Shown: piece by piece, positions 1 to 64,000 of the stretch | How positions within the stretch are numbered: the stretch's first letter is position 1 | Layout of the letters: the number at the start of each line of letters is the position of its first letter | Source of the DNA: Deminuibacter soli | GTDB taxonomy: Bacteria > Bacteroidota > Bacteroidia > Chitinophagales > Chitinophagaceae | DNA length: 64,000 nucleotides | NCBI RefSeq assembly: GCF_003412455.1 | Contig: NZ_QTJU01000008.1 | Coordinates: forward strand, 1-64,000 | Direction of reading: 5' to 3' | Translations under genes and position numbers: made by a program | The notes under the pieces: model-generated | Seen by the model: only the letters and a program-made list of their open reading frames with translations | What the model was told of the DNA's origin: nothing | Database searches by the model: none

Positions 1-96
1 GCCCTTCTACTAACACAATCCTGTGATCTTATAATTTTACCTCACTTAATCAAAGTCTCCGCTATATAGCGTGGTATACCGGCCAATATTGAAAAA

Positions 97-134
97 GCCG
101 CCCCAAATACTTTTGAGACGGCCTCTTATTTTTT
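97..134 (+). terminator. Probable terminator of a gene left of the window
   Basis: Imperfect hairpin with arms at 97-107 and 112-122 (two mismatched pairs), an A-run before it and a T-rich run after it. It could work on either strand. It lies before the first gene, so it probably ends a transcript that starts outside the window. Bases 1-96 hold nothing I recognise. Confidence 0.5.
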
Positions 135-193
135 AAGCCGAATATCTCCTTCGAAATATATGATTTTTTTATTTTTAAGTCAAATAGCCCTTT

Positions 194-1849
194 TTGAAAA
201 CATGCCATCTAATTCTGCTGCTGGTGCTTACCTGCATCTGTGCATGCAGCAAACAACCTAAAACCGCTGCTTTTACCACAACCCTGGATTATGATAAAGG
301 CGAATCTTTTTTGTACAGGCAAAACGATTCTGCTTTTTACTACTTCAATAAAGTCGCGGCCAGCCAGAAAGATAGTTTACTGGTTGCCCTGGCTTATAAT
401 AACATGGCCGTGATTCAATCTGACGCAGGCGACTATTTCGGCGCACAGGAAAGCCTGCTGTTATCGCTTCAATATCTCAATGAGCAAAAGAAACTGGACT
501 ACAACTGCCTCTCTTCCGACTATAACGAACTTGGCACCAGCAGTCTTAACCTGAAAAACTATGACGCTGCGCTCGACTACTACAACCATGCTTTACAGTT
601 TGCAACTGACGCAGATGCTAAAACCATTGCCTTAAACGACAAGGCTGTTGCTTACTGCAAAAAGCAGCAGTACGGTGCAGCGATCGCCATTTACGATTCC
701 ATTATTAACAGCAGCCGGAATAATAAGAAAGAGTATGCGCGGGTATTGTCTAACCTGGCCAACGTAAAATGGCTGCAAAATTCCGGTTACGAGGCAGCAC
801 CTGAACTACACGCGGCACTGCAAATCCGCCAGGATGAGCAGGATGACTGGGGGCTGAATGCCAGTTATGCGCACCTGGCTGATTACTACCGTCAATCCCG
901 GCCAGATTCTGCCCTGCTCTATGCCCGTAAAAGGTATGCTGTTGCGCAGCAGTTGAATAGTCCGGATGATGAATTGGAAGCACTGGAAAAAATCATTCCG
1001 CTGAGTGCGCCGGGAGAAGTGCAGCAGTATTTTACACGCTACCATTATTTAAGCGACAGCCTGCAAACCAGGCGCAATGCTGCGAAGAACCAGTATGCCC
1101 TGATTCGTTATGACGCGGAAAAAAATAAAGCTGACAACCTGCGTTTGCAGAAAGACAATACAGAAAAAAGGATCCAGATTATACTGCAGCGGGTGTTTAT
1201 TGGGGGCATCGTTGTTCTTCTGGTCATTGTGTTATTTATGATCATTGCCTGGGACCGCAAGCGAAAGCAGCAGTCGGAGAATGCCATGCGCGAGCTTCGG
1301 CTTAAGACTTCCAGGAAAGTGCACGATGTGGTGGCGAATGGGTTATACCAGGTGATGACACAGGTGGAACACAACAAGCTGCAGAAAGAGCAGCTGCTGG
1401 ATGAAATAGAAAAGCTGTACGAACAATCGCGTGATATTTCTTATGAGCAACCGGAACCTGAGCCGGTTGATTACCCTACAGCACTGGCGCAATCACTTCA
1501 ATCATTCGGGAATGAGCATACCAAGGTATTGGTTGTAGGCAACGAGGCCGCCTTATGGGCGACTGTAAACGACCAGGCAAAAAAAGAACTGAAACACGTA
1601 TTGCAGGAACTGATGGTGAACATGCGCAAACACAGCGAGGCACAAACCGTGGTCGTAAAATTTGAACGGAAGGGTAACCGGGTAAAAATTCAATATACAG
1701 ATGATGGCGTGGGAGTGCCTGCTGCATTTAGTTATGGCAATGGATTAACCAATACGGAAAACCGTATTAACAGCATTAACGGCCAGATTAATTTTACCGG
1801 CAATACCCCCAGGGGATTGAAAATTGAGATTCATCTTCCAATTGCTTAA
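194..1849 (+). CDS. TPR-containing sensor histidine kinase (HisKA_3/NarL type)
   Basis: Two-component sensor of 551 aa. The N-terminus is a lipoprotein-like signal (CICAC, lipid Cys near residue 18). TPR-like helices fill roughly residues 50-290, a transmembrane helix spans about 334-354, and a dimerisation helix carries the H-box HDVVANGLYQ with His377 as the expected phospho-acceptor. The C-terminal HATPase has ELMVNMRKHS, DDGVG and GNGLTN motifs. The start is TTG, chosen because it alone includes the signal peptide; the next in-frame Met lies inside the TPR region. A response regulator follows after 8 nt and is the obvious partner. A lipid-anchor signal plus a later membrane helix places the TPR sensor in the periplasm (inference). 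The stimulus is unknown. Confidence 0.85.
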   Translation: MKTCHLILLLVLTCICACSKQPKTAAFTTTLDYDKGESFLYRQNDSAFYYFNKVAASQKDSLLVALAYNNMAVIQSDAGDYFGAQESLLLSLQYLNEQKKLDYNCLSSDYNELGTSSLNLKNYDAALDYYNHALQFATDADAKTIALNDKAVAYCKKQQYGAAIAIYDSIINSSRNNKKEYARVLSNLANVKWLQNSGYEAAPELHAALQIRQDEQDDWGLNASYAHLADYYRQSRPDSALLYARKRYAVAQQLNSPDDELEALEKIIPLSAPGEVQQYFTRYHYLSDSLQTRRNAAKNQYALIRYDAEKNKADNLRLQKDNTEKRIQIILQRVFIGGIVVLLVIVLFMIIAWDRKRKQQSENAMRELRLKTSRKVHDVVANGLYQVMTQVEHNKLQKEQLLDEIEKLYEQSRDISYEQPEPEPVDYPTALAQSLQSFGNEHTKVLVVGNEAALWATVNDQAKKELKHVLQELMVNMRKHSEAQTVVVKFERKGNRVKIQYTDDGVGVPAAFSYGNGLTNTENRINSINGQINFTGNTPRGLKIEIHLPIA

Positions 1850-1857
1850 ACCTCCGC

Positions 1858-2523
1858 ATGATAACAAAAGTATTAATAGCAGAAGACCACGAAAGTGCAA
1901 ATATCTCTGTACAGGCAACACTTGACGAATTGCAGATTCCCCATACGGATTATGTTTATTATTGTGATGATGCACTTGACCGGATAAAGAACAGCAAGCT
2001 GCGTAACGACCCGTATGATTTGCTTATCACAGACCTTTCATTTGAAGAAGACACAAAGGCACAGCAACTTGCAGACGGAGCAGCACTTATTGAGGCTGCA
2101 AGAAAGATACAACCAGAACTGAAAGTACTGGTATTTTCTGCAACACGTGAGGCTGCAGTTATCGAGAAGTTATTTAACAAGCTGGATATTGACGGTTATG
2201 TGCGTAAAGCAAGGAACGACGCAAAAGAATTGAAACAGGCGATCGCCAAAATTGCCGTTAACCAGCGCTATTTCCCAAGACACCTGATGGAGCTGATTAA
2301 ACAGAAGAATACCTATAACTTCAATGATTTTGATATAGCCGTATTATCGCTGCTGGCCAGGGGAACACGGCAGAAAGATATTCCTGAACACCTGCAAAAG
2401 AAGCAGATTAAACCATCCGGATTAAGCAGTGTGGAAAAGCGGCTTAATCAAATGAAGGAAGCATTTGGGTTTTCAACCAACGAGCAGCTGGTGGCTTTTT
2501 GCATAGAAACGGGCGTTATTTAA
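1858..2523 (+). CDS. Response regulator with LuxR-like C-terminal domain
   Basis: Protein of 221 aa. The receiver domain (about 1-125) shows acidic residues at E9/D10, the phospho-acceptor Asp59 in LLITDLSF, and a conserved Lys in VRKARND. The C-terminal third resembles a NarL/LuxR helix-turn-helix (ARGTRQKDIPEHL followed by SVEKRLNQMKEAFG), with a longer insertion between the helices than usual. It is transcribed with the kinase just upstream (8 nt gap). Its targets cannot be read from sequence; the gene run starting at 2608 is the nearest candidate because of position and a repeat at its promoter. Confidence 0.85.
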   Translation: MITKVLIAEDHESANISVQATLDELQIPHTDYVYYCDDALDRIKNSKLRNDPYDLLITDLSFEEDTKAQQLADGAALIEAARKIQPELKVLVFSATREAAVIEKLFNKLDIDGYVRKARNDAKELKQAIAKIAVNQRYFPRHLMELIKQKNTYNFNDFDIAVLSLLARGTRQKDIPEHLQKKQIKPSGLSSVEKRLNQMKEAFGFSTNEQLVAFCIETGVI

Positions 2524-2579
2524 GATTGAAAAGTTTAAGGTCGTTTACGGTTTCCCATAAAAAACAGTGTTTAACAGCA

Positions 2580-2639
2580 GCTACTTTTGAAACATAAACA
2601 CTGCAACATGAAAAAAGGATACTACGTTTCAAAAGTAGC
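2580..2639. repeat. 14-bp perfect inverted repeat over promoter and gene start
   Basis: GCTACTTTTGAAAC at 2580-2593 is the exact reverse complement of 2626-2639, with 32 bp between. The left arm contains the -7 element, and the right arm lies in codons 7-11 of the first gene. If transcription starts after the -7 box, the left arm is not in the mRNA, so a paired DNA-binding site is more likely than an RNA hairpin (inference). Confidence 0.6.
2582..2589 (+). promoter_or_regulatory. -7 promoter element TACTTTTG before the DUF4407 gene run
   Basis: TACTTTTG matches the Bacteroidota -7 consensus TAnnTTTG and lies 18 nt before the ATG at 2608. No clear TTG is seen at the expected -33 distance. The element lies inside the left arm of a 14-bp inverted repeat (2580-2593). 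Confidence 0.5.
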
Positions 2640-2817
2640 ACAAGACAATGGTGATCATGAGGTGCATGCTGAAGATTGCGCCTGGCTGCCCAAGCCTACA
2701 CACAGAACATACCTCGGGCAATTTGATAACTGTGCCGATGCCGTACGTGAAGCTAAGAAATACCATAACCAGGCAAACGGTTGTATATACTGTTCCAAAC
2801 CTTGCCACACGCAATAA
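2608..2817 (+). CDS. Small Cys/His-rich protein, unknown function
   Basis: Protein of 69 aa starting MKKGYYVSKV, with no signal peptide. It carries VHAEDCAWLP near the N-terminus, a central NCADAVREAKKYH helix and a C-terminal GCIYCSKPCHT, so HxxxC and CxxC-x3-C patterns that could bind a metal. I know similar short proteins in Bacteroidota only as hypothetical. An upstream TTG at 2587 was rejected as start because it overlaps the -7 element. First gene of the run leading to the DUF4407 and J-domain genes. Function not assigned. Confidence 0.65.
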   Translation: MKKGYYVSKVAQDNGDHEVHAEDCAWLPKPTHRTYLGQFDNCADAVREAKKYHNQANGCIYCSKPCHTQ

Positions 2818-2862
2818 CATATGCCTTGTGGTGTATTGTGAAAACGTTATCCGTACCGGCAA

Positions 2863-3084
2863 ATGAAAACGCTTTTATTTGTTTTACTGTTGCTCAGCAA
2901 CATTAAATGTGGCAACACCACTACAACGGTGTATGTATGTGATAGTACCGGTGCCATCAGGTATCACTACAAAGCAAATTGCCGCGGTTTAAGCAATTGC
3001 CAGCACCGCATTGTACAAACCACACTGGAAAGCGCCCAGAAAAGCAATAAAACGCTCTGTAAATGGGAGCAATCTGCACGCTAA
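2863..3084 (+). CDS. Small exported Cys-containing protein, unknown function
   Basis: Protein of 73 aa with a short hydrophobic signal (MKTLLFVLLLLSNIKC) whose Cys17 could be a lipobox Cys. The mature part holds VYVCDSTGAIRYHYKANC, GLSNCQH and a closing TLCKWE. The YH-x4-C then late C-x-W pattern resembles that of its upstream neighbour, which suggests a related zinc-binding-like fold, one cytosolic and one exported (inference from spacing only). Short proteins of this style occur in other Bacteroidota as hypothetical proteins. Gap to the previous gene is 45 nt. Confidence 0.65.
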   Translation: MKTLLFVLLLLSNIKCGNTTTTVYVCDSTGAIRYHYKANCRGLSNCQHRIVQTTLESAQKSNKTLCKWEQSAR

Positions 3085-3094
3085 TCATCAACTC

Positions 3095-3589
3095 ATGAAA
3101 TACTGGTGTTACCGGGTAGTAAAAAAGCTACGGTGGCTATCCGATTTCCGTAAACCCCGTTTTGCCAGCCTGGACTGCATAGACCTGGTGGTGGAAAACA
3201 GGCAATTATTGCTGCTAAGCTGGGATACTGTTCATGCAGGCAAAATACGCGTTAGTCCGGGCAACATTGTATACCGCAAACGAAACGGCGCCGCCGTATG
3301 CAGCCTGCCTGCAGGCACAGCCTGTGTTACAATCAAACTGAGTAATGTTTGGCGATCTGTCAAAACAGTATTACCGCTTAAACACGTACATATAGATGCG
3401 CAAACGCTACACTATTTCGATGCAGTTTTTCTTAACGCACTAACCTGTTCTATTGCAACTGTGCAACCTGGTTTTACCATGCCAGCTATTCAGCTAAAAA
3501 AGCTGCAACTGCAGCTACCGCTGACTATCAACGCTGCAGTATATAGTATATCCATTAATCAACCTCAACTGACCTACTATGTCCCGTGA
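3095..3589 (+). CDS. Hypothetical protein, 164 aa
   Basis: Reads MKYWCYRVVKKLRWLSDFRK from the ATG at 3095, 10 nt after the previous gene; a longer reading from 3011 would overlap that gene. No signal peptide or strong membrane helix. The sequence alternates hydrophobic and polar residues (VVENRQLLLLSWD, LKKLQLQLPLTINAA), suggesting a beta-rich fold. The 3' end overlaps the next gene by 11 nt, so the two are probably translationally coupled. I do not recognise the family. A role with the DUF4407 protein is inferred only from the overlap. Confidence 0.6.
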   Translation: MKYWCYRVVKKLRWLSDFRKPRFASLDCIDLVVENRQLLLLSWDTVHAGKIRVSPGNIVYRKRNGAAVCSLPAGTACVTIKLSNVWRSVKTVLPLKHVHIDAQTLHYFDAVFLNALTCSIATVQPGFTMPAIQLKKLQLQLPLTINAAVYSISINQPQLTYYVP

Positions 3590-4841
3590 TTTTTACCGGA
3601 GCTCACCACCTTCATTTCTTATGCGCTTATTCTGGAAAGCTGCAGGTGCAGACCGTTACATACTTGAGCGCAGCACTTATGGCGACCAGGTGAAATACCT
3701 GTGCCTGGGCGGCATTATTGTAGCAACAGGGCTTATGGCCGGCCTTGCAGGCGGGTATGCCTTCTATACCATTTTTGAGCCGCGGGGCAATGCCATCAAC
3801 TCCTTTAAAACGGCGGCAGATATTAGCGGTAATTACAACAGCATTGATATACCCACGATGCTGAAAGCGCTGGTATTTGGCATTATATGGGGACTAATGA
3901 TATTTAACCTCGACCGGTTTATTGTTTCGAGCACAGGTAAAGGAGATGGCACTGAAGAAATAACGCGGAAAGAATTGAAGGGAGCCCTGCCAAGGTTATT
4001 CATGGGCGCTATCATTGCTATGACAATATCAAAGCCGGTTGAGATAAGAATGTTTAAAACCGAAATAGATATCAAGCTGCATGAGAAACAGATTGAACAA
4101 CAGCAGGCATATAAGGCAAAAACCGATTCAATTTTCAATAGCGAGATTGCAAAGAAGGAAAGCGGGATTGAAAAGATAGAAGCAGAATTAACAGATAAAC
4201 GACAACGTTACAAAAAACTGGAGGATGACTATATTAAACAATGCGAAAATCGCTACCCCGGCCCCATAGCAGCTGCCATCAAACAACAGATGGATGCACT
4301 TGCCCAGGAAATTAAAGCACTCGAAAACAGTCCTGAATATGTAAAAGTAAAAGGCGAAAAAGAAGAAATTGAAAAAAGAAGGGAAGCTGCATTAAACCAG
4401 AGCCAGAAGTATGCTGCGGGCCTTGACGGGTTGCTGGAACGCATTAAAATATGCCATGAAATTTCCGGGCCTGTCATTTCCTTATTCATTACCCTGCTGT
4501 TTATGGCCATCGAGCTCACACCGATCTTTTTTAAGCTGATGCTGATCAAGAGCCCGTATGACTATATGGAAGAGAATATCAAAGAGCTGATTAAAGCAGA
4601 AAACGGGATTGAGATACAGTATAATTATTACCAGGACAGGGAAGGGCATGAAAGAGATAAAATAGTGCAACACCAGGTACTGCGGTTGCTGAAGGAAAAA
4701 ATAGCCCTGCTGGAGGCGCAAAGCCAGTTAAGCGAAGCAGCATTAAACCGGTGGACAGACAAAAAGAAAGAGCAGATTCATGACAACCCGGAACTTTTTG
4801 TAAACGAAACACAGCCACAGGATAAAGGCTTAGCGGTATGA
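3579..4841 (+). CDS. DUF4407 domain membrane coiled-coil protein
   Basis: Protein of 420 aa with DUF4407 layout: an N-terminal pair of membrane helices (around GGIIVATGLMAGLAGG and LVFGIIWGLMIFNLDRF), a third (LFMGAIIAMTISKPVE), a long charged coiled coil (about 165-290, rich in KKESGIEKIEAELTDKR-like heptads), a further helix (VISLFITLLFMAIELTPIFF) and a charged C-terminal tail. The family has no established function that I know. It overlaps the previous gene by 11 nt and the next by 4 nt (ATGA), which points to co-translation with both. The following split gene has the same layout and looks like a divergent paralogue. Confidence 0.8.
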   Translation: MSRDFYRSSPPSFLMRLFWKAAGADRYILERSTYGDQVKYLCLGGIIVATGLMAGLAGGYAFYTIFEPRGNAINSFKTAADISGNYNSIDIPTMLKALVFGIIWGLMIFNLDRFIVSSTGKGDGTEEITRKELKGALPRLFMGAIIAMTISKPVEIRMFKTEIDIKLHEKQIEQQQAYKAKTDSIFNSEIAKKESGIEKIEAELTDKRQRYKKLEDDYIKQCENRYPGPIAAAIKQQMDALAQEIKALENSPEYVKVKGEKEEIEKRREAALNQSQKYAAGLDGLLERIKICHEISGPVISLFITLLFMAIELTPIFFKLMLIKSPYDYMEENIKELIKAENGIEIQYNYYQDREGHERDKIVQHQVLRLLKEKIALLEAQSQLSEAALNRWTDKKKEQIHDNPELFVNETQPQDKGLAV

Positions 4842-5802
4842 GCCAGCACAACAGATCCTGGATGTTTTCACCCGAAAGCTTTGTAAGGCTATTGGGTGCT
4901 GAGTACTCGCTGATGCGCAGTGCAGGAGTTCTGCAACGGTTTTATATTTCTTCGTTGCTGATTGTAGCCATTATGCTGCTTACCTGGCTAAGCGTACGAT
5001 ATGCCATAGACCTGCTGTTTCATGCTATTATTATAGAAATAGCACTTGCCATATTCTTTTGCCTGCTGTGGTTTGCATTTATATTTTCCTGTTAAACACA
5101 TTTGCAAAAGAAAACAGCAGCAAGGGGATATTTACTTTTTCCAATGTCATCCGCATGGGGTTTATTGCATTCATGGGCTTTTTGCTTGCACAGCCGCTGG
5201 TTATTTCGCTGTATGCATCTAAACTATTACCAGCTGTTGAGCAATACAAGCAACAACTGCTGCTGTCGCACACAGCTAAAATTGATGCGATGGAGCAAGG
5301 GGAGATCGATAAGCTCATCGCCAGGAAAGCGTACTGTATGCAGCAGAAAAACACCTACGGCACAACTGTGTATAATATTGAGCTTGCTGCCATAGACAGC
5401 GGCATACAACGCATACAGCAAAGAATGGAAGCTTTCAGCAATGCAGCACAACAAACCATCGGCCGTAACAGCTTCTTCCTGTTTCGCGTACAAAAAGTTC
5501 ACCACAGGAACCCGGGTGCATGGTTGCTGACTTTGGCGATTGTACTATTGTTTTTACTGCCCGGTTACCTGGTGTATACCTTATCGAGTAAGCACGAATA
5601 TTACCAGCTGAAAAAACAACATGAAAAGGCGTTGATACTTGATGCCTATAAATTTTTCACCGACCGGTATTGCACATTGTTTGATGAGCCGGTAAGTATT
5701 TTTACCCGGTATGAGGATCCTCCCTTTAATACCAGGCGTAAACAACCGCCGGCTGCTGCACACACTGCTGATTTTCTTCAAAAATACCTTGAACAGCCTT
5801 AG
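4838..5802 (+). pseudogene. DUF4407-like paralogue interrupted by a -1 frameshift
   Basis: Two overlapping open frames, 4838-5095 and about 5059-5802, together make one protein of about 320 aa with the same layout as the upstream DUF4407 protein: paired helices, a helix ending MGFLLAQPLV, a coiled segment, a late helix (WLLTLAIVLLFLLPGYLVY) and a charged tail. Across the break, LLWFAFIF plus LLNTFAKENSS lines up with IIWGLMIFNLDRFIVSS of the neighbour. The switch is at the T-run 5084-5087, where one extra T would restore the frame. Possible causes are a sequencing error, a real mutation or ribosomal frameshifting; no classical X-XXY-YYZ slippery heptamer is present. Confidence 0.6.
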
Positions 5803-5817
5803 TTTATATTAACTGCA

Positions 5818-7746
5818 ATGGACTATACAAAGGACTATTACAGCATACTGGGTGTCGATAGCAAATGCACGCCGGAAACCCTGCGTGCAGCTTACCGCCG
5901 TTTGGCCAACCAACATCACCCGGATAAAAATCCTGGAGATGCTGCCGGGGCAGAAGAGCGCTTCAAAGCAATCAATGAGGCATATGAAGTGCTGAGCAAT
6001 GAGATTAACCGGGCTGTGTATGATGAATACCGGGCAGCACATGAACAAGTCACACAACTGAAACCTGCAACAACACACAACCCTGAACCCGTTTTTGAAC
6101 CTGGCAAAACAACCAGGACCAAAACCTACACAGTAGTACACGAACAAAAAGTATATGTACAGGGCACCATTGATATCAAGTTCCAGGGCGAGCCGGAGTT
6201 AACTGATACCTATGCCCAACAATGGGAACAGCGGTTTACGATCATTCCTACAGAAGTATTGGCAACCATCTTCTCATCACATATTTATAACGATCCGCCA
6301 GCTGAATACCTGCAAGCTTATGCGGCCGCACACTCCATGGCTACACCTTTAAAACAGCCGGTTACCTGCAGGGTGATGAATGCAGGTGAACAGGAATATT
6401 ACCAGCTTTGGTTATACGACATTCGTGTACAAGACCCTGTGCTGAAAGATATGGTACGGCATGAAGCACAGAGTTTTGGCACCTTGCAGGGACAAATGTT
6501 TGGTTATGTATTGCACCAGTACGAGGAAAACATAACGGAAGAATATACGGAGTATTCCGGCCCTACCGGGCGTGTGGAGACGAAAACCGATTCAGATTAC
6601 ATTTATACCAGGCAGGAATTTTATGCACCGGACGGTAGTACTTATTGGGCAAACTGGAAAAAGTACAGGATATATAAGCCTAAACCCGGCACACCGAAAA
6701 CAGACCCCACCACCAAGACACCTGTTTACAAGGATGACGACCGAAACCAGTCTGCCTGGTGGTGGCTGGTAGCATTGCTCCTCATTGTAATCATAAGGCC
6801 AGGGATCCTGCTTATTCTTGCTCCTTTCCTATTTCCGTTGCTGGTCATTTTACTGGCGCGGATTGCTTCCCTGTTTGCCAAACTGCTGCCGTGGCTGGGG
6901 GCCATTATAACCTGCCTGCTGTTGTTTTCTGCAATGTTTTCGCTGTTGCATACATCACACCGTGCAATGCGTGTTGTTCCACGCAGAAGTCATGCGCACA
7001 TCAATTCAGCAAGAGATGTTGTGCAGGGGCAGAATCAGCAGGCAGATACCATCATTCGCCATAATCTTCAATGGGAAGACAGGGATAGTACTCACTATGC
7101 CATACAACTTTCCATACCATCGTCTGCCATACATCAATCGGCCATTGCGCATGAACAAATGGATGAACAACAGTATGCTGCGCTGGGTATTGGCGCGGTA
7201 TACCGCTCTATGCTGCAAACCGATGATATTTATATAACATCTATGGCAGGCAGGTTCGATTCGTTGGCTAAAGCCAGGTTTCTTGACCGGCAACATGAGG
7301 CATCAATGATTGTGTCTTGCATTCAATCCATACCCTATGCACTGGTAGTAAACAAATCCTGTTATGACAACTATACTGATAGCTACGTAAATCAATACCT
7401 CTCGCGCTGCAATGGTGATTGTTGCAAGGGATACTCAAAATTTGGTGTACAATCACCTGTAGAATTTATGGGTGATTTAAAAGGAGATTGCGATACAAGG
7501 GCCCTCCTGTTGTATGATATACTGGGCAAGCTGGGTTATAAAGTAGCACTGCTGACCAGCACTTATTATAAACATGCATTGATTGCCGTTGACCTTGATG
7601 AACCACCATCAAACACTGCCATAGCCATCCCTGTTAACGGAGCACACTATTATTTATGGGAAACTACTGCTACCGGGTTTGGCCCCGGACAAATTCCTGC
7701 CAACCTTGCTGATATTAACCGCTGGAACGTAACATTACTTCAATAA
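5818..7746 (+). CDS. J-domain, membrane and transglutaminase-like fusion protein
   Basis: Protein of 642 aa. Residues 4-70 form a J domain with HPD at 34-36, the element that stimulates Hsp70. A middle region (about 90-290) of unknown fold is followed by a Trp-rich hydrophobic segment (about 310-380) giving two or three membrane helices. The C-terminal region reads like a transglutaminase/cysteine-protease fold: GDCDTRALLLYDIL with Cys558, YKHALIAV with His586, and YLWETT with Glu615 as a plausible triad. This topology would put the J domain in the cytosol and the enzyme on the other side or near the membrane (inference). It is the last large gene of the DUF4407 run, 15 nt after the split gene. 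Substrate unknown. Confidence 0.75.
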   Translation: MDYTKDYYSILGVDSKCTPETLRAAYRRLANQHHPDKNPGDAAGAEERFKAINEAYEVLSNEINRAVYDEYRAAHEQVTQLKPATTHNPEPVFEPGKTTRTKTYTVVHEQKVYVQGTIDIKFQGEPELTDTYAQQWEQRFTIIPTEVLATIFSSHIYNDPPAEYLQAYAAAHSMATPLKQPVTCRVMNAGEQEYYQLWLYDIRVQDPVLKDMVRHEAQSFGTLQGQMFGYVLHQYEENITEEYTEYSGPTGRVETKTDSDYIYTRQEFYAPDGSTYWANWKKYRIYKPKPGTPKTDPTTKTPVYKDDDRNQSAWWWLVALLLIVIIRPGILLILAPFLFPLLVILLARIASLFAKLLPWLGAIITCLLLFSAMFSLLHTSHRAMRVVPRRSHAHINSARDVVQGQNQQADTIIRHNLQWEDRDSTHYAIQLSIPSSAIHQSAIAHEQMDEQQYAALGIGAVYRSMLQTDDIYITSMAGRFDSLAKARFLDRQHEASMIVSCIQSIPYALVVNKSCYDNYTDSYVNQYLSRCNGDCCKGYSKFGVQSPVEFMGDLKGDCDTRALLLYDILGKLGYKVALLTSTYYKHALIAVDLDEPPSNTAIAIPVNGAHYYLWETTATGFGPGQIPANLADINRWNVTLLQ

Positions 7747-7757
7747 CACATACAACA

Positions 7758-8249
7758 ATGAAAACATTTTTACCCACACATATTATATTTACTTTTCCAC
7801 TGCTTATTGTTCAAAGCTACCTGGTTATTTATGTAAGCCTGCTATTATTGCGGCGCATGAAACTATTGAAACGACCCTACAGCGGGATGAACGATGCGGA
7901 GACGCTGCCGGCAGCCTTTATCCTGCTGGGCGTATTGATCATCTCTTCTGCCAACGCGCCTGCGCTATTCCAGGCTGTAAAATCCTTCGGTGAAACATAT
8001 ACTTCTATAACGGAACCTTTTCTGCTGTTTTACGCCAGGTCGTTCCTGGTTACCCTGTTCACCAGCCTGCTGTTTATTGCCCTGAACTTTGTGAACCTGC
8101 GTTTTTTGTTCCGGGCTGACTACCCGGTACCAAACTTGCCGGTAAACCTTCTGATCTGTGCAATAGGCGTTGGCTTCGCCATAATTTGCTGGTATACATG
8201 CAGGGAGGTTTTAGATAATATGACGCCCCAATACATCAATTTCCGGTAA
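7758..8249 (+). CDS. Hypothetical inner-membrane protein, four helices
   Basis: Protein of 163 aa with about four hydrophobic segments (IIFTFPLLIVQSYLVIYVSLLLL, AAFILLGVLIISSANAP, FLVTLFTSLLFIALNFV, LLICAIGVGFAIICWY). It starts 11 nt after the J-domain gene and closes the same-strand run before a terminator-like hairpin. No family recognised. Its context suggests a membrane partner of the J-domain and DUF4407 proteins; that is inference from position alone. Confidence 0.65.
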   Translation: MKTFLPTHIIFTFPLLIVQSYLVIYVSLLLLRRMKLLKRPYSGMNDAETLPAAFILLGVLIISSANAPALFQAVKSFGETYTSITEPFLLFYARSFLVTLFTSLLFIALNFVNLRFLFRADYPVPNLPVNLLICAIGVGFAIICWYTCREVLDNMTPQYINFR

Positions 8250-8273
8250 AAAGAGTGGTGTATTTCTTAAAAC

Positions 8274-8303
8274 ACAAAAGCAATGCTTCTGCACTGCTTT
8301 TGT
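8274..8303. terminator. Bidirectional terminator-like hairpin between convergent genes
   Basis: Nine-bp perfect arms at 8274-8282 and 8295-8303, extended inside by TGC/GCA around a TTCT loop. T-rich sequence follows on both strands, but without a long pure T-run. It separates the plus-strand run ending at 8249 from the minus-strand phosphoesterase ending at 8336. Confidence 0.6.
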
Positions 8304-8335
8304 ATTTCACTGATGATTATTTAGCTACGTACCCG

Positions 8336-9265
8336 CTAACGCTCCAGGTAAGGCACATATTGCTCGTCGAAGGTGCCATCAGCATAGAGATCGATGAGAC
8401 CGTAGCCGGGCGGGGTTTCGCGCCTGTTGCCATTCCACCAGGCACCGCTTACCGCGCCGTCGCAGATGTAGGTGACATTGTTGTAGACCACTTTGTCGCG
8501 TATGTGGATGTGGCCGCTCAGGCACAGTTTTACGTTCGGGTGCTGTACAAACAGTTTGGTTAGTTTGGCGATATCGGTGTGCATATCGCCGCCGGTGAAC
8601 TCCCACCTGTTTACAATATTGTCTTCGATCATCAGGGTAGCAGTGAGCAGGGGAATGTGCGAGAGTATGCAAACCGGCGTTGTGGCAGGCAGTTGTGCCA
8701 GCTGTTGCTCCAGCCAGGTATACTGCGCATCGCCCAGTTTGCCGATGTACCAGGTATTGTCGATATCGAGGTGTACGCTATCCAGCACAATAAATTGCCA
8801 GCCTGCCTGGTTAAATGTATACCAGGGTGCTTCCATTTTCAGTTGCTTCAGGCTGTACTGCTTGCCGTAGGCAGGATCTCCCTTGGTGCCCTCTTCATAC
8901 CACCAGATGTCGTGGTTGCCAAGGCAATGTTTCATGGGTATGTGGCAGTGTGCTTCAATAATGCTGTGCCATAACTTCCATTCGGCTTCAATGGTAGGCA
9001 GTTGCTCTTTATTCATATCGAAAACAGTGTCTCCACCATTCAATACCAGGTCAACTTTAGGCGATTGCTGGTGGATATGTTCGAGGCAGCGTACAAATTT
9101 CTCCGGTGCATTCAGTTCGCCTTTCAGGTGCACATCGGTAATATGCGCCAGTCGCAATACCGGTTTGGCAGAACGCGGGGCTGTAGCTGCTGCAGCAGCT
9201 GCAGGTAATACAGCAGGTGCTACAGAAAGTGCACCGAGCGTTTTTAATAATGTTCTTCTTTTCAT
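8336..9265 (-). CDS. Tat-exported calcineurin-like metallophosphoesterase
   Basis: Protein of 309 aa starting MKRRTLLKTLGALSVAPAVL, a twin-arginine signal with an Ala-rich cleavage region. The metallophosphoesterase motifs occur in order: ITDVHLKG (DxH), NGGDTVFD (GD), LGNHDIWW (GNHD), LSHIPLL and LSGHIHIRD (GHxH), so the dinuclear metal site is complete. The length fits secreted 3',5'-cAMP-phosphodiesterase-like or acid-phosphatase-like enzymes; the substrate is not fixed by sequence. It follows a GDPD-alkaline phosphatase fusion on the same strand with a 9-nt gap, so the two probably form an exported phosphate-release unit. Confidence 0.88.
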   Translation of the reverse strand: MKRRTLLKTLGALSVAPAVLPAAAAAATAPRSAKPVLRLAHITDVHLKGELNAPEKFVRCLEHIHQQSPKVDLVLNGGDTVFDMNKEQLPTIEAEWKLWHSIIEAHCHIPMKHCLGNHDIWWYEEGTKGDPAYGKQYSLKQLKMEAPWYTFNQAGWQFIVLDSVHLDIDNTWYIGKLGDAQYTWLEQQLAQLPATTPVCILSHIPLLTATLMIEDNIVNRWEFTGGDMHTDIAKLTKLFVQHPNVKLCLSGHIHIRDKVVYNNVTYICDGAVSGAWWNGNRRETPPGYGLIDLYADGTFDEQYVPYLER

Positions 9266-9274
9266 AAGTTTTTT

Positions 9275-11104
9275 TTATCGGGCAGCAGCTCCTGTTGCAT
9301 CCAGTATTTTATGAAACAATTCTGTGTTTTCGTATACACCACGGAACAGCTGTGAACCGGGACCGTAAGCAAATACCGGTACGGGTATGCCGGTATGGTC
9401 GTTGGTGGAGAAGTTACCGGTTACATAGCCTTTGCCGAAGTCACCGCCCAGCAGCGATAAGCCGCCTGTTTCATGATCAGCGGTAACAATCACCAGTGTT
9501 TCACCATCTGCATCGGCGAATTGTAAGGCACGGCCAACTACCTGGTCAAAGTCCATTACTTCGGTAGCCACATAGGGCAGGTTGTTGGCATGGCCGCCAT
9601 GATCAATCTGCGCGCCTTCGGTCATCATGAAGAAACCGGCTTTGTTGCGTTTGAGAATGTTGAGTGTTTTATCAAAAGCTTCCTGCAGCCAGGGACCGCG
9701 GTGGTTAAGCATAGATAATTCAGCCTGACGTTCCATGATAAGCCATTTGCCGGTGGTGGTATCAGGCACATGGGCTACCACGCTGTCGATGTTAAAGGCG
9801 CTGTTGCGCAGCCGGGCAGCAAGCGCAGGGGTAAAACTTTTGTTGCCAGAGCCCATCAGCAATTGTACCGGAGCAGCAGCCAGGTCGTTGAAAATAGCAG
9901 CAGAGCTGTCGCGCAGTGCACGGTGCGCATAAAAATCGGCCGGGGTGGCGTCGGTTACATCACCGCAGGTAACCAGGCCGGTTGTTTTTTTGAGGCGGTT
10001 AAAATATACCGGCAGCAAGGTAAGTGCGCGGCCGGTATGGTCAACCCCAACAAAGCGGTTATTGGTTTTTACGCCCGATGCAATGGAGGTAGAACCAGGA
10101 GCAGAATCAGTGATGTAGTTATCGTGTGAGCTGGTTTTAGATAAACCCATGTTGCGGATATTAAAAATATTGAGCTGACCACCATTGGCTGTGTAGCCGC
10201 TGTACAACTGTGCAAGACCGGTTCCATCGCCAATGAGCAGGATAACATTCTTTGCTTTCTTTTCTGCACCGTCGCTTGCAAAGCTGGGCTGGTAAGCAGT
10301 GTAAGGCGCTGCAGGATTGGTATAGCTATTCGCCGGCAGGTTGTTCAGGAATGCCGCGAGGTCGTGGATATGATCGGTGTTAAGGTAATCGATACCCAGT
10401 TTCATGAGCTGGTACCAGGCATTCACCACATCGGGTGTAGCCCAGAAACGGATAGGCTTGCCGTGTTTGTGCGCATCTTCAACCAATGGCTTTAGTTTAG
10501 CGATATCCGGTGCAAGGATATTGCTTTTGCCATTCCATTCGCTGAAGCGGTGAAAATCGGCGCTGAGCATATCAATTTTAGGCCAGGCATCATCAGGATA
10601 GGTTTCACCTACATTGCCATCGAAATGAATGAACGCCGGGTACTTGCTGTATTCCGTTTTAGGCGGGCGGGCACCGGTGAGTACAAAATGTACCTGGCGG
10701 TTATTTACCAGGTTGGGGTACCTGGAAATGGCAGCCATTACGCGGCTGATGGTAACAAGGGAATCATTTTTTATATCGATGAGTAGCTGCAGTTTGCGGG
10801 TAGTATCTGCATATGGGTGGCCATTGTGTGCCACCACCATCTGGTTCAGCAGGCGCAGGTACAGTGAATCAAAACTGCGGTGTACACCATTGGGCTGAAT
10901 TTTCTCGTGCGATACCAGCAGGGAATCTTTGTAAGCATATACATCGGCTTCAATAGAGCCGAAGCCTGCATAATAAGCGGTTAAAAACGGGATAGTGTTT
11001 TCGTAATCATTGTGCGAATGTGCGTTGGCAACCGTGTACTGCACAGGTTGCGCCATGGCCAGGCTGGTATAACAACTCAATACCCAGCAACAGATTTTTT
11101 TCAT
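9275..11104 (-). CDS. GDPD-like and alkaline phosphatase fusion, exported
   Basis: Protein of 609 aa from MKKICCWVLSCYTSLAMA, a signal peptide; this ATG was chosen over earlier in-frame starts because it begins the signal. Residues about 20-250 look like the PI-PLC/GDPD TIM barrel (AHSHNDYENTIPF, GSIEADVY, LLVSHE). From about 285 follows alkaline phosphatase: ILLIGDGTGLAQ, TDSAPGSTSIASG with the nucleophile Ser near 333, EGAQIDHGGHANN and VTADHETGG for the metal site. The combination suggests cleavage of phosphodiesters followed by release of phosphate in the periplasm or outside (inference). Next gene in the unit is the metallophosphoesterase. No Pho-box is visible to me. Confidence 0.85.
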   Translation of the reverse strand: MKKICCWVLSCYTSLAMAQPVQYTVANAHSHNDYENTIPFLTAYYAGFGSIEADVYAYKDSLLVSHEKIQPNGVHRSFDSLYLRLLNQMVVAHNGHPYADTTRKLQLLIDIKNDSLVTISRVMAAISRYPNLVNNRQVHFVLTGARPPKTEYSKYPAFIHFDGNVGETYPDDAWPKIDMLSADFHRFSEWNGKSNILAPDIAKLKPLVEDAHKHGKPIRFWATPDVVNAWYQLMKLGIDYLNTDHIHDLAAFLNNLPANSYTNPAAPYTAYQPSFASDGAEKKAKNVILLIGDGTGLAQLYSGYTANGGQLNIFNIRNMGLSKTSSHDNYITDSAPGSTSIASGVKTNNRFVGVDHTGRALTLLPVYFNRLKKTTGLVTCGDVTDATPADFYAHRALRDSSAAIFNDLAAAPVQLLMGSGNKSFTPALAARLRNSAFNIDSVVAHVPDTTTGKWLIMERQAELSMLNHRGPWLQEAFDKTLNILKRNKAGFFMMTEGAQIDHGGHANNLPYVATEVMDFDQVVGRALQFADADGETLVIVTADHETGGLSLLGGDFGKGYVTGNFSTNDHTGIPVPVFAYGPGSQLFRGVYENTELFHKILDATGAAAR

Positions 11105-11222
11105 GCGATTCATTTTGAGAATAATTTCCGGGAGCAGCAGCTTGGTTGCAGATAACAAGCGGCAAAATAAGCATAGTTTGTTCCATGCAGCCGCCATTTT
11201 TAGAAAAGGATACAAAAAGATA

Positions 11223-11269
11223 ACAGGCGGCCATCACCAGCTGCTGTCTGAGCTGTTATGGCCGCCTGT
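11223..11269 (-). terminator. Terminator of the tamB-tamL operon
   Basis: Twelve-bp perfect arms at 11223-11234 and 11258-11269 with a 23-nt loop. On the minus strand it is followed by a T-rich stretch containing TCTTTTTG. It lies 43 bp beyond the stop of the tamL gene. Confidence 0.7.
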
Positions 11270-11312
11270 ATTTTGTTTAATTAAACCATTGCTAGCAGGG
11301 TTTGCAATACCA

Positions 11313-13601
11313 TTAAAACGGGTACCCGATAGCGAGGTTGTACACGAGGTTTTGTTTGCGCCAGTCGGCGTCGCCGAAATTAACCTGATTAATTACCCAT
11401 TTTGACCCGGTGGTAACAAACGGTTTACGTATGGGGAAGGCGGCATCAAAACGTATCACGAAAAACTTGATGTCTACACGCAAACCAACACCTGTGCCTA
11501 CTGCAAACTGATCCAGGAAATCGCTGCTAAACTTACCGCCAGGCCTGGTGGGGTCATCGTGTGTAAGCCATATATTGCCTGCATCGGCAAACACGGCGCC
11601 ATATAATACAGATATCAGCCGCGCGCGCAGCTCGGTGCTCATCAGTATTTTTATATCACCCGGCTGATCGGGCAGATAGCCTACTACAGCTGCATTACCG
11701 CCATAATAATTTCCCGGCCCCAGCGAGCGCGCACGGAATGCACGGATATCGTTTACACCACCGGCAAAGAATGATTTAACAAATGGCAAAGCTATGCTGT
11801 TGCCGTACGACCATCCTGCGCCTACCAATACCCTGCTGGCCAGCGTATTGTCGCTTCGCCTGCTGCCTATGCGCAGGTAATGTCTAAAGTCAAATTCAAG
11901 CCTGGAATACTCAGAGAACGGTGTTCCGAAAATATTTTTCTCCTTGCCGGCTTTTACGTTGGCCCCTGTCAGCAAACCCAGCACGTTGCCTGATAAATCA
12001 ACATTGGCGTTGAAATAATAATTGTTGCGGTTACGGTTGGGCGCTGCCTGCGTGTTGATATTGAAGTTGTAGTTGCTGCCGATGATAAACTGGCGTTCTA
12101 TACTGCGTGCTAGCGTAATATTGGTGTCCAGCCCTTTCTGGAATGCAGAATCAATTTTGGTAGGCTTTACATAATTTATGGAAATAAGATTGAGCTGATG
12201 TTCTTTGGTAATGGTTTCGCGCCATATATATCCAAAGCTTGCCTTGGCAGAACTCAAGGTATATTGATCTGTACGGTTATACAGTTCATAACCTGCGTTA
12301 ATTCTTGTCTGGGGTACAAAACCGCCGTTGGTTTTAAACTGCACAGGCCCCACCACGCGTGGCATCAGCAGGTTTAAATCAACACCCACGCGGCTGATAT
12401 TTATTTTTTTCTGCTGCCCTGCATACTGCTTTTCAAAGCCTCCGTAAAGGGAGGCAGTAAATAATTCAGCTCCTTTAAAAAAGTTGCGGTTACGCCAGCT
12501 GAGGGTTAAATCGGTACCGTTGGCGTTGTTGGATTTGGTTAGTCCTGATACTTCAAACCGAAGTGATTTTTTAGGCGCCGGGGTTAAGTAGTAAAAGGTA
12601 TTGAGCTTGTATACACCCGGTGTATCAACCGGCTGAAAGCGGGCTTTTACAAAACGGTACACCCCCAGGCTCACGAGCCTGTTTAAGGAAAGATTGTGCG
12701 CCTTGCGGTTATAGGGATCGCCTGGCTTAAAAATCAGTGCGCGGCTAAATACTTTCGGGTTGAATTTCCTGTGCGGATCATAAATATAATAGTAATCGTA
12801 TTTCACTGCCCGCTGCCTGGCCCTGCGTGCGGTGGTATCTGCACTCAGGTTGTAATCAGCATATACCAGTACATCATTGATGCGGTATATCTTTGTCGCA
12901 TTCACGGGAGTGCCGGGCTTTATTTTCAATGTCATATCCAGCCGGTGGTTGCCGATAGAAGAATCCACATCGTACAACAGGTAATTGGGACTGAAAAAGT
13001 AAAAGCCACGTTCCTTTAAGCGTTCATCAATACGCGCGTATTCATTTTTGATATTATCCAGATCGTAGGGCTTGCCAACACGTGTAAGCGCGCGCCTGCG
13101 TTGCCGTGCAATGGCCTTGCTGATATCGCTTGAATCAGCAGGATATTTAATGCTGTTGATCACATATTGCGGATAAACGGTAACGTTGTAGGTAATCCTG
13201 CCTTTCTTTTTCTTCACCGTTGTATCAAAACTTAATTCAGAGCGGAAATATCCCCTGTTCTCCATCCTGTTCTGCAATACATCACTGTTTTTCTGAACGT
13301 TTACACTGCTCAGCAGTACCGGCTCTTCGCCCAGCTTGCGGCGTACAAAACCACCCCAGTTATAAAACAGTAATTTGAACTTGATACCGAGAAATGATTT
13401 ATTGGGTGCAGGGCGCACCAGTCCGGCCAGCTCTGAACGCAGCGCTTTTTTATCGTATTTCACACTATCGTTCACGCCTTTCAGTTTTACATCGGCGCCC
13501 ATGTACAGCGCATCACCATCGGGCACATGTTTCGTGGTGCTGCAACCTGCGGCCACGACAAGCAATATTAAACAGCAGTATATGTAATAACCTTTCTTCA
13601 T
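11313..13601 (-). CDS. tamL: Omp85-family lipoprotein TamL
   Basis: Protein of 762 aa. The lipoprotein signal ends VVAAGCSTTK (Cys20). POTRA-like segments occupy roughly 30-330 (for example SVNVQKNSDVLQNRMENRGYFRSE), and an Omp85 beta-barrel fills the rest, with FFAGGVNDIRAFRARSLGPG as the family's substrate-channel-like motif and a terminal aromatic IGYPF. In Bacteroidota the TamA partner is commonly such a lipidated form. The start overlaps the tamB stop by 4 nt (ATGA), showing a coupled TamB-TamL pair for outer-membrane protein or lipid traffic. Confidence 0.88.
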   Translation of the reverse strand: MKKGYYIYCCLILLVVAAGCSTTKHVPDGDALYMGADVKLKGVNDSVKYDKKALRSELAGLVRPAPNKSFLGIKFKLLFYNWGGFVRRKLGEEPVLLSSVNVQKNSDVLQNRMENRGYFRSELSFDTTVKKKKGRITYNVTVYPQYVINSIKYPADSSDISKAIARQRRRALTRVGKPYDLDNIKNEYARIDERLKERGFYFFSPNYLLYDVDSSIGNHRLDMTLKIKPGTPVNATKIYRINDVLVYADYNLSADTTARRARQRAVKYDYYYIYDPHRKFNPKVFSRALIFKPGDPYNRKAHNLSLNRLVSLGVYRFVKARFQPVDTPGVYKLNTFYYLTPAPKKSLRFEVSGLTKSNNANGTDLTLSWRNRNFFKGAELFTASLYGGFEKQYAGQQKKINISRVGVDLNLLMPRVVGPVQFKTNGGFVPQTRINAGYELYNRTDQYTLSSAKASFGYIWRETITKEHQLNLISINYVKPTKIDSAFQKGLDTNITLARSIERQFIIGSNYNFNINTQAAPNRNRNNYYFNANVDLSGNVLGLLTGANVKAGKEKNIFGTPFSEYSRLEFDFRHYLRIGSRRSDNTLASRVLVGAGWSYGNSIALPFVKSFFAGGVNDIRAFRARSLGPGNYYGGNAAVVGYLPDQPGDIKILMSTELRARLISVLYGAVFADAGNIWLTHDDPTRPGGKFSSDFLDQFAVGTGVGLRVDIKFFVIRFDAAFPIRKPFVTTGSKWVINQVNFGDADWRKQNLVYNLAIGYPF

Positions 13602-16600
13602 TTGCCTGAATCAGCTTGTTTACCGGTTCCTGATGTATTGTTTGGATTGCTGGGAGGATTTTGTGGGGCACGTTTCTTACGCCTGTTTTCCCAGTATTTT
13701 TTCTTGGACTGGAAGAGTTCCCAGAAGCGATCGTAATCGAGCGTGAAAATGAAGGTAAGACCGGTTTCCACCACCTGCCCTTCTACTACCGCATCATATT
13801 TGTTTCTGCGATAACCGCGAATCATATACCGGCCATTCTTGGTAAGCTGGTAATCTATCGCGATATCACCGGCAATATTGGCCGCATTCTGCTGCTGCTC
13901 CGCAGCGGGGCCTTCCAGCTCAAAGTTGCTGCCCACGCTCACTTTCAGCCTGTCGCTGAGCAGCGATTTGGAAACACCAACCGTTAAATCGGTTTTTGTT
14001 TCGCGCTGGCCGGTAGTGTAGTCGTCTTCCGAGTTTAATCCAAAATTCAGATCCACACCTTTAATAAGGCTGCCTGCCAGCTGGTTCAGCTGGTCGGTAA
14101 GAATATTGCTTACGCTCTGGCGTATGCGTGTGTCGGTGCTGGTAGATGCTGTTGCACTCTGCAGGGGGTCCTGCTGTACAAAGCGACCCAGCAGCAACAA
14201 GGCGAATACCTGCTTGTTCATTTCCGATTCATCGGTACGCAGCTGTTCGAGTTTGGTTTCTACTTCCTTGTACTGGTTTTGCTGCTCTTCAGGCAAGGCA
14301 ATGTCAAAGCTGATAATGGGTTTCAGCAATTCGCCTTTCATTTTCAGCAATACCTGGAAGGGCAGCCGTTGTTTAAAACGGTTTACATCTGCACCTGAAC
14401 GGCCTGCCAGCTGGTCTTCCACCAAATCGATGGGCTGTGCTTCTATTGAATACACACCGGTGATGTCAATATTGGCCTGCATGGGATCGCCAGTCCAGGT
14501 AATGGTGCTGCCGTTCTGTACGGTGAATTTCTTTTTCAGTACACTCAGCGTTACCTGGTACGAACCATCGTGCAAACGGTAATCACCTGTGAGGCTCATT
14601 TTGCCGCTTTCATCCATACTGGCTGCGAGATCGGCCTTGCCGCTTATTTTCAATGCATCGCCATTCAGCTCATCAATTACCAGTGTAAACTTCGCAGTGC
14701 TGTCTGTTTCAATGGTGGCATTTACATCCATACCGCTGAGCGCGGTAATGGGTTGCAGCGCCAGCGTATCTGCTGCGTTTTGTGCTGAATCGCGTTTGGC
14801 AGTAGGGTCAATAAAATGTACAATACCTTCCCTGCTTACTACTTCTGGATTTTCAGAGGGCAACACAAAAGTGAAATCGGTTTGCTTGTTGGCTTTAAGC
14901 CTTGCATCAATTTCAGGCGCATTCATCGAGCCGGTTACGTCGATACCCACATCCATGTTCAGCTTGCCGTAAAACATGGGATTGTCTTTCTTGGTAGCAT
15001 TCACTAACCTGAAATTGGTAGCGCGCAGAATCAGGTCAAACGTAGGATTGGTGAAATCTGCAAACCCGATGGTGCCATCCAGCACCGCTTTATTGTTCGC
15101 AGAATCTGCCAGCGTAAAGGCATTGAATTCAATACCGTTGCTGTTTACATCAATGCGTTCGTTGGTGAGCCTGAATTTTTCGCCCAGCATGGTGGGCTGT
15201 ATAAATGCATCGTGAAATTGCAGGTTGCCATTGATATCAGGTTTCTGCAAGGTACCGGCCATGGCTATATTGCCGGTAAGGTTACCGCCAATATCTTTTA
15301 ACTGCCCGGCAGCAAATGCCTTTGCAATAGCCAGGTTCATGCGTTTGATGGCCAGCTGCATATCCATGCGGCTTTCACCGGTATAATATTTACCATCAAG
15401 CTGTATATCAGTGTTGTTGCCGGTTAAACCCACATTGGCTGCATAGGTATTGGCCTGCTCGTTGTTCACTTTGATAACAGCATTACCCAGTGTATCTTTT
15501 TTGTAGCTAAGATTATTAATAGCAAGATCTGACGTAAACACCGGGTTCTTCATTACATCTTTTATCTCGGCCTTGCCGTTGATTACACCATCTACCAGCA
15601 GCGAATCCTGTTCTGCAAAACTGGTGAGCGTTTTTATGTTGAAGTCTTTAAAGCTTACATCAATTGGCGATGCAGTAGTGCCTTGCGGACTGTTGATCGC
15701 AAACTCCTGGCCACCTTTGCTCAGTGCAAAGTTGTGTACAATAATGCCGGTGGTATCATATATAATCGCATTGTCGGGCGAAACCGTCCAGGGTTCGTAG
15801 TTCAGGCGCAGACTGTCTTTATCAAACGCCAGGCGAAGGCTATCGCCCAATTGTTTTAACTGTACGCCCAATGCATACCGCTCCTTGTTATTTTTATCCT
15901 GCAGATGCAGCGTGGCGTAAATAGTACTGTCTGCAATACGGCCATTCAGGGCAGTCTGGTTTACATAAAAGCTTTTGCTGCCTGCTTTCTGTAAGGTAAG
16001 GCCATAGGTTAGCTGTTTGGGTTCGGTTACTGCGAACACATGTGTATTCTGTATCACCTGTTCGCCGTATTGAATTTTGGGTGCGGCCATATCCAGCTTC
16101 AGCAGGTTGTCGCTGCTGGCATAATCAATATGGGCACCTATCGTATCAGTGCCTTTCAGCTGCGGCATAAACTGCAAAACCAGCGGCGAGGTTTGCAGCA
16201 GCATGTTTAAGCGCCAGTTTTGCGGTGTAAAGGCTGTGTCTTTAAACCCGGGTATGCCGTAATACTGGTGAATGGTATGCTGCAAAGCAGTGCCCAACTC
16301 GGTGAGTTTGTATTTACCGGCCAGGTCAAGCCGGCCCATTTCCGCGCTTATTGCAACATATTGTGAATCCTGGCTATGGTGTGCGGCCAGCAACAGGCTG
16401 TCTGTTTTCAGCAACACAGAATCGTGTACAAATACCAGGTCTTTGATGGTTAAACGGCCCTGTAAAGTATCGGGATTGGTATTGGCAAAGTCTGCATCAA
16501 TTTTGCCGTGCAGCGTCATGGTATCTTTTACCAGGTGCAGGGCATTAAAGTTGGCAGTGTCGAGTGTTAGTTGCAACTGCACTGCAGGAAACTTACCCAC

Positions 16601-18658
16601 TTTTGTATCGGCAGTAGATTGCAGTGCAAAATGCAGGTTGGGATCAGTCATAGCTGCCTGCAGTTGTGCGAGGCCCTGTTTTATATTTCCCTGCATGGTA
16701 AGGCCATGATAGTTATATCCGCGCACAGCAGCCTCTGCCAGCTTGGCGTGCATGGTAGCCGTCATGGTTTTGTAATTGGTGCCTGCGCCGTTTACATCGG
16801 CACTGAGGCTTACAATGCCTACATTCTTTTCCTGTTTCATCAGGTAACCTACATTCACCTTGTCGGCAGTAAGCTGCGCGGTATAGGCTGCGCCGTTGTT
16901 TTTGAGACTGCCTTTTACGGCAATATTACCCCGGCTGGTGCGTGCATTTAAATTAGCGAGGAAACTTTTCATGGTGCCTTTGAAATAACCGGTAGCACTC
17001 ATGGTTTCGGGTATGCGAAAGGTAGATGGTAATGATTTGGGCGGTGCAAGATTAACAATGTCTGCACTGGTAGTGGTCGCTTTTTTCAGCTGTATATCAT
17101 AATAGGCAGTTTTTGCATCGGGCAAGCCTTTCATGCTGCCCTGCATTTGCAGTGCGGTACTGCCAATACCACTGAATTCAAGGTTGCCGATATGGATATC
17201 TTTTACATACCCTTTGGCATTACCCGCAAAATGAATGGTGCTGTTGCGGTATTTGCCAAGCTGTGCATTGAGCATGGGTACAGCGGTTACTACATCATTC
17301 ACGGCAATGTTGGTGCTGTCTATCAGCATATCTACATATACCTCACCCGGCTTTTTGCTGATGCTTTCTACAGAAGGATATTTCAGCAGCAGCTGGTTGT
17401 GCAGCTGCGAATGTGGCGTTTGCACTACCAGGTTTCGCAGTTGTGCCTCATGCTGGTTGTATAAAAATTCGGTTCCTGCTCTTTGCAATACAAAGCCGCT
17501 TTTTTCTGCGAAACCCAGCTGGTCTATTTTTCCTTTGTATTCAACCGGTGTAAATGACAATGCCGATGCGTTCACATTAATAGAGGTGATGTTCATGTGA
17601 CTGTAGTCCATCCCCTTCTTCAGCTGCGGCATATTGTTATCATCGTAGGCCAGGCTGTTGTTTTTGAGGTTGAGCGCTGCCAGCGTAAAACGCCAGTTGA
17701 GTTGCTGCACACTGTCTGCCACATGCTCCACTTTTTTTACGATCAGTGGTTTCTGCTGTTTATCCAGCGTAACTGCAGCATGTGTTTCTTCCAGGTCAAT
17801 GCGTTTTAAACTGATGGCGGTATGTGCGAGATCTATTTTATCGGTGAACACATTAAACAGCTGCATATTTACCACGGAGTGCATGGCAGCAATTTCATCA
17901 TCATACTGCACTTTCAGGCGTTGCAGCATAATGGTGTCCAGCCTAATAGATGCCTGTATGGGACCGGTATTGGTTGTATCAACCGGCACAGGCGCTACTT
18001 TCAGGGTAGGCTTGTAGGTGCGTATGCGGGTGCTTACATCTGCCAGGTGTATACCCGGGATGGACACGACCATATGTGTGGGATCAAACTCGTTGATCTG
18101 TGTGCGGAAATCGCCGAGGTATAAATGAAATTCATTACCCGTAGCATCATCCTGGTAGCTGGCGCTGATGCGTTTCAGGCGCACGGTGCCCAGCTTAAAC
18201 TGCATACCGCTGCTGGTGTCTGCCGGCGCAGTAGCTGTATCTGAATCGCCGGAGAATGCTTTGGTAATAAATTCATAGTTGAATGTTGTATCCGGCTGTA
18301 TGCGGCGTACATTGGCCTTGATGTTTACCAGCTCTACATAACTCACAACCACCTGTTTCTTCAGTAGTTTCAGCAACGCAATATCTACACGCAGGGTATC
18401 GCCGGAGAGCAGCGTATCGCGGTGCTGGTCTTCGAGGTAAATATGTTCCAGTACAATGCGTTTGGGAAAATTAATAGCAAGGCGGCCGATGCTCACTTTT
18501 GTTTTGAGCTTTTTTTCGAGGTAGGCAACGGCTTTATTCTTGGCAAAATTCTGCACAGAAGGTAACTGAATAAGAATCACTGCCAGTATAACGATAAAGA
18601 ATATACCGGCTATCGTCCATAGAACCACTTTGATAAACCTGCGCAGAAAAAGTTTCAA
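13598..18658 (-). CDS. tamB: Translocation and assembly module protein TamB
   Basis: Giant 1686-aa protein with a single N-terminal membrane helix (about 10-32, VVLWTIAGIFFIVILAVILI) followed by an AsmA-like start (KNKAVAYLEKKLKTKVSIGR). A very long beta-rich body runs to the C-terminal DUF490/TamB domain (GLNSEDDYTTGQRETKTDL, VSVGSNFELEG). The family bridges the periplasm as a hydrophobic beta-groove, working with an Omp85 partner. That partner, tamL, overlaps by 4 nt. Three small membrane-related genes sit upstream on the same strand. The tail after about 1660 is Asn/Pro-rich and probably disordered. Confidence 0.9.
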   Translation of the reverse strand: MKLFLRRFIKVVLWTIAGIFFIVILAVILIQLPSVQNFAKNKAVAYLEKKLKTKVSIGRLAINFPKRIVLEHIYLEDQHRDTLLSGDTLRVDIALLKLLKKQVVVSYVELVNIKANVRRIQPDTTFNYEFITKAFSGDSDTATAPADTSSGMQFKLGTVRLKRISASYQDDATGNEFHLYLGDFRTQINEFDPTHMVVSIPGIHLADVSTRIRTYKPTLKVAPVPVDTTNTGPIQASIRLDTIMLQRLKVQYDDEIAAMHSVVNMQLFNVFTDKIDLAHTAISLKRIDLEETHAAVTLDKQQKPLIVKKVEHVADSVQQLNWRFTLAALNLKNNSLAYDDNNMPQLKKGMDYSHMNITSINVNASALSFTPVEYKGKIDQLGFAEKSGFVLQRAGTEFLYNQHEAQLRNLVVQTPHSQLHNQLLLKYPSVESISKKPGEVYVDMLIDSTNIAVNDVVTAVPMLNAQLGKYRNSTIHFAGNAKGYVKDIHIGNLEFSGIGSTALQMQGSMKGLPDAKTAYYDIQLKKATTTSADIVNLAPPKSLPSTFRIPETMSATGYFKGTMKSFLANLNARTSRGNIAVKGSLKNNGAAYTAQLTADKVNVGYLMKQEKNVGIVSLSADVNGAGTNYKTMTATMHAKLAEAAVRGYNYHGLTMQGNIKQGLAQLQAAMTDPNLHFALQSTADTKVGKFPAVQLQLTLDTANFNALHLVKDTMTLHGKIDADFANTNPDTLQGRLTIKDLVFVHDSVLLKTDSLLLAAHHSQDSQYVAISAEMGRLDLAGKYKLTELGTALQHTIHQYYGIPGFKDTAFTPQNWRLNMLLQTSPLVLQFMPQLKGTDTIGAHIDYASSDNLLKLDMAAPKIQYGEQVIQNTHVFAVTEPKQLTYGLTLQKAGSKSFYVNQTALNGRIADSTIYATLHLQDKNNKERYALGVQLKQLGDSLRLAFDKDSLRLNYEPWTVSPDNAIIYDTTGIIVHNFALSKGGQEFAINSPQGTTASPIDVSFKDFNIKTLTSFAEQDSLLVDGVINGKAEIKDVMKNPVFTSDLAINNLSYKKDTLGNAVIKVNNEQANTYAANVGLTGNNTDIQLDGKYYTGESRMDMQLAIKRMNLAIAKAFAAGQLKDIGGNLTGNIAMAGTLQKPDINGNLQFHDAFIQPTMLGEKFRLTNERIDVNSNGIEFNAFTLADSANNKAVLDGTIGFADFTNPTFDLILRATNFRLVNATKKDNPMFYGKLNMDVGIDVTGSMNAPEIDARLKANKQTDFTFVLPSENPEVVSREGIVHFIDPTAKRDSAQNAADTLALQPITALSGMDVNATIETDSTAKFTLVIDELNGDALKISGKADLAASMDESGKMSLTGDYRLHDGSYQVTLSVLKKKFTVQNGSTITWTGDPMQANIDITGVYSIEAQPIDLVEDQLAGRSGADVNRFKQRLPFQVLLKMKGELLKPIISFDIALPEEQQNQYKEVETKLEQLRTDESEMNKQVFALLLLGRFVQQDPLQSATASTSTDTRIRQSVSNILTDQLNQLAGSLIKGVDLNFGLNSEDDYTTGQRETKTDLTVGVSKSLLSDRLKVSVGSNFELEGPAAEQQQNAANIAGDIAIDYQLTKNGRYMIRGYRRNKYDAVVEGQVVETGLTFIFTLDYDRFWELFQSKKKYWENRRKKRAPQNPPSNPNNTSGTGKQADSGK

Positions 18659-18679
18659 GGAAAACGGTATTTGGGTAAA

Positions 18680-19078
18680 CTATTCAGTAGGTGCAGTTCC
18701 GCTTGCATCACGATGCTTCGGAGATCCTGCCTTCTTTTTTTGCAATAGACTGAAAGCGCCTTTCAGAAGGGTGAACACGCCGAGTTGACGGGTGCTTTTC
18801 CATAAGGTTTCTTTCAGGTCGTCGTTTCGTCTTTTGTTTAAGAACATCGTAGTAACGGTACGCATCAGCTTCCACGTACTGCCTGCCACCTTGTTGTTCA
18901 GGAAAAAAGGCACCACTGAGCCAACACTGGCCTTAATGGCTTCCTGCGGCAGCTGCTTCCACCTGCCGGCTAAATCCGTTTCCTGCTGTTTCAGGTCAAC
19001 CTGCACACTACGGATTTTCGCTCTCAGATCATCGAGGTTATTGATGCCTGATAAATCCTTATCAGTTATTGTGGCCAT
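18680..19078 (-). CDS. Hypothetical protein of the ytxH-holin-tam operon
   Basis: Protein of 132 aa reading MATITDKDLSGINNLDDLRA, then an amphipathic region (VQVDLKQQETDLAGRWKQLPQE) and a weakly hydrophobic stretch (SVGSVVPFFLNNK); the rest is basic with KKKAGSPKHRD near the end. The ATG at 19078 lies inside the holin-like gene (17-nt overlap), so the two are coupled; an earlier in-frame start at 19102 is possible. Family not recognised. It stands 21 nt before tamB. Confidence 0.65.
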   Translation of the reverse strand: MATITDKDLSGINNLDDLRAKIRSVQVDLKQQETDLAGRWKQLPQEAIKASVGSVVPFFLNNKVAGSTWKLMRTVTTMFLNKRRNDDLKETLWKSTRQLGVFTLLKGAFSLLQKKKAGSPKHRDASGTAPTE

Positions 19079-19439
19079 TTTCCTTAGGTTCTGTTTGATC
19101 AAAAATTATTTTGATAACGGTGTTTACGATAAACTTCTCCAGTATCCGCTTGCGCATGGCAACCAGCACTATCAGCAGTATAATGTAAAACAGGGTTACA
19201 ATACCAAAACCCAGAAACAGGCTGTGTGTAAGTGCTGCAAACAGGTACCCTGCCATAATACTCAGGAAGAGCAGGATAAAAAAGCCCAGCACGGCGATGA
19301 TTAACCCGGCAAACATGGCGCTTGCCAGCTTGGCTATTTTTTCAACGGTTTGCAGTTTAATCAGCAGCAACCTGTTGCTCAGGTACTGCCTTACCTTTTT
19401 CCGGGATTCAGCAAAAAACTGTTCCTCTTGTTGTTGCAT
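19062..19439 (-). CDS. Phage-holin-like (holin III superfamily) membrane protein
   Basis: Protein of 125 aa with a charged N-terminal helix (MQQQEEQFFAESRKKVRQYL), two membrane segments (MFAGLIIAVLGFFILLFLSI and LGFGIVTLFYIILLIVLVAM) and a C-terminal cationic helix. This is the layout of the Phage_holin_3_6 family found in many non-phage bacterial loci next to YtxH proteins. Neighbours here are a ytxH-like gene (10 nt upstream) and an unknown gene that overlaps it. No lysis genes are nearby, so a lytic role is unlikely (inference). Confidence 0.7.
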   Translation of the reverse strand: MQQQEEQFFAESRKKVRQYLSNRLLLIKLQTVEKIAKLASAMFAGLIIAVLGFFILLFLSIMAGYLFAALTHSLFLGFGIVTLFYIILLIVLVAMRKRILEKFIVNTVIKIIFDQTEPKENGHNN

Positions 19440-19449
19440 TGTTCAATTT

Positions 19450-19698
19450 TTAGGATAGTGTTTCAGCCGCACTGTCGCTGAGGTCAGATACAAAAGATTT
19501 GCCCCGCTGTACCCAATCCTTCATATCCTTTTCCCATCCGGTGAGTTTCGATTTCAATTCTTCCGATGTATCTGAAGCAATATCCTTGATCTGCGCAATC
19601 AGTTCCTTTCCCTTGTCGCTGCTTAAAAAAATGCCCAGTGCCGCACCTGCTGCTGCACCAATGGCAATACCTGCTATAAATTTCTGGTTCTCTGTCAT
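19450..19698 (-). CDS. YtxH domain small protein
   Basis: Protein of 82 aa from MTENQKFIAGIAIGAAAGAA: a Gly/Ala-rich membrane helix followed by SSDKGKELIAQIKDIASDTS and an amphipathic coiled tail, typical of YtxH-like general-stress proteins. The ATG at 19698 was preferred to the upstream start at 19722 because it gives the conserved short N-terminus. First gene of a probable five-gene operon ending with tamL. A perfect inverted repeat lies just upstream at 19740-19758. Confidence 0.78.
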   Translation of the reverse strand: MTENQKFIAGIAIGAAAGAALGIFLSSDKGKELIAQIKDIASDTSEELKSKLTGWEKDMKDWVQRGKSFVSDLSDSAAETLS

Positions 19699-19739
19699 AC
19701 ACAAGATTTTTACCGTAGGCAAATGAATTTGTTTTAAAG

Positions 19740-19758
19740 TGGTACAAGCATTGTACCA
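19740..19758. promoter_or_regulatory. Palindromic operator candidate between divergent genes
   Basis: TGGTACAA and TTGTACCA flank a 3-nt spacer GCA, giving a perfect 8+8 inverted repeat. It sits 42 bp before the ytxH-like start and 15 bp before the AI-2E permease start. Size and symmetry suit a dimeric regulator, but no regulator gene is adjacent. Confidence 0.45.
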
Positions 19759-19773
19759 GTTAAAGAAAATTAA

Positions 19774-20892
19774 ATGGAAAACCGCCAGGACTATAAAGTC
19801 AACAGGTACCTGTTTTTAGCCGTTATCATACTATTTTCGGTTTTTCTTTTTTTCAGCCTTATCCAGTTTTTTACCGCATTTCTTGCTGCCACTATCTTTT
19901 ACGTGCTCAGCAAACCTGCTATGGAATGGCTTATCAAGAAAAGAAGATGGAAAAAAACATCGGCAGCCCTGCTCATGATCCTTATTTCCTTTTTTATCAT
20001 TCTGCTGCCCATCGGTTTGTTAACCACGCTTTTATACAACAAGGTAATAAGCGTGGTAGAAAATCCCCATATCATTATGGACCCCTTGCGGCATATTGAC
20101 CAAATTGTTCAGGAACGCTTTCATACCAATCTTATTTCAGACAAAAGCATGGAGAAGGTGCAGGCTTTTGCCACCGTGGTTTTATCGGCTTTGCTTAACC
20201 AGGGACTTAACCTGTTTTCCACTATCCTGATCATGTATTTCTTCCTGTACTTTATGCTTACCAGCATTAACAGGCTGGAGGCAGGCATTGTTTTTTTCCT
20301 GCCTTTTCCGCGCAGCAAAATTGAAATGTTTGGAAAAGAACTGGTAAAACTCACTTTCAGCAATGCGGTGGGTGTGCCGCTGATATGCCTGGTGCAGGGC
20401 TCGCTGGGGTATGCCTGTTATATGATTGCCGGTTTACCCGAAGCCGGCTTCTGGGGCGTAATCACCGGTTTTGCCTCTATTATCCCGGTATTGGGCGCAG
20501 GCGTGGTGTGGTTGCCGGTAAGCCTGTATTTCCTGATCACCGGCCATACCTGGCAGGGCATTTTTGTGGTTATCTGGGGCGCCCTGTTTATCGGGCTTTC
20601 AGATAATATTGTGCGCTTTGTACTGGCCAAACGCATGGCCGATGTTCACCCCATTGTTACTGTACTCGGTGTAATTATGGGACTGCGTTATTTCGGCATC
20701 ACCGGGCTTATTTTCGGGCCGCTGCTTATTTCGTATTTCATCATTTTACTGAAGATTTATTATTTCGAATACCAGAAACCGGCACCCCCTAAAGCTGAAA
20801 AAGCCAGGCAGCTTATGCCCAGCTATTTTCAGCCGTTTATTGGTGGTAAAACAAAATCTGTAAAAACAAAACGCGGCGGTGCTGCCGGTTAA
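19774..20892 (+). CDS. AI-2E family transporter
   Basis: Integral membrane protein of 372 aa in the AI-2E exporter superfamily (TqsA/YdiK-like): two N-terminal helices (YLFLAVIILFSVFLFFSLIQF), a soluble part (VIQDKSMEKV-like, about 90-140), then clustered helices including PLICLVQGSLGYACYMIAGLPEAGFWGVITGFASIIPVLGAG-type motifs and DNIVRFVLAKRMADVHPIVTVLGVI near the end. Members export small solutes or quorum signals, or act in ion balance; the substrate here is unknown. The stop overlaps that of the convergent MFS gene by 4 nt. Confidence 0.85.
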   Translation: MENRQDYKVNRYLFLAVIILFSVFLFFSLIQFFTAFLAATIFYVLSKPAMEWLIKKRRWKKTSAALLMILISFFIILLPIGLLTTLLYNKVISVVENPHIIMDPLRHIDQIVQERFHTNLISDKSMEKVQAFATVVLSALLNQGLNLFSTILIMYFFLYFMLTSINRLEAGIVFFLPFPRSKIEMFGKELVKLTFSNAVGVPLICLVQGSLGYACYMIAGLPEAGFWGVITGFASIIPVLGAGVVWLPVSLYFLITGHTWQGIFVVIWGALFIGLSDNIVRFVLAKRMADVHPIVTVLGVIMGLRYFGITGLIFGPLLISYFIILLKIYYFEYQKPAPPKAEKARQLMPSYFQPFIGGKTKSVKTKRGGAAG

Positions 20893-22100
20893 GCTGCAGT
20901 ATGTTTTCTTTCTACATTGGGTAAAAATGCCGTAAGCAAACCAATGAGGGGTAAAAACGCACAAAGCTGGTACACATACCGAATACCATGCGCATCGGCC
21001 AGGCGGCCCAGTATGGCCGAGCCTAAACCGCCCATGCCAAAGGCCAGACCGAAAAACAAACCGGCAATCATGCCCACTTTACCGGGCAGCAATTCCTGCG
21101 CATACACCAGGATGGCCGAGAACGCAGATGATAAAATCAAACCGATGAATACCGATAATATGCCGGTTACCAGCAAACCGGCATACGGTAATGCCAGTGT
21201 AAACGGTGCCACGCCCAGGATAGAAAACCAGATCACTTTTTTGCGGCCTATTTTATCGCCTACCGGGCCACCGATAAAAGTGCCGGCTGCAATGGAGAAC
21301 AGGAATACGAACAGGTATACCTGCGATTGCTGCACACCAATATGAAATTTGTCCATCAGGTAAAAAGTATAATAGCTGGTCATACTGGCCATGTAGAAAT
21401 ACTTCGAGAAAATCAGCAGCAGCAAAATCAGCAATGAGAAGGCTATTTTTTCCCTTGACAAGGCAGGGCGATCGTCAAGCGTTGCCTGTTTTTTAGGCTT
21501 CATGCGCGCCATATTACTGCTATACCAGTTACCTACGCGCCATAATACAGCAATGGCCAGCAGTGCTGCAAGTGAAAACCACAGCACATTACCCTGGCCA
21601 AAAGGAACAATAATCAGCGCCGCCAGCAACGGCCCCAGCGAGCTGCCGGCATTACCACCTACCTGGAACAGCGATTGCGCCATACCACGTTTGCCGCCGC
21701 TTGCCATATAGGCCACACGGCTTGCCTCCGGGTGAAAAATAGAAGAGCCGATACCTACCAGCGCTACAGCGCCCAGCACCAGCTGATAACTGTTGGCCTG
21801 CGATAAAAGCACCAGGCCCAGCAGTGAAAAACCCATGCCTATGGCAAGGGAATAAGGCTGCGGCCTGCGGTCGGTAAAACGGCCTACAAAGGGTTGCAAC
21901 AGGGAAGCCGTTAACTGGAATGTGAAGGTGATTAAACCAAGCTGGCTGAAATTAAGTACCAGCGATTTTTTAACCAGCGGGTAAATGGACGGGATCAGCG
22001 ACTGGATGGTGTCGTTCAGCAAATGCGAGAGGCTGATCATCAGCAGTACAGGGTAAATAGTCGTTTCTACGCCTGCTGCGGGAGTTTGCACTTTTTGCAT
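20889..22100 (-). CDS. MFS transporter, fosmidomycin resistance (Fsr) family
   Basis: Protein of 403 aa with twelve predicted helices. Recognisable family segments are SLSHLLNDTIQSLIPSIYPL, the loop FVGRFTDRRPQPY, SSIFHPEASRVAYMASGGKRG and FIGGPVGDKIGRKKVIW. Fsr-like proteins are proton-driven drug exporters; the actual substrate is not predictable. ATG at 22100 was chosen over 22160 because the added 20 residues show no conserved character. Coding ends overlap the AI-2E gene by 4 nt in convergent orientation. Confidence 0.85.
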   Translation of the reverse strand: MQKVQTPAAGVETTIYPVLLMISLSHLLNDTIQSLIPSIYPLVKKSLVLNFSQLGLITFTFQLTASLLQPFVGRFTDRRPQPYSLAIGMGFSLLGLVLLSQANSYQLVLGAVALVGIGSSIFHPEASRVAYMASGGKRGMAQSLFQVGGNAGSSLGPLLAALIIVPFGQGNVLWFSLAALLAIAVLWRVGNWYSSNMARMKPKKQATLDDRPALSREKIAFSLLILLLLIFSKYFYMASMTSYYTFYLMDKFHIGVQQSQVYLFVFLFSIAAGTFIGGPVGDKIGRKKVIWFSILGVAPFTLALPYAGLLVTGILSVFIGLILSSAFSAILVYAQELLPGKVGMIAGLFFGLAFGMGGLGSAILGRLADAHGIRYVYQLCAFLPLIGLLTAFLPNVERKHTAA

Positions 22101-22237
22101 GGGTTGGTTAAATAAGAATGAAGAATATCCTGCCTGTGCACAAATCAGCATACATAACACGTTACTGCGCTTGGCGGCAGACAGGTTTTGTATCCGGGTG
22201 CGGCAGGCATACCAACCGGGACAACTAAGGTACGGCT

Positions 22238-23437
22238 TTATTCCAAACCAGCTTCATCGATGGATTGCAAAATAACATCACACACCTGCTCCAGCTCTGC
22301 CGGCGTAATACACAGCGGCGGTGCAATGCGCAGGCATTCGGGCGCAAACAAAAACCAGTCGGTGATTAAGCCATTCGCAATACAACGCTGTATTACTTTG
22401 TGGTTGGCTTCAAAACAGCTGAATGTAAGCGAGGCCCAGCAGCCTGCGGTGCGCAGTGCCAGTATTTTGGGATGCTGTAATTTTTGTTCAAGTATTACTT
22501 CATAATCCTGCACCTGTTCTATCCAGTCGCTTTCGAGCAATACTTCAAGTGCCGCCTTACCTGCTGCGCACGATACAGGGTGGCCGCCAAACGTGGTAAT
22601 ATGCCCCAGCACGGGGTCGCTGGTGAGCGTGTCCATCAGCTTTTTATCTGCAATAAAAGCACCCAGCGGCATACCGCCGCCCAGGGCCTTGCCCAGCAAT
22701 AATATATCGGGTATTATCTCATATTGTTCAAACGCCCACAAACTGCCGGTACGGCCAAAACCTGCCTGTATTTCGTCGATAATGAGCAGTGTGCCTGTTT
22801 CGGTACAACGCTTGCGCAAAGCCTGCAGCCAGGCGGCATTGGGGCGGTGTATGCCGCTTTCTGCCTGTACGGGTTCGGCAATTACGCAGGCAGTTTGCGC
22901 ATCTATCGCGGCGAGTACTGCTGCACTGCCATAATCGTAGTGATACACTTCGGGCAGCAGGGGCCTGAAGGCGTTGCGCCAGTACTCGTCGCCCATTACA
23001 CTCAGGGCGCCCTGTGTGCTGCCATGATAGCTTTTGTTGAAAGCGATTATTTTGGTGCGGCCGGTGGCCCTTTTGGCCAGTTTCATGGCTCCCTCGGTAG
23101 CTTCAGTGCCGCTGTTGGTGAAATAAACGCTGTTGAGTGAAGCAGGTAATACGCTGGTAAGCAAATGTGCATATGACACCTGCGGACCTTCAATAAATTC
23201 CCCGTACACAATCAGGTGCATGTACTGCGCTGCCTGCTGTTGCACGGCCTGTACCACTTTGGGATGGCTGTGCCCGATATTGCATACGCTGAAGCCTGAA
23301 ATAAGGTCTGTATAAGCCTTTCCGCTTACATCGTACTGGTAAATACCGGCGGCTTTTACCATCTCCAGGCCGATAGGTGCGGGTGAGGTTTGTGCCACGT
23401 GACGCAGAAACAGTTGCCTGTTGGAAATATTGTTCAT
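22238..23437 (-). CDS. Class III pyridoxal-phosphate aminotransferase
   Basis: Protein of 399 aa with class III signatures: GFSVCNIGHSHPKVV, FTNSGTEATEGAMKLAKRATG (cofactor phosphate), AFNKSYHGSTQGALS, LLIIDEIQAGFGRTG (Asp binding the pyridine N) and LLLGKALGGGMPLGAF, where Lys forms the Schiff base. The family includes acetylornithine, GABA and ornithine aminotransferases; flanking genes do not decide the substrate. Divergent from the carbonic-anhydrase-like gene with a 54-bp spacer. Confidence 0.85.
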   Translation of the reverse strand: MNNISNRQLFLRHVAQTSPAPIGLEMVKAAGIYQYDVSGKAYTDLISGFSVCNIGHSHPKVVQAVQQQAAQYMHLIVYGEFIEGPQVSYAHLLTSVLPASLNSVYFTNSGTEATEGAMKLAKRATGRTKIIAFNKSYHGSTQGALSVMGDEYWRNAFRPLLPEVYHYDYGSAAVLAAIDAQTACVIAEPVQAESGIHRPNAAWLQALRKRCTETGTLLIIDEIQAGFGRTGSLWAFEQYEIIPDILLLGKALGGGMPLGAFIADKKLMDTLTSDPVLGHITTFGGHPVSCAAGKAALEVLLESDWIEQVQDYEVILEQKLQHPKILALRTAGCWASLTFSCFEANHKVIQRCIANGLITDWFLFAPECLRIAPPLCITPAELEQVCDVILQSIDEAGLE

Positions 23438-23491
23438 CTTTTACGCTTTGCTCAACTTAAAATTCGAAATTGCTTCAAAATTCGGCATTTT

Positions 23492-24022
23492 ATGGCATTG
23501 ATTTTACCTGTACAAGGCAAGCAACCGCAGTTTGGCAACAATTGTTTTATTGCACCCAACGCCACCATTGTGGGCGATGTAATAATGGGCGATGATTGCA
23601 GCGTTTGGTTCAATGCCGTAGTGCGCGGCGACGTGCATTATATTAAGATGGGCAATAAAGTGAATATCCAGGATGGCGCGGTGGTGCACTGTACCTACCA
23701 GAAAAATCCCACTGTTATCGGCAACAATGTATCGGTAGGCCACAATGCCATTGTGCATGGCTGCAATATCTGGGATGATGTGCTGATTGGCATGGGCGCT
23801 ATTGTGATGGACCGCTGCGAAATTCACAGTAATTCCATCATTGCTGCCGGGGCTGTTTTACTGGAAGGCACCATTGTGGAAGCCGGCTGTATTTATGCGG
23901 GCGTACCGGCCAAAAAGGTGAAAGAAATATCGAAAGACATGATTCACGGCGAAATTGAACGCATTGCCGGGAATTATGTAAAATATTCTTCGTGGTTTAG
24001 TGAAATTAATGCAGCGAAATAG
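23492..24022 (+). CDS. Gamma-carbonic anhydrase family protein
   Basis: Protein of 176 aa built of left-handed beta-helix hexapeptides (NCFIAPNATIVGDVIMGDDC onward). Likely metal ligands are His in AVVHC, SVGHN and IVHGC, and VRGDVHYI carries the conserved Arg/Asp. A C-terminal helix ends the fold (MIHGEIERIAGNYVKYS). Many members lack measured carbonic anhydrase activity, so CO2 hydration is a family-based guess. ATG at 23492 was chosen over 23390, which would overlap the divergent aminotransferase gene. Confidence 0.85.
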   Translation: MALILPVQGKQPQFGNNCFIAPNATIVGDVIMGDDCSVWFNAVVRGDVHYIKMGNKVNIQDGAVVHCTYQKNPTVIGNNVSVGHNAIVHGCNIWDDVLIGMGAIVMDRCEIHSNSIIAAGAVLLEGTIVEAGCIYAGVPAKKVKEISKDMIHGEIERIAGNYVKYSSWFSEINAAK

Positions 24023-24105
24023 AATTCCTGTTGTCTAATTATACAGGATAGTTCGCGTACAACCACAACTAACTGCTAAAAACGCAACCCTAAAATCCCA
24101 ATATC

Positions 24106-24288
24106 ATGAAATCCTTAACGAGGGCTATCCTATTTTCCCTCTTTGTAAACCTGTTGTCAGCTTGCGGCGCCAAATATGGCTGTCCGAGTAATGGTAAAAA
24201 CGTTGGAGCGGAAAAAATCATCAGCAGCGACCCCAAAGCGATGAAAGACGTTAAAAAAGCAGAAAAATATAAACTTAATAAATTTTAG
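24106..24288 (+). CDS. Small lipoprotein, 60 aa
   Basis: Lipoprotein signal MKSLTRAILFSLFVNLLSAC with the lipid Cys at 20, then GAKYGCPSNGKNVGAEKI and a Lys-rich tail (DVKKAEKYKLNKF). Short lipoproteins with the GxKYGCPSNGKNVGAE core are familiar from Bacteroidota genomes without a known role. The next gene starts 17 nt on, so the two are likely co-transcribed. Confidence 0.7.
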   Translation: MKSLTRAILFSLFVNLLSACGAKYGCPSNGKNVGAEKIISSDPKAMKDVKKAEKYKLNKF

Positions 24289-24290
24289 GT

Positions 24291-24300
24291 TTTAAGGGGG
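24291..24300 (+). promoter_or_regulatory. Strong Shine-Dalgarno-like sequence
   Basis: TTTAAGGGGG occurs 4 nt before the ATG at 24305. Purine-rich sites like this are rare elsewhere in the window, where starts lack a recognisable ribosome-binding site. Confidence 0.4.
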
Positions 24301-24304
24301 AATT

Positions 24305-24598
24305 ATGAAGTCCGTATATGTGGGTGCCACAACATCAGGCACAATCCTGGATGAAAATGCAAGCTTAAACCAGTTTTATGCTTTCACCGTTACGCTGAGC
24401 AATAACAAGCACGTTCGCTTTGTTGCCAAAAACGATGAGGCAGACAGTATTGACTGGCACTTCAAGTACCGTGGGCGACAGCTTACGCTGCAGTACAATA
24501 TGTACAATGGCGTTAGTCTTTTTCCACAGAACGTGAAAGACCAGCGTGCGGTGCAGGAGCTGCTTGCCCAGTTAAGGGGCAGGCCGATGGTGCATTAG
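24305..24598 (+). CDS. Hypothetical protein, 97 aa
   Basis: Cytosolic-looking protein reading MKSVYVGATTSGTILDENAS with a beta-rich middle (FYAFTVTLSNNKHVRFVAK, WHFKYRGRQLTLQYNMYN) and a helical end (DQRAVQELLAQLRG). No family recognised. Downstream of the small lipoprotein and preceded by a strong Shine-Dalgarno-like stretch; its stop overlaps the convergent rsgA stop by 4 nt. Confidence 0.65.
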   Translation: MKSVYVGATTSGTILDENASLNQFYAFTVTLSNNKHVRFVAKNDEADSIDWHFKYRGRQLTLQYNMYNGVSLFPQNVKDQRAVQELLAQLRGRPMVH

Positions 24599-25521
24599 TA
24601 ATTTTTATCGCTGATGGTATCAAGCATGTTGAGGTAACTGACATAACGGTCTACTGCAATTTCTTCCGTTTCTATCGCGTCTTTTACTGCACAGCCGGGC
24701 TCGTTTACATGCAGGCAATTATTGAATTGGCACTCCTGAATGCGGCTGCGCATCTCCGGGAAATAGTGCGATAATTCCTGGCGTTCTATATCTACCAGTC
24801 CAAACTCACGTATGCCGGGTGTATCAATCACCCTGCCACCATAAGGGAGGTCGAACATCTCGGCAAACGTTGTAGTATGCATGCCTTTACCACTCCATCC
24901 GCTCACTTCCTGCGTTTTCAGCTGCATATCGGGAAATACCGCGTTAATAAAAGTAGATTTACCCACACCGCTATGCCCGCTCAGCAGCGTTGTTTTATTT
25001 TTCAGCACATCTTCCAGCTTATCCAGGCCAGTGCCTTTTTCGAGGCTTATCTGCAATACTTCGTACCCAATGGCCTGGTACATTGCATTGAGCGCTTCAA
25101 ACTGCTCCTGCTCTTTTTTACGGTATAAATCGGCTTTGTTAAACACCAGTATGGCCGGCACATGAAAGGCTTCGGCCTGCACCAGGAACCGGTCTAAAAA
25201 TCCCTGCGAGGTTTTGGGCTCGCGCAGCGTGGCAAACAGCAGGCTCTGATCGAGGTTGGAGGCTACAATGTGATGCTGGTGCCGGTTGTGGGGCGAGCTG
25301 CGGGCAATGTAATTGCGCCGGTCGCATATTTCCACAATTGTGGCGGTGTTTTCCGAACCTTCTTCCATTTCCAGCATCACTTCATCACCCACGGCAATTG
25401 GATTGGTAGAAGACAGTCCTTCTATTTTGAACGCACCACGTATGCGCGCGTTCACCACTTTACCCGCTGTTGTTTTTACAGTGTACCAGCTGCCGGTTGA
25501 TTTATAAACAAATGCCTTCAT
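24595..25521 (-). CDS. rsgA: Ribosome small-subunit-dependent GTPase A (RsgA)
   Basis: Protein of 308 aa with an N-terminal OB fold, then a circularly permuted GTPase: FNKADLY (G4) comes before LLSGHSGVGKST (G1) and VIDTPGIREFG (G3). The C-terminal zinc site reads CQFNNCLHVNEPGC. The family checks late 30S maturation and hydrolyses GTP on the subunit. Length is normal and all motifs are intact. Confidence 0.95.
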   Translation of the reverse strand: MKAFVYKSTGSWYTVKTTAGKVVNARIRGAFKIEGLSSTNPIAVGDEVMLEMEEGSENTATIVEICDRRNYIARSSPHNRHQHHIVASNLDQSLLFATLREPKTSQGFLDRFLVQAEAFHVPAILVFNKADLYRKKEQEQFEALNAMYQAIGYEVLQISLEKGTGLDKLEDVLKNKTTLLSGHSGVGKSTFINAVFPDMQLKTQEVSGWSGKGMHTTTFAEMFDLPYGGRVIDTPGIREFGLVDIERQELSHYFPEMRSRIQECQFNNCLHVNEPGCAVKDAIETEEIAVDRYVSYLNMLDTISDKNY

Positions 25522-25586
25522 GCGTGGCGAAGATAAAGAGAAAGCTGTTAGCCGGGAGCTTATAGCTGCAAGCTAAGTTTATAGCC

Positions 25587-25610
25587 GTTGGCGGTGTCCC
25601 CACCGCCAAC
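25587..25610. repeat. Perfect 10-bp stem with 4-nt loop
   Basis: GTTGGCGGTG at 25587-25596 pairs exactly with CACCGCCAAC at 25601-25610 around loop TCCC. On the plus strand it is followed within a few bases by TTTTT, but no plus-strand gene ends nearby. It may be a copy of a small dispersed hairpin element. Confidence 0.5.
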
Positions 25611-25700
25611 ACCTGTTTTTACAAGAAAAATGGCGTACAGGGGCCGCTACACTGCACTTTCCATTAACAGCCATCACTCACTATGGTACAAAACAAAATA

Positions 25701-25740
25701 CCGTTTGGCGAAACACTTTGCAGGGTGTTTTACCAAACGG
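25701..25740 (-). terminator. Rho-independent terminator of the GH43 gene
   Basis: Arms CCGTTTGG/CCAAACGG enclose a 2x2 mismatch, then AAACAC/GTGTTT. On the minus strand the hairpin is followed by TATTTTGTTTTG. It lies 25 bp beyond the GH43 stop. Confidence 0.75.
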
Positions 25741-25764
25741 CATTCCTGTTAGTATTTTACCCGG

Positions 25765-27273
25765 CTATGGTACAATGCTCCACAATTCGGCATCGTACTG
25801 ATTTTCGTACCATTGTTCCAGCTTGGTGCCGGGTGTGGTATTGCTGTTGGGTACGTTTAACGCCAGCAGGCTTCTGTGATTGATGATTTTGAAGTACCCG
25901 CCACCCATATCCTGCACACGCCACTCCTGCGCCGATCCGCCGATATCGTTCCATTGAATCAGGATATTGCCTGCACTAAGCGAAGCGCCGGCATCATCCA
26001 GGCAAAGGCCGTTCACGGCTGCTTTTATTTTGTAATAACCATTGCCCAGGCTGGTAAAGGTCCATTTCTGCGCAATGTTTCCATTATCTGTCCATTCCTG
26101 TATCTGCGTACCGGGTGTGGCAGTACCGCTGGGCACATCTACACACTGACCGGTTACTTTAGATTTAATACGGTAAGTGCCGTTGGCAATTGGCATGGCA
26201 TAGCTGGCATTAATTGACGGGGCAGGAATAGGAATGCCTTTTTCAATGGGATAGCCGAAATAAGGTGTGTTGCCGTCCCACGCAAACTGCTGGATCATGA
26301 TGCGCCTGTCCCAACCGGAGCCATTTGAATTAGCCGCATGGTAAACAATCCACCATTGTATATTATCAGGCGATTGTACAAAGGATGCATGCCCCGGGCC
26401 ATATACATTGCCAAATTGCGAAAAGGCAGGCGTGGCACCCTTTGTCCAGGAGGCCTTGCTCATTACATTGCCATTGGTGCAGGTGAGGCGGCCCAGGCAG
26501 TAATCGTTTGTCCAGCTGCCGCTGGCAGAATAAATAACACTGATAGTAGTGCCGCTGACCAATACCTCGGGCCCTTCGTTTACAGTAGGCGAACCTACTT
26601 TTTCCCATGCATAATCAGGCCTGGAAATTTCTACCCTGTCGCCGCTGATGGTGTAGGGATTGCTCATGGCGGCGATGTACAGGTATTGCGATACATTGGT
26701 TGTACCCTCCCAGCCAGACCATACAAAATAGGTTTGCCCGTTATAGGTAAAGGGCGAGCCGTCTATAGCCCACCGGTCTGTAGCAGCCGCCAGGCGCGCT
26801 TTGTAAGTGTAGCTGCCGTTAAGCGGGTTGTTGGGGTCGGTGCCGCCTTCGAGCACATGCATGCGGTGGTTGTCGTTGTTACCATTGTCTGCTGCAAAAT
26901 ATACGTACCAGTGCCCGCCGAGAAAATGCAGTTCAGGCGCCCATAAATCGCTGGAGTAACCGGTGCCGGCAGGTGGTGTAAAAATGTAGGTTTTGGCAGG
27001 TTTTAAAATGTTTTCAAGTGTAGCGGACTGGGTAATCCATAAACGCCCGCCATCTGAACCGCAGTAATAGTAAGTACTACCAACTTTAATAACCCAGGGA
27101 TCGGCATAGTTGCCATTGTCGATAGAGCCGAGTGCATTGGTAAAAATGGCTGATAAACTGCGCGGCGTTGTAGTGGCGCCGTTGTTGGCTGCAATAGCAG
27201 CTTCTTCTGTTTTACGGCAGCTTTGCGCAAGCAGCAGCAATACCGTACAGGCAAGCAAAACGTGATTTTTCAT
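25765..27273 (-). CDS. GH43 glycosidase lipoprotein with ricin-type lectin domain
   Basis: Protein of 502 aa from MKNHVLLACTVLLLLAQSC, a lipoprotein signal. The five-bladed GH43-like catalytic part spans about 40-340: YADPWVIK (general-base Asp), SSDLWAPELHFLGG, WAIDGSPF (pKa-setting Asp) and NEGPEVLVSG (acid Glu). From about 361 a beta-trefoil of three QxW-like repeats (CVDVPSGT, QEWTDNGNIAQKW; CLDDAG, IQWNDIGGSAQEW; LEQWYENQYDAELW) is a ricin/CBM13-type binding module. Likely attacks arabinan- or xylan-type side chains at the cell surface (family inference). It is alone, with no SusC/D pair nearby. Confidence 0.88.
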   Translation of the reverse strand: MKNHVLLACTVLLLLAQSCRKTEEAAIAANNGATTTPRSLSAIFTNALGSIDNGNYADPWVIKVGSTYYYCGSDGGRLWITQSATLENILKPAKTYIFTPPAGTGYSSDLWAPELHFLGGHWYVYFAADNGNNDNHRMHVLEGGTDPNNPLNGSYTYKARLAAATDRWAIDGSPFTYNGQTYFVWSGWEGTTNVSQYLYIAAMSNPYTISGDRVEISRPDYAWEKVGSPTVNEGPEVLVSGTTISVIYSASGSWTNDYCLGRLTCTNGNVMSKASWTKGATPAFSQFGNVYGPGHASFVQSPDNIQWWIVYHAANSNGSGWDRRIMIQQFAWDGNTPYFGYPIEKGIPIPAPSINASYAMPIANGTYRIKSKVTGQCVDVPSGTATPGTQIQEWTDNGNIAQKWTFTSLGNGYYKIKAAVNGLCLDDAGASLSAGNILIQWNDIGGSAQEWRVQDMGGGYFKIINHRSLLALNVPNSNTTPGTKLEQWYENQYDAELWSIVP

Positions 27274-27360
27274 ATGTAGAATAGATGTTTGGCAACAGAA
27301 AGGGAAGTGTATAATTGTTCTGTGTATCATCTGTTCATCTGGCAGCAGTACCGTATTACT

Positions 27361-27368
27361 CAAATATA
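27361..27368 (-). promoter_or_regulatory. -7 element TATATTTG upstream of the GH43 gene
   Basis: The minus strand reads TATATTTG, an exact TAnnTTTG match, about 88 bp before the start codon. A TTTG lies only 15 nt further upstream, closer than the usual 19. Confidence 0.4.
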
Positions 27369-27424
27369 ACCAGTTAAGTGTAACAAATACACTTGTTTTA
27401 CGGAATAGCTATAATACCAAACAA

Positions 27425-27480
27425 TATTGCACAGGGGCATGCCTGTTTTTGCGCATATTGTGCGAAGAAACTGTGCAATA
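27425..27480. repeat. Inverted repeat in the 3' region of the moxR-batA operon
   Basis: TATTGCACAG at 27425-27434 pairs exactly with 27471-27480 across 36 nt that contain a smaller hairpin. It lies just after the batA stop on the minus strand. No T-run follows, so it is not a textbook terminator. Confidence 0.4.
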
Positions 27481-27512
27481 CCAGCAACCACGCACTTTTG
27501 CGGCTGTGTTGC

Positions 27513-28520
27513 CTATGGAAATTTGCGGAAAACGGTATAGCGCATGATCAGCTCCAATGTAAGCAGGCCAAGGCCAATCATGAGCCAGATATAGAATTTA
27601 TCGTTGTAACGTGTGTAGGTGTTTACTTCTACTTTTGATTTTTCGAGCTGGTTAATGCTGCCGTAAATTTTCTGAAGGGCTTCTTTATCGGTGGCGTGGA
27701 AGTATTGTCCGCCGGTGGCTGTGGCGAGGTCTTTCAGCAGTCCTTCGTTAAATTCCAGTTTCTTTTTTTGTGTTACCGGGCCAAAAGGCGTTTGTACCAC
27801 TTCTTCCATTTCCTTTTCAGACCCCACGCCAATGGTGTACACTTTTACGTGATACAGTTTAGCCATATCGCGGGCAATATCGGGTGGCACTGCGCCGCCG
27901 AAATCTACCCCATCTGTGAGCAACACGACAATTTTACTGCGCGATTTGCTATTGCGCAGCCTGTCAACGCTGGTGGCCAGGCCTGAGCCGATGGCTGTGC
28001 CTTCATCCTGCAGGTAACCACTTTGTATATTGTCGATCTGTGCCTGTACGGTATTGTGGTCAACCGTGATGGGACATAAAGTAAAACTCTGGTTACTGAA
28101 AATAACAATCCCGATACGGTCGCCCGGGCGGCCTTTTACAAAATCGGTGGCCACTGCTTTGGCAGCCTCAAGGCGGTTGGGCGTAAAGTCTTTTTCCGTC
28201 ATACTGCCGCTGATATCGAAACAAAGCACAATATCGATGCCTTCACCGTTCAGCTGCTCTTCGGAGAAACGTTGCCTGGGGCGTGCCAGTGCTACAATCA
28301 GGAACACAAGCGCAAGGCAACGCAGTATAAAAGGGAAATGGCGCAGTGTGGTGCGCACGCTTTTCACGTCTTTTACAAAATGCGTGGTGGTTACCAGCAT
28401 GGCAGCCTGCGTTTTGTTGTGGCGACGGAAGTATTCAAAAGCCAGTATGGGTATCAGCAGCAAAAAGCCCAATACCCACGTGTATGCAAATTCAATATGT
28501 TTATACCACTCAGTTAACAT
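27513..28520 (-). CDS. batA: VWA-domain membrane protein, BatA-like
   Basis: Protein of 335 aa with two N-terminal helices (YTWVLGFLLLIPILAFEYF and HFPFILRCLALVFLIVAL), a von Willebrand A domain with the metal-site motif FDISGSMTEKD, and a C-terminal helix (FYIWLMIGLGLLTLELIM). This is the BatA/Bat aerotolerance layout. Last gene of the moxR operon here; it overlaps the preceding gene by 11 nt. A separate batB/batC-type gene is absent from this operon. The role (envelope stress or protein-complex assembly with the MoxR ATPase) is family inference. Confidence 0.85.
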   Translation of the reverse strand: MLTEWYKHIEFAYTWVLGFLLLIPILAFEYFRRHNKTQAAMLVTTTHFVKDVKSVRTTLRHFPFILRCLALVFLIVALARPRQRFSEEQLNGEGIDIVLCFDISGSMTEKDFTPNRLEAAKAVATDFVKGRPGDRIGIVIFSNQSFTLCPITVDHNTVQAQIDNIQSGYLQDEGTAIGSGLATSVDRLRNSKSRSKIVVLLTDGVDFGGAVPPDIARDMAKLYHVKVYTIGVGSEKEMEEVVQTPFGPVTQKKKLEFNEGLLKDLATATGGQYFHATDKEALQKIYGSINQLEKSKVEVNTYTRYNDKFYIWLMIGLGLLTLELIMRYTVFRKFP

Positions 28521-29490
28521 GCGCTGTTGCTGTTGTCGTTTGCTGTGATTTTAAGGTTTGGTCTGTTTGCCTGATACAATCAACGGCTGTATCCACCGCC
28601 TGCTGCTGTTGCGCATAGTCTGGAACATACTTTGCGAATTTCACCGCATCGCACAAACGCAGCAGCTGGTAAAAATCGGTACGCAGCTGCGTGTTAGCCA
28701 GCTTTGCCTGCAACGCCACCATCAGTTCATCGGTGGTTAGCTGTAAGGCACGCGGCAAGGCAGTTTGCGCTGTATAGTTGCGACAGGTATCATCGAGACG
28801 GATAAACCAGGCTTTTACCGCTGCAGGTGTATCAGGCCGCTCGGTTTTCAATTGTGCCAGCTGTTGCAGGGCCGTTTGCAGGGCATCGCCTTTTACAGCT
28901 GCAGGCACTGCTTTTTTCGGTTTGGCCAGCATCTTCTTAATCACAAATTTCCAGAGCAGCCATATAATTAACAGGCCGATGGCCACTGCGCCAATGATGA
29001 TCCAGGTATAGCTTTTTACCTGCACCACGGCAATGTCTTTCATTTCGTGGTAATCTTTCAGCTGCGATACATCTACAGGCAACACATCAATATATAAATC
29101 TGGCCGGTTGAACACATTGGCTTTGCCTGTTGCTTTATCTATTACGGTAACAGAAAAGGGCGGCAGCTGCCAGCGGCCCGAATCGAAGGAGGTAAATACA
29201 ATGCGCTGCACGTAAGTGTTGCTGCCGCCGATATCAACGGTATCAATAGCCTGGCGTTGCAACACTTCAATGTGGTTGGCTGTGTCGGGAATAACAAACC
29301 ATTCTTTAATATCACTCGTGCGGGGATTAACGTCTTCAAGCCTCAGCTCAAGCATAACCTGTTCGCCCAGCAATATTTTATCGCGGTCGGTTGTTACAGA
29401 CAAACGCTGTGCGTGTGCGGTGGTACAACAAAAAATACACGCCAGCAACCCAAAAACATATGTATACAATGTATGCTTCAATTTAGTCAT
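28510..29490 (-). CDS. BatD-like membrane protein
   Basis: Protein of 326 aa with signal peptide (LLACIFCCTTAHA), an immunoglobulin-like periplasmic part (LSVTTDRDKILLGEQVMLELRLEDV), a membrane helix (TWIIIGAVAIGLLIIWLLWKF) and a helical cytosolic tail (QTALQQLAQLKTERPDTPAAV). It matches the BatD/DUF4381-like position and layout between the DUF58 and VWA genes. Overlaps batA by 11 nt. Exact subfamily uncertain. Confidence 0.75.
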   Translation of the reverse strand: MTKLKHTLYTYVFGLLACIFCCTTAHAQRLSVTTDRDKILLGEQVMLELRLEDVNPRTSDIKEWFVIPDTANHIEVLQRQAIDTVDIGGSNTYVQRIVFTSFDSGRWQLPPFSVTVIDKATGKANVFNRPDLYIDVLPVDVSQLKDYHEMKDIAVVQVKSYTWIIIGAVAIGLLIIWLLWKFVIKKMLAKPKKAVPAAVKGDALQTALQQLAQLKTERPDTPAAVKAWFIRLDDTCRNYTAQTALPRALQLTTDELMVALQAKLANTQLRTDFYQLLRLCDAVKFAKYVPDYAQQQQAVDTAVDCIRQTDQTLKSQQTTTATAHVN

Positions 29491-29545
29491 TTAAAAGCTG
29501 CACCGGTTTAATTCCTGCCGTTTGTGTTTTTATTGCACCTGTATA

Positions 29546-30502
29546 TTATGCACGTTTCATAAAAAATTCCTGCAGCGCTTTTACAAAATCCTGCCCTGTG
29601 GCCAGTTGCAGCAAATCGGCTCCTGCGTTGCGAAACGATTGTTTTGCATCTTCAAGAATGCGGATAAACTGCTGGTTGTAGCGCAGGCGGGTCATGGCAT
29701 CGCTGGTATCGAGCCAGACCTGTGTACCTGTTTCTGCATCACGTACCTGCAGCAAACCAACTTTAGGCAATTGCTCATCACGCTTGTCGTATACCTGCAC
29801 CCCCACCACATCATGGCGTTTGGCAGCCACGCGCAATGCCTGCTGGTAACCGCTGTCGGCAAAATCGCTTAGCACAAACACAATGCTTTTGTGCCGGGTG
29901 GTATTGTTTAAAAAATTCAATGCCTGTATAATATCCGTTTTGGCAGAGCGTGCTTCAAACGTAAGCAGGTCGCGCACCATGTGCAATACATGGTCACGTC
30001 CTTTTTTTGCGGGCAGGTACTTCTCCACGCGGTCGCTGAAGAAGATCAGCCCGGCCTTATCGTTGTTGCTGATGGCCGAAAAAGCAAGTACCGCACATAT
30101 TTCGGTGATCAGGTCTTTTTTACTTTGCCTGAAGGTGCCGAACAGGCTGCTCGCGCTCACATCTACCAGCAGGTAAACCGACAGCTCACGTTCTTCTTCA
30201 AACAGCTTGCTGTAGGTATGGCCCATGCGGGCAGATACATTCCATTCAATAAACCGCACATCATCGCCCGGCTGGTATTCACGCACTTCTTTAAACGCCA
30301 TACCGCGGCCTTTAAATGCCGTGTGGTATTCGCCGGTAAACAGGTGGTTGGTGAGCCGTTTGCTTTTTATTTCCAGCTCACGCACTTTTTTCATGAGCGC
30401 TGTTTGCTGGCTGGTAACAGCTGCATCCTTTGCAGCACCGGCTGCAGCCGTTTTCGCGGCTGGTTCCTGTTGCTGTTTGTCTTTTTTGCTGCTTTTACTC
30501 AT
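29546..30502 (-). CDS. DUF58 domain protein of the MoxR operon
   Basis: Protein of 318 aa with the DUF58 hallmark FKEVREYQPGDDVRFIEWNVS and a VWA-like fold (YLLVDVSASSLFGT, VFVLSDFADSGY). The N-terminal 35 residues are Ala/Lys-rich and probably flexible. DUF58 proteins accompany MoxR ATPases, here 14 nt upstream. The complex presumably remodels membrane or periplasmic clients, shown only for a few relatives. Confidence 0.85.
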   Translation of the reverse strand: MSKSSKKDKQQQEPAAKTAAAGAAKDAAVTSQQTALMKKVRELEIKSKRLTNHLFTGEYHTAFKGRGMAFKEVREYQPGDDVRFIEWNVSARMGHTYSKLFEEERELSVYLLVDVSASSLFGTFRQSKKDLITEICAVLAFSAISNNDKAGLIFFSDRVEKYLPAKKGRDHVLHMVRDLLTFEARSAKTDIIQALNFLNNTTRHKSIVFVLSDFADSGYQQALRVAAKRHDVVGVQVYDKRDEQLPKVGLLQVRDAETGTQVWLDTSDAMTRLRYNQQFIRILEDAKQSFRNAGADLLQLATGQDFVKALQEFFMKRA

Positions 30503-30516
30503 GTTATCAACAGTAC

Positions 30517-31515
30517 CTATGGCACCTGCACGGTTTTAATAATGGTATCTACAATGTGTTCGGATGTAATGTTTTCTGCTTCTGCCTCATACGTAATACC
30601 AATGCGGTGGCGCAGCACATCTTTACAAATGGCTTTGATATCATCGGGTATTACAAAACCGCGTTTCTGCATAAAGGCCTGTGCCTTGGCAGCCAGGGCC
30701 AGGTTAATGCTGGCGCGTGGCGAACCGCCGTAGCTGATGTAATTTTTGAGATTGGCCATTCCGTACTGGTCGGGGAAACGGGTGGCGAATACAATATCTA
30801 CAATGTATTGTTCAATTTTTTCATCCATGTACACCTGGCGGGTCAGTTCACGGCCCTGTATCAGGTCGTTCACCGTTACCACGGGTTTTACCTGCGGCGC
30901 AGTTAAGCCCTGCACCTGCTGGCGGATGATGAGCTGTTCTTCTTTTTTATCAGGATAGCCTACAATTACCTTCAGCATAAAACGGTCAACCTGTGCTTCG
31001 GGCAATGCATAGGTACCTTCCTGCTCCAGCGGGTTTTGCGTGGCCAGCACCAGGAAGGGATCGTCGAGGCGGAAAGTTTCTTCACCAATGGTTACCTGTC
31101 GTTCCTGCATGGCTTCGAGCAGGGCACTTTGTACCTTGGCCGGGGCGCGGTTAATTTCATCTGCCAGTATAAAGTTGGCGAAGATGGGGCCTTTGCGCAC
31201 CATAAACTCGTTGCGCGGCTGGTTATAAATCATGGTGCCCACCACATCGGCAGGCAACAGGTCGGGGGTAAACTGTATACGGCTGAATTTCGCATGAACG
31301 GCCTGGGCCAGCGATTTAATGGTAAGGGTTTTGGCAAGGCCGGGAACCCCTTCGAGCAATACGTGCCCGTTGCTGAGTAAACCAATCAGCAGGCGGTCTA
31401 CCATGTATTGCTGGCCTACCACCACTTTGCTGAGTTCGTTGCGTAAAACATCTACAAAAGCGGCCGATTGCTGAATCTGCTCATTGAGCCGGCGTATATC
31501 TTCTCCTGTTTGCAT
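30517..31515 (-). CDS. MoxR-family AAA+ ATPase
   Basis: Protein of 332 aa: Walker A in LLEGVPGLAKT, Walker B in FILADEINRAPAKVQSALLEAM, sensor 1 at VLATQNPLEQEGTYALPEAQ, and the C-terminal lid with SPRASINLALAAKAQA. All MoxR motifs are intact. First gene of the minus-strand operon moxR-DUF58-batD-batA and divergent from ubiE. Confidence 0.9.
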   Translation of the reverse strand: MQTGEDIRRLNEQIQQSAAFVDVLRNELSKVVVGQQYMVDRLLIGLLSNGHVLLEGVPGLAKTLTIKSLAQAVHAKFSRIQFTPDLLPADVVGTMIYNQPRNEFMVRKGPIFANFILADEINRAPAKVQSALLEAMQERQVTIGEETFRLDDPFLVLATQNPLEQEGTYALPEAQVDRFMLKVIVGYPDKKEEQLIIRQQVQGLTAPQVKPVVTVNDLIQGRELTRQVYMDEKIEQYIVDIVFATRFPDQYGMANLKNYISYGGSPRASINLALAAKAQAFMQKRGFVIPDDIKAICKDVLRHRIGITYEAEAENITSEHIVDTIIKTVQVP

Positions 31516-31581
31516 GCCTGTATTTTGATCTGGTTAAGCGGTTGCGCCGGCCAGTTTGCATTTTACTAACCGGTTGTTGCC

Positions 31582-31589
31582 CAAACTTA
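31582..31589 (-). promoter_or_regulatory. -7 element TAAGTTTG for the moxR operon
   Basis: The minus strand reads TAAGTTTG, an exact TAnnTTTG match, 66 bp before the moxR start. The -33 side is weak. Confidence 0.4.
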
Positions 31590-31762
31590 AATTATTTACT
31601 TATTACGCGGTAATAATACCTGATGAAAATAACACATCTATATAGTTACCGCCAACTGTGTTCAAATTTTGCCAAAACCTTAACCAACAACTATACCGAA
31701 CACGGTTTGATTTCTTCCGCCCTTCGATATTCATCATTCCTTATTCCTTGTTCGATATTCAA

Positions 31763-31770
31763 TATCTTTG
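31763..31770 (+). promoter_or_regulatory. -7 element TATCTTTG just before ubiE
   Basis: TATCTTTG exactly matches TAnnTTTG and ends 7 nt before the ATG at 31778. At the -33 distance (19 nt spacer) stands TTA instead of TTG. Transcription would start at or within a few bases of the start codon. Confidence 0.5.
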
Positions 31771-31777
31771 CACCCCT

Positions 31778-32521
31778 ATGGCAAAATTTGCGCACGACAA
31801 GATAGTACCTTTTCAGAACAGCGGCCTCAACAAAAAGCAGCAGGTGGCTCAGATGTTTGACAGTATTGCATACCGCTACGATTTCCTGAACCGTTTTCTG
31901 AGTGTGGGTATTGACGTGCAATGGCGCAAAAAAGCTATCCGCCAGCTGGCATCCGTTCATCCGCAAAATGTGCTGGATGTGGCTACCGGCACCGGCGATG
32001 TGGCCATTATGACCTACCGCATGCTGCGCCCGGCTGCCATTACCGGCATCGACATTTCCGCAGGCATGCTGGAGCACGGCCGCAAGAAAATTGAAAAGCT
32101 GGGCCTGCAAAACCAGGTCACCCTTGTCCTGGGCGACAGTGAAACCATTCAATTCCCAGACAATACGTTCGATGCCATTACGGTTGCTTTCGGCGTGCGC
32201 AACTTTGAAAATCTTGAAAAGGGCCTGCGTGAAATGTACCGCGTGCTGAAACCAGGCGGCAAGCTGGTGGTGCTGGAATTTTCCCGCCCCAGGAAAGCAG
32301 GTTTTAAAGGCATTTATAAATTGTATATGAATATTGTGGCGCCCGGAGTGGGCAAGTTTTTCTCGAAAAACAGGGAGGCCTACCAGTACCTGAACGATTC
32401 GGTACAGGCTTTTCCTGAAAGAGACCAGTTTGTAAAAATCATGGAAACCGTAGGCTACAGCAACACCTATTTTAAGCCGCTGACCATGGGTATCTGCTGC
32501 TATTATTGCGGTTCAAAGTAA
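31778..32521 (+). CDS. ubiE: Demethylmenaquinone/ubiquinone methyltransferase
   Basis: Protein of 247 aa with the UbiE/MenG signature: NRFLSVGIDVQWRKKAI, SAM motif I VLDVATGTGDVA, ITGIDISAGMLEHG, AFGVRNFENLEKGLREMYRV and a C-terminal GICCYYCG. It transfers the last methyl group to demethylmenaquinone (Bacteroidota normally use menaquinone). ATG at 31778 fits the family N-terminus; an upstream in-frame ATG would put coding sequence over the promoter. Followed after 208 bp by porT, a pairing common in Bacteroidota. Confidence 0.93.
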   Translation: MAKFAHDKIVPFQNSGLNKKQQVAQMFDSIAYRYDFLNRFLSVGIDVQWRKKAIRQLASVHPQNVLDVATGTGDVAIMTYRMLRPAAITGIDISAGMLEHGRKKIEKLGLQNQVTLVLGDSETIQFPDNTFDAITVAFGVRNFENLEKGLREMYRVLKPGGKLVVLEFSRPRKAGFKGIYKLYMNIVAPGVGKFFSKNREAYQYLNDSVQAFPERDQFVKIMETVGYSNTYFKPLTMGICCYYCGSK

Positions 32522-32729
32522 TTATTTTTTCAACCCCTGAACGTTTCTTTCCCCTGGTTGCATGGCTGACAATGTGCGGCTTATATCAATCCGGCGCCCG
32601 TTAACCGGCCGGGTTTAGCTGCTGTTTGCTGCGCATACAATTATCTTGCGTGAATAACGTTATTAATCCTTACAAACAGCACGACTGGACAATTTGTACG
32701 CTTTGAAACAAGTTATATTATTTATTTCA

Positions 32730-33479
32730 ATGATTTATTTTAACAAACGTTGCATAGCCGGGAGATATTTGGGGAAGGCTGCTTTTCTGTTTCTGCTGGC
32801 TTTGACAGGCGTTTTTCGTACCCAGGCCCAACGCATTGGCCTTAACAGGCCCGATCATGATGATTGGCGTTATTATTTTGGAATGAGTATTTCCTACAAC
32901 TCATCATACCTGCATACTTCAAAAAATCCACGGTTTTACCAGAACGACAGCATCCTGGTTACCGAACCCGGTTCAAAAGGCGGTATCGCCCTTGGCCTGC
33001 TGGGCACCCTGCGTATCAGCAATCACCTTGAATTCAGGGCCAACCCGCAGCTCATCATCGGTGGTTCCAAGTACATCACCTATACACTCAAAAACCCGTC
33101 ACCCGGCGAGAGTATCATCGAACAAAAGCTGATGCCTTCCACCATCGTGGGCTTTCCGTTCCATTTCAAATTCAATTCAGACCGCATACACAATTTCAGG
33201 GTATACCTGCTGGGCGGTATCAAATACGATCTTGACCTGGCCAGCAACTCGGCCGCGCGCAATGCGGAAGACCTGGTAAAACTGAAAAAAGGTGATTTTG
33301 GCGTAGAAACCGGCATCGGTTTCAACTTCTACCTCCGTTTCGTAACCGTATCGCCGGAAATCAAATTCAGCCAGGGCCTCACCAATATTCACAGCCGCGA
33401 CCCATCGCTTAAATACTCCAGCGTATTCGACAAACTGCAGTCGCGCATGATTTTCTTTACGCTGAACCTGGAAGATTAG
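32730..33479 (+). CDS. porT: Type IX secretion/gliding protein PorT (SprT)
   Basis: Protein of 249 aa with an N-terminal signal (LGKAAFLFLLALTGVFRTQAQ) and a beta-barrel body typical of PorT: WRYYFGMSISYNSSYLH, LEFRANPQLIIGGSKYI, FPFHFKFNSDR, VYLLGGIKYDLDLASN, PEIKFSQGLTNI. PorT/SprT is an outer-membrane component required for T9SS function, though its exact step is not settled. ATG at 32730 was chosen over the TTG at 32694 because it heads the signal peptide. The gldKLMN core lies about 17 kb away. Confidence 0.85.
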   Translation: MIYFNKRCIAGRYLGKAAFLFLLALTGVFRTQAQRIGLNRPDHDDWRYYFGMSISYNSSYLHTSKNPRFYQNDSILVTEPGSKGGIALGLLGTLRISNHLEFRANPQLIIGGSKYITYTLKNPSPGESIIEQKLMPSTIVGFPFHFKFNSDRIHNFRVYLLGGIKYDLDLASNSAARNAEDLVKLKKGDFGVETGIGFNFYLRFVTVSPEIKFSQGLTNIHSRDPSLKYSSVFDKLQSRMIFFTLNLED

Positions 33480-33567
33480 CGAACAGCTGCGAGCAGCAAG
33501 CTACAGGCTACAAGCCGCTCACCGTAAGCAAAGAAGGTATGCATCACTGCATACCCCATTTCCCAAC

Positions 33568-33600
33568 CCAACTTTAAACTTCAAACATTCAACCTTAAAC
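33568..33600 (-). repeat. Dispersed 33-bp intergenic repeat, copy 1
   Basis: The minus strand of this stretch matches 61775-61807 on the plus strand at 31 of 33 positions. It sits between porT and the RemB-like gene and is flanked by similar low-complexity TTCAA/TTTAAAC motifs. Confidence 0.6.
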
Positions 33601-33614
33601 ATTCAACTCACTCA

Positions 33615-35300
33615 CTAAAAATTAAACTCCCGCCGCGCCATGTTCATCCTGAAGCCAAACGTATAAAACAGGGCGTTGCTGTTGGGGCGGCCCTGTATGT
33701 TGTAGGTGCGGTAGGTTCCGTTGAAATCAATATAAGTGTTCTCAAATATTTCGTACGAGGCGTTAAAGCCGAGTGTAACACTGGTTACCGGCAGGCCTAC
33801 GCCTATTTTCACATCATCGGTAACAGCATGTGTGTAATAGTTCAGGAAGATATTTGAGCCAAAGTTTTTGCCTGCACTGTCAAGCCCCTGTTTAAAAGCA
33901 ATGAGCTTACCCTGCAACCATAATTTTTTGAAAGGCTGGTATTTGGCCAGGGCCACCAGCTCCCTGAAATTGGCGCCCAGCGGATGTGCCAGCGGTTGGT
34001 TGTAGTGGGAGAAATTGCCGATACTATCATAGTGCGCATAAGTGTACGGCCTTACAAAATTGCCTTCCAGCTGCAGGTCCAGGTTGTTGATGCCAAAAGC
34101 ATTGATGTATTTACCGCCAATCTGTATGGCCCGTTTATTACGCCAGCTGCCTGCCCCCAGCTGGAAGAAGGTACTGCCCTGGAATTCATTTATCAGGAAC
34201 TGACCGTACAGCTGGATATTGCGGGTGATATTGGAAGTAGCTTCCAGGCCGGTGCTCACTTTATCCGGGCTGCCCATTCCCTGCTCGATGGCTTTGTAGA
34301 AAATTACCGGGTTCAGGTAATTAAGCTCGTAGCCATTGGAGCGGTTGAACATGATGTTTTCATACAAGCCCAGGTTAAGCCATTTGAAAGCCTGGAAAGT
34401 AATATGGTGCAGGGCCATGTATTTCTTGGGACGGATAGAATCCGGGCCGCTTTTAAATGCAGAGGTAAGTTCTGCAAATACGCTCTGGTAATTGAATTTC
34501 CAGAAACGTGCATTTACTTTAAAATGCAGGAAGCTGTTGCTGAAATCGCTCAGGAACATACTGCGGTAACCGTTGCCCACAAACAGTTTGTCGTAGGCAA
34601 ACACAAAATCAAAATATTTGCTGGCATGAAAGGTAATACCACCGCGGGCATCAAAGTAATCAAACCCCTGCAGGTTTTTACCATAGGTTTTATAGTACCC
34701 CTCGCCCGGCACAGCATTGTGCGCTACAAAAAACTGCCGTACATAACGCGGGTCCCGCTCCTGGTTTTCGGTTAGGTAGGTGTAAAAGCCAACCATGTTG
34801 GCAATGTTGCCGCGCAGGTAAATGCCACGGCTGTTCACAAAAAGATTGCCTGTACCATCGTTGGTATGCCCGTATTGCAGGTTCAGCAGCGGGTTAGCCA
34901 CCAGTTTAAAATCGGGCGTGTTCACAGCGAACAGACTGCCGGGATTTTTGTAGAATGTATTAAACACGGGCTTTTTAATGCGGAACGAATCAAAATAGGC
35001 TGGCGCAAAGTCTTCGTTGTCCATCAGCAGCCGCTGAATATTGTAGCGGTCCAGCTGCGACAGTTTAAAAGGCAGGGCCCCGGCCTTATCCAGCGAATCA
35101 ATATACAGCACCCGCTGGGTCACCTTCTGGCGGTTGTAGGGGCGTACGGAGCTGAATTCAAGCACCGAATCGTTGCGCAACTGAATACCCAGGCGGTCCA
35201 GTACCTGGTTCTGTTTATCCCAAAGGGGAATGTAGTCGGTTTGGGAAAACGCGGCGATGCTAATTAACAGGGTAGTTAATAGAATCATCCATTGTTTCAT
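33615..35300 (-). CDS. Outer-membrane beta-barrel, RemB/Wzi-like
   Basis: Protein of 561 aa with a signal peptide (MKQWMILLTTLLISIAAFSQ) and a long barrel region of alternating aromatic strands: NSRGIYLRGNIANMVGFYTY, FDFVFAYDKLFVGNGYRS, LGLYENIMFNRSNGYELNYL, NIQLYGQFLINEFQGST. This is the capsule-assembly Wzi fold as used in Bacteroidota RemB-like gliding proteins. Surface polysaccharide binding or adhesin function is inferred, not shown. Upstream start codons at 35315 were rejected in favour of the Met that begins the signal. Divergent from pyrC. Confidence 0.65.
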   Translation of the reverse strand: MKQWMILLTTLLISIAAFSQTDYIPLWDKQNQVLDRLGIQLRNDSVLEFSSVRPYNRQKVTQRVLYIDSLDKAGALPFKLSQLDRYNIQRLLMDNEDFAPAYFDSFRIKKPVFNTFYKNPGSLFAVNTPDFKLVANPLLNLQYGHTNDGTGNLFVNSRGIYLRGNIANMVGFYTYLTENQERDPRYVRQFFVAHNAVPGEGYYKTYGKNLQGFDYFDARGGITFHASKYFDFVFAYDKLFVGNGYRSMFLSDFSNSFLHFKVNARFWKFNYQSVFAELTSAFKSGPDSIRPKKYMALHHITFQAFKWLNLGLYENIMFNRSNGYELNYLNPVIFYKAIEQGMGSPDKVSTGLEATSNITRNIQLYGQFLINEFQGSTFFQLGAGSWRNKRAIQIGGKYINAFGINNLDLQLEGNFVRPYTYAHYDSIGNFSHYNQPLAHPLGANFRELVALAKYQPFKKLWLQGKLIAFKQGLDSAGKNFGSNIFLNYYTHAVTDDVKIGVGLPVTSVTLGFNASYEIFENTYIDFNGTYRTYNIQGRPNSNALFYTFGFRMNMARREFNF

Positions 35301-35322
35301 ACCTTGCATAAGCATACTTTAA
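35292..35322 (+). promoter_or_regulatory. Promoter of pyrC (TTG-N20-TACTTTAA)
   Basis: TTG at 35292-35294 and TACTTTAA at 35315-35322 with a 20-nt spacer, close to the Bacteroidota consensus. The -33 part lies inside the first codons of the divergent RemB-like gene. Confidence 0.5.
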
Positions 35323-35335
35323 ATTAAATGACTAT

Positions 35336-36673
35336 ATGGATTATGTGATTAAAAACGCGGGAATCGTTAATGAAAATAAGATCAGTCATGGCGATGTGTT
35401 GATAAGCAGTGGCAGAATTGCGCAAATAGGCGGCAAGATTGATGCCAAAGGCCTTGTTAAAGAAATTGATGCCACCGGATTGATGTTGTTGCCCGGCGCC
35501 ATCGACGACCAGGTACATTTTCGCGAACCCGGCCTCACGCATAAAGCCAGCATTTATACAGAAGCAAAGGCAGCCGTGGCAGGCGGTGTAACCAGTTTTA
35601 TGGAAATGCCCAATACCAACCCGCCGGCTTTTACACAGCAACTGCTGGAAGACAAATACGATATCGCTGCCGCAACTGCACTGGCCAATTACTCTTTTTA
35701 CATGGGTACTTCCAACGACAATATTGAAGAAGTACTGGCCACCAACGCCAAAAAGAATGATGTGTGCGGCGTAAAAATCTTCATGGGATCTTCTACCGGC
35801 AATTTACTGGTTGATAGCCCGCTGATGCTCGAAAAAGTATTTGGCAACAGTGAATTGCTCATTGCCACACACTGTGAAGACGAAGCCATCATTAAACGCA
35901 ACCTCGCTGCACGCAAAGCAGAAAAGCCGGTGCTGGAAGCATCGGATCATCCAATAATACGCGATGAAGAAGCTTGTTTTGAATCTTCATTCCGGGCCAT
36001 ACAGTTTGCCAAAAAACACAACAGCCGCCTGCATATTTTACATATCACTACTGAGAAAGAACTACAATTGTTCACCAACCTGGTGCCGCTCGAAAACAAG
36101 CGCGTCACCTGCGAGGTGTGTGTGCATCACCTGCATTTCACCAGCGATGATTATGCAAGGCTGGGAAATTTAATTAAATGCAATCCGGCCATCAAGGCAC
36201 CCCATAATAAGCAGGCTTTGTGGAAAGCTTTACTCGATGACCGCCTCGATGTGATCGCAACCGACCATGCACCGCATACCTGGGATGAAAAACAGGAGGC
36301 CTATGAAAAAGCCCATGCCGGTTTACCGCTTGTTCAGCACTCACTGCTTACCATGCTGCATTATGTACAGCAGGGCGCCATCAGTATTGAAAAAGTGGTG
36401 GAGAAAATGAGCCATGCCGTTGCCACCTGCTTCCAGATCAAAGAACGTGGTTTTATAAGGGAAGGCTATTTTGCTGACCTTGTGCTGGTAAACATGAATC
36501 AACCCTATACCGTTAACAAGTCGAATATTTTATACAAATGCGGATGGAGCCCGTTTGAAGGCTTTACCTACCCGGCTTCGGTTACCCATACTTTTATTAA
36601 TGGCAACCTGGTTTATGAAAACGGGCAGTTCGATGAATCTAATAGGGGGATGCGTTTGCAATTTACCAGGTAA
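35336..36673 (+). CDS. pyrC: Dihydroorotase
   Basis: Protein of 445 aa, class I dihydroorotase: AIDDQVHFREPGL (first metal His pair and substrate Arg), VKIFMGSSTGN (candidate carboxylated Lys), ATHCEDE and HILHITT (metal His), and IATDHAPHT (catalytic Asp). It closes the pyrimidine ring in UMP synthesis, converting carbamoyl aspartate to dihydroorotate. All catalytic residues are present, so it is an active form, not a PyrC'-like pseudo-enzyme. Confidence 0.92.
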   Translation: MDYVIKNAGIVNENKISHGDVLISSGRIAQIGGKIDAKGLVKEIDATGLMLLPGAIDDQVHFREPGLTHKASIYTEAKAAVAGGVTSFMEMPNTNPPAFTQQLLEDKYDIAAATALANYSFYMGTSNDNIEEVLATNAKKNDVCGVKIFMGSSTGNLLVDSPLMLEKVFGNSELLIATHCEDEAIIKRNLAARKAEKPVLEASDHPIIRDEEACFESSFRAIQFAKKHNSRLHILHITTEKELQLFTNLVPLENKRVTCEVCVHHLHFTSDDYARLGNLIKCNPAIKAPHNKQALWKALLDDRLDVIATDHAPHTWDEKQEAYEKAHAGLPLVQHSLLTMLHYVQQGAISIEKVVEKMSHAVATCFQIKERGFIREGYFADLVLVNMNQPYTVNKSNILYKCGWSPFEGFTYPASVTHTFINGNLVYENGQFDESNRGMRLQFTR

Positions 36674-36724
36674 ACTGCCCTAAACATCAACCCCAATACC
36701 GTAACGTAAACCAGAAATACCACT

Positions 36725-38041
36725 ATGCAGGCCGACAAAACCACCTTGTACGATTTGTCTATCATGTCTCATGATGAAGAGTTGTCTGTTATCCATCATT
36801 TCGACTTTACCCGAACCATCGGCGGCCGGGAATGGCTGCGCGTATTGTTGGGCAAACCGCTCTCTACCTTAAAAGATATCACCGATACCCAGGCATTGCT
36901 ACGTCAGGTTATTGCCATTGAGCCACACTGGCCGCAGAAAATATCCAACGGCACTATCATGGTGATCGGCCGTTTCTACGAAACCGCTGTCAATGATATA
37001 CCGGCCAGTTCCAACCTCCTGACTGCCCTTATCTACAAAATCACCAATCCTTCCGATTTTGGCATTGTTCGGTATTCGGTAACCCATTTCATCGACTTTG
37101 TACAAGGTTTGCAAGAGCTGAGCCGGCTGCTTACACCCGGTAATCAATCCACGCAGCTCAAAGATATTGCAACGCGTATTGACCAGGTACTGCAACGCCC
37201 GCAAATACAAGAGATGCTGCAGGTGGACCGTTCCCAACCGTTGCCGGTTGACCGCATGCTGCGTTTTGGCAATTACCTGCGCTACCATTTTAAACAGCAG
37301 GTGGTAGAACTGATAGAAATGTACAGCAAGCTGGACGCGTATTACAGTATGGCCGTTGCATGCAAACAGTTCAACTTTATATTCCCTGAATTTATCGAGG
37401 CAGTAAAACCGGCTGTTACCGCCACGCAGTTGTTTCATCCTTTATTGCAAACACCTGTTTCGTACGATATTGCCTTAACCGAACATGAGAACTTTTTGTT
37501 TTTAACCGGCGCCAATATGGCCGGCAAAAGCACATTCATCAAAGCAGTTGGCATAGCCGTTTACCTGGCGCATGTAGGTATGGGCGTTCCCGCACAACAC
37601 ATGCAGCTCACAATGTTCGACGGGTTGCTGAGCAACATACAAGTGGCAGACAATATCGTTAAAGGCGAAAGCTACTTTTTCAATGAAGTACAACGCATCC
37701 GCAAAACCATTGAAAAAATAAGCGACGGCAAAAAATGGCTGATCCTCATTGATGAACTGTTTAAGGGCACCAACGTGCAGGACGCCATGAAATGCAGCAC
37801 GGTTGTTATCGAAGGCTTGCGCAAAATGCAGAATACGCTGTTTATCCTTTCTACCCATTTGTACGAAATAGGTGACCAGCTGCAAGTGCATTCCAACATC
37901 CAGTTCCGCTATTTTGAAACACAGGTAAACAACGACCAGCTTGAATTTAATTACCAGTTAAAACATGGCATCAGCAACGATCGCCTGGGCTACCTGATAT
38001 TGAAAAACGAAGGCGTGGTAAATATGCTTGAACAGCTGTAA
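36725..38041 (+). CDS. MutS-related ATPase lacking mismatch-recognition domains
   Basis: Protein of 438 aa. The C-terminal half is a MutS ATPase: LTGANMAGKST Walker A near residue 260, ESYFFNEVQRI, LILIDELFKGTNVQDA Walker B/signature, and STHLYEIG. The N-terminal half resembles the MutS core/lever region only; domains I and II (including the Phe-x-Glu mismatch reader) are missing, and no Smr domain is present. Such short MutS relatives are frequent in Bacteroidota, with unproven roles in recombination or DNA structure handling. Convergent with the next gene, 3 bp apart. Confidence 0.85.
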   Translation: MQADKTTLYDLSIMSHDEELSVIHHFDFTRTIGGREWLRVLLGKPLSTLKDITDTQALLRQVIAIEPHWPQKISNGTIMVIGRFYETAVNDIPASSNLLTALIYKITNPSDFGIVRYSVTHFIDFVQGLQELSRLLTPGNQSTQLKDIATRIDQVLQRPQIQEMLQVDRSQPLPVDRMLRFGNYLRYHFKQQVVELIEMYSKLDAYYSMAVACKQFNFIFPEFIEAVKPAVTATQLFHPLLQTPVSYDIALTEHENFLFLTGANMAGKSTFIKAVGIAVYLAHVGMGVPAQHMQLTMFDGLLSNIQVADNIVKGESYFFNEVQRIRKTIEKISDGKKWLILIDELFKGTNVQDAMKCSTVVIEGLRKMQNTLFILSTHLYEIGDQLQVHSNIQFRYFETQVNNDQLEFNYQLKHGISNDRLGYLILKNEGVVNMLEQL

Positions 38042-38044
38042 TAC

Positions 38045-38638
38045 CTACCAGCCAACGCTTACCAGTAAACCCGCCAGCACTGCATCGGCGGGTTTGTTGT
38101 TGCTATACGTATCTGCAAACGCGCCCAACCGCAAGGTGCCGGTAATAAATACACTCGCCTGCATGCCCGCATAAAATGCACAGTTGCTGCCATTGCGCGG
38201 AAAGGCGGGTTGCATGGTTTTATCCTGCGCACCGGGCAGTGCATAGTTGTACAGCCGGAAACCAAGCCCTGTATGCACCTGCAGCATCACCGGGTATTCT
38301 TCGTTCATGATACACCAGCCAATGGCAGGTGTAATATACAGTGACCGGTAACTGCCTGGGGCAGCGCCCTGCTGCCTGGCATTGCGCAGCGTTTGACTTA
38401 AATGCCCAAGCGCCAGGCATTGTGCTGTTAACGACAGTATGGCCTTGCCCACTGTTCTGCCATATCCAATGCTGCCGCTGTACCCGTTGCTGCCATCCGG
38501 GGTTTCAAAACCATAACCACCTTTAAACGCAAGCTGGTTAACGGTTTGCTCCTGTGCATGGCTTACAGCAGGTAATAGCAGCAACAGGCACAGGCTAAAG
38601 ACAAGTGCATAAACACCCATCCTGTTATTGCGTTTCAT
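38045..38638 (-). CDS. Small outer-membrane beta-barrel protein, unknown
   Basis: Protein of 197 aa with a signal peptide (LCLLLLLPAVSHA) and strand-like repeats (LAFKGGYGFETPDG, YSGSIGYGRTVGKAILSL, HTGLGFRLYNYALPG, GAFADTYSN) ending in VSVGW, an outer-membrane-type C-terminus. A distant likeness to TraO-like conjugation barrels is possible, but there are no conjugation genes here. Function not assigned. Confidence 0.65.
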   Translation of the reverse strand: MKRNNRMGVYALVFSLCLLLLLPAVSHAQEQTVNQLAFKGGYGFETPDGSNGYSGSIGYGRTVGKAILSLTAQCLALGHLSQTLRNARQQGAAPGSYRSLYITPAIGWCIMNEEYPVMLQVHTGLGFRLYNYALPGAQDKTMQPAFPRNGSNCAFYAGMQASVFITGTLRLGAFADTYSNNKPADAVLAGLLVSVGW

Positions 38639-38834
38639 AAGTGTACGGTTGTGGTGTTTTTATAATCAGCCTGTAATCTGATATATTTCTGCCTGTAACG
38701 GCCTGCCTTTTCCGTAAATGCGTGTAATTGATTTTTTAACGTAGCTAAATTGTTGTTGTACGTAAAATGGCAACAGATCTCCCTGACAAACCATAAAAAG
38801 TTGCCCTCCATTCCTGTTCATTATTTCTGCACAC

Positions 38835-38864
38835 TTGTACATATGCATCTGCCCGCTATCTTTA
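38835..38864 (+). promoter_or_regulatory. Promoter of comM/yifB (TTG-N19-TATCTTTA)
   Basis: TTG at 38835-38837, exactly 19 nt, then TATCTTTA at 38857-38864, one base from TAnnTTTG. It lies 30 bp before the ATG at 38894. The rest of the 38639-38893 gap shows nothing I recognise. Confidence 0.6.
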
Positions 38865-38893
38865 TTCCCTAACCTTATTTAAACATCGCACAC

Positions 38894-40438
38894 ATGCTCG
38901 TCAAAACCTTTGGCAGCGCCGTATATGGCGTTGATGCCATTACCATCACTATTGAAGTAAATGTATTGCCCGGCCGCAACTATTACATGGTGGGCCTTCC
39001 CGATAATGCCGTTAAAGAAAGCCTGCAGCGCATTGAAAGCGCCATCAAAACCAATAAGCTCCATATGCCGCGCACCAAACTGGTGGTGAACATGGCGCCG
39101 GCCAATATCAAAAAAAGCGGCTCTGCATTTGACCTGCCTATTGCTGTTGGTGTACTCGCCGCATCCGAGCAATTGCAACAGCCTGATAAATTACAGCAGT
39201 ATGTAATGATGGGCGAGCTGGGGCTCGATGGTACCGTTCAACCCATTAAAGGCGCACTGCCCATTGCCATGCAGGCACACCGCGAAGGCTTTGCCGGGCT
39301 TATTGTTCCGCTCCAGAACGCCAAAGAAGCAGCCATTGCCAACCTGCTGCCGGTATATGGTGTATCGCATTTAAGCGAGGTGATCCATTTTCTCAACAAC
39401 ACACAACCCCTGCAACCGGTACCAGTCAATGCGGCAGAAGAGTTGTTTCATACACAGCACCTTTTCGATGTGGATTTTACCGACGTAAAGGGCCAGGAAA
39501 ACATTAAACGTGCGCTGGAAATTGCCGCAGCCGGGGGACATAATGCTGTGCTTATCGGTCCGCCGGGCGCAGGCAAAACCATGCTGGCCAAGCGGTTACC
39601 CACTATTTTACCACCGCTTAACCTGAGCGAGGCACTGGAAACCACCAAAATTCACAGTGTGGCCGGCAAACTGCCCGATCATATGGCACTGGTAAGCAGG
39701 CGCCCCTTCCGGTCGCCACACCATACCATCAGCGATGTGGCCCTCGTTGGCGGAGGCAGCCTGCCACAACCGGGTGAAATTTCGCTGGCGCACAACGGTG
39801 TGTTATTTTTAGATGAATTACCCGAATTTAAACGCACCGTGCTCGAAGTAATGCGTCAACCTATGGAAGAACGGCGTGTGAGTATTTCGCGCGCACGCAT
39901 TGCACTGGATTTTCCGGCCAATTTTATGCTCATCGCCAGCATGAATCCTTGCCCCTGCGGATTTTACAATCACCCGGAGAAAGAATGTACCTGCGCGCCC
40001 GGCGCTGTACAGAAATACCTGAACAAGGTGTCAGGTCCTTTGCTCGACCGTATTGACCTGCATGTGGAGGTTACCCCGGTGTCGTTTCAGCAGTTGGGCA
40101 GGCAAGAGACGGGAGAGCCTTCTGCCCTTATCCGCAACAGGGTGTTGAAAGCCCGCGACATACAGGCACAACGGTATGCACAGCAACCCGGTACACACTG
40201 TAACGCGCAGATAAATACGAAATTATTGCACCAATGGTGCCGTCCTGATGCCGCAGGCGAAACATTATTGAAAAATGCCATGGAACGACTTAACCTGTCC
40301 GCCCGCGCTTACGACCGTATTTTGAAGGTCAGCCGTACCATCGCAGACCTTGCCGGGAGCAACCAGGTACAGAACATGCATGTGGCAGAAGCCATCCAGT
40401 ACCGCAGTCTTGACAGGGAAGGCTGGGCCGGCAGGTAG
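38894..40438 (+). CDS. comM: YifB/ComM family Mg-chelatase-like AAA+ ATPase
   Basis: Protein of 514 aa. The N-terminal Lon-S5-like part carries YGVDAITITIEVNVLPGRNY and MVGLPDNAVKESLQRI; the AAA+ core has IGPPGAGKTMLAKRLP, HNGVLFLDELPEF and a zinc-like MNPCPCGFYNHPEKECTC; the Mg-chelatase C-terminal helix bundle follows (LNLSARAYDRILKVSRTIADL). ComM is a hexameric branch-migration helicase in natural transformation of Gram-negatives; in this organism the role is inferred. Confidence 0.9.
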   Translation: MLVKTFGSAVYGVDAITITIEVNVLPGRNYYMVGLPDNAVKESLQRIESAIKTNKLHMPRTKLVVNMAPANIKKSGSAFDLPIAVGVLAASEQLQQPDKLQQYVMMGELGLDGTVQPIKGALPIAMQAHREGFAGLIVPLQNAKEAAIANLLPVYGVSHLSEVIHFLNNTQPLQPVPVNAAEELFHTQHLFDVDFTDVKGQENIKRALEIAAAGGHNAVLIGPPGAGKTMLAKRLPTILPPLNLSEALETTKIHSVAGKLPDHMALVSRRPFRSPHHTISDVALVGGGSLPQPGEISLAHNGVLFLDELPEFKRTVLEVMRQPMEERRVSISRARIALDFPANFMLIASMNPCPCGFYNHPEKECTCAPGAVQKYLNKVSGPLLDRIDLHVEVTPVSFQQLGRQETGEPSALIRNRVLKARDIQAQRYAQQPGTHCNAQINTKLLHQWCRPDAAGETLLKNAMERLNLSARAYDRILKVSRTIADLAGSNQVQNMHVAEAIQYRSLDREGWAGR

Positions 40439-40553
40439 TCATCTTGACAGCATTGGGCAGCAGCATGATTGTTGTTGAGGAAAAGCGTAATTTTTCAACA
40501 TAAAACAGGCCCCTGTAGCGGGTAAAGTAAAATGCCCGTTTAAAATATATTGC

Positions 40554-42395
40554 ATGAAGATTCTGATTCATTATTTAAAACCACACAAGTGGCTGGTGTT
40601 ACTTGCGCTTTTACTGGCCACGATTAACCAGACTTTCTCCCTGCTGGACCCCTATTATTTCAGGCAACTGATTGACCAGTATGCGGTAAAACACAAAAAC
40701 TTTTCAGTAGACCCGCATGGATTTGTGGTAGGGGTTATATGGGTATTGCTGCTATTAATGGGCGTAGCCATGATATCCCGCATTGCCAAAGCATTCCAGG
40801 ATTATGCTACCAATGTGATTATCCAGAAATTCGGCGCCAAAATATTCACTGACGGCCTGAAACATTCCCTCAAGCTGCCATTCCAGGATTTTGAAGACCA
40901 GCGCAGCGGTGAAACGCTGAGCATTTTAACCAAGGTGCGTACTGATACGGAGAAATTTATTACCAACTTTATCAACGTGTTTTTCCTGCTGATCGTGGGT
41001 GTGGTATTTGTAACCATTTACGCGTTTTCCATACACTGGTCGCTCCCGGTTATTTACTTCACCGGTATCCTGCTGCTGTCCTTTTTAACCAGTTTGCTGA
41101 GTAAAAAAATAAAGCGCATCCAGAAAGTCATTGTAAAAGAAACCACCGCTTTGGCTGGTACCACTACCGAGAGCTTGCGCAATATTGAACTGATCAAAAG
41201 CCTTGGCTTAAGTGAGCAGGAAATAAGAAGGCTGAACAACAATACCTATAAAATACTCGGCCTTGAACTGAAGAAAGTGAAGAGCATACGCACCCTGAGT
41301 TTTATACAGGGTACCTTTGTAAATACGCTGCGCCAGGTGATCCTGTTTGTATTGATGTTGCTCGTGTACCGGGATATTTTAACCGTAGGGCAATTGATCT
41401 CCATGCAATTCTATTCATTCTTTATTTTCGGGCCATTGCAGGAAATCGGCAACATCATCTCCTCTTACCGCGAAGCAGAAGCATCGCTGGAGAATTTTGA
41501 AAAACTGATGCAACGGCCTGCAGAAATCAAACCGCTGCACCCTGCACATATCGGCGGTATTGAAACACTTGATTTCAATAATGTCACATTCCAGCATCAG
41601 ACAGCCAATTTCCCTGCACTGGAGCATATCAGCTTTTCAGTAAAGAAAGGTGAAACCATTGCCTTTGTTGGTCCATCCGGTTCAGGCAAAAGCACACTGG
41701 TAAAACTGCTGGTAGGTTTGTACAGTTCAAAAAAAGGCGATATCAATTACAACGGGGTGCACAGCAGCAATATTGATTTTGATGAGCTGCGCACGCAAAT
41801 TGGTTTTGTAACACAGGATACGCAGCTGTTTGCAGGCACCATTAAAGAAAACCTGTTGTTTGTAAACCCCGATGCCACTGATGCAGAACTGGAAGATGTA
41901 TTGTACAAAGCCAGCTGCCATACCCTGCTGGCCAAGGCCGACAATGGTTTGCAAACCGTAATTGGTGAAGGTGGTTTAAAACTCAGCGGTGGTGAAAAAC
42001 AACGCCTCAGCATAGCCCGCTCGCTGCTGCGCCGCCCGCACCTGCTTATTTTTGATGAAGCTACTTCTGCACTGGATTCTATTACAGAGGAAGAAATTAC
42101 GGCTACCATCAAAAACATTTCGATGCTGAAAGAACAGATCACTGTTTTAATTGCACACCGCCTTAGCACCATTATGCATGCAGACAGGATTTATGTGCTG
42201 GAAAAAGGCCGCATTATTGAAACCGGCACCCACCAGGAGTTGCTTTCCATCAATGGTCTGTATCACGCCATGTGGCGTCAGCAAATTGGCGAACGCAAAT
42301 ATCCTGCAATCACAGAGCCTGCTGCCATGCCTGCTTCCGGCAAGCCGGCCGCCAAACAGCCTGTACCGGCAGCAGCCAACGGCAATGGGCAATAA
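40554..42395 (+). CDS. ABC exporter, fused permease and ATPase
   Basis: Half-transporter of 613 aa: six membrane helices in residues about 15-310 (WLVLLALLLATINQTF, VIWVLLLLMGVAMIS, VFFLLIVGVVFVTIYA), then the ATPase with FVGPSGSGKST, LSGGEKQRLSIA and LLIFDEATSALD. MsbA/MDR-type architecture that would work as a dimer. The tail of about 40 residues is Pro/Ala-rich. Substrate (lipid, drug or peptide) not predictable. Ends before a strong terminator. Confidence 0.88.
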   Translation: MKILIHYLKPHKWLVLLALLLATINQTFSLLDPYYFRQLIDQYAVKHKNFSVDPHGFVVGVIWVLLLLMGVAMISRIAKAFQDYATNVIIQKFGAKIFTDGLKHSLKLPFQDFEDQRSGETLSILTKVRTDTEKFITNFINVFFLLIVGVVFVTIYAFSIHWSLPVIYFTGILLLSFLTSLLSKKIKRIQKVIVKETTALAGTTTESLRNIELIKSLGLSEQEIRRLNNNTYKILGLELKKVKSIRTLSFIQGTFVNTLRQVILFVLMLLVYRDILTVGQLISMQFYSFFIFGPLQEIGNIISSYREAEASLENFEKLMQRPAEIKPLHPAHIGGIETLDFNNVTFQHQTANFPALEHISFSVKKGETIAFVGPSGSGKSTLVKLLVGLYSSKKGDINYNGVHSSNIDFDELRTQIGFVTQDTQLFAGTIKENLLFVNPDATDAELEDVLYKASCHTLLAKADNGLQTVIGEGGLKLSGGEKQRLSIARSLLRRPHLLIFDEATSALDSITEEEITATIKNISMLKEQITVLIAHRLSTIMHADRIYVLEKGRIIETGTHQELLSINGLYHAMWRQQIGERKYPAITEPAAMPASGKPAAKQPVPAAANGNGQ

Positions 42396-42426
42396 AACAA
42401 TGGAACCATCAAACAATTGAACAATA

Positions 42427-42461
42427 AAAAAAATCCCGGCTGCAGCAGCCGGGATTTTTTT
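42427..42461. terminator. Bidirectional rho-independent terminator
   Basis: Stem ATCCCGGCT/AGCCGGGAT with a 5-nt loop, an A-run before and a T-run after, so it suits both strands. It lies between the convergent ABC exporter and TonB receptor genes. Confidence 0.85.
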
Positions 42462-42464
42462 TAT

Positions 42465-44903
42465 TTAAATATGAAAGCTTAGCGGCACTTCCAGCTTTAT
42501 ACTGAAGTTACGGCCCATGTTAAAAATGCCTTGTCTGCCTGTAGCCTCATTTACCGGGAGGTATTTCAAACGGCTTAAATGACTTTGATAGGCTACATCG
42601 CCCAGGTTATAACCGGCCAGGTGTAAACTGAACAATGTTCTGCCTTTTTTATCGGTAAAGTCCGAACCGATGCTTGCATTAATCAGCCAGTAGCCGGGCG
42701 TGGCGGTTTCAGTAGCAAAGCCGGTGAATGCATTGTTCTGATCGAAGGTGTAATCGCTTTCTACACTTACATACAGGTTCTTCAACCCATTTTTACCCTG
42801 TGCAAAAAAGTTGCCGCGCAGTTCAGAAATATAACGTGCGGAAGGTACAAAGGGCAGGTTTTTACTGTCATCAACAGCCTGTGTAAACTTACCGCGTGTG
42901 TAAGAGAAAATGTTCTCGAAATGCAGCCAGTCAAGCGGGTGCGGGTGAATATCCAGTTTCATTTCTACACCGTACAGGTTCGCGGTTTGCTGTGCAAATT
43001 TAAACACGTTCAGAGGCGAGCCGTCGTCAGGATCGGCCACTGTACTGTCTTGCCCTGCAGCATTCAGCACATTGCGGTAGTAAATAAAATTGGTGATGTG
43101 GTTGTAAAACAAACTTGCATCCAGTGATACGTGTTCGGAGTTTACTTCCACACCTGCATCGCCCTGCAAACTGGTTTCAGACTTCAGGTTGTGGTCTCCC
43201 ACTTCATAGCGAACCGTGCCTTCATGTGCACCGTTGCTGGCCAGTTCGGCCATATTGGGTGCGCGGAAACCGCGGGCGATATTGGCTTTCAGGTTCACTA
43301 CATGCGACAGTGCGTAGCTTGCGCCCACGCTGCCGGTGAGGTTGGAGAAGTTCTGCGTGAAAGGTGCAAATTTTTCAGCGCCGTCTTCCAGCAACTGTTT
43401 GCCGTTTACATGGCGGTTATCGAAACGAACGCCACCACTCACGGTTAACTTATCGGTAGAGTATTGTTCAAAAACAAAACCACCAATATCGAATAAACTG
43501 TAATCAGGTATCAGCACTTCTGCTGCACGGTTGGTGTTGGTTTGATACATGCCTGTGCTTCCGAAACTGGTACGCCAGGGGCCGGATGCAGGTAAGTGGT
43601 AACGTACGCTGTAGTTCACGGTTTTCAAATCAAAAAAGGCATCGGGTGTGCTGATATCGTCTACATTACCAAACTCCTGCCTGCGGCTGCGCTGGTAGCC
43701 AACGGTTACATCCAGCTTGCTTTTGCCGATGTTGAACGCATTGTCGCTGGTTACTTTAAAGTGGCGAATGTGCTGAAAAGGCACCACCGGTTTTATTTTG
43801 CTGAAGTCAGATCCGCTGGCAATTACTTCCTCACCTCCGGGCAATTCCTTTAAAAATTTGCCGGTGGCAGAATCACGTTCGCCTTCGTTAAAACCAATGT
43901 GCTGGTCAAAGCTGCTGGCCATTAAATGGCTGTAGCCCCAGCTGCCGCTGTAACCCAGCAAACCGCCTACATTCTTGTTGTAGAACTTGGAGTTAAAAAC
44001 CGGGCCGTCGTATTTGTTGCGGTAATCCGCTGCCCCTTTGTAACTGCCGTAAGCCGACCAGCTGAAACCATTTTTGGTGCCTGCCACATCGCCGTAAAAA
44101 CCACGCAGGCGGCTGTTGGTCTGGTATTCGCTCAGCACATGGGCATTCATGCTGCCTTCAGGCGCAGGCGTTAAGCTTTGTATATTAATTACACCTGCCA
44201 GTGCATCGCTGCCATACATCAATGAAGCCGGTCCCTTCAGCACCTCAATACGTTTTACGCTGTAGTCATCTACTTCAATGCCATGTTCATCGCCCCATTG
44301 CTGGCCTTCCTGGCGAACAGCGTCGTTTACAATAAGCACGCGGTTGTAGCCCAGGCCGCGGATAAATGGTTTTGAAATAGCCGGGCCGGTTGTAACACCT
44401 GCCACGCCGGGTACTGTTTTGGTCAATGCATCAATTACATTGGTAGAAGAAGTGTTCAGCAGGTCGTTGTGTTTAACAATCTCGATCGATTGCGGTGAGC
44501 GCCTGGTACTGATGGCCGAGGTAACACCGGTTACGGTTACGTTTTCCTGCTCTACCACGGCCGGTTGCAGTGCAAAATCCTGCGTGGTGTTTCCCTGAAC
44601 GGTAATTTCCCTGATCACGGTGGCATAACCCTGGTAGCTTATTTCAGCCAGGTGTTTGCCATTGCCCAGCACACGGGTTTTATAACTGCCGTCGCCGGTT
44701 GCGATGGCACCTGTGTGTGCGTCGGGAAAATAAATGGTTGCTCCTGCCAGCATGTTACCGGTTTTGGCGTCGGTTATCCTGCCCGTCAATACGGGATGTA
44801 CCGAACGCGATCCTGTCTCTTTCTTGCCAGTAGAATCTCTTTGTGCTAATGCTCCCTGTGTTGCCAACCCCATGAGCAACGCCAGAAAAACCGTTTGCCT
44901 CAT
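42465..44903 (-). CDS. TonB-dependent outer-membrane receptor
   Basis: Protein of 812 aa: signal peptide, a carboxypeptidase-regulatory-like domain (LTGRITDAKTGNMLAGATIY, about 38-120), a plug with SPQSIEIVKHNDLL, ISKPFIRGLGYNRVLIVND, EGQQWGDEHGIEVDD and VEVLKGPASLMYGSDALAGV-type motifs, then a 22-strand-type barrel (about 240-812) ending in LEVPLSFHI. The plug resembles metal or siderophore receptors rather than SusC, and no SusD gene is present. No cobalamin riboswitch is seen upstream. Monocistronic, with its own promoter. Confidence 0.88.
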   Translation of the reverse strand: MRQTVFLALLMGLATQGALAQRDSTGKKETGSRSVHPVLTGRITDAKTGNMLAGATIYFPDAHTGAIATGDGSYKTRVLGNGKHLAEISYQGYATVIREITVQGNTTQDFALQPAVVEQENVTVTGVTSAISTRRSPQSIEIVKHNDLLNTSSTNVIDALTKTVPGVAGVTTGPAISKPFIRGLGYNRVLIVNDAVRQEGQQWGDEHGIEVDDYSVKRIEVLKGPASLMYGSDALAGVINIQSLTPAPEGSMNAHVLSEYQTNSRLRGFYGDVAGTKNGFSWSAYGSYKGAADYRNKYDGPVFNSKFYNKNVGGLLGYSGSWGYSHLMASSFDQHIGFNEGERDSATGKFLKELPGGEEVIASGSDFSKIKPVVPFQHIRHFKVTSDNAFNIGKSKLDVTVGYQRSRRQEFGNVDDISTPDAFFDLKTVNYSVRYHLPASGPWRTSFGSTGMYQTNTNRAAEVLIPDYSLFDIGGFVFEQYSTDKLTVSGGVRFDNRHVNGKQLLEDGAEKFAPFTQNFSNLTGSVGASYALSHVVNLKANIARGFRAPNMAELASNGAHEGTVRYEVGDHNLKSETSLQGDAGVEVNSEHVSLDASLFYNHITNFIYYRNVLNAAGQDSTVADPDDGSPLNVFKFAQQTANLYGVEMKLDIHPHPLDWLHFENIFSYTRGKFTQAVDDSKNLPFVPSARYISELRGNFFAQGKNGLKNLYVSVESDYTFDQNNAFTGFATETATPGYWLINASIGSDFTDKKGRTLFSLHLAGYNLGDVAYQSHLSRLKYLPVNEATGRQGIFNMGRNFSIKLEVPLSFHI

Positions 44904-44932
44904 AACTGCTGTTTAATTTTGATACAATGCTG

Positions 44933-44962
44933 CAAATTTAGGGATATGGATCATTTTTTCAA
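44933..44962 (-). promoter_or_regulatory. Promoter of the TonB receptor gene (TTG-N19-TAAATTTG)
   Basis: On the minus strand TTG (44960-44962), a 19-nt spacer and TAAATTTG (44933-44940) match the Bacteroidota consensus well, about 30 bp before the start. No Fur-like 19-bp palindrome is evident to me. Confidence 0.6.
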
Positions 44963-45056
44963 CAATGTTGCAAAATTTTCTTCCCCCTGTCTACCGGCCA
45001 TTATTTAAGGTTTTACCGAAAATTATGTGTATTTTTAAAAGACACAATCACTGCTG

Positions 45057-45641
45057 ATGGATGAGAGTGCTCTTTTAACAGGCTGTTTGCAAAACGATCC
45101 GGCTGCACAGCGGGAATTGTACAACAGGTACAGTCCCAAGATGCTCTCGGTGTGCTATCGCTTTGCGCAAAGCCGTGAAGATGCGGAAGACATGCTGCAG
45201 GAGGGCTTCATCAAAGTGTTTACACAAATTCACACCTTTCAGCACAAGGGCGCTTTTGAAGGATGGATCAGGCGTATCGTTGTTCATACCTGTATCAACC
45301 TGATCAAGAAACACAAGAAATTCAATGAAAATGTAGACCTCGCGCATGCCGCGCTGCTGCAGGTACGCGAAGATACCATTCCTGCCATTATGCAGGCCAA
45401 ACAGGTTATTGAATGTATCCGCCTGCTACCCATTGGTTACCGAACCGTTTTAAACCTATATGCCATTGAAGGCTACAGTCATAAGGAGATTGCAGAAATG
45501 CTCGATATTGAGGAAAGTACCAGCAGAAGCCAGTATACCCGTGCACGTGCTATGCTTGAAACGATTCTTGTAAGAAAAAAGATTCTGGAAAAACCGGAAC
45601 CCGATGCAGCGTGGCTGCTCTCTTTGAAGACTAATAAATGA
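45057..45641 (+). CDS. ECF-type RNA polymerase sigma factor
   Basis: Protein of 194 aa. Region 2: AQRELYNRYSPKMLSVCYRFAQ, EDAEDMLQEGFIKVF and GWIRRIVVHTCINLIKKH; region 4: LPIGYRTVLNLYAIEGYSHKEIAEMLDIEEST. Standard ECF length with no extra domain. The next gene starts 14 nt later and encodes a membrane-anchored protein with a short N-terminal cytosolic part, a likely partner. Target promoters unknown. Confidence 0.9.
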   Translation: MDESALLTGCLQNDPAAQRELYNRYSPKMLSVCYRFAQSREDAEDMLQEGFIKVFTQIHTFQHKGAFEGWIRRIVVHTCINLIKKHKKFNENVDLAHAALLQVREDTIPAIMQAKQVIECIRLLPIGYRTVLNLYAIEGYSHKEIAEMLDIEESTSRSQYTRARAMLETILVRKKILEKPEPDAAWLLSLKTNK

Positions 45642-45655
45642 TATGAGCCTTACCG

Positions 45656-47071
45656 ATGCGAAGCCCCTTTTATAACGACGAATTTGAGGATTACCTTCAA
45701 AATAAGGTAAAGCATCACCGGATGTATCCGGGCGATCAGCTGTGGCGTAATATTCACGAGCAATTGCATGAACGTGGCCGCTGGCCTGCCCTCACCTTTA
45801 TTTCCATTATTATCATTGCCTTGCTGGTAGTAAGCACTTTACTGTTAAAACCGGCAGATAAGCTGCTTAACAATACCCGTTACCGCATGGCTACACCCGA
45901 AGTGCAGCTTGCGCTCGCTACACCCGCCCCCAATTCTGTTGAACCGCTCGAAGAATCTATTGCCACAGAAATTATTACCCGCCGCACCATTGATGATGCC
46001 AGGCAAAGAATACACGAGCAAAATGCCCCGGCAGCCGATATTGCTGTAGCCGCCAGTGTTACCGCCGCTGCCATTGCACCGGCTCCGCCACCGGTTGCTG
46101 CGCAGCTGCAGTTACCCGCAGAAGCTACTGCACAGGCGCTGGTTGACACGTTTAATTTCAGCCGTGCCGATACATTGCCTGCCTCAGGTATTGCATTTAA
46201 TGCCGCTTACAGGTTTGACACACTCACCTACAATAACAAGTTTAATTTCAGCGCCAACGCGGCCACGCATAATCCCAACGATGAATTGCTGAAAAACCTC
46301 GGCTTTACCAAACAGACTACGGCTATTACCTTAAAACCAAGGATCTCCAGGTTTGATATAGAAGCGTACATTACGCCCTCGGCCAGCTACCGCCGCCTGC
46401 TGAATGATAAAGGCAATGCAGACCTGCAGCGCTTTTTACCTACCCCGCTCAGCGGCAACACTTCGGTTGACGTAAACAAGGTGGTACGTCACAAACCGGC
46501 CATAGGCATGGAAGTGGGCGTTTTGCTCGGTTACCGGCTTAACAGGCAGTTGACCCTGAAAGGCGGTTTGCAGTATAATCAGCGCCAGTACGACATTGAA
46601 GCCTATACCCAGCACAGCAATGACCAGCCCCTGCCTGGCAGCTCTTCAGGCCCCGGCCCGCAGCCTGCCCCTACTTACGACAACAGCACCACTGTAAATA
46701 CACTGTCCATCCTCAAAAACCGGTACCGTGAATTGTCACTGCCTATCGGGATCGACTGGAAGGCCAGCGCTACAAAACCTTTCACCTGGGGCGTTACCGC
46801 ACTCGCAGCGCCCACCTATATGTTTAACAAAGACCCGTTTGTGCTCTCTACCAACCTGAAAAATTATACCGACGGGTCATCCCTTCTGCGTCACTGGAAT
46901 GTGAACACCAGCTTCGGCGCCTATATCAGTTACCGTACGGGTGACTATAGGTGGCAGTTTGGACCGCAGTTCCGTTACCAGCAGCTGTCTACCTTCAAAT
47001 CGGCTTATCCCATCAAAGAATACCTGCTTGATTACGGGATTAAGCTCAGCGTTACCAAAACCATTCGTTAA
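45656..47071 (+). CDS. Membrane-anchored outer-membrane-barrel-like protein, possible anti-sigma
   Basis: Protein of 471 aa. About 45 cytosolic residues (NDEFEDYLQNKVKHHRMYPG, QLWRNIHEQLHERGRW), one membrane helix (ALTFISIIIIALLVVSTLLL), a long Ala/Pro-rich linker (about 80-210), then strand-rich segments (FDIEAYITPSASYRRLL, GMEVGVLLGYRLNRQLTLK, NVNTSFGAYISYRTGDYRW) like a PorT-type eight-strand barrel. Directly behind an ECF sigma gene, the N-terminus could bind the sigma factor. No classical zinc anti-sigma HxxxCxxC motif is present. The joining of an inner-membrane helix to a barrel-like domain is unusual. Confidence 0.6.
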   Translation: MRSPFYNDEFEDYLQNKVKHHRMYPGDQLWRNIHEQLHERGRWPALTFISIIIIALLVVSTLLLKPADKLLNNTRYRMATPEVQLALATPAPNSVEPLEESIATEIITRRTIDDARQRIHEQNAPAADIAVAASVTAAAIAPAPPPVAAQLQLPAEATAQALVDTFNFSRADTLPASGIAFNAAYRFDTLTYNNKFNFSANAATHNPNDELLKNLGFTKQTTAITLKPRISRFDIEAYITPSASYRRLLNDKGNADLQRFLPTPLSGNTSVDVNKVVRHKPAIGMEVGVLLGYRLNRQLTLKGGLQYNQRQYDIEAYTQHSNDQPLPGSSSGPGPQPAPTYDNSTTVNTLSILKNRYRELSLPIGIDWKASATKPFTWGVTALAAPTYMFNKDPFVLSTNLKNYTDGSSLLRHWNVNTSFGAYISYRTGDYRWQFGPQFRYQQLSTFKSAYPIKEYLLDYGIKLSVTKTIR

Positions 47072-47101
47072 AGCCGCAACACAAACACAACTGCTTAAAG
47101 G

Positions 47102-47133
47102 GAAGATGCCATCTGTGCATCTTCTCTTTTTTT
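47102..47133 (+). terminator. Terminator of the sigma-barrel unit
   Basis: Arms GAAGATGC at 47102-47109 and GCATCTTC at 47117-47124 with a 7-nt loop, followed by CT and seven Ts. It lies 31 bp after the barrel protein stop. Confidence 0.8.
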
Positions 47134-47140
47134 ATGGCCG

Positions 47141-47148
47141 TATCTTTA
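47141..47148 (+). promoter_or_regulatory. -7 element TATCTTTA just before the lipoprotein gene
   Basis: TATCTTTA ends 4 nt before the ATG at 47153, so the predicted transcript would start at or very near the start codon. No -33 TTG at 19-20 nt. Confidence 0.4.
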
Positions 47149-47152
47149 CCGT

Positions 47153-47725
47153 ATGAAATCATTGTACTTGCTGGCAGCCTGTGCGCTGCTGGTTTCAGCC
47201 TGCAAACAGCATGCGGCGCCACCGCCCAATACCTACAACAACGATACCGTGGCATTTTTTCCTGTGCAGGATTACCTGCGCGCGCAAATCAAGTCTATCG
47301 ACAGCGTGCCTTACTTTATGTACCGCCTCACGGTAACCGACGATAAAAAAGATTCGGCCACTATTACCCGCGAGCAGTTTAATGAAGCTACACAGGTATT
47401 TACCCGGTTTAATATTGCAGAACCCGCTATCAAAAAATATTACAGCGAATCCGTATTCGGCGACCAGAGCACCAACAGCTATACCATCAGCTATACCACC
47501 AACAACAAAGACCTGCCTGTACAGCGCATTGATGTGCTGCTGAAACCGGAAGACCAGAAAGTGAAACGCATTTTTATCACCACCATGGAAAACCGCAACG
47601 ACAGTTCTATTGTTACCCGCCTGGGATGGAAGCAGAACGAAAGCTGCACCATCAACACAAGCATCAGCCACAAAGGCAAAAACAGCAATACACAAACCAC
47701 CCTCGTGTGGAACGGACAAAATTAA
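47153..47725 (+). CDS. Lipoprotein of unknown function
   Basis: Protein of 190 aa with signal MKSLYLLAACALLVSAC (lipid Cys17). The mature part is a mixed fold: VAFFPVQDYLRAQIKSIDSVPYF, ITREQFNEATQVFTRFNI, SYTISYTTNNKDLPVQRIDV, SIVTRLGWKQNESCTI. I recognise no domain. It lies 10 nt before uvrC on the same strand, probably only sharing transcription. Confidence 0.7.
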   Translation: MKSLYLLAACALLVSACKQHAAPPPNTYNNDTVAFFPVQDYLRAQIKSIDSVPYFMYRLTVTDDKKDSATITREQFNEATQVFTRFNIAEPAIKKYYSESVFGDQSTNSYTISYTTNNKDLPVQRIDVLLKPEDQKVKRIFITTMENRNDSSIVTRLGWKQNESCTINTSISHKGKNSNTQTTLVWNGQN

Positions 47726-47735
47726 CAGGCAAGAC

Positions 47736-49589
47736 ATGACGCAGCAGGAATTTCAGCAAATAGCAGCCACCATCCCGGTTCAACCGGGCATCTACAAATA
47801 TTTTGATGCAGGCGGCACATTGCTGTATGTGGGTAAGGCCAAAAGCCTTCGCAAAAGAATCAGCTCCTATTTCTCCAAAACCTTCACCGGCTATAAAACA
47901 CACGAGCTGGTGCAGCGCATTAACCGCATTGAATTTACCATTGTAGATTCGGAACAGGATGCATTTTTACTGGAGAACTCCCTGATTAAACAGTTTCAGC
48001 CCAGGTTTAACATCAACCTGAAAGACGATAAAACCTATCCGTACATCGTTATTAAAAAAGAGCCCTACCCGCGTATCTTTTTAACCCGCAGCAAAATAAA
48101 CGATGGCAGCGAATACCTGGGGCCGTTTACCTCAGCAGGTAAAGTACGGGAACTCATCAGCTTTATCAGGCAATACATTCCTTTGCGTACCTGCAAGCTC
48201 AATCTTACGCAGAACAACATACAGAAAGGCAAATTCAAGGTTTGTCTTGAATATCACCTGGGCAATTGTAAAGGCCCCTGCGAGGGGCTGCAAACTGCAG
48301 CAGATTATGCAGAAGGACTGCAGCAGGTACGTCAGCTGCTGAAAGGCAACCTTACACCCGTGATCAATGTGTTTAAAGCGCAGATGACCGAACTGGCCGT
48401 AAACATGCAGTTTGAAAAAGCGGAGATGGTACGCCGCAAAATTGAACACCTCGAAAACTACCAGTCGCGCTCTGTTATTGTGAGCAAACACCTGGGCACA
48501 CTCGATGTATTCTCTATTTTAAAAGAACACAACACGGCTTACGTGAACTACCTGATGGTAGAAAACGGCACCATTGTGCAAACCCATACCGTTGAACTGG
48601 AAGCCCAGATTGAAGAAAGCGAAGAAGATGTGCTGGCATTTGCCGTGCTAAACCTGCGCGAGAAGCTAAACAGTGCCGCGCATGAAATTGTACTGCCCTT
48701 TGCCATTGAATACCCTGACGGCAATGTAACCATTACACTGCCCAAAGGCGGCGATAAAAAGAAGCTGCTGGATCTTTCCCTTAAAAACGTGAATTACTTT
48801 AAGGAAGAGCTGCACAAACGCAAAATACTGCAGCTGGAAGGCCGTACCGATATGGAGAAGAAGAAAGTGCTGTACGAAATACAACAGGCCCTGCAGCTGC
48901 CCGAAGTGCCGGTGCACATCGAATGTTTCGATAACTCCAATTTCCAGGGCAGTTACCCGGTATCGGCCATGGTTTGTTTCAGGGATGGTATTCCCGCCAA
49001 ACAGGATTACCGCCATTACAATGTAAAAACCGTTACCGGCATCAACGATTTTGCCACCATGAAAGAAGTCGTGTACCGCCGCTACAAACGCCTCACCGAA
49101 GAAGAAAAGCCCCTGCCCCAGCTGGTGATTATCGACGGAGGCAAAGGCCAGCTGGGCGCTGCCATGGAAAGCATCCGCGAACTGGGACTGGTGGGTAAAA
49201 TGACGTTGATGGGTCTCGCAAAAAACGAAGAAGAACTGTTTTTCCCCGGCGACAGTGAATCGATCAAACTACCCTGGGACAGCGAGGGCCTGAAACTGAT
49301 ACGCCGCATACGCGACGAAGTGCACCGTTTCGGTATCACCTTTCACAGGCAAAAACGCTCAAAGGGCACTTTTGTAAACGAACTGGAGCAGATACAGGGA
49401 ATTGGCAAGCAAACGGCCACCCAGCTGTTGAAAGAATTCAAGTCTGTTAAAAACATCCAGGGCAAAACAGTAGCGGAACTTTCCGGTTTAATCGGGAAGG
49501 CAAAAGCCATGCTTGTTTTTAATCATTTTCACGAACCCGAACACGGGGAAGCGAACCCGGAGCAAGCAGCAGGCAATATCGATAACTGA
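47736..49589 (+). CDS. uvrC: Excinuclease ABC subunit C
   Basis: Protein of 617 aa with all UvrC parts: GIY-YIG nuclease (PVQPGIYKYF, LLYVGKAKSLRKRISSYF), a Cys cluster (RTCKLN, CLEYHLGNCKGPCEG), the UVR motif (NMQFEKAEMVRRKIEHL), the RNase H-like second nuclease (IECFDNSNFQGSYPVS, LVIIDGGKGQL) and the helix-hairpin-helix end (IQGIGKQTATQLLKEF). It makes both incisions in nucleotide excision repair. ATG at 47736 is the family start. Confidence 0.95.
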   Translation: MTQQEFQQIAATIPVQPGIYKYFDAGGTLLYVGKAKSLRKRISSYFSKTFTGYKTHELVQRINRIEFTIVDSEQDAFLLENSLIKQFQPRFNINLKDDKTYPYIVIKKEPYPRIFLTRSKINDGSEYLGPFTSAGKVRELISFIRQYIPLRTCKLNLTQNNIQKGKFKVCLEYHLGNCKGPCEGLQTAADYAEGLQQVRQLLKGNLTPVINVFKAQMTELAVNMQFEKAEMVRRKIEHLENYQSRSVIVSKHLGTLDVFSILKEHNTAYVNYLMVENGTIVQTHTVELEAQIEESEEDVLAFAVLNLREKLNSAAHEIVLPFAIEYPDGNVTITLPKGGDKKKLLDLSLKNVNYFKEELHKRKILQLEGRTDMEKKKVLYEIQQALQLPEVPVHIECFDNSNFQGSYPVSAMVCFRDGIPAKQDYRHYNVKTVTGINDFATMKEVVYRRYKRLTEEEKPLPQLVIIDGGKGQLGAAMESIRELGLVGKMTLMGLAKNEEELFFPGDSESIKLPWDSEGLKLIRRIRDEVHRFGITFHRQKRSKGTFVNELEQIQGIGKQTATQLLKEFKSVKNIQGKTVAELSGLIGKAKAMLVFNHFHEPEHGEANPEQAAGNIDN

Positions 49590-50067
49590 TTATTTTTTGC
49601 CGATAAAAACAGGGGAGCAAACATAGTCGGGAGAACATGTAGCCGTACGGAAGATTTGCCTGAAAGCGGTTGCGCAAAACCGGTGTTTCTGTTGAGGACA
49701 GGCCTAAAATAAAAAAGGGGCCAGGATAGAAATCCAACCCCATTTTAAAATCCAATATCCTATGAAAAACCAGGGTAAAGGTAAGTAATGAAAATGCTCC
49801 GGCAAGTTTTTTCATTGGTTTTTTTGCAGTTATATACAATTTTTAATGTACACGATTGCATAATACTTTCGTGTTTTATATACACATTACTACTCGTGAA
49901 ATGCAGTCACAGCAAGCGTTTCAAGAAACCAGGGCCATTATTGCCATTCAATTTTGCCTGAACGGCAGCCGTCCATTTTTTAACCATCTATCAAAGTAAA
50001 TACGCAACGGTTTGTGTAGAAACGACACTTATGAAAAGTTGCCCTGGAAACCGGTTGATACAGGCAC
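49590..50067. other. Intergenic region without a clear gene
   Basis: Between uvrC and gldN. It holds a plus-strand TACTTTCG at 49864-49871 and a possible 32-aa frame at 49901-49999 (MQSQQAFQETRAI) with no recognisable feature. On the minus strand a frame opening MKKLAGAFSLLTFTLVF at 49815 runs back into uvrC and contains a GGGG/CCCC hairpin followed by a T-run. Neither is convincing as a gene. Confidence 0.4.
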
Positions 50068-50093
50068 AAAAAAAGTCCCGGACGAGCCGGGAC
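50068..50093 (-). terminator. Terminator of the gldKLMN run
   Basis: Stem GTCCCGG/CCGGGAC (50075-50081 with 50087-50093) around ACGAG. On the minus strand it is followed by seven Ts. It lies 22 bp after the gldN stop. Confidence 0.85.
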
Positions 50094-50115
50094 CTTTTAT
50101 ATTATTTGAATAACC

Positions 50116-51210
50116 TTAGTAAGACCAGAGCGATTGCTCGTAGTTAAAGATTTTATCTTTAACATTCTCACCTTCCAGCAAGCGGAAGAGGGGGTCTTTA
50201 ATGTATTCTTTAAACTCTTTGTCGAACGGGTTATCAATAGTACTTTTTACGAGGTAGCTGGAGAACATGCGGCTTTCAAAAAGCTCTTCCCAGCTCATAC
50301 GGCCACCGTAGTTTTTACCGTTGTATACTTCGTACTTGGCCAGTGTGGGACGCAGATCGGGGTAGTACACCCAGAAAAGCACTACATCTTCACCAAGGTC
50401 CATACCGCTTGAGGTGCGCAAACGCATCATGGGTGCGATACCAAGGATACGTACAAACATGCGTGATGATTCTTTATCAAAGATCCATTCTTCTTTCACT
50501 TTGAATTTGTAGATAGAATCAATCGGTATCTGTTTGCCGCGTACTTCCCTTTTTACCACGTTACCATTCAGGTCGGTTACGTCTACTGTATCAAAACCAG
50601 CACCGCCGGAAAGTGATTTTACCACCTGCTCTTTGGTTAGAGGCGTTGTAAAACGGTCATCATCGGCAGAGAAAGCTGTTACACTGTCTGTACCATTGAT
50701 GGCACTGTACAGGATAGAGATGAAACGCTGGTTACCATTGTCTTCTGTAGCGGCATAACGGAACGGAAGGTTCATTTTTTCCCTTGCGTCAATTACGCGC
50801 CATACTTTCTGACGGTAAACGGCATCATCTTCCCGGATGTTCTCGTACGTCAGTGGCGTTCTTTCTTTTACCAGGTTGCGTTCTACTGCATTGTCATTAC
50901 GCAGCGACTGCTTGATGGTATCGGTTAAACCGCCGCCTGAATTAGGAATCACCTCGAGTGGTACATTGCTCTGCGGCTGTGCATTGTTAGCCGGCGGAGG
51001 GGTACCATAACCTGATGAAGGCTGGGCACCATAACCCGATGGCGGATTGCCATAACCAGATTGCGAATTGTTGTTCTGAGTAGTATCAGTAGTCGTTCCA
51101 TAACCACTACGTGCGCGCGGCTTTCTCTTTTTCTGCGCCTGCGTATCGATCGCGAGGAAGGATACCAGCCCTACCGCCAACAATATCGCTTTAACTATAC
51201 TGGTTTTCAT
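50116..51210 (-). CDS. gldN: Type IX secretion/gliding protein GldN (PorN)
   Basis: Protein of 364 aa with signal peptide (AILLAVGLVSFLAIDTQA). After it comes a low-complexity stretch with four SGYG repeats and Pro/Gln/Asn spacers (about 34-85). The GldN domain follows: VYRQKVWRVIDAREKMNLPF, VKEEWIFDKESSRMFVRILG and DVVLFWVYYPDLRPTL. GldN pairs with GldK in the periplasmic ring under the outer membrane. Last gene of gldKLMN, with a 26-nt gap after gldM and a terminator behind it. Confidence 0.92.
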   Translation of the reverse strand: MKTSIVKAILLAVGLVSFLAIDTQAQKKRKPRARSGYGTTTDTTQNNNSQSGYGNPPSGYGAQPSSGYGTPPPANNAQPQSNVPLEVIPNSGGGLTDTIKQSLRNDNAVERNLVKERTPLTYENIREDDAVYRQKVWRVIDAREKMNLPFRYAATEDNGNQRFISILYSAINGTDSVTAFSADDDRFTTPLTKEQVVKSLSGGAGFDTVDVTDLNGNVVKREVRGKQIPIDSIYKFKVKEEWIFDKESSRMFVRILGIAPMMRLRTSSGMDLGEDVVLFWVYYPDLRPTLAKYEVYNGKNYGGRMSWEELFESRMFSSYLVKSTIDNPFDKEFKEYIKDPLFRLLEGENVKDKIFNYEQSLWSY

Positions 51211-51236
51211 ATTTTAAATATTGTAATGTAAAATCC

Positions 51237-52763
51237 TTAATAACAGTTGAAAGCAAGTGTAGGTAAGGTTCTTGTACGTCCGTCAGGACCTACCGCCTTG
51301 ATTTCATCTATCACCAGCGTGCTGCCAGGTTGCAGTTTGCTCATAATTCTTTTGGCGTCTGCACCAAAATAAGCACCTGCATTCTGTGCGATGCCCGGGT
51401 TACCAAAGCCAGCACCTGTAGCATATACCACGAAGCTGGTTACGTTAAAGCTTACCCCTTCAAACACGAAGTTTTCCAGTTCAGCACGCACACCCTGCTG
51501 GGCTTTCAGGTTATTGGTTGGTACGCGGCCACCTTTGTCTTTACCAATCATGGCAACAGGATCAGGTACTGATTTTACCCTGAACTCGAAGTTGGTTGGT
51601 TTGCCATCGGCAACTACGGTTACGTTTGCCTTGCCTGCTGTTGAAGGATGCGCTACGTATTTACCGGGACCGGTTTTTTCCAGGGAACCATTGTCCAGTT
51701 TAACCTGTACTTTTTCGTCACCTACGCTACCGCCGCTTACGCTGAGGTCGTTAGGCAAACCAATGTACAGTACTTTCACTTTGTCAGCACTTACGCTTGC
51801 ACCGGTGGGAGAACCAACGTTATAAACGATGTCCTTATCCAGTGAGCCCATGGTGCCGTCTGGTTTCTTAAACGAAATATGCACCTTTTTAGTATACGCG
51901 CCGGGGCCGCCTACCGTTGTTTTGTATTCAGCAACACCGTCAGCATTCAGCGGAACGGTAGCACCATCGATGCTTACGGTAGGCGCTGCAGCTTTACTGA
52001 AGGCACCTACACCACCGGTGATGGTTAATTCCTGGCCAGGCATCAGGTACGCCGAGCTTTGGCTGGCTATAGCCTGGAACTGATCGTATACTACGGCAAC
52101 TTCACCTACTTTTCTGTGAATGGCATCAATAACCATGGCTTCACTGTTGCGCACATCATTCTGGAATTTACTCATAATGGTAATGCCTGCAACCGTTGGC
52201 GTCATATGGAAGTAAGCAAATTCCCATTTCTGGTTGGTTGCTTCCTGTGTTTTAGGGATGCTGAGATCGATAGGTAATGTTTTGGCAAATTCGGTTTTAA
52301 TATCCGGGTCAATTGCCAGCATTTTGTTTTTGTAATCAGCTAATTTCTGCTGTAATTCTTTGCCATATTTACCTTCCACGAACAGGTGGGTGGTAGCTTC
52401 CAGGTTATCTTCCTTATATTCTTCCACACCATTCTTCACTTCAAGGCCAGACTGTTTTTTCAGCTCAACCTTAAGTCCTTCGAGGTAGGCGAACATATCT
52501 TCAGATAATTTCTGCGCTTCCTGCGCTTTGGGAAGCCATTTCTCCGCACGTTCGCGGCTGGCTGGGTCTTTTAATTTAGCTTCAAAAGACTTGAAGATAG
52601 CTGCGTTTTTATCATTAATCGTTGCACTGGCATTATTCAGGCTACGATCCACGGTTTTAAAGGCGTTCAGGATTTCATTCGACACATTCAGCGCCAACAA
52701 TGCAGTCAGCACCAAATACATCAGGTTAATCATCTTCTGCCGTGGCTCTTTAGGTAGTGCCAT
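51237..52763 (-). CDS. gldM: Type IX secretion motor protein GldM (PorM)
   Basis: Protein of 508 aa starting MALPKEPRQKMINLMYLVLT. The single membrane helix (about 11-30) contains the family's conserved polar residues in LALNVSNEILNAFK. The periplasmic part shows the helical D1 followed by Ig-like D2-D4 domains (TVAGITIMSKFQNDVRNSEA, GPGAYTKKVHISFKKPDG, STLVIDEIKAVGPDGRTRTL). With GldL it forms the proton-driven rotary motor that spans the periplasm to the GldKN ring. Confidence 0.95.
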   Translation of the reverse strand: MALPKEPRQKMINLMYLVLTALLALNVSNEILNAFKTVDRSLNNASATINDKNAAIFKSFEAKLKDPASRERAEKWLPKAQEAQKLSEDMFAYLEGLKVELKKQSGLEVKNGVEEYKEDNLEATTHLFVEGKYGKELQQKLADYKNKMLAIDPDIKTEFAKTLPIDLSIPKTQEATNQKWEFAYFHMTPTVAGITIMSKFQNDVRNSEAMVIDAIHRKVGEVAVVYDQFQAIASQSSAYLMPGQELTITGGVGAFSKAAAPTVSIDGATVPLNADGVAEYKTTVGGPGAYTKKVHISFKKPDGTMGSLDKDIVYNVGSPTGASVSADKVKVLYIGLPNDLSVSGGSVGDEKVQVKLDNGSLEKTGPGKYVAHPSTAGKANVTVVADGKPTNFEFRVKSVPDPVAMIGKDKGGRVPTNNLKAQQGVRAELENFVFEGVSFNVTSFVVYATGAGFGNPGIAQNAGAYFGADAKRIMSKLQPGSTLVIDEIKAVGPDGRTRTLPTLAFNCY

Positions 52764-52821
52764 ATCAGGAATAGATTTTAATACATGTTACGAAATTGGA
52801 TCATCAAGTTTATATGCGCTA

Positions 52822-53574
52822 TTATCTACCCTGCATTGCAGTGAGCATATTGCCATAAATCTGGTTCAGTTTGCCCAGGTTTGTAGCCAGCATTGCAATC
52901 TGTTTCTGAGCGCTGACTGCGTCATCGGCGCTGTTGCTCATAGCAGCTGAAGCTTCGGCCAGTTTGCTGTAGAACTGATTCAGGGCTTTCAGATGGTTAT
53001 TGCTTTCCTGCAATTCCAATTCGTAAATAGTATTTAAAGAAGACAAGTTTTTGGTGAGTACCTGTACCTGCTCGTGGAACACCTGTGTGCTGCCGGCTGC
53101 ATTGTTGAATGAAGCCAGTGAGTTGGCAGTAGTAACGTAAGCGTCTTTTACAGAAGTTAAAGCAATGGCTGCTTCTTTGGTTTTCTGTGTATAGTCGCCT
53201 GTAGCTTTTACTACATCGCTGATTTCACCCATTTTTTCTACTGTAGTGCCCAGTTTCTGGAAACCGGCGCTCAGTTTAGAAAGGTTGGCAGGAGTGATAT
53301 CTGCGTCCTGCAACATTTTTTCCATGTTTTTCAGTGCAGGGTTACCTGCTGCGGTTACAGCTACAGGAGCTGTTTCGTGGCCACTATCGGGCGGAGGCAA
53401 GAACGCGTATACGAGGAAGATCACTGCTTCGATACCCAGACCAAGCGGAAGGAATACGCTAGAGCCTGGCCAGTGCTGGATTTTAAACATCGCACCAACA
53501 ATTACAATAGATGCGCCTACGCATACGATAACGTTTACGAGCCTGTTTACTGCGGGAGAAACTCCAGATGCCAT
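52822..53574 (-). CDS. gldL: Type IX secretion motor protein GldL (PorL)
   Basis: Protein of 250 aa: two membrane helices in the first 60 residues (LVNVIVCVGASIVIVGAMFKIQHW-type and SVFLPLGLGIEAVIFLVYAF), with the conserved Lys in the first helix and Glu in the second that take part in proton flow, then a long cytosolic coiled-coil (about 80-250). Length is normal. A stem-loop lies in the 130-bp gap to the upstream gldK gene. Confidence 0.93.
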   Translation of the reverse strand: MASGVSPAVNRLVNVIVCVGASIVIVGAMFKIQHWPGSSVFLPLGLGIEAVIFLVYAFLPPPDSGHETAPVAVTAAGNPALKNMEKMLQDADITPANLSKLSAGFQKLGTTVEKMGEISDVVKATGDYTQKTKEAAIALTSVKDAYVTTANSLASFNNAAGSTQVFHEQVQVLTKNLSSLNTIYELELQESNNHLKALNQFYSKLAEASAAMSNSADDAVSAQKQIAMLATNLGKLNQIYGNMLTAMQGR

Positions 53575-53631
53575 AGTTAAGTTTTTGTTTGTGTTTTTGT
53601 GTATGGTTCAATTGCTGAAAACGTCTTTCAC

Positions 53632-53649
53632 AAGGCTGATGCCAGCCTT
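53632..53649. repeat. Hairpin in the gldK-gldL gap
   Basis: AAGGCTG at 53632-53638 pairs exactly with CAGCCTT at 53643-53649 around ATGC. On the minus strand it is not followed by a T-run, so it is more like an mRNA-processing or stability element than a terminator (inference). Confidence 0.4.
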
Positions 53650-53704
53650 TAAGGATTCTTGGGTATAGTTTATTAGTATTCCGTTTATAGCTAAACTTTA
53701 ACGA

Positions 53705-54985
53705 TTAACGCCTTTTGAGCATGGCAGGCAGGTCAATCACACACCTGAAACCGATGTACGATTTTGCTGTATCCTGGTACTCGTAGTTGCGTGTGCTGGT
53801 TTGCAGGTAATAACCCACATCTTTCCAGCTGCCACCCCTTACTACCTTGCGCTTCATCCTGGGAGGATCATTGTCTTTAGCGTCGTAGCGAACGTCGGGG
53901 TTCATATCATGTTGGAAGTTGTAAGAGCCTTCGTAGTAATAGGAAGAGGTCCATTCTGCCACATTACCCGCCATGTTGTACAGGCCAAAATCGTTGGGCC
54001 AGTAGGCATCGGCGCGTACGGTATAGAAACCACCGTCTTCAGGGTAGTTACCCCTGCCTGGTTTAAAGTTGGCGAGCAGACAACCTTTTTTGTTTCTCAG
54101 GTAAAAGTTACCCCAGGGGAACATGGATTGTGTGCGGCCGCCCCTTGCAGCGTATTCCCATTCAGCTTCTGTAGGCAGGCGGAAATCGCTTTCCACTGCT
54201 TTTTTCTTGGCTTCGAGGAAACTGTTGAGGTAATGTGTTCGCCAGTGACAGAAGGCTACTGCCTGTTTCCAGCTCACCCCTACTACAGGGTAATTGCCGA
54301 ATGAAGGGTGTGTATAGTAGCGTTTAGCCATCGGCTCATTATAAGAGTAGGAGAAATCACGCATCCAAACCAGTGTATCGGGATATACTTTCTGCTCGTA
54401 GCGGTAAATGAAGTGACTTACCGGTACGCCTGCGTTTTCGCGTTTGGCGGCTTCTTTCAGGTTAAAGCCCTGGATATTGTACACCAGTTTATCAGGATCG
54501 ATCCCGATTTTATTGTACAACCGGTTATCCGGCGCCAACACCATGCGGTTCAGTTTTTCCAGCGTGGTTTTATCGGTGTAATTAATGGTACGCGCTTTTT
54601 TCCAGTCAATGGCAGTATCCCCGCTTTGACCGGTTTTCATATAACCCAGGTCAACGGCGGCCAGTGAATCGCGCACCCACATTACAAACTGACGGTATTC
54701 GTTGTTGGTAATTTCGGTGGCGTCCATCCAGAATCCATTGATAGACACTTGCTTGTTACGGGCTGTTAAATTGTAATTGATGTCCTCATCGCTGGGACCC
54801 ATGTGGAAGGTTCCCGGTGGCACATATACCATACCGAGTGGTTTACCCATACTACCCCGCGCTGAAGGACTTACTCCATGTAATTGGCCATCATCCGGGG
54901 GGCCCTGATACTTCCCCTTTTTATTGCAACCAGCTGCAAAAATAAGCGCAGTTAGTGCGGATATTGCGATCAATTGGCTTCTCAT
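53705..54985 (-). CDS. gldK: Type IX secretion/gliding lipoprotein GldK (PorK)
   Basis: Protein of 426 aa. Lipoprotein signal ends LIFAAGCNKKGK (Cys20). The body is a formylglycine-generating-enzyme/sulfatase-modifying fold: PLGMVYVPPGTFHMGPSDED, NGFWMDATEITNNEYRQF, YPVVGVSWKQAVAFCHWR, LPTEAEWEYAARGG, MAGNVAEWTSSYYYEG, RKVVRGGSWKDVGYYL. GldK/PorK keeps the fold without the enzyme role and forms the outer-membrane-anchored ring with GldN. First gene of the core run. Confidence 0.95.
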   Translation of the reverse strand: MRSQLIAISALTALIFAAGCNKKGKYQGPPDDGQLHGVSPSARGSMGKPLGMVYVPPGTFHMGPSDEDINYNLTARNKQVSINGFWMDATEITNNEYRQFVMWVRDSLAAVDLGYMKTGQSGDTAIDWKKARTINYTDKTTLEKLNRMVLAPDNRLYNKIGIDPDKLVYNIQGFNLKEAAKRENAGVPVSHFIYRYEQKVYPDTLVWMRDFSYSYNEPMAKRYYTHPSFGNYPVVGVSWKQAVAFCHWRTHYLNSFLEAKKKAVESDFRLPTEAEWEYAARGGRTQSMFPWGNFYLRNKKGCLLANFKPGRGNYPEDGGFYTVRADAYWPNDFGLYNMAGNVAEWTSSYYYEGSYNFQHDMNPDVRYDAKDNDPPRMKRKVVRGGSWKDVGYYLQTSTRNYEYQDTAKSYIGFRCVIDLPAMLKRR

Positions 54986-55013
54986 TCTACTAATATGGTT
55001 TGAAGGGTATTGA

Positions 55014-55044
55014 GCAAATATAGCTATTTAAACATATCAGGCAA
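55014..55044 (-). promoter_or_regulatory. Promoter of gldKLMN (TTG-N20-TATATTTG)
   Basis: On the minus strand TTG (55042-55044), a 20-nt spacer and TATATTTG (55014-55021), an exact TAnnTTTG match, about 29 bp before the gldK start. Confidence 0.6.
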
Positions 55045-55265
55045 CTTTTATTAAATCGTTAACAAGCAGCTACCTGGTAAGGCTTAAAAACGCCTTTTTG
55101 TTCAGAATATTGTTTCAACCCCAATCATTTTTATTGCAACAACTTGCTGACTAGCAATGCTATTGCTGGTTATGTCAATAAATGTTAATGATCACTCCAA
55201 TAAAACTGGCCTGTTTTTCATTACAACGCATTCCGGCTGTGCGGGACATGTTTTGAAGGCATGGC

Positions 55266-57311
55266 TTACATACCTGACCGGATAGATTTTATCAGTTCCT
55301 GCACCGCATAAACGGGTGCATGGCAGGCGTAATTTTTACACAGGAAAATGGCGGTTTCAGGTTGTACCGGCTTGCCGGCCAGTAATGGGAAGTCGGGATG
55401 GGTTGCTGAAGACGACTGGATAATTTTATTGGGAATAAAACAACGCAGTATATCATTCAGGATATTGCCAGGATCGGTGCCGGTTACAACAATTTCATTC
55501 AGTCCCATTGTTGCCAGCTGAACCACACCTGCCCATACTCCGAAAGAAGTGGGGTAACGGGTAATGGCCTGTCCTAATCCGGCGATCATAGTTTCCGCCT
55601 GGTTGTACCATTGGGGGCGGTTATATGCGACAGACAAATACAGCAAGTTAAATGCCATAGTTGCATTTCCGGAAGGTGTGGCGCCATCATACACTTCTTT
55701 CTTACGAACGATTACATCCTGCTGCTTATTGTGCGTATAAAAAAAGTAACCCCCATCTGCTGCAAAATGCATTTCTACATACTCCATCAGCTCCTTTGCA
55801 CGGGCAAGGTATTTCACTTCGCCGGTTATTTCCTGCAACGCAACCAGTGCCTGTACAAAATACGCATAATCGTCAAGGAAGGCTTCAACAGGAGGCTGAT
55901 CCTTTTTTAGTGAATGAAATAAACCGCCGTCTGCCGCGCTGAATAAACTGGAAAGCATCCTGATGTTCTTTTCTGCTACCTCACGGTAATGGGTGTTACC
56001 GGTAGCTGCATAGGCTTTGCAATAAGCAGTTGTCATGAGGGCATTCCACCCCAGCAGTATTTTATTGTCCAGCGCAGGCCGCACTCTTTGCGCTCTTCGC
56101 TGCAGCAACAGTGTTTTCCAGGCCTGCATTTTTTCTTCGAGCTGCTGTACTGTTATATGATGAGCCGCTGCAACCGTTTCACGCTGCCCGGGAATCCACA
56201 AAATATTGGTATGTTCCCAGTTGCCATGGTCCTGCACGTCGTATAGCTGGCAAAACAATCCTGCATCATTGCCCAGCAGTTCGTTGATCTCTGCCTTTTG
56301 CCAGGTATAGAATTTACCCTCCACCCCTTCGCTGTCTGCATCCAGTGCGCTGTAAAAACCGCCGTCGGATGCATAGAGCTCTCTTTCTACAAAAGCAAGG
56401 GTTTCATGTATCACGTTTGCGTATTGCTGGCGGCCGGTGAGCTGGTAAGCCTCGGCCAGCACGGCAACCAGCAGTGCGTTATCGTATAACATTTTCTCAA
56501 AATGCGGGGCCAGCCATTCCTTATCGGTACTGTAACGTGCAAAGCCGCCACCTGCCTGGTCGTAAATGCCACCATCAATCATTTTATCAATACTCAGCAA
56601 TGCCTGTTGTAAGGCAGGTTCGCTGCCGGTGAAATAATGATGACGCAATAAAAACTGTATGGCAAAGGTTTGCGGGAATTTGGGTGCATGCCCAAACCCA
56701 CCCCATTCGGTATCGGCCTGGGTTAATATATTAGCTGCAATCTGCTGCAGGTTATCACGGGTAAAAAGGGCTGCCGTTTCTTCGGCGCCGGGTGTGCGTA
56801 TGCCGAAGCTGTTGGCATTTAACAGGTGATCGGTTAAGTTACCGGCCTGTGCTTCTATTTCTTCGCGTTTGTTTTGCCAGGCATCGTTGATTGATTCGAG
56901 CACCTGCGTCCAGCTGGGACGCTGGTAGGCGCTTACGGGCGGATAATAGGTTCCGCCATAAAACGGTTTTCCGTCAGGTGTAAGAAAAGCATTCAATGGC
57001 CAGCCGCCGCTGCCGGTGAGTGCCTGCACGGCATCCATGTAAATATGATCGAGATCGGGCCGCTCTTCGCGGTCGATCTTGATGTTGATAAAACTGCGGT
57101 TCATCAGTGCGGCAGTGGCATCGTTCTCAAAACTCTCTTTCTCCATAACATGGCACCAGTGGCAGGCCGCATAACCAATGCTTACGAGTATAGGCTTGTT
57201 CTCTGCCTTTGCTTTTTCCAGCGCTTCTGGTCCCCACGGATACCAGTCAACCGGGTTGTGTGCATGCTGCAGCAGGTACGGACTGGTTTCATTGATCAAT
57301 CGGTTGGACAT
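55266..57311 (-). CDS. DUF255 thioredoxin-fold protein (YyaL/SSP411 family)
   Basis: Protein of 681 aa. The N-terminal thioredoxin-like DUF255 domain has [16 protein letters not shown] and [16 protein letters not shown], with the CHWC pair. An (alpha/alpha)-barrel like that of N-acylglucosamine 2-epimerase makes up the rest ([58 protein letters not shown]). The family is widespread but its enzyme activity is not established. No signal peptide, so cytosolic. Confidence 0.88.
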
Positions 57312-57331
57312 TGGGGTTAGTTTGAATAGCT

Positions 57332-57364
57332 AAAAAAAAGATCCTGCTTGTCAAGAGCAGGATC
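57332..57364 (-). terminator. Rho-independent terminator of hemD
   Basis: Stem GATCCTGCT/AGCAGGATC (57340-57348 with 57356-57364) and a 7-nt loop. On the minus strand it is followed by eight Ts. It lies 49 bp after the hemD stop. Confidence 0.85.
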
Positions 57365-57412
57365 GGGAATGTATTTACAAAAGCAACGCAGGCATTGTTG
57401 GCCTGTGGTGTT

Positions 57413-58210
57413 TTATTTTTTTGCTGCGTTGGTTAAAAACTGGTCGAGTGCTGCTACCATGCTGGGTGCCTGTGGTGCGGGAGCTTTTATTTCGAGGTTC
57501 AGCCCGGCTTCTTCCACTGCTTTGGCCGTGTTGCTGCCGAATGCACCAATGCTGGTACCGTTTTGCTGGAAGCCGGGGAAATTATCGTAGAGGCTTTTTA
57601 CACCGCTTGGGGTAAAGAAGCAGATGACATCGTACTCTACGTTACTCATCACTTCCTTAATATCGTTACTGATGGTGCGGTACATAAACGCGAGCTGGTG
57701 TTCGCATTTATTTGTTTTGAGATAGTTTACGATCTCGTTATCCTGCTGGTTTTCGCTGCACACATACAGGAAACGCTCGTTTTCCTTGTGTTTATTGATT
57801 ACATCGAACAGGCTTTTGTTGGTACCGTCTGCACCGTAGAAAACTTTTCTTTTACGGTAAAGGATAAACTTCTGGAGGTACAATGCAACAGCTTCGGTGA
57901 TACAGAAGTATTTTGTATCCTGGCTGATGGCCACTTTCATTTCTTCGCAGGTGCGGAAGAAGTGATCGATGGCATTGCGGCTGGTGAAGATTACTGCAGA
58001 AAATGACGCAATATCAATCTTCTGTTTGCGAAATTCGCGCGCAGGGATACCCTCCAGGCGGATGAACGGATGAAAGACCAACTCTGCACTATGCTTGCGG
58101 GCAAGCTCAAAGTACGGAGATTTGTCGCTTTCAGGCCTGGGTTGGGTGATCAATATTTTTTTAGCTCCTTTTGAATTGCTTGAGCTTTTTGTTGCCCCAT
58201 TTTTTACCAT
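57413..58210 (-). CDS. hemD: Uroporphyrinogen-III synthase
   Basis: Protein of 265 aa with the two-lobed HemD fold: ILITQPRPESDKSPYFEL, LEGIPAREFRKQKIDIASFSAVIFTSRNAI-type start, YFCITEAVALYL, ERFLYVCSENQQDNE, VICFFTPSGVKSLYDNFP and SIGAFGSNTAKAVEEAGL. It cyclises hydroxymethylbilane on the way to haem. Extra basic N-terminal residues (about 1-17). Neighbour is a DUF4271 gene 30 bp upstream; hemW lies just beyond on the other strand. Confidence 0.88.
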   Translation of the reverse strand: MVKNGATKSSSNSKGAKKILITQPRPESDKSPYFELARKHSAELVFHPFIRLEGIPAREFRKQKIDIASFSAVIFTSRNAIDHFFRTCEEMKVAISQDTKYFCITEAVALYLQKFILYRKRKVFYGADGTNKSLFDVINKHKENERFLYVCSENQQDNEIVNYLKTNKCEHQLAFMYRTISNDIKEVMSNVEYDVICFFTPSGVKSLYDNFPGFQQNGTSIGAFGSNTAKAVEEAGLNLEIKAPAPQAPSMVAALDQFLTNAAKK

Positions 58211-58240
58211 GCTACAGGTTGTTCGTTCGTAAGTACAAAA

Positions 58241-59215
58241 TTAAAAACTAAAGCCAATTTTATTAAACAGTACCTTATATATTAACAAAAGCGGTACCAC
58301 TTCGACGGCGCAAAGGTAAATAAAAAAGTGAAAAGCGTTCACCTGTAAGGTTTTGCGAACAGCTCCCAGCGATATGGCGTAACGGTAAGCCAGCAATAAA
58401 CCAATGGTACACACGGTGATAGTGAGCACAACACTGTTTACCGCACCATGTGAAAAAGCGATGAGCAACAGTGCCGGAACAAGTATTACGCCCAGCATTT
58501 TGTTGATCAGGAAAACAATAAACGTGTAGGTTTCTGCAGCATCACCCGCATTAAACACCCAGCCGGTAAAACGCAGGAACAGGAATTTACCTGAATAGAT
58601 CACTGCAAGTATTACCGTACTGTACAGTAATACCCACCAGAACGGGATGCTTACCCAGCTTTTCTGGCTGGCCACTACACTGATAAATAAACCGGCTACT
58701 ACAATAAAGTACAGGTTCATCAGCAACGAAGGCAGGCTATCCTGTGAAAGCTGCTCCCTCGTTTGCTTTTGCCTGAACGATGGTTGTGTAAACAGTTTGA
58801 ATATATTTCCGAAGAACTTGGGGAAGGCGGTTTTAATAAAGGCGAGGAACAGTACAACACCAACCAGCACATAAAACAGCAGGTCTTTGTTATCAGGCAG
58901 TTTTTCTGATGAAAACATCATTACTGCAGGTGCCTGCATGGGTAAGTATTTTACCTGGAAGATGCGGCGGAACAGGGTATCTTCCTGCCAGGTGAGCGTG
59001 TGCACGGGCTTTACAATGGCCAGTGCTGCAGAATCTTTGCGCTGGATACTGTCTTTCTGCGCTGCAATTTCACGCGCAACCGTATCTGCAGCCGCACGCT
59101 TAACAGCGCGTATAGCAGGTTGGGTTGTGGCAGGTTTAACTGCCGTGCTATCGCGTTGGGCAGTTAGTTGCAGCGAAACCAGTAAAAGAAATAAAAGGCA
59201 AAGGTATCTGTGCAT
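58241..59215 (-). CDS. DUF4271 membrane protein
   Basis: Protein of 324 aa with a signal peptide (MHRYLCLLFLLLVSLQLTA), a periplasmic charged part (about 22-105) and seven or so hydrophobic segments (LLFYVLVGVVLFLAFIKT, LLMNLYFIVVAGLFISVV, FIVFLINKMLGVILVPALLL, AFHFFIYLCAVEVVPLLLIY). The layout is DUF4271, usually found next to hemD in Bacteroidota; function not established. ATG at 59215 begins the signal and was preferred to 59230. Confidence 0.82.
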   Translation of the reverse strand: MHRYLCLLFLLLVSLQLTAQRDSTAVKPATTQPAIRAVKRAAADTVAREIAAQKDSIQRKDSAALAIVKPVHTLTWQEDTLFRRIFQVKYLPMQAPAVMMFSSEKLPDNKDLLFYVLVGVVLFLAFIKTAFPKFFGNIFKLFTQPSFRQKQTREQLSQDSLPSLLMNLYFIVVAGLFISVVASQKSWVSIPFWWVLLYSTVILAVIYSGKFLFLRFTGWVFNAGDAAETYTFIVFLINKMLGVILVPALLLIAFSHGAVNSVVLTITVCTIGLLLAYRYAISLGAVRKTLQVNAFHFFIYLCAVEVVPLLLIYKVLFNKIGFSF

Positions 59216-59375
59216 ATAGTCGGTTCGCAAAAGTATTTAAAGCAGGCAGCATAATAAAAAAATATGTATATACATTGTACACATTTGTGTTTACTGCATG
59301 TGAATAGCGATGCTACTTTCAGCGTTTGAACAGCTACTGAAACACCCTCCTGCCTGCACCTTGACAAATTGTTGC

Positions 59376-59383
59376 TACTTTCG
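59376..59383 (+). promoter_or_regulatory. -7 element TACTTTCG before hemW
   Basis: TACTTTCG differs from TAnnTTTG by one base and ends 19 nt before the hemW ATG. At the -33 distance (19 nt spacer) stands CTG instead of TTG. A TTGACA at 59361 is too close to pair with it. Confidence 0.35.
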
Positions 59384-59402
59384 CGCCTTGAAACAAACAG
59401 TT

Positions 59403-60527
59403 ATGGCAGGTATTTATCTTCATATTCCCTTTTGCAAACAGGCCTGCCATTACTGTAATTTTCATTTCTCCACCAATCACAGCAGTTTGCCCGATATGGT
59501 TACCGCTATTCAGCAGGAAATACAGCTGCAACAGCAATACCTTGGCAGCCAGCCTGTTGAAACCATTTACTTTGGCGGTGGCACACCTTCCCTGCTTTCA
59601 ACAGCAGCGATAGCAGGCATTTTAGATACCCTGCGCAGCCATTTTAATGTACAGCCCGGTGTTGAAATAACGCTGGAAACCAACCCGGACGATTTTACTG
59701 AAGACAAGCCCGCACAGTGGGCTGCGGCGGGTGTAAACCGCTTAAGCATTGGCATACAGTCGTTTTACGATGCCGACCTGCAATGGATGAACCGGGCGCA
59801 CAATGCACAGCAGGCCAAACAATGTATTGCCTGGGCAAGGGCTGCGGGTATTCATAATATTACAATTGACCTGATTTACGGTACGCCTACCCTGAGTGAT
59901 GAAGGCTGGAAAAACAATGTACAGAAGGCTTTGGCACTGGGCGTTCCGCATTTATCGTGTTACGCGTTAACCGTAGAGCCCCAGACGGCTTTGCACAAAA
60001 TGATAGAACAGCACAAAAAAGAAGCAGTAGACACCGACAAACAGGGCCGTCATTTTGAGTTGCTGATGGACTGGCTTGGCGAAGCAGGCTATGAACATTA
60101 TGAAATTTCGAATTTTGCCAAGCCCGGTTTCCGCAGCAGGCACAACAGCAGTTACTGGCAGGGCAGCCATTACCTGGGTCTCGGCCCTTCGGCACATTCG
60201 TTTAACGGAACCAGCAGGCAATGGAATATTGCAAACAATGCACTGTACTTAAAAGCCATCGCAAGCAATGAAGTGCCGTTTGAACTGGAAACGCTTACAG
60301 CCACACAGCAGCTGAATGAATATATTATGACGAGCCTGCGCACCATGGAAGGTTTATCGCTCGATAAAGTAGCGCTGGAATGGGGCGCCCCTGCCCTGCT
60401 TGCAGTAGAACAGCTGGCCGTTAAATACATACACAATGGACTGATGGTTCAGCACGACCGTAACCTGCGCTTAACGCCGCAAGGCAAACTGCTGGCAGAT
60501 GGTATTGCCGCAGACTTTTTCCAGTAA
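59403..60527 (+). CDS. hemW: HemW-type radical SAM haem chaperone
   Basis: Protein of 374 aa: MAGIYLHIPFCKQACHYCNF contains the CxxxCxxC cluster with the extra HemW Cys pattern, then YFGGGTPSLL, EITLETNPDDFT, VNRLSIGIQSFYDADLQWMNR, DLIYGTPTLSDEGW and the C-terminal HemN domain (NSSYWQGSHYLGLGPSAHSF). HemW-like proteins bind haem and pass it to membrane enzymes; they lack the coproporphyrinogen oxidase activity of HemN. ATG at 59403 was chosen over an upstream start because MAGIYLHIP is the conserved N-terminus. Confidence 0.92.
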   Translation: MAGIYLHIPFCKQACHYCNFHFSTNHSSLPDMVTAIQQEIQLQQQYLGSQPVETIYFGGGTPSLLSTAAIAGILDTLRSHFNVQPGVEITLETNPDDFTEDKPAQWAAAGVNRLSIGIQSFYDADLQWMNRAHNAQQAKQCIAWARAAGIHNITIDLIYGTPTLSDEGWKNNVQKALALGVPHLSCYALTVEPQTALHKMIEQHKKEAVDTDKQGRHFELLMDWLGEAGYEHYEISNFAKPGFRSRHNSSYWQGSHYLGLGPSAHSFNGTSRQWNIANNALYLKAIASNEVPFELETLTATQQLNEYIMTSLRTMEGLSLDKVALEWGAPALLAVEQLAVKYIHNGLMVQHDRNLRLTPQGKLLADGIAADFFQ

Positions 60528-60535
60528 ACCGTTAT

Positions 60536-60649
60536 TTAGTTTTTGTGCTCCCTGTGATGCAGGAAGTGTTTTGCTGCATGAACTGCTGCAATTACCGCCA
60601 GTATGGCTACCAGCGCAACCGGCGAAAGCAATGTAAAGGAGAATGGCAT
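60536..60649 (-). CDS. Possible small membrane protein, 37 aa
   Basis: Short frame reading MPFSFTLLSPVALVAILAVI, one hydrophobic helix, followed by a His/Lys-rich tail (AAKHFLHHREHKN). It starts 18 nt after the gpsA stop on the same strand and ends 8 bp beyond the convergent hemW stop, filling the gap between them. Composition and position fit a small inner-membrane protein; no homologue is known to me. Confidence 0.4.
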   Translation of the reverse strand: MPFSFTLLSPVALVAILAVIAAVHAAKHFLHHREHKN

Positions 60650-60667
60650 ACCTGAAAGATACGATAT

Positions 60668-61681
60668 TTATACCAATATTCCCTCTATCCCTGCAAAGCC
60701 CTCAGCAGCAGGTACTTGCTCCCATAAAATGCGGTAAATGGCAGTTGCCACAGGCATATTGGCCTGTATGGGCGCATTGGTTTGATACATACAACGGCTC
60801 GCATTGTACCCTTCGGCCACCATGTTTAGTTCAAGTGTAGCGGCTTTTACGGAGTAACCTTTGCCAATCATGTTACCAAACATCCTGTTGCGGCTGTAGA
60901 GAGAATAACAGGTTACCAGCAAATCGCCAAGGTATACGGATGAGTTGTAGTTGATGTCTTTTTCACAATCGGTTTCGCCTGCATGGCTTTGCATGGCTTT
61001 TTGCAGAAAGCCGGCCATTTCGTTGGCCGCATTGGCAATGTATACGCTCAGGAAGTTATCGCCATATTCCAATCCGTGCGCAATACCTGCACCCAGCGCG
61101 TAAATATTTTTGAGCACGGCTGCATACTGCACACCGATGATGTCGTGGTTAACTACTATGTTCAGGTAATCGCCCTTGAAACAGGCAGCAATGGCTGCGG
61201 CTGTTGCTTCATCTTTCCCGGAGAAAGTGAGGTAAGATAATTTTTCTGCTGCCACTTCTTCTGCATGGCAGGGACCGAGCACGGCAAAATAATCCTGCAG
61301 GGGAAACCGGAATTTCTCTGCCAGGTATTCGTTGAGCAGCTGGTTCGATTCGGGAAGAATGCCTTTTACGGCGGAAACAATTTTTTTTCCTTTGAAAGTA
61401 TCGGCGGGCAATGTACTGAGTATATCATTCACATAGGCAGACGGAACTGCGATAATCACTACATCGCAGGCTGCTATTACTTCAGCGGCATTGGTGCTGA
61501 GACTTAATAGCTGGGTATCAAAATTGGCAGCGCTCAGGTAATGCGGGTTATGCCTGCGCTGTTGTATGTAGCGGATAGCATCTGCATTCCTGATCCACCA
61601 ATGTATATGATGATGGCTGTCCGTTAAAATCTTTGCCAATGCGGTAGCCCAGCTTCCGCCTCCGATAATTCCAAACTGCAT
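60668..61681 (-). CDS. gpsA: Glycerol-3-phosphate dehydrogenase [NAD(P)+]
   Basis: Protein of 337 aa: MQFGIIGGGSWATALAKIL (Rossmann GxGSxG-type), VVIIAVPSAYVNDIL, KKIVSAVKGILPES, VLGPCHAEEVA (substrate Lys region with the usual GP motif), AALKN-type VLKNIYALGAGIAHGL and YLGDLLVTCYSLYSRNRMFG. It makes sn-glycerol 3-phosphate for phospholipid synthesis. Length and motifs are normal. Confidence 0.93.
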   Translation of the reverse strand: MQFGIIGGGSWATALAKILTDSHHHIHWWIRNADAIRYIQQRRHNPHYLSAANFDTQLLSLSTNAAEVIAACDVVIIAVPSAYVNDILSTLPADTFKGKKIVSAVKGILPESNQLLNEYLAEKFRFPLQDYFAVLGPCHAEEVAAEKLSYLTFSGKDEATAAAIAACFKGDYLNIVVNHDIIGVQYAAVLKNIYALGAGIAHGLEYGDNFLSVYIANAANEMAGFLQKAMQSHAGETDCEKDINYNSSVYLGDLLVTCYSLYSRNRMFGNMIGKGYSVKAATLELNMVAEGYNASRCMYQTNAPIQANMPVATAIYRILWEQVPAAEGFAGIEGILV

Positions 61682-62029
61682 TGAACGCTTGTTTCAAATA
61701 GGTGACCAATTCACAAACATACAAAAAACAGTCGTGAATCGTCAGTCGTGGGGCGATGTCGTTTAGTTACGATGGTTTAAGGTTTAACGTTTGAAGTTTA
61801 AAGTTGGACGGAGGGGAGGTGGTTCAATTGTTCAAGGTTCAATTTTTGCCCAAGGCACCTTTACCGCAAAGAACGCAAGGGAAAACCCACAAAGTTCACA
61901 AAGGGATGGTTAACTAAATAACACTGGGTTACAGCCGGGACTACCTGGGTGAGTGCGGGATTGAAGCGAATGGACAGGTACAAGTATACCGCCGCAGGAT
62001 TAAGCCGGGATGAACTTGGCAGGGTTGGT
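61682..62029. other. Repeat-containing intergenic region
   Basis: Between gpsA and the efflux operon. It holds a minus-strand TATGTTTG (61714-61721), a likely gpsA -7 element; the second copy of the 33-bp dispersed repeat (61775-61807); TTCAA-rich repeats (about 61830-61846); and a CGCAAAGAACGCAAGG-type stretch (about 61863-61908) of a kind seen scattered in many genomes. I see no gene in it. Confidence 0.5.
61775..61807 (+). repeat. Dispersed 33-bp intergenic repeat, copy 2
   Basis: Matches the minus strand of 33568-33600 at 31 of 33 positions. A/T-rich with TTTAAGG, GTTTGAAG and TTTAAAG parts. The two copies are 28 kb apart and in opposite orientation. Confidence 0.6.
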
Positions 62030-62077
62030 AAAAAAACGCTCCCGGTTGCGAACCTGGGCGATTCGGAACCGGGAGCG
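62030..62077 (-). terminator. Terminator of the efflux operon
   Basis: Eleven-bp perfect stem (62037-62047 with 62067-62077), extended inside by CGAA/TTCG. On the minus strand it is followed by seven Ts. It lies 24 bp after the adaptor gene stop. Confidence 0.85.
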
Positions 62078-62101
62078 GGATGTATGATCAGGAAAGCTTT
62101 G

Positions 62102-63466
62102 TTATTTTTTCAGCGACTGCACCAATTGTTCTTTGGGAACGATTTTTACTTTGGCGCCGTCCTGCAGTTGTTTGGACACTACATCGTACGGGCCGGTGAT
62201 TACCTGGTCGCCCTCTTTGATACCTGATTTTATTTCGATGTTGTTGATATCCTGGATATCAGTTTTTACCTGTACCTTCTTCACTTTGCCATCTGCCTGG
62301 TAAACGAACACCACCTCCTGCATATCATCATCGGCAGATGCACTCGCAGGTTTATTTACTGTGTTGTCATCTTTTTTGGTAGGATCTTTTTTATCAGCGC
62401 CCGGGTCGCGGATGGTTACTGCATTAAGCGGAACAGACAGTACATCCCTGTGTGTGCTGGTTTGAATATCGGCACTTGCCGTCATGTTGGGACGGAAAGG
62501 GAAAGGCTGGTTTTTCACAATCAGGTCGCGGTAGCTATCTGGCAGCAGCCTGATGTGTACCTGGTAATTGGTTACCGTGGTGGTAGACGATGTAGTAGCG
62601 GTAGCAGAATTGGCCAGCGTAAGCGGGTTGGCTATTTTATATACCACTCCTTTGAATTTGCGGTTATTGAAGGCATCAATTTCAACAATGGCACTATCGC
62701 CCAGTTTTACTTTCGGGATATCACCTTCTGCCACATCTACCTGCACCTCGATGCTGTTGAGATCCGCAATGCGCATCATTTCGGTACCGGTCATTTGTGC
62801 GGTACCCACTACCCTTTCACCACGTTTTACTTCCATTAAACTTACCACGCCATCCATTGGTGCCATAATAGTGGTACGGCTAACGTCTTTATCAGCCCTG
62901 TTAAGACTGGCCTGCGCACTTGCCACGCCGGCCATATTGGCCCTGATGGTTTGCTGCGAAGCAACATAGTTTGCTTTGGCAGAGAAATAAGCCTGTTGTG
63001 CAGTTTCAAACTCCGAGCGGGAGATTACTTTCTGATCGAGCAGGGTTTTCTGACGGTTGTAGGCTGCTTCAGTTTGGTCGAGCGAAGCTTTAAGCGCGCC
63101 GAGCTGTGCATTGGCATTGGCAGCCTGCGCCTGCGACTGGCTTACCTGTGCGGCTGCCTGATCGCGTTGCGAGGCATAGATATCTGCATAAATTTTGGCA
63201 AGCACCTGGCCTTTTTTCACCGTATCGCCTTCGTTTACTTTGAGCTCAACCACTTCACCGGAGATATCGGAGCTTACTTTTACTTCTACTTCGGGATACA
63301 CTTTACCGCTGGCGGTTACCGTTTCGATAATGGTGCGTTTGGCTACTTTTTCGGCCGATACCCTGGTGCCTTCATCTTTACCGAATGCACCTGCCTTGCT
63401 TAAAACAATCAGCAGTATCACCAGCACTACCAGTATAATGATCACCCATTTTAATTTCTTACTCAT
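62102..63466 (-). CDS. RND/MacA-type efflux periplasmic adaptor (HlyD family)
   Basis: Protein of 454 aa: N-terminal membrane helix (WVIIILVVLVILLIVLSKAG), lipoyl half (GEVVELKVNEGDTVKKGQVL), a coiled-coil hairpin (SQRDQAAAQVSQSQAQAANA to about 190), the second lipoyl half (RTTIMAPMDGVVSLMEVKRG), a beta-barrel (VDVAEGDIPKVKLGDSAIVE) and a membrane-proximal domain with a Lys/Asp-rich insertion (DPGADKKDPTKKDD). It would link an inner-membrane pump to a TolC channel. The TolC-family gene is immediately upstream; the pump gene is not in the window. Confidence 0.88.
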   Translation of the reverse strand: MSKKLKWVIIILVVLVILLIVLSKAGAFGKDEGTRVSAEKVAKRTIIETVTASGKVYPEVEVKVSSDISGEVVELKVNEGDTVKKGQVLAKIYADIYASQRDQAAAQVSQSQAQAANANAQLGALKASLDQTEAAYNRQKTLLDQKVISRSEFETAQQAYFSAKANYVASQQTIRANMAGVASAQASLNRADKDVSRTTIMAPMDGVVSLMEVKRGERVVGTAQMTGTEMMRIADLNSIEVQVDVAEGDIPKVKLGDSAIVEIDAFNNRKFKGVVYKIANPLTLANSATATTSSTTTVTNYQVHIRLLPDSYRDLIVKNQPFPFRPNMTASADIQTSTHRDVLSVPLNAVTIRDPGADKKDPTKKDDNTVNKPASASADDDMQEVVFVYQADGKVKKVQVKTDIQDINNIEIKSGIKEGDQVITGPYDVVSKQLQDGAKVKIVPKEQLVQSLKK

Positions 63467-63501
63467 GTTGCTTTTTTTGTCGGTTCTGGATTTGGATTGT
63501 A

Positions 63502-64000
63502 TCAGAGCCTGATGGTGCCGAGTTTATAAAACTCCAGCACTTTTAGCCGGAAAATATATTCGTAATGTGCAGATGCCATATTAATACGCGCCTTGCTCAG
63601 GTTATTGAGCGCAGTAAGATAATCCAGCGTTGATGACATACCGATATCGTATCTTTTTTTAGACAGTTCGTATGCATATTCTGAATATTCATTGGCCTTT
63701 TTGTTGGCGTTGTATTTCTGGATACCTGTTACCGCATTGCTGTAGGCGGTATAAATATCCTGTTGCAGTTTCTGGTTCGCCTGTTCCTGCGTAAGTTTCA
63801 GGTTTTCTACATTCAGCTTTGCTTTCTGGTAGTTGGTGCGCAACTGGCGGTTGCGCAGAATAGGAATACTGATGGACAAACCGATGGCCTCGGTTAAGTT
63901 GATATCACCAATTTGTTTGAAATAAGGTGTTTTGTGGTAATTATACGCGAAACCGGGTGTAAGCGCATAATAATTCGCACCATTTACGGGCACTACGGCT
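63502..64000 (-). CDS. TolC-family outer-membrane efflux protein, partial
   Basis: C-terminal 165 residues or so; the frame stays open to the window edge, so the start is outside. It shows the repeat typical of the family: TEAIGLSISIPILRNRQLRT, a long alpha-hairpin (KLTQEQANQKLQQDIYTAYSNA) and KKRYDIGMSSTLDYLTALNN. Forms the trimeric exit duct for the adaptor encoded 35 bp downstream. Confidence 0.88.
   Translation of the reverse strand, partial: AVVPVNGANYYALTPGFAYNYHKTPYFKQIGDINLTEAIGLSISIPILRNRQLRTNYQKAKLNVENLKLTQEQANQKLQQDIYTAYSNAVTGIQKYNANKKANEYSEYAYELSKKRYDIGMSSTLDYLTALNNLSKARINMASAHYEYIFRLKVLEFYKLGTIRL

Follow-up and report, generated by a model that had tools for sequence, protein, structure and literature searches.

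What should be made of a gene that reads as one membrane protein only if two overlapping frames are joined? This question is raised by positions 4838-5802 of the window, by which we mean the whole 64,000-nucleotide stretch of Deminuibacter soli DNA that was analysed. We call the split gene D2, its intact DUF4407 neighbour D1, and the D. soli genome itself G000. A sequence-only reading of the window had joined the two frames into a single protein, had placed the switch at a TTTT run, and had offered error, decay or recoding as the cause.

One protein in two frames and its relatives

The 5' part of D2 lies in ORF A (4838..5095, forward strand), whose stop codon at 5093-5095 limits translation from 4838 to an 85-aa product; its last eight or so residues are outside the ancestral frame. 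The 3' part lies in frame B (5071..5802, forward strand), which is in register with the relatives from there on, the mechanically called ORF B being 5059-5802 (247 aa). The open stretch of frame B begins at 4903, so that both frames are open over 4903-5092, about 190 bases. Residues 2-83 of ORF A align with residues 3-85 of the homologue in G029 (58% identity), and residues 5-245 of ORF B with its residues 80-321 (56% identity). The two ORFs thus align end to end with the relatives' protein of about 320 aa, which bears out the sequence-only reading that they make one protein, of DUF4407 type and split over two overlapping frames. D2 is present as a single copy in G000 at E <= 0.01.

Taken alone, the two pieces of D2 score 12.6 and 16.7 bits against PF14362, where the Pfam gathering cut-off is 31.3. 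The intact homologues G029 and L006 score 34.2 and 44.6 bits, and on these scores D2 would belong with DUF4407. A structure predicted for L006 (mean pLDDT 75.8, pTM 0.57) has helices at residues 31-63, 66-96, 103-127, 227-248 and 255-282 and a long helical stretch at 129-212, and the break falls in helix 66-96, the second long one. Putative membrane helices can be read from the sequence of D2, and frame B shares a DPPF motif close to the C-terminus with all ten aligned single-frame relatives. A fold search with the L006 model gave 435 matches at E <= 10 and none at E <= 0.001, while a sequence search of solved structures with a D2 homologue gave one match, at E 0.39; together these suggest that there is no clearly similar solved structure for D2.

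Searching with frame B gave matches in 12 of 394 family genomes and five of the 99 nearest kin (G000 included in both counts) and in three named loci. D2 is one open frame in ten loci (G029, G417, G396, G175, G121, G199, G124, G361, G085 and L007), with a length of 311-330 aa except in G124, where it is 290 aa and near a contig end. D1 as a query matched 16 of the 394 family genomes at E <= 1e-60, again including G000, and seven further single-frame D2 loci were seen downstream of D1 (G015, G223, G009, G347, G027, L008 and G113), the homologue in G113 being the weakest (258 aa, profile E 2.6e-4). D2 is therefore single-frame in 17 of the 18 other loci with a homologue at the equivalent position; G068 was excluded from this count because its match could be D1 or D2. 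The exception is G427 (L057, about 4440-5767, minus strand), whose D2 homologue is interrupted by four or more frame changes and carries an N close to its start, and which looks like either an error-prone one-contig assembly or a decayed gene. One frame of G427, with residues matched by eye, runs unbroken across the homologous place, which rules out a break common to G427 and the window. Two separate proteins in relatives, the arrangement that had been named as evidence against a single gene, were not what these loci held, 17 being single-frame and the eighteenth broken in several places.

The gene cluster around D2

D2 sits within a cluster at 194-8249 that is common to Chitinophagaceae and whose core occurs in other Bacteroidota too. 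The genes given here with coordinates are on the forward strand. A TPR sensor histidine kinase (194..1849), in an upstream neighbourhood common to G029, G417 and G396, is followed by a response regulator (1858..2523) and by two small proteins, one of which (164 aa, 3095..3589) lies upstream of D1 and is kept in the relatives. D1 (3579..4841, 420 aa) scores 214.4 bits against PF14362 and is 80% identical in G029; its 3' end overlaps the start of D2 by 4 bases. Downstream of D2 come a DnaJ-domain protein (5818..7746, 642 aa, PF00226 83.4 bits), with putative membrane helices read from its sequence, and a putative membrane protein of 163 aa (7758..8249) that follows the DnaJ gene in relatives as well. 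The order in G029, G417 and G396 is sensor kinase, response regulator, a protein of about 70 aa, the 164-aa protein (184 aa in one of the three), D1, D2, DnaJ protein and the membrane protein of about 163 aa. Among distant relatives the kinase, regulator and small genes were elsewhere or not found in the stretch examined.

An alignment of four homologues shows C558, H586 and E615, in the C-terminal part of the DnaJ protein, to be invariant, a Cys/His/Glu set that we take to recall a papain/transglutaminase-type active site; Pfam showed no domain of that type in the protein, and its structure model is poor (mean pLDDT 62.5). Anti-phage defence models gave no convincing match to seven of the proteins, the best being E 0.0018 for the response regulator with a candidate model, and none of nine proteins was above the curated cut-off of an NCBIfam model. 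A description of the DUF4407/DnaJ cluster was not found in the literature searched on DUF4407 and on DnaJ/transglutaminase-like Bacteroidetes operons, and in two papers DUF4407 figures in table rows that name the domain. Our working guess is that the cluster may encode a membrane complex linked to the envelope, which would act in stress or processing under the control of the two-component pair.

Position of the frame change

The join was scored against a profile of the ten single-frame relatives, allowing a single frame change with one column unread. The best joins have their last frame-A codon at 5066 (summed score 108.1) or 5069 (107.7), followed by 5063 (104.2) and 5072 (102.9). Frame A fits well through two leucines at 5063-5068 and poorly from 5072, whereas frame B is poor upstream of 5071 and good after it, and over columns 80-86 (5071-5091) frame B scores +0.9 to +6.2 against 0 or less for frame A. 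At this point VCIYIFLLNTF of the window is in register with FICIYIFLLNTF, which G029, G417 and G396, the three nearest relatives found, read through the join with no frame change. Profile scores and coding signal thus place the most likely one-base change, in the -1 direction, at 5066..5074 on the forward strand. This interval has no run longer than three bases and is flanked by four-T runs at 5057-5060 and 5084-5087, the upstream one six bases away.

The run at 5084-5087, which the sequence-only reading had given as the switch, does exist, but the join proposed there, which leads from frame-A codon 5084 to frame-B codon 5089, scores 83.7 (88.3 one codon earlier), so that profile scoring rules it out. 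A join at the upstream run scores 98.0, which makes it less likely than the best (108.1) but still a candidate. That reading had aligned D2 with its DUF4407 neighbour and not with orthologues, and its claim of one protein survives the change of partner while its switch position does not.

Codon signal passes from frame A to frame B between about 5060 and 5080. Before 5078 frame A is ahead in three of four sixty-base blocks, the first being a near tie (-2.4 versus -2.1), and from 5078 to 5797 frame B is ahead in 10 of 12, with exceptions at 5498 and 5738. The best switch point on codons alone is 5081, downstream of the homology-based place, by a method that is coarse and blind to homology. The coding models were trained on long ORFs including frame B of D2, which makes the D2 score partly circular.

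Origin of the break

Relative-rate counts compared G000 with G029 against three outgroups. For D2 the G000:G029 changes were 31:27, 32:22 and 22:13 in the B piece and 7:10, 7:11 and 6:5 in the A piece, with all chi-square values below 3.84; no significant acceleration of D2 on the G000 branch was thus seen in a set of 24 uncorrected tests with related outgroups. The 243 frame-B codons from 5071 hold no further stop or frame change. Together these results suggest that the break is recent or not real. They also agree with the earlier observation that the downstream codons are intact, as frame B is open and its codon signal is kept, and old decay of D2 is unlikely. In these uncorrected tests D1 has more changes on the G000 side (40:13, 39:16 and 29:13), as does the DnaJ-domain gene (72:39, 81:44 and 52:40, the last not significant). 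In D1, 24 of 36 G000-only changes fall in residues 161-280, where G000 departs from a stretch common to the six relatives compared (EAR, three residues, VGPRA). The faster change of D1 (40:13) and the DnaJ gene (72:39) weakly favours a real change in this lineage, of whose genus G000 is the only genome in the comparison.

The sampled part of the assembly is not rich in frame breaks. A filtered scan of 537,646 bases of the genome flagged 7 of 79 overlapping same-strand ORF pairs as having no plausible start close to the first stop, D2 included. The other six (L065 13638, L069 8745, L070 7318, L074 709, L062 6368 and contig C23 185108) are candidates from this uncalibrated coding scan, and some are probably ordinary gene boundaries. 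A first coding-potential model (16 pairs) had missed the known D2 break. The next did flag it, but 68 of 131 pairs lacked an ordinary start in that scan, and many of these were taken for antisense shadows; an earlier filtered scan flagged it among 10 of 49.

Could the full protein be made from the sequence as it is, by programmed -1 frameshifting on the ribosome or during transcription? In favour of this, both overlapping frames are maintained, and the join lies between the arms of an imperfect inverted repeat (5047-5062 / 5104-5119, 81%). However, none of the 62 frame-A heptamers from 4903 on is an X_XXY_YYZ slippery heptamer, and no run in 5040-5100 exceeds four bases. A stimulating RNA structure was sought at 5072-5172, where folding is no better than in shuffles (z +1.07), and the fold over the inverted repeat (5040-5125) has a z of -0.82, a stability that 41 of 200 shuffles equal or exceed. 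Phase variation has no better footing at the frame transition, where only scattered short direct repeats were found, and Tandem Repeats Finder (score 30) returned no rows over 4838-5802. Nor was the transition found at a conserved site among the 18 other loci, the breaks in G427 lying elsewhere as judged by eye. A conserved four-T run had been suggested as the mark of recoding; the best join lies away from such a run and the three closest relatives have no frame change. With no heptamer, no unusual structure and no site conservation, recoding was rejected, and we regard it as very improbable. A regulated, non-canonical -1 frameshift peculiar to this lineage, which would do without a heptamer, be helped by the inverted repeat and make D2 in full within a two-component-linked DUF4407/DnaJ membrane system, would be extremely improbable. 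Two products assembling as a split D2 appear highly unlikely as well. The second could start at GTG 5068 or TTG 5059, both in frame B shortly upstream of the join, but its start would then fall midway along a predicted helix, a split at the join is absent from all 17 single-frame loci, and the first frame-B ATG comes 62 bases beyond the ORF A stop, after conserved sequence. Of the three causes offered at the outset, old decay and recoding are therefore unlikely, and an error or a recent mutation is the more probable reading.

Our preference, to which we would give an even chance, is for an isolated, non-programmed one-base frame break that arose as a recent inactivating indel. D2 would originally have been a single gene of some 320 codons for a DUF4407-type membrane protein; the loss or gain of one base near 5066-5074, within the second long predicted helix, would recently have broken it, leaving translation from 4838 to yield an 85-aa stub, and the 3' three quarters would still be gene-like because there had been too little time for erosion. 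We infer that the frame change exists in the living cell as well as in the assembly, and that D2 no longer functions; D2 is disrupted relative to its intact orthologues, as a recent pseudogene would be. There is also a substantial, if somewhat smaller than even, chance that D2 is intact in the organism and that the one-base change arose in sequencing or in building the consensus. Sequencing length errors usually fall in runs and not in short-run intervals, and the best interval, where no run exceeds three bases, speaks for mutation over error, although the four-T run six bases upstream makes this case slightly weaker and led us to move a small share of the weight to error. Coding bias and amino-acid constraint are preserved on both sides of a single break, and D2 lacks relaxed constraint, as error also predicts; such intact constraint favours either error or a very recent mutation. 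Error, in preference to a genuine indel, is moreover what Antonov et al. 2013 (PMC3711429) expect of singletons whose frameshift BLASTp validates. Against it stand an assembly (24 contigs, 5.83 Mb) that is 99.83% complete and 0.13% contaminated, with few candidate breaks in 538 kb, and the error-prone-looking one-contig G427, which has several breaks in D2 and not one.

The frame break itself is a minor matter, as bacterial genomes often carry single frameshifts, and the cluster holds more interest. A real mutation would amount to a natural knockout of a single component of a conserved cluster and may help in working out what D2 does for its partners.

Set beside known systems, D2 resembles the DUF4407 family (PF14362) in that D1 and two intact D2 homologues score above the 31.3-bit cut-off, and differs in being a short, divergent branch whose window copy is split, with neither piece above it. 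Its frame change is -1, like the programmed frameshifting of dnaX and transposases described in PMC3711429, whereas those sites differ from D2 in having a slippery heptamer, unusual structure and site conservation. By the criteria tabulated there, the D2 break is a singleton and not a programmed site. The single homology-validated transition of D2, which lacks a recoding motif and was found in no relative, is like the frameshifted pseudogenes and singleton fs-genes of GeneTack (Antonov et al. 2013).
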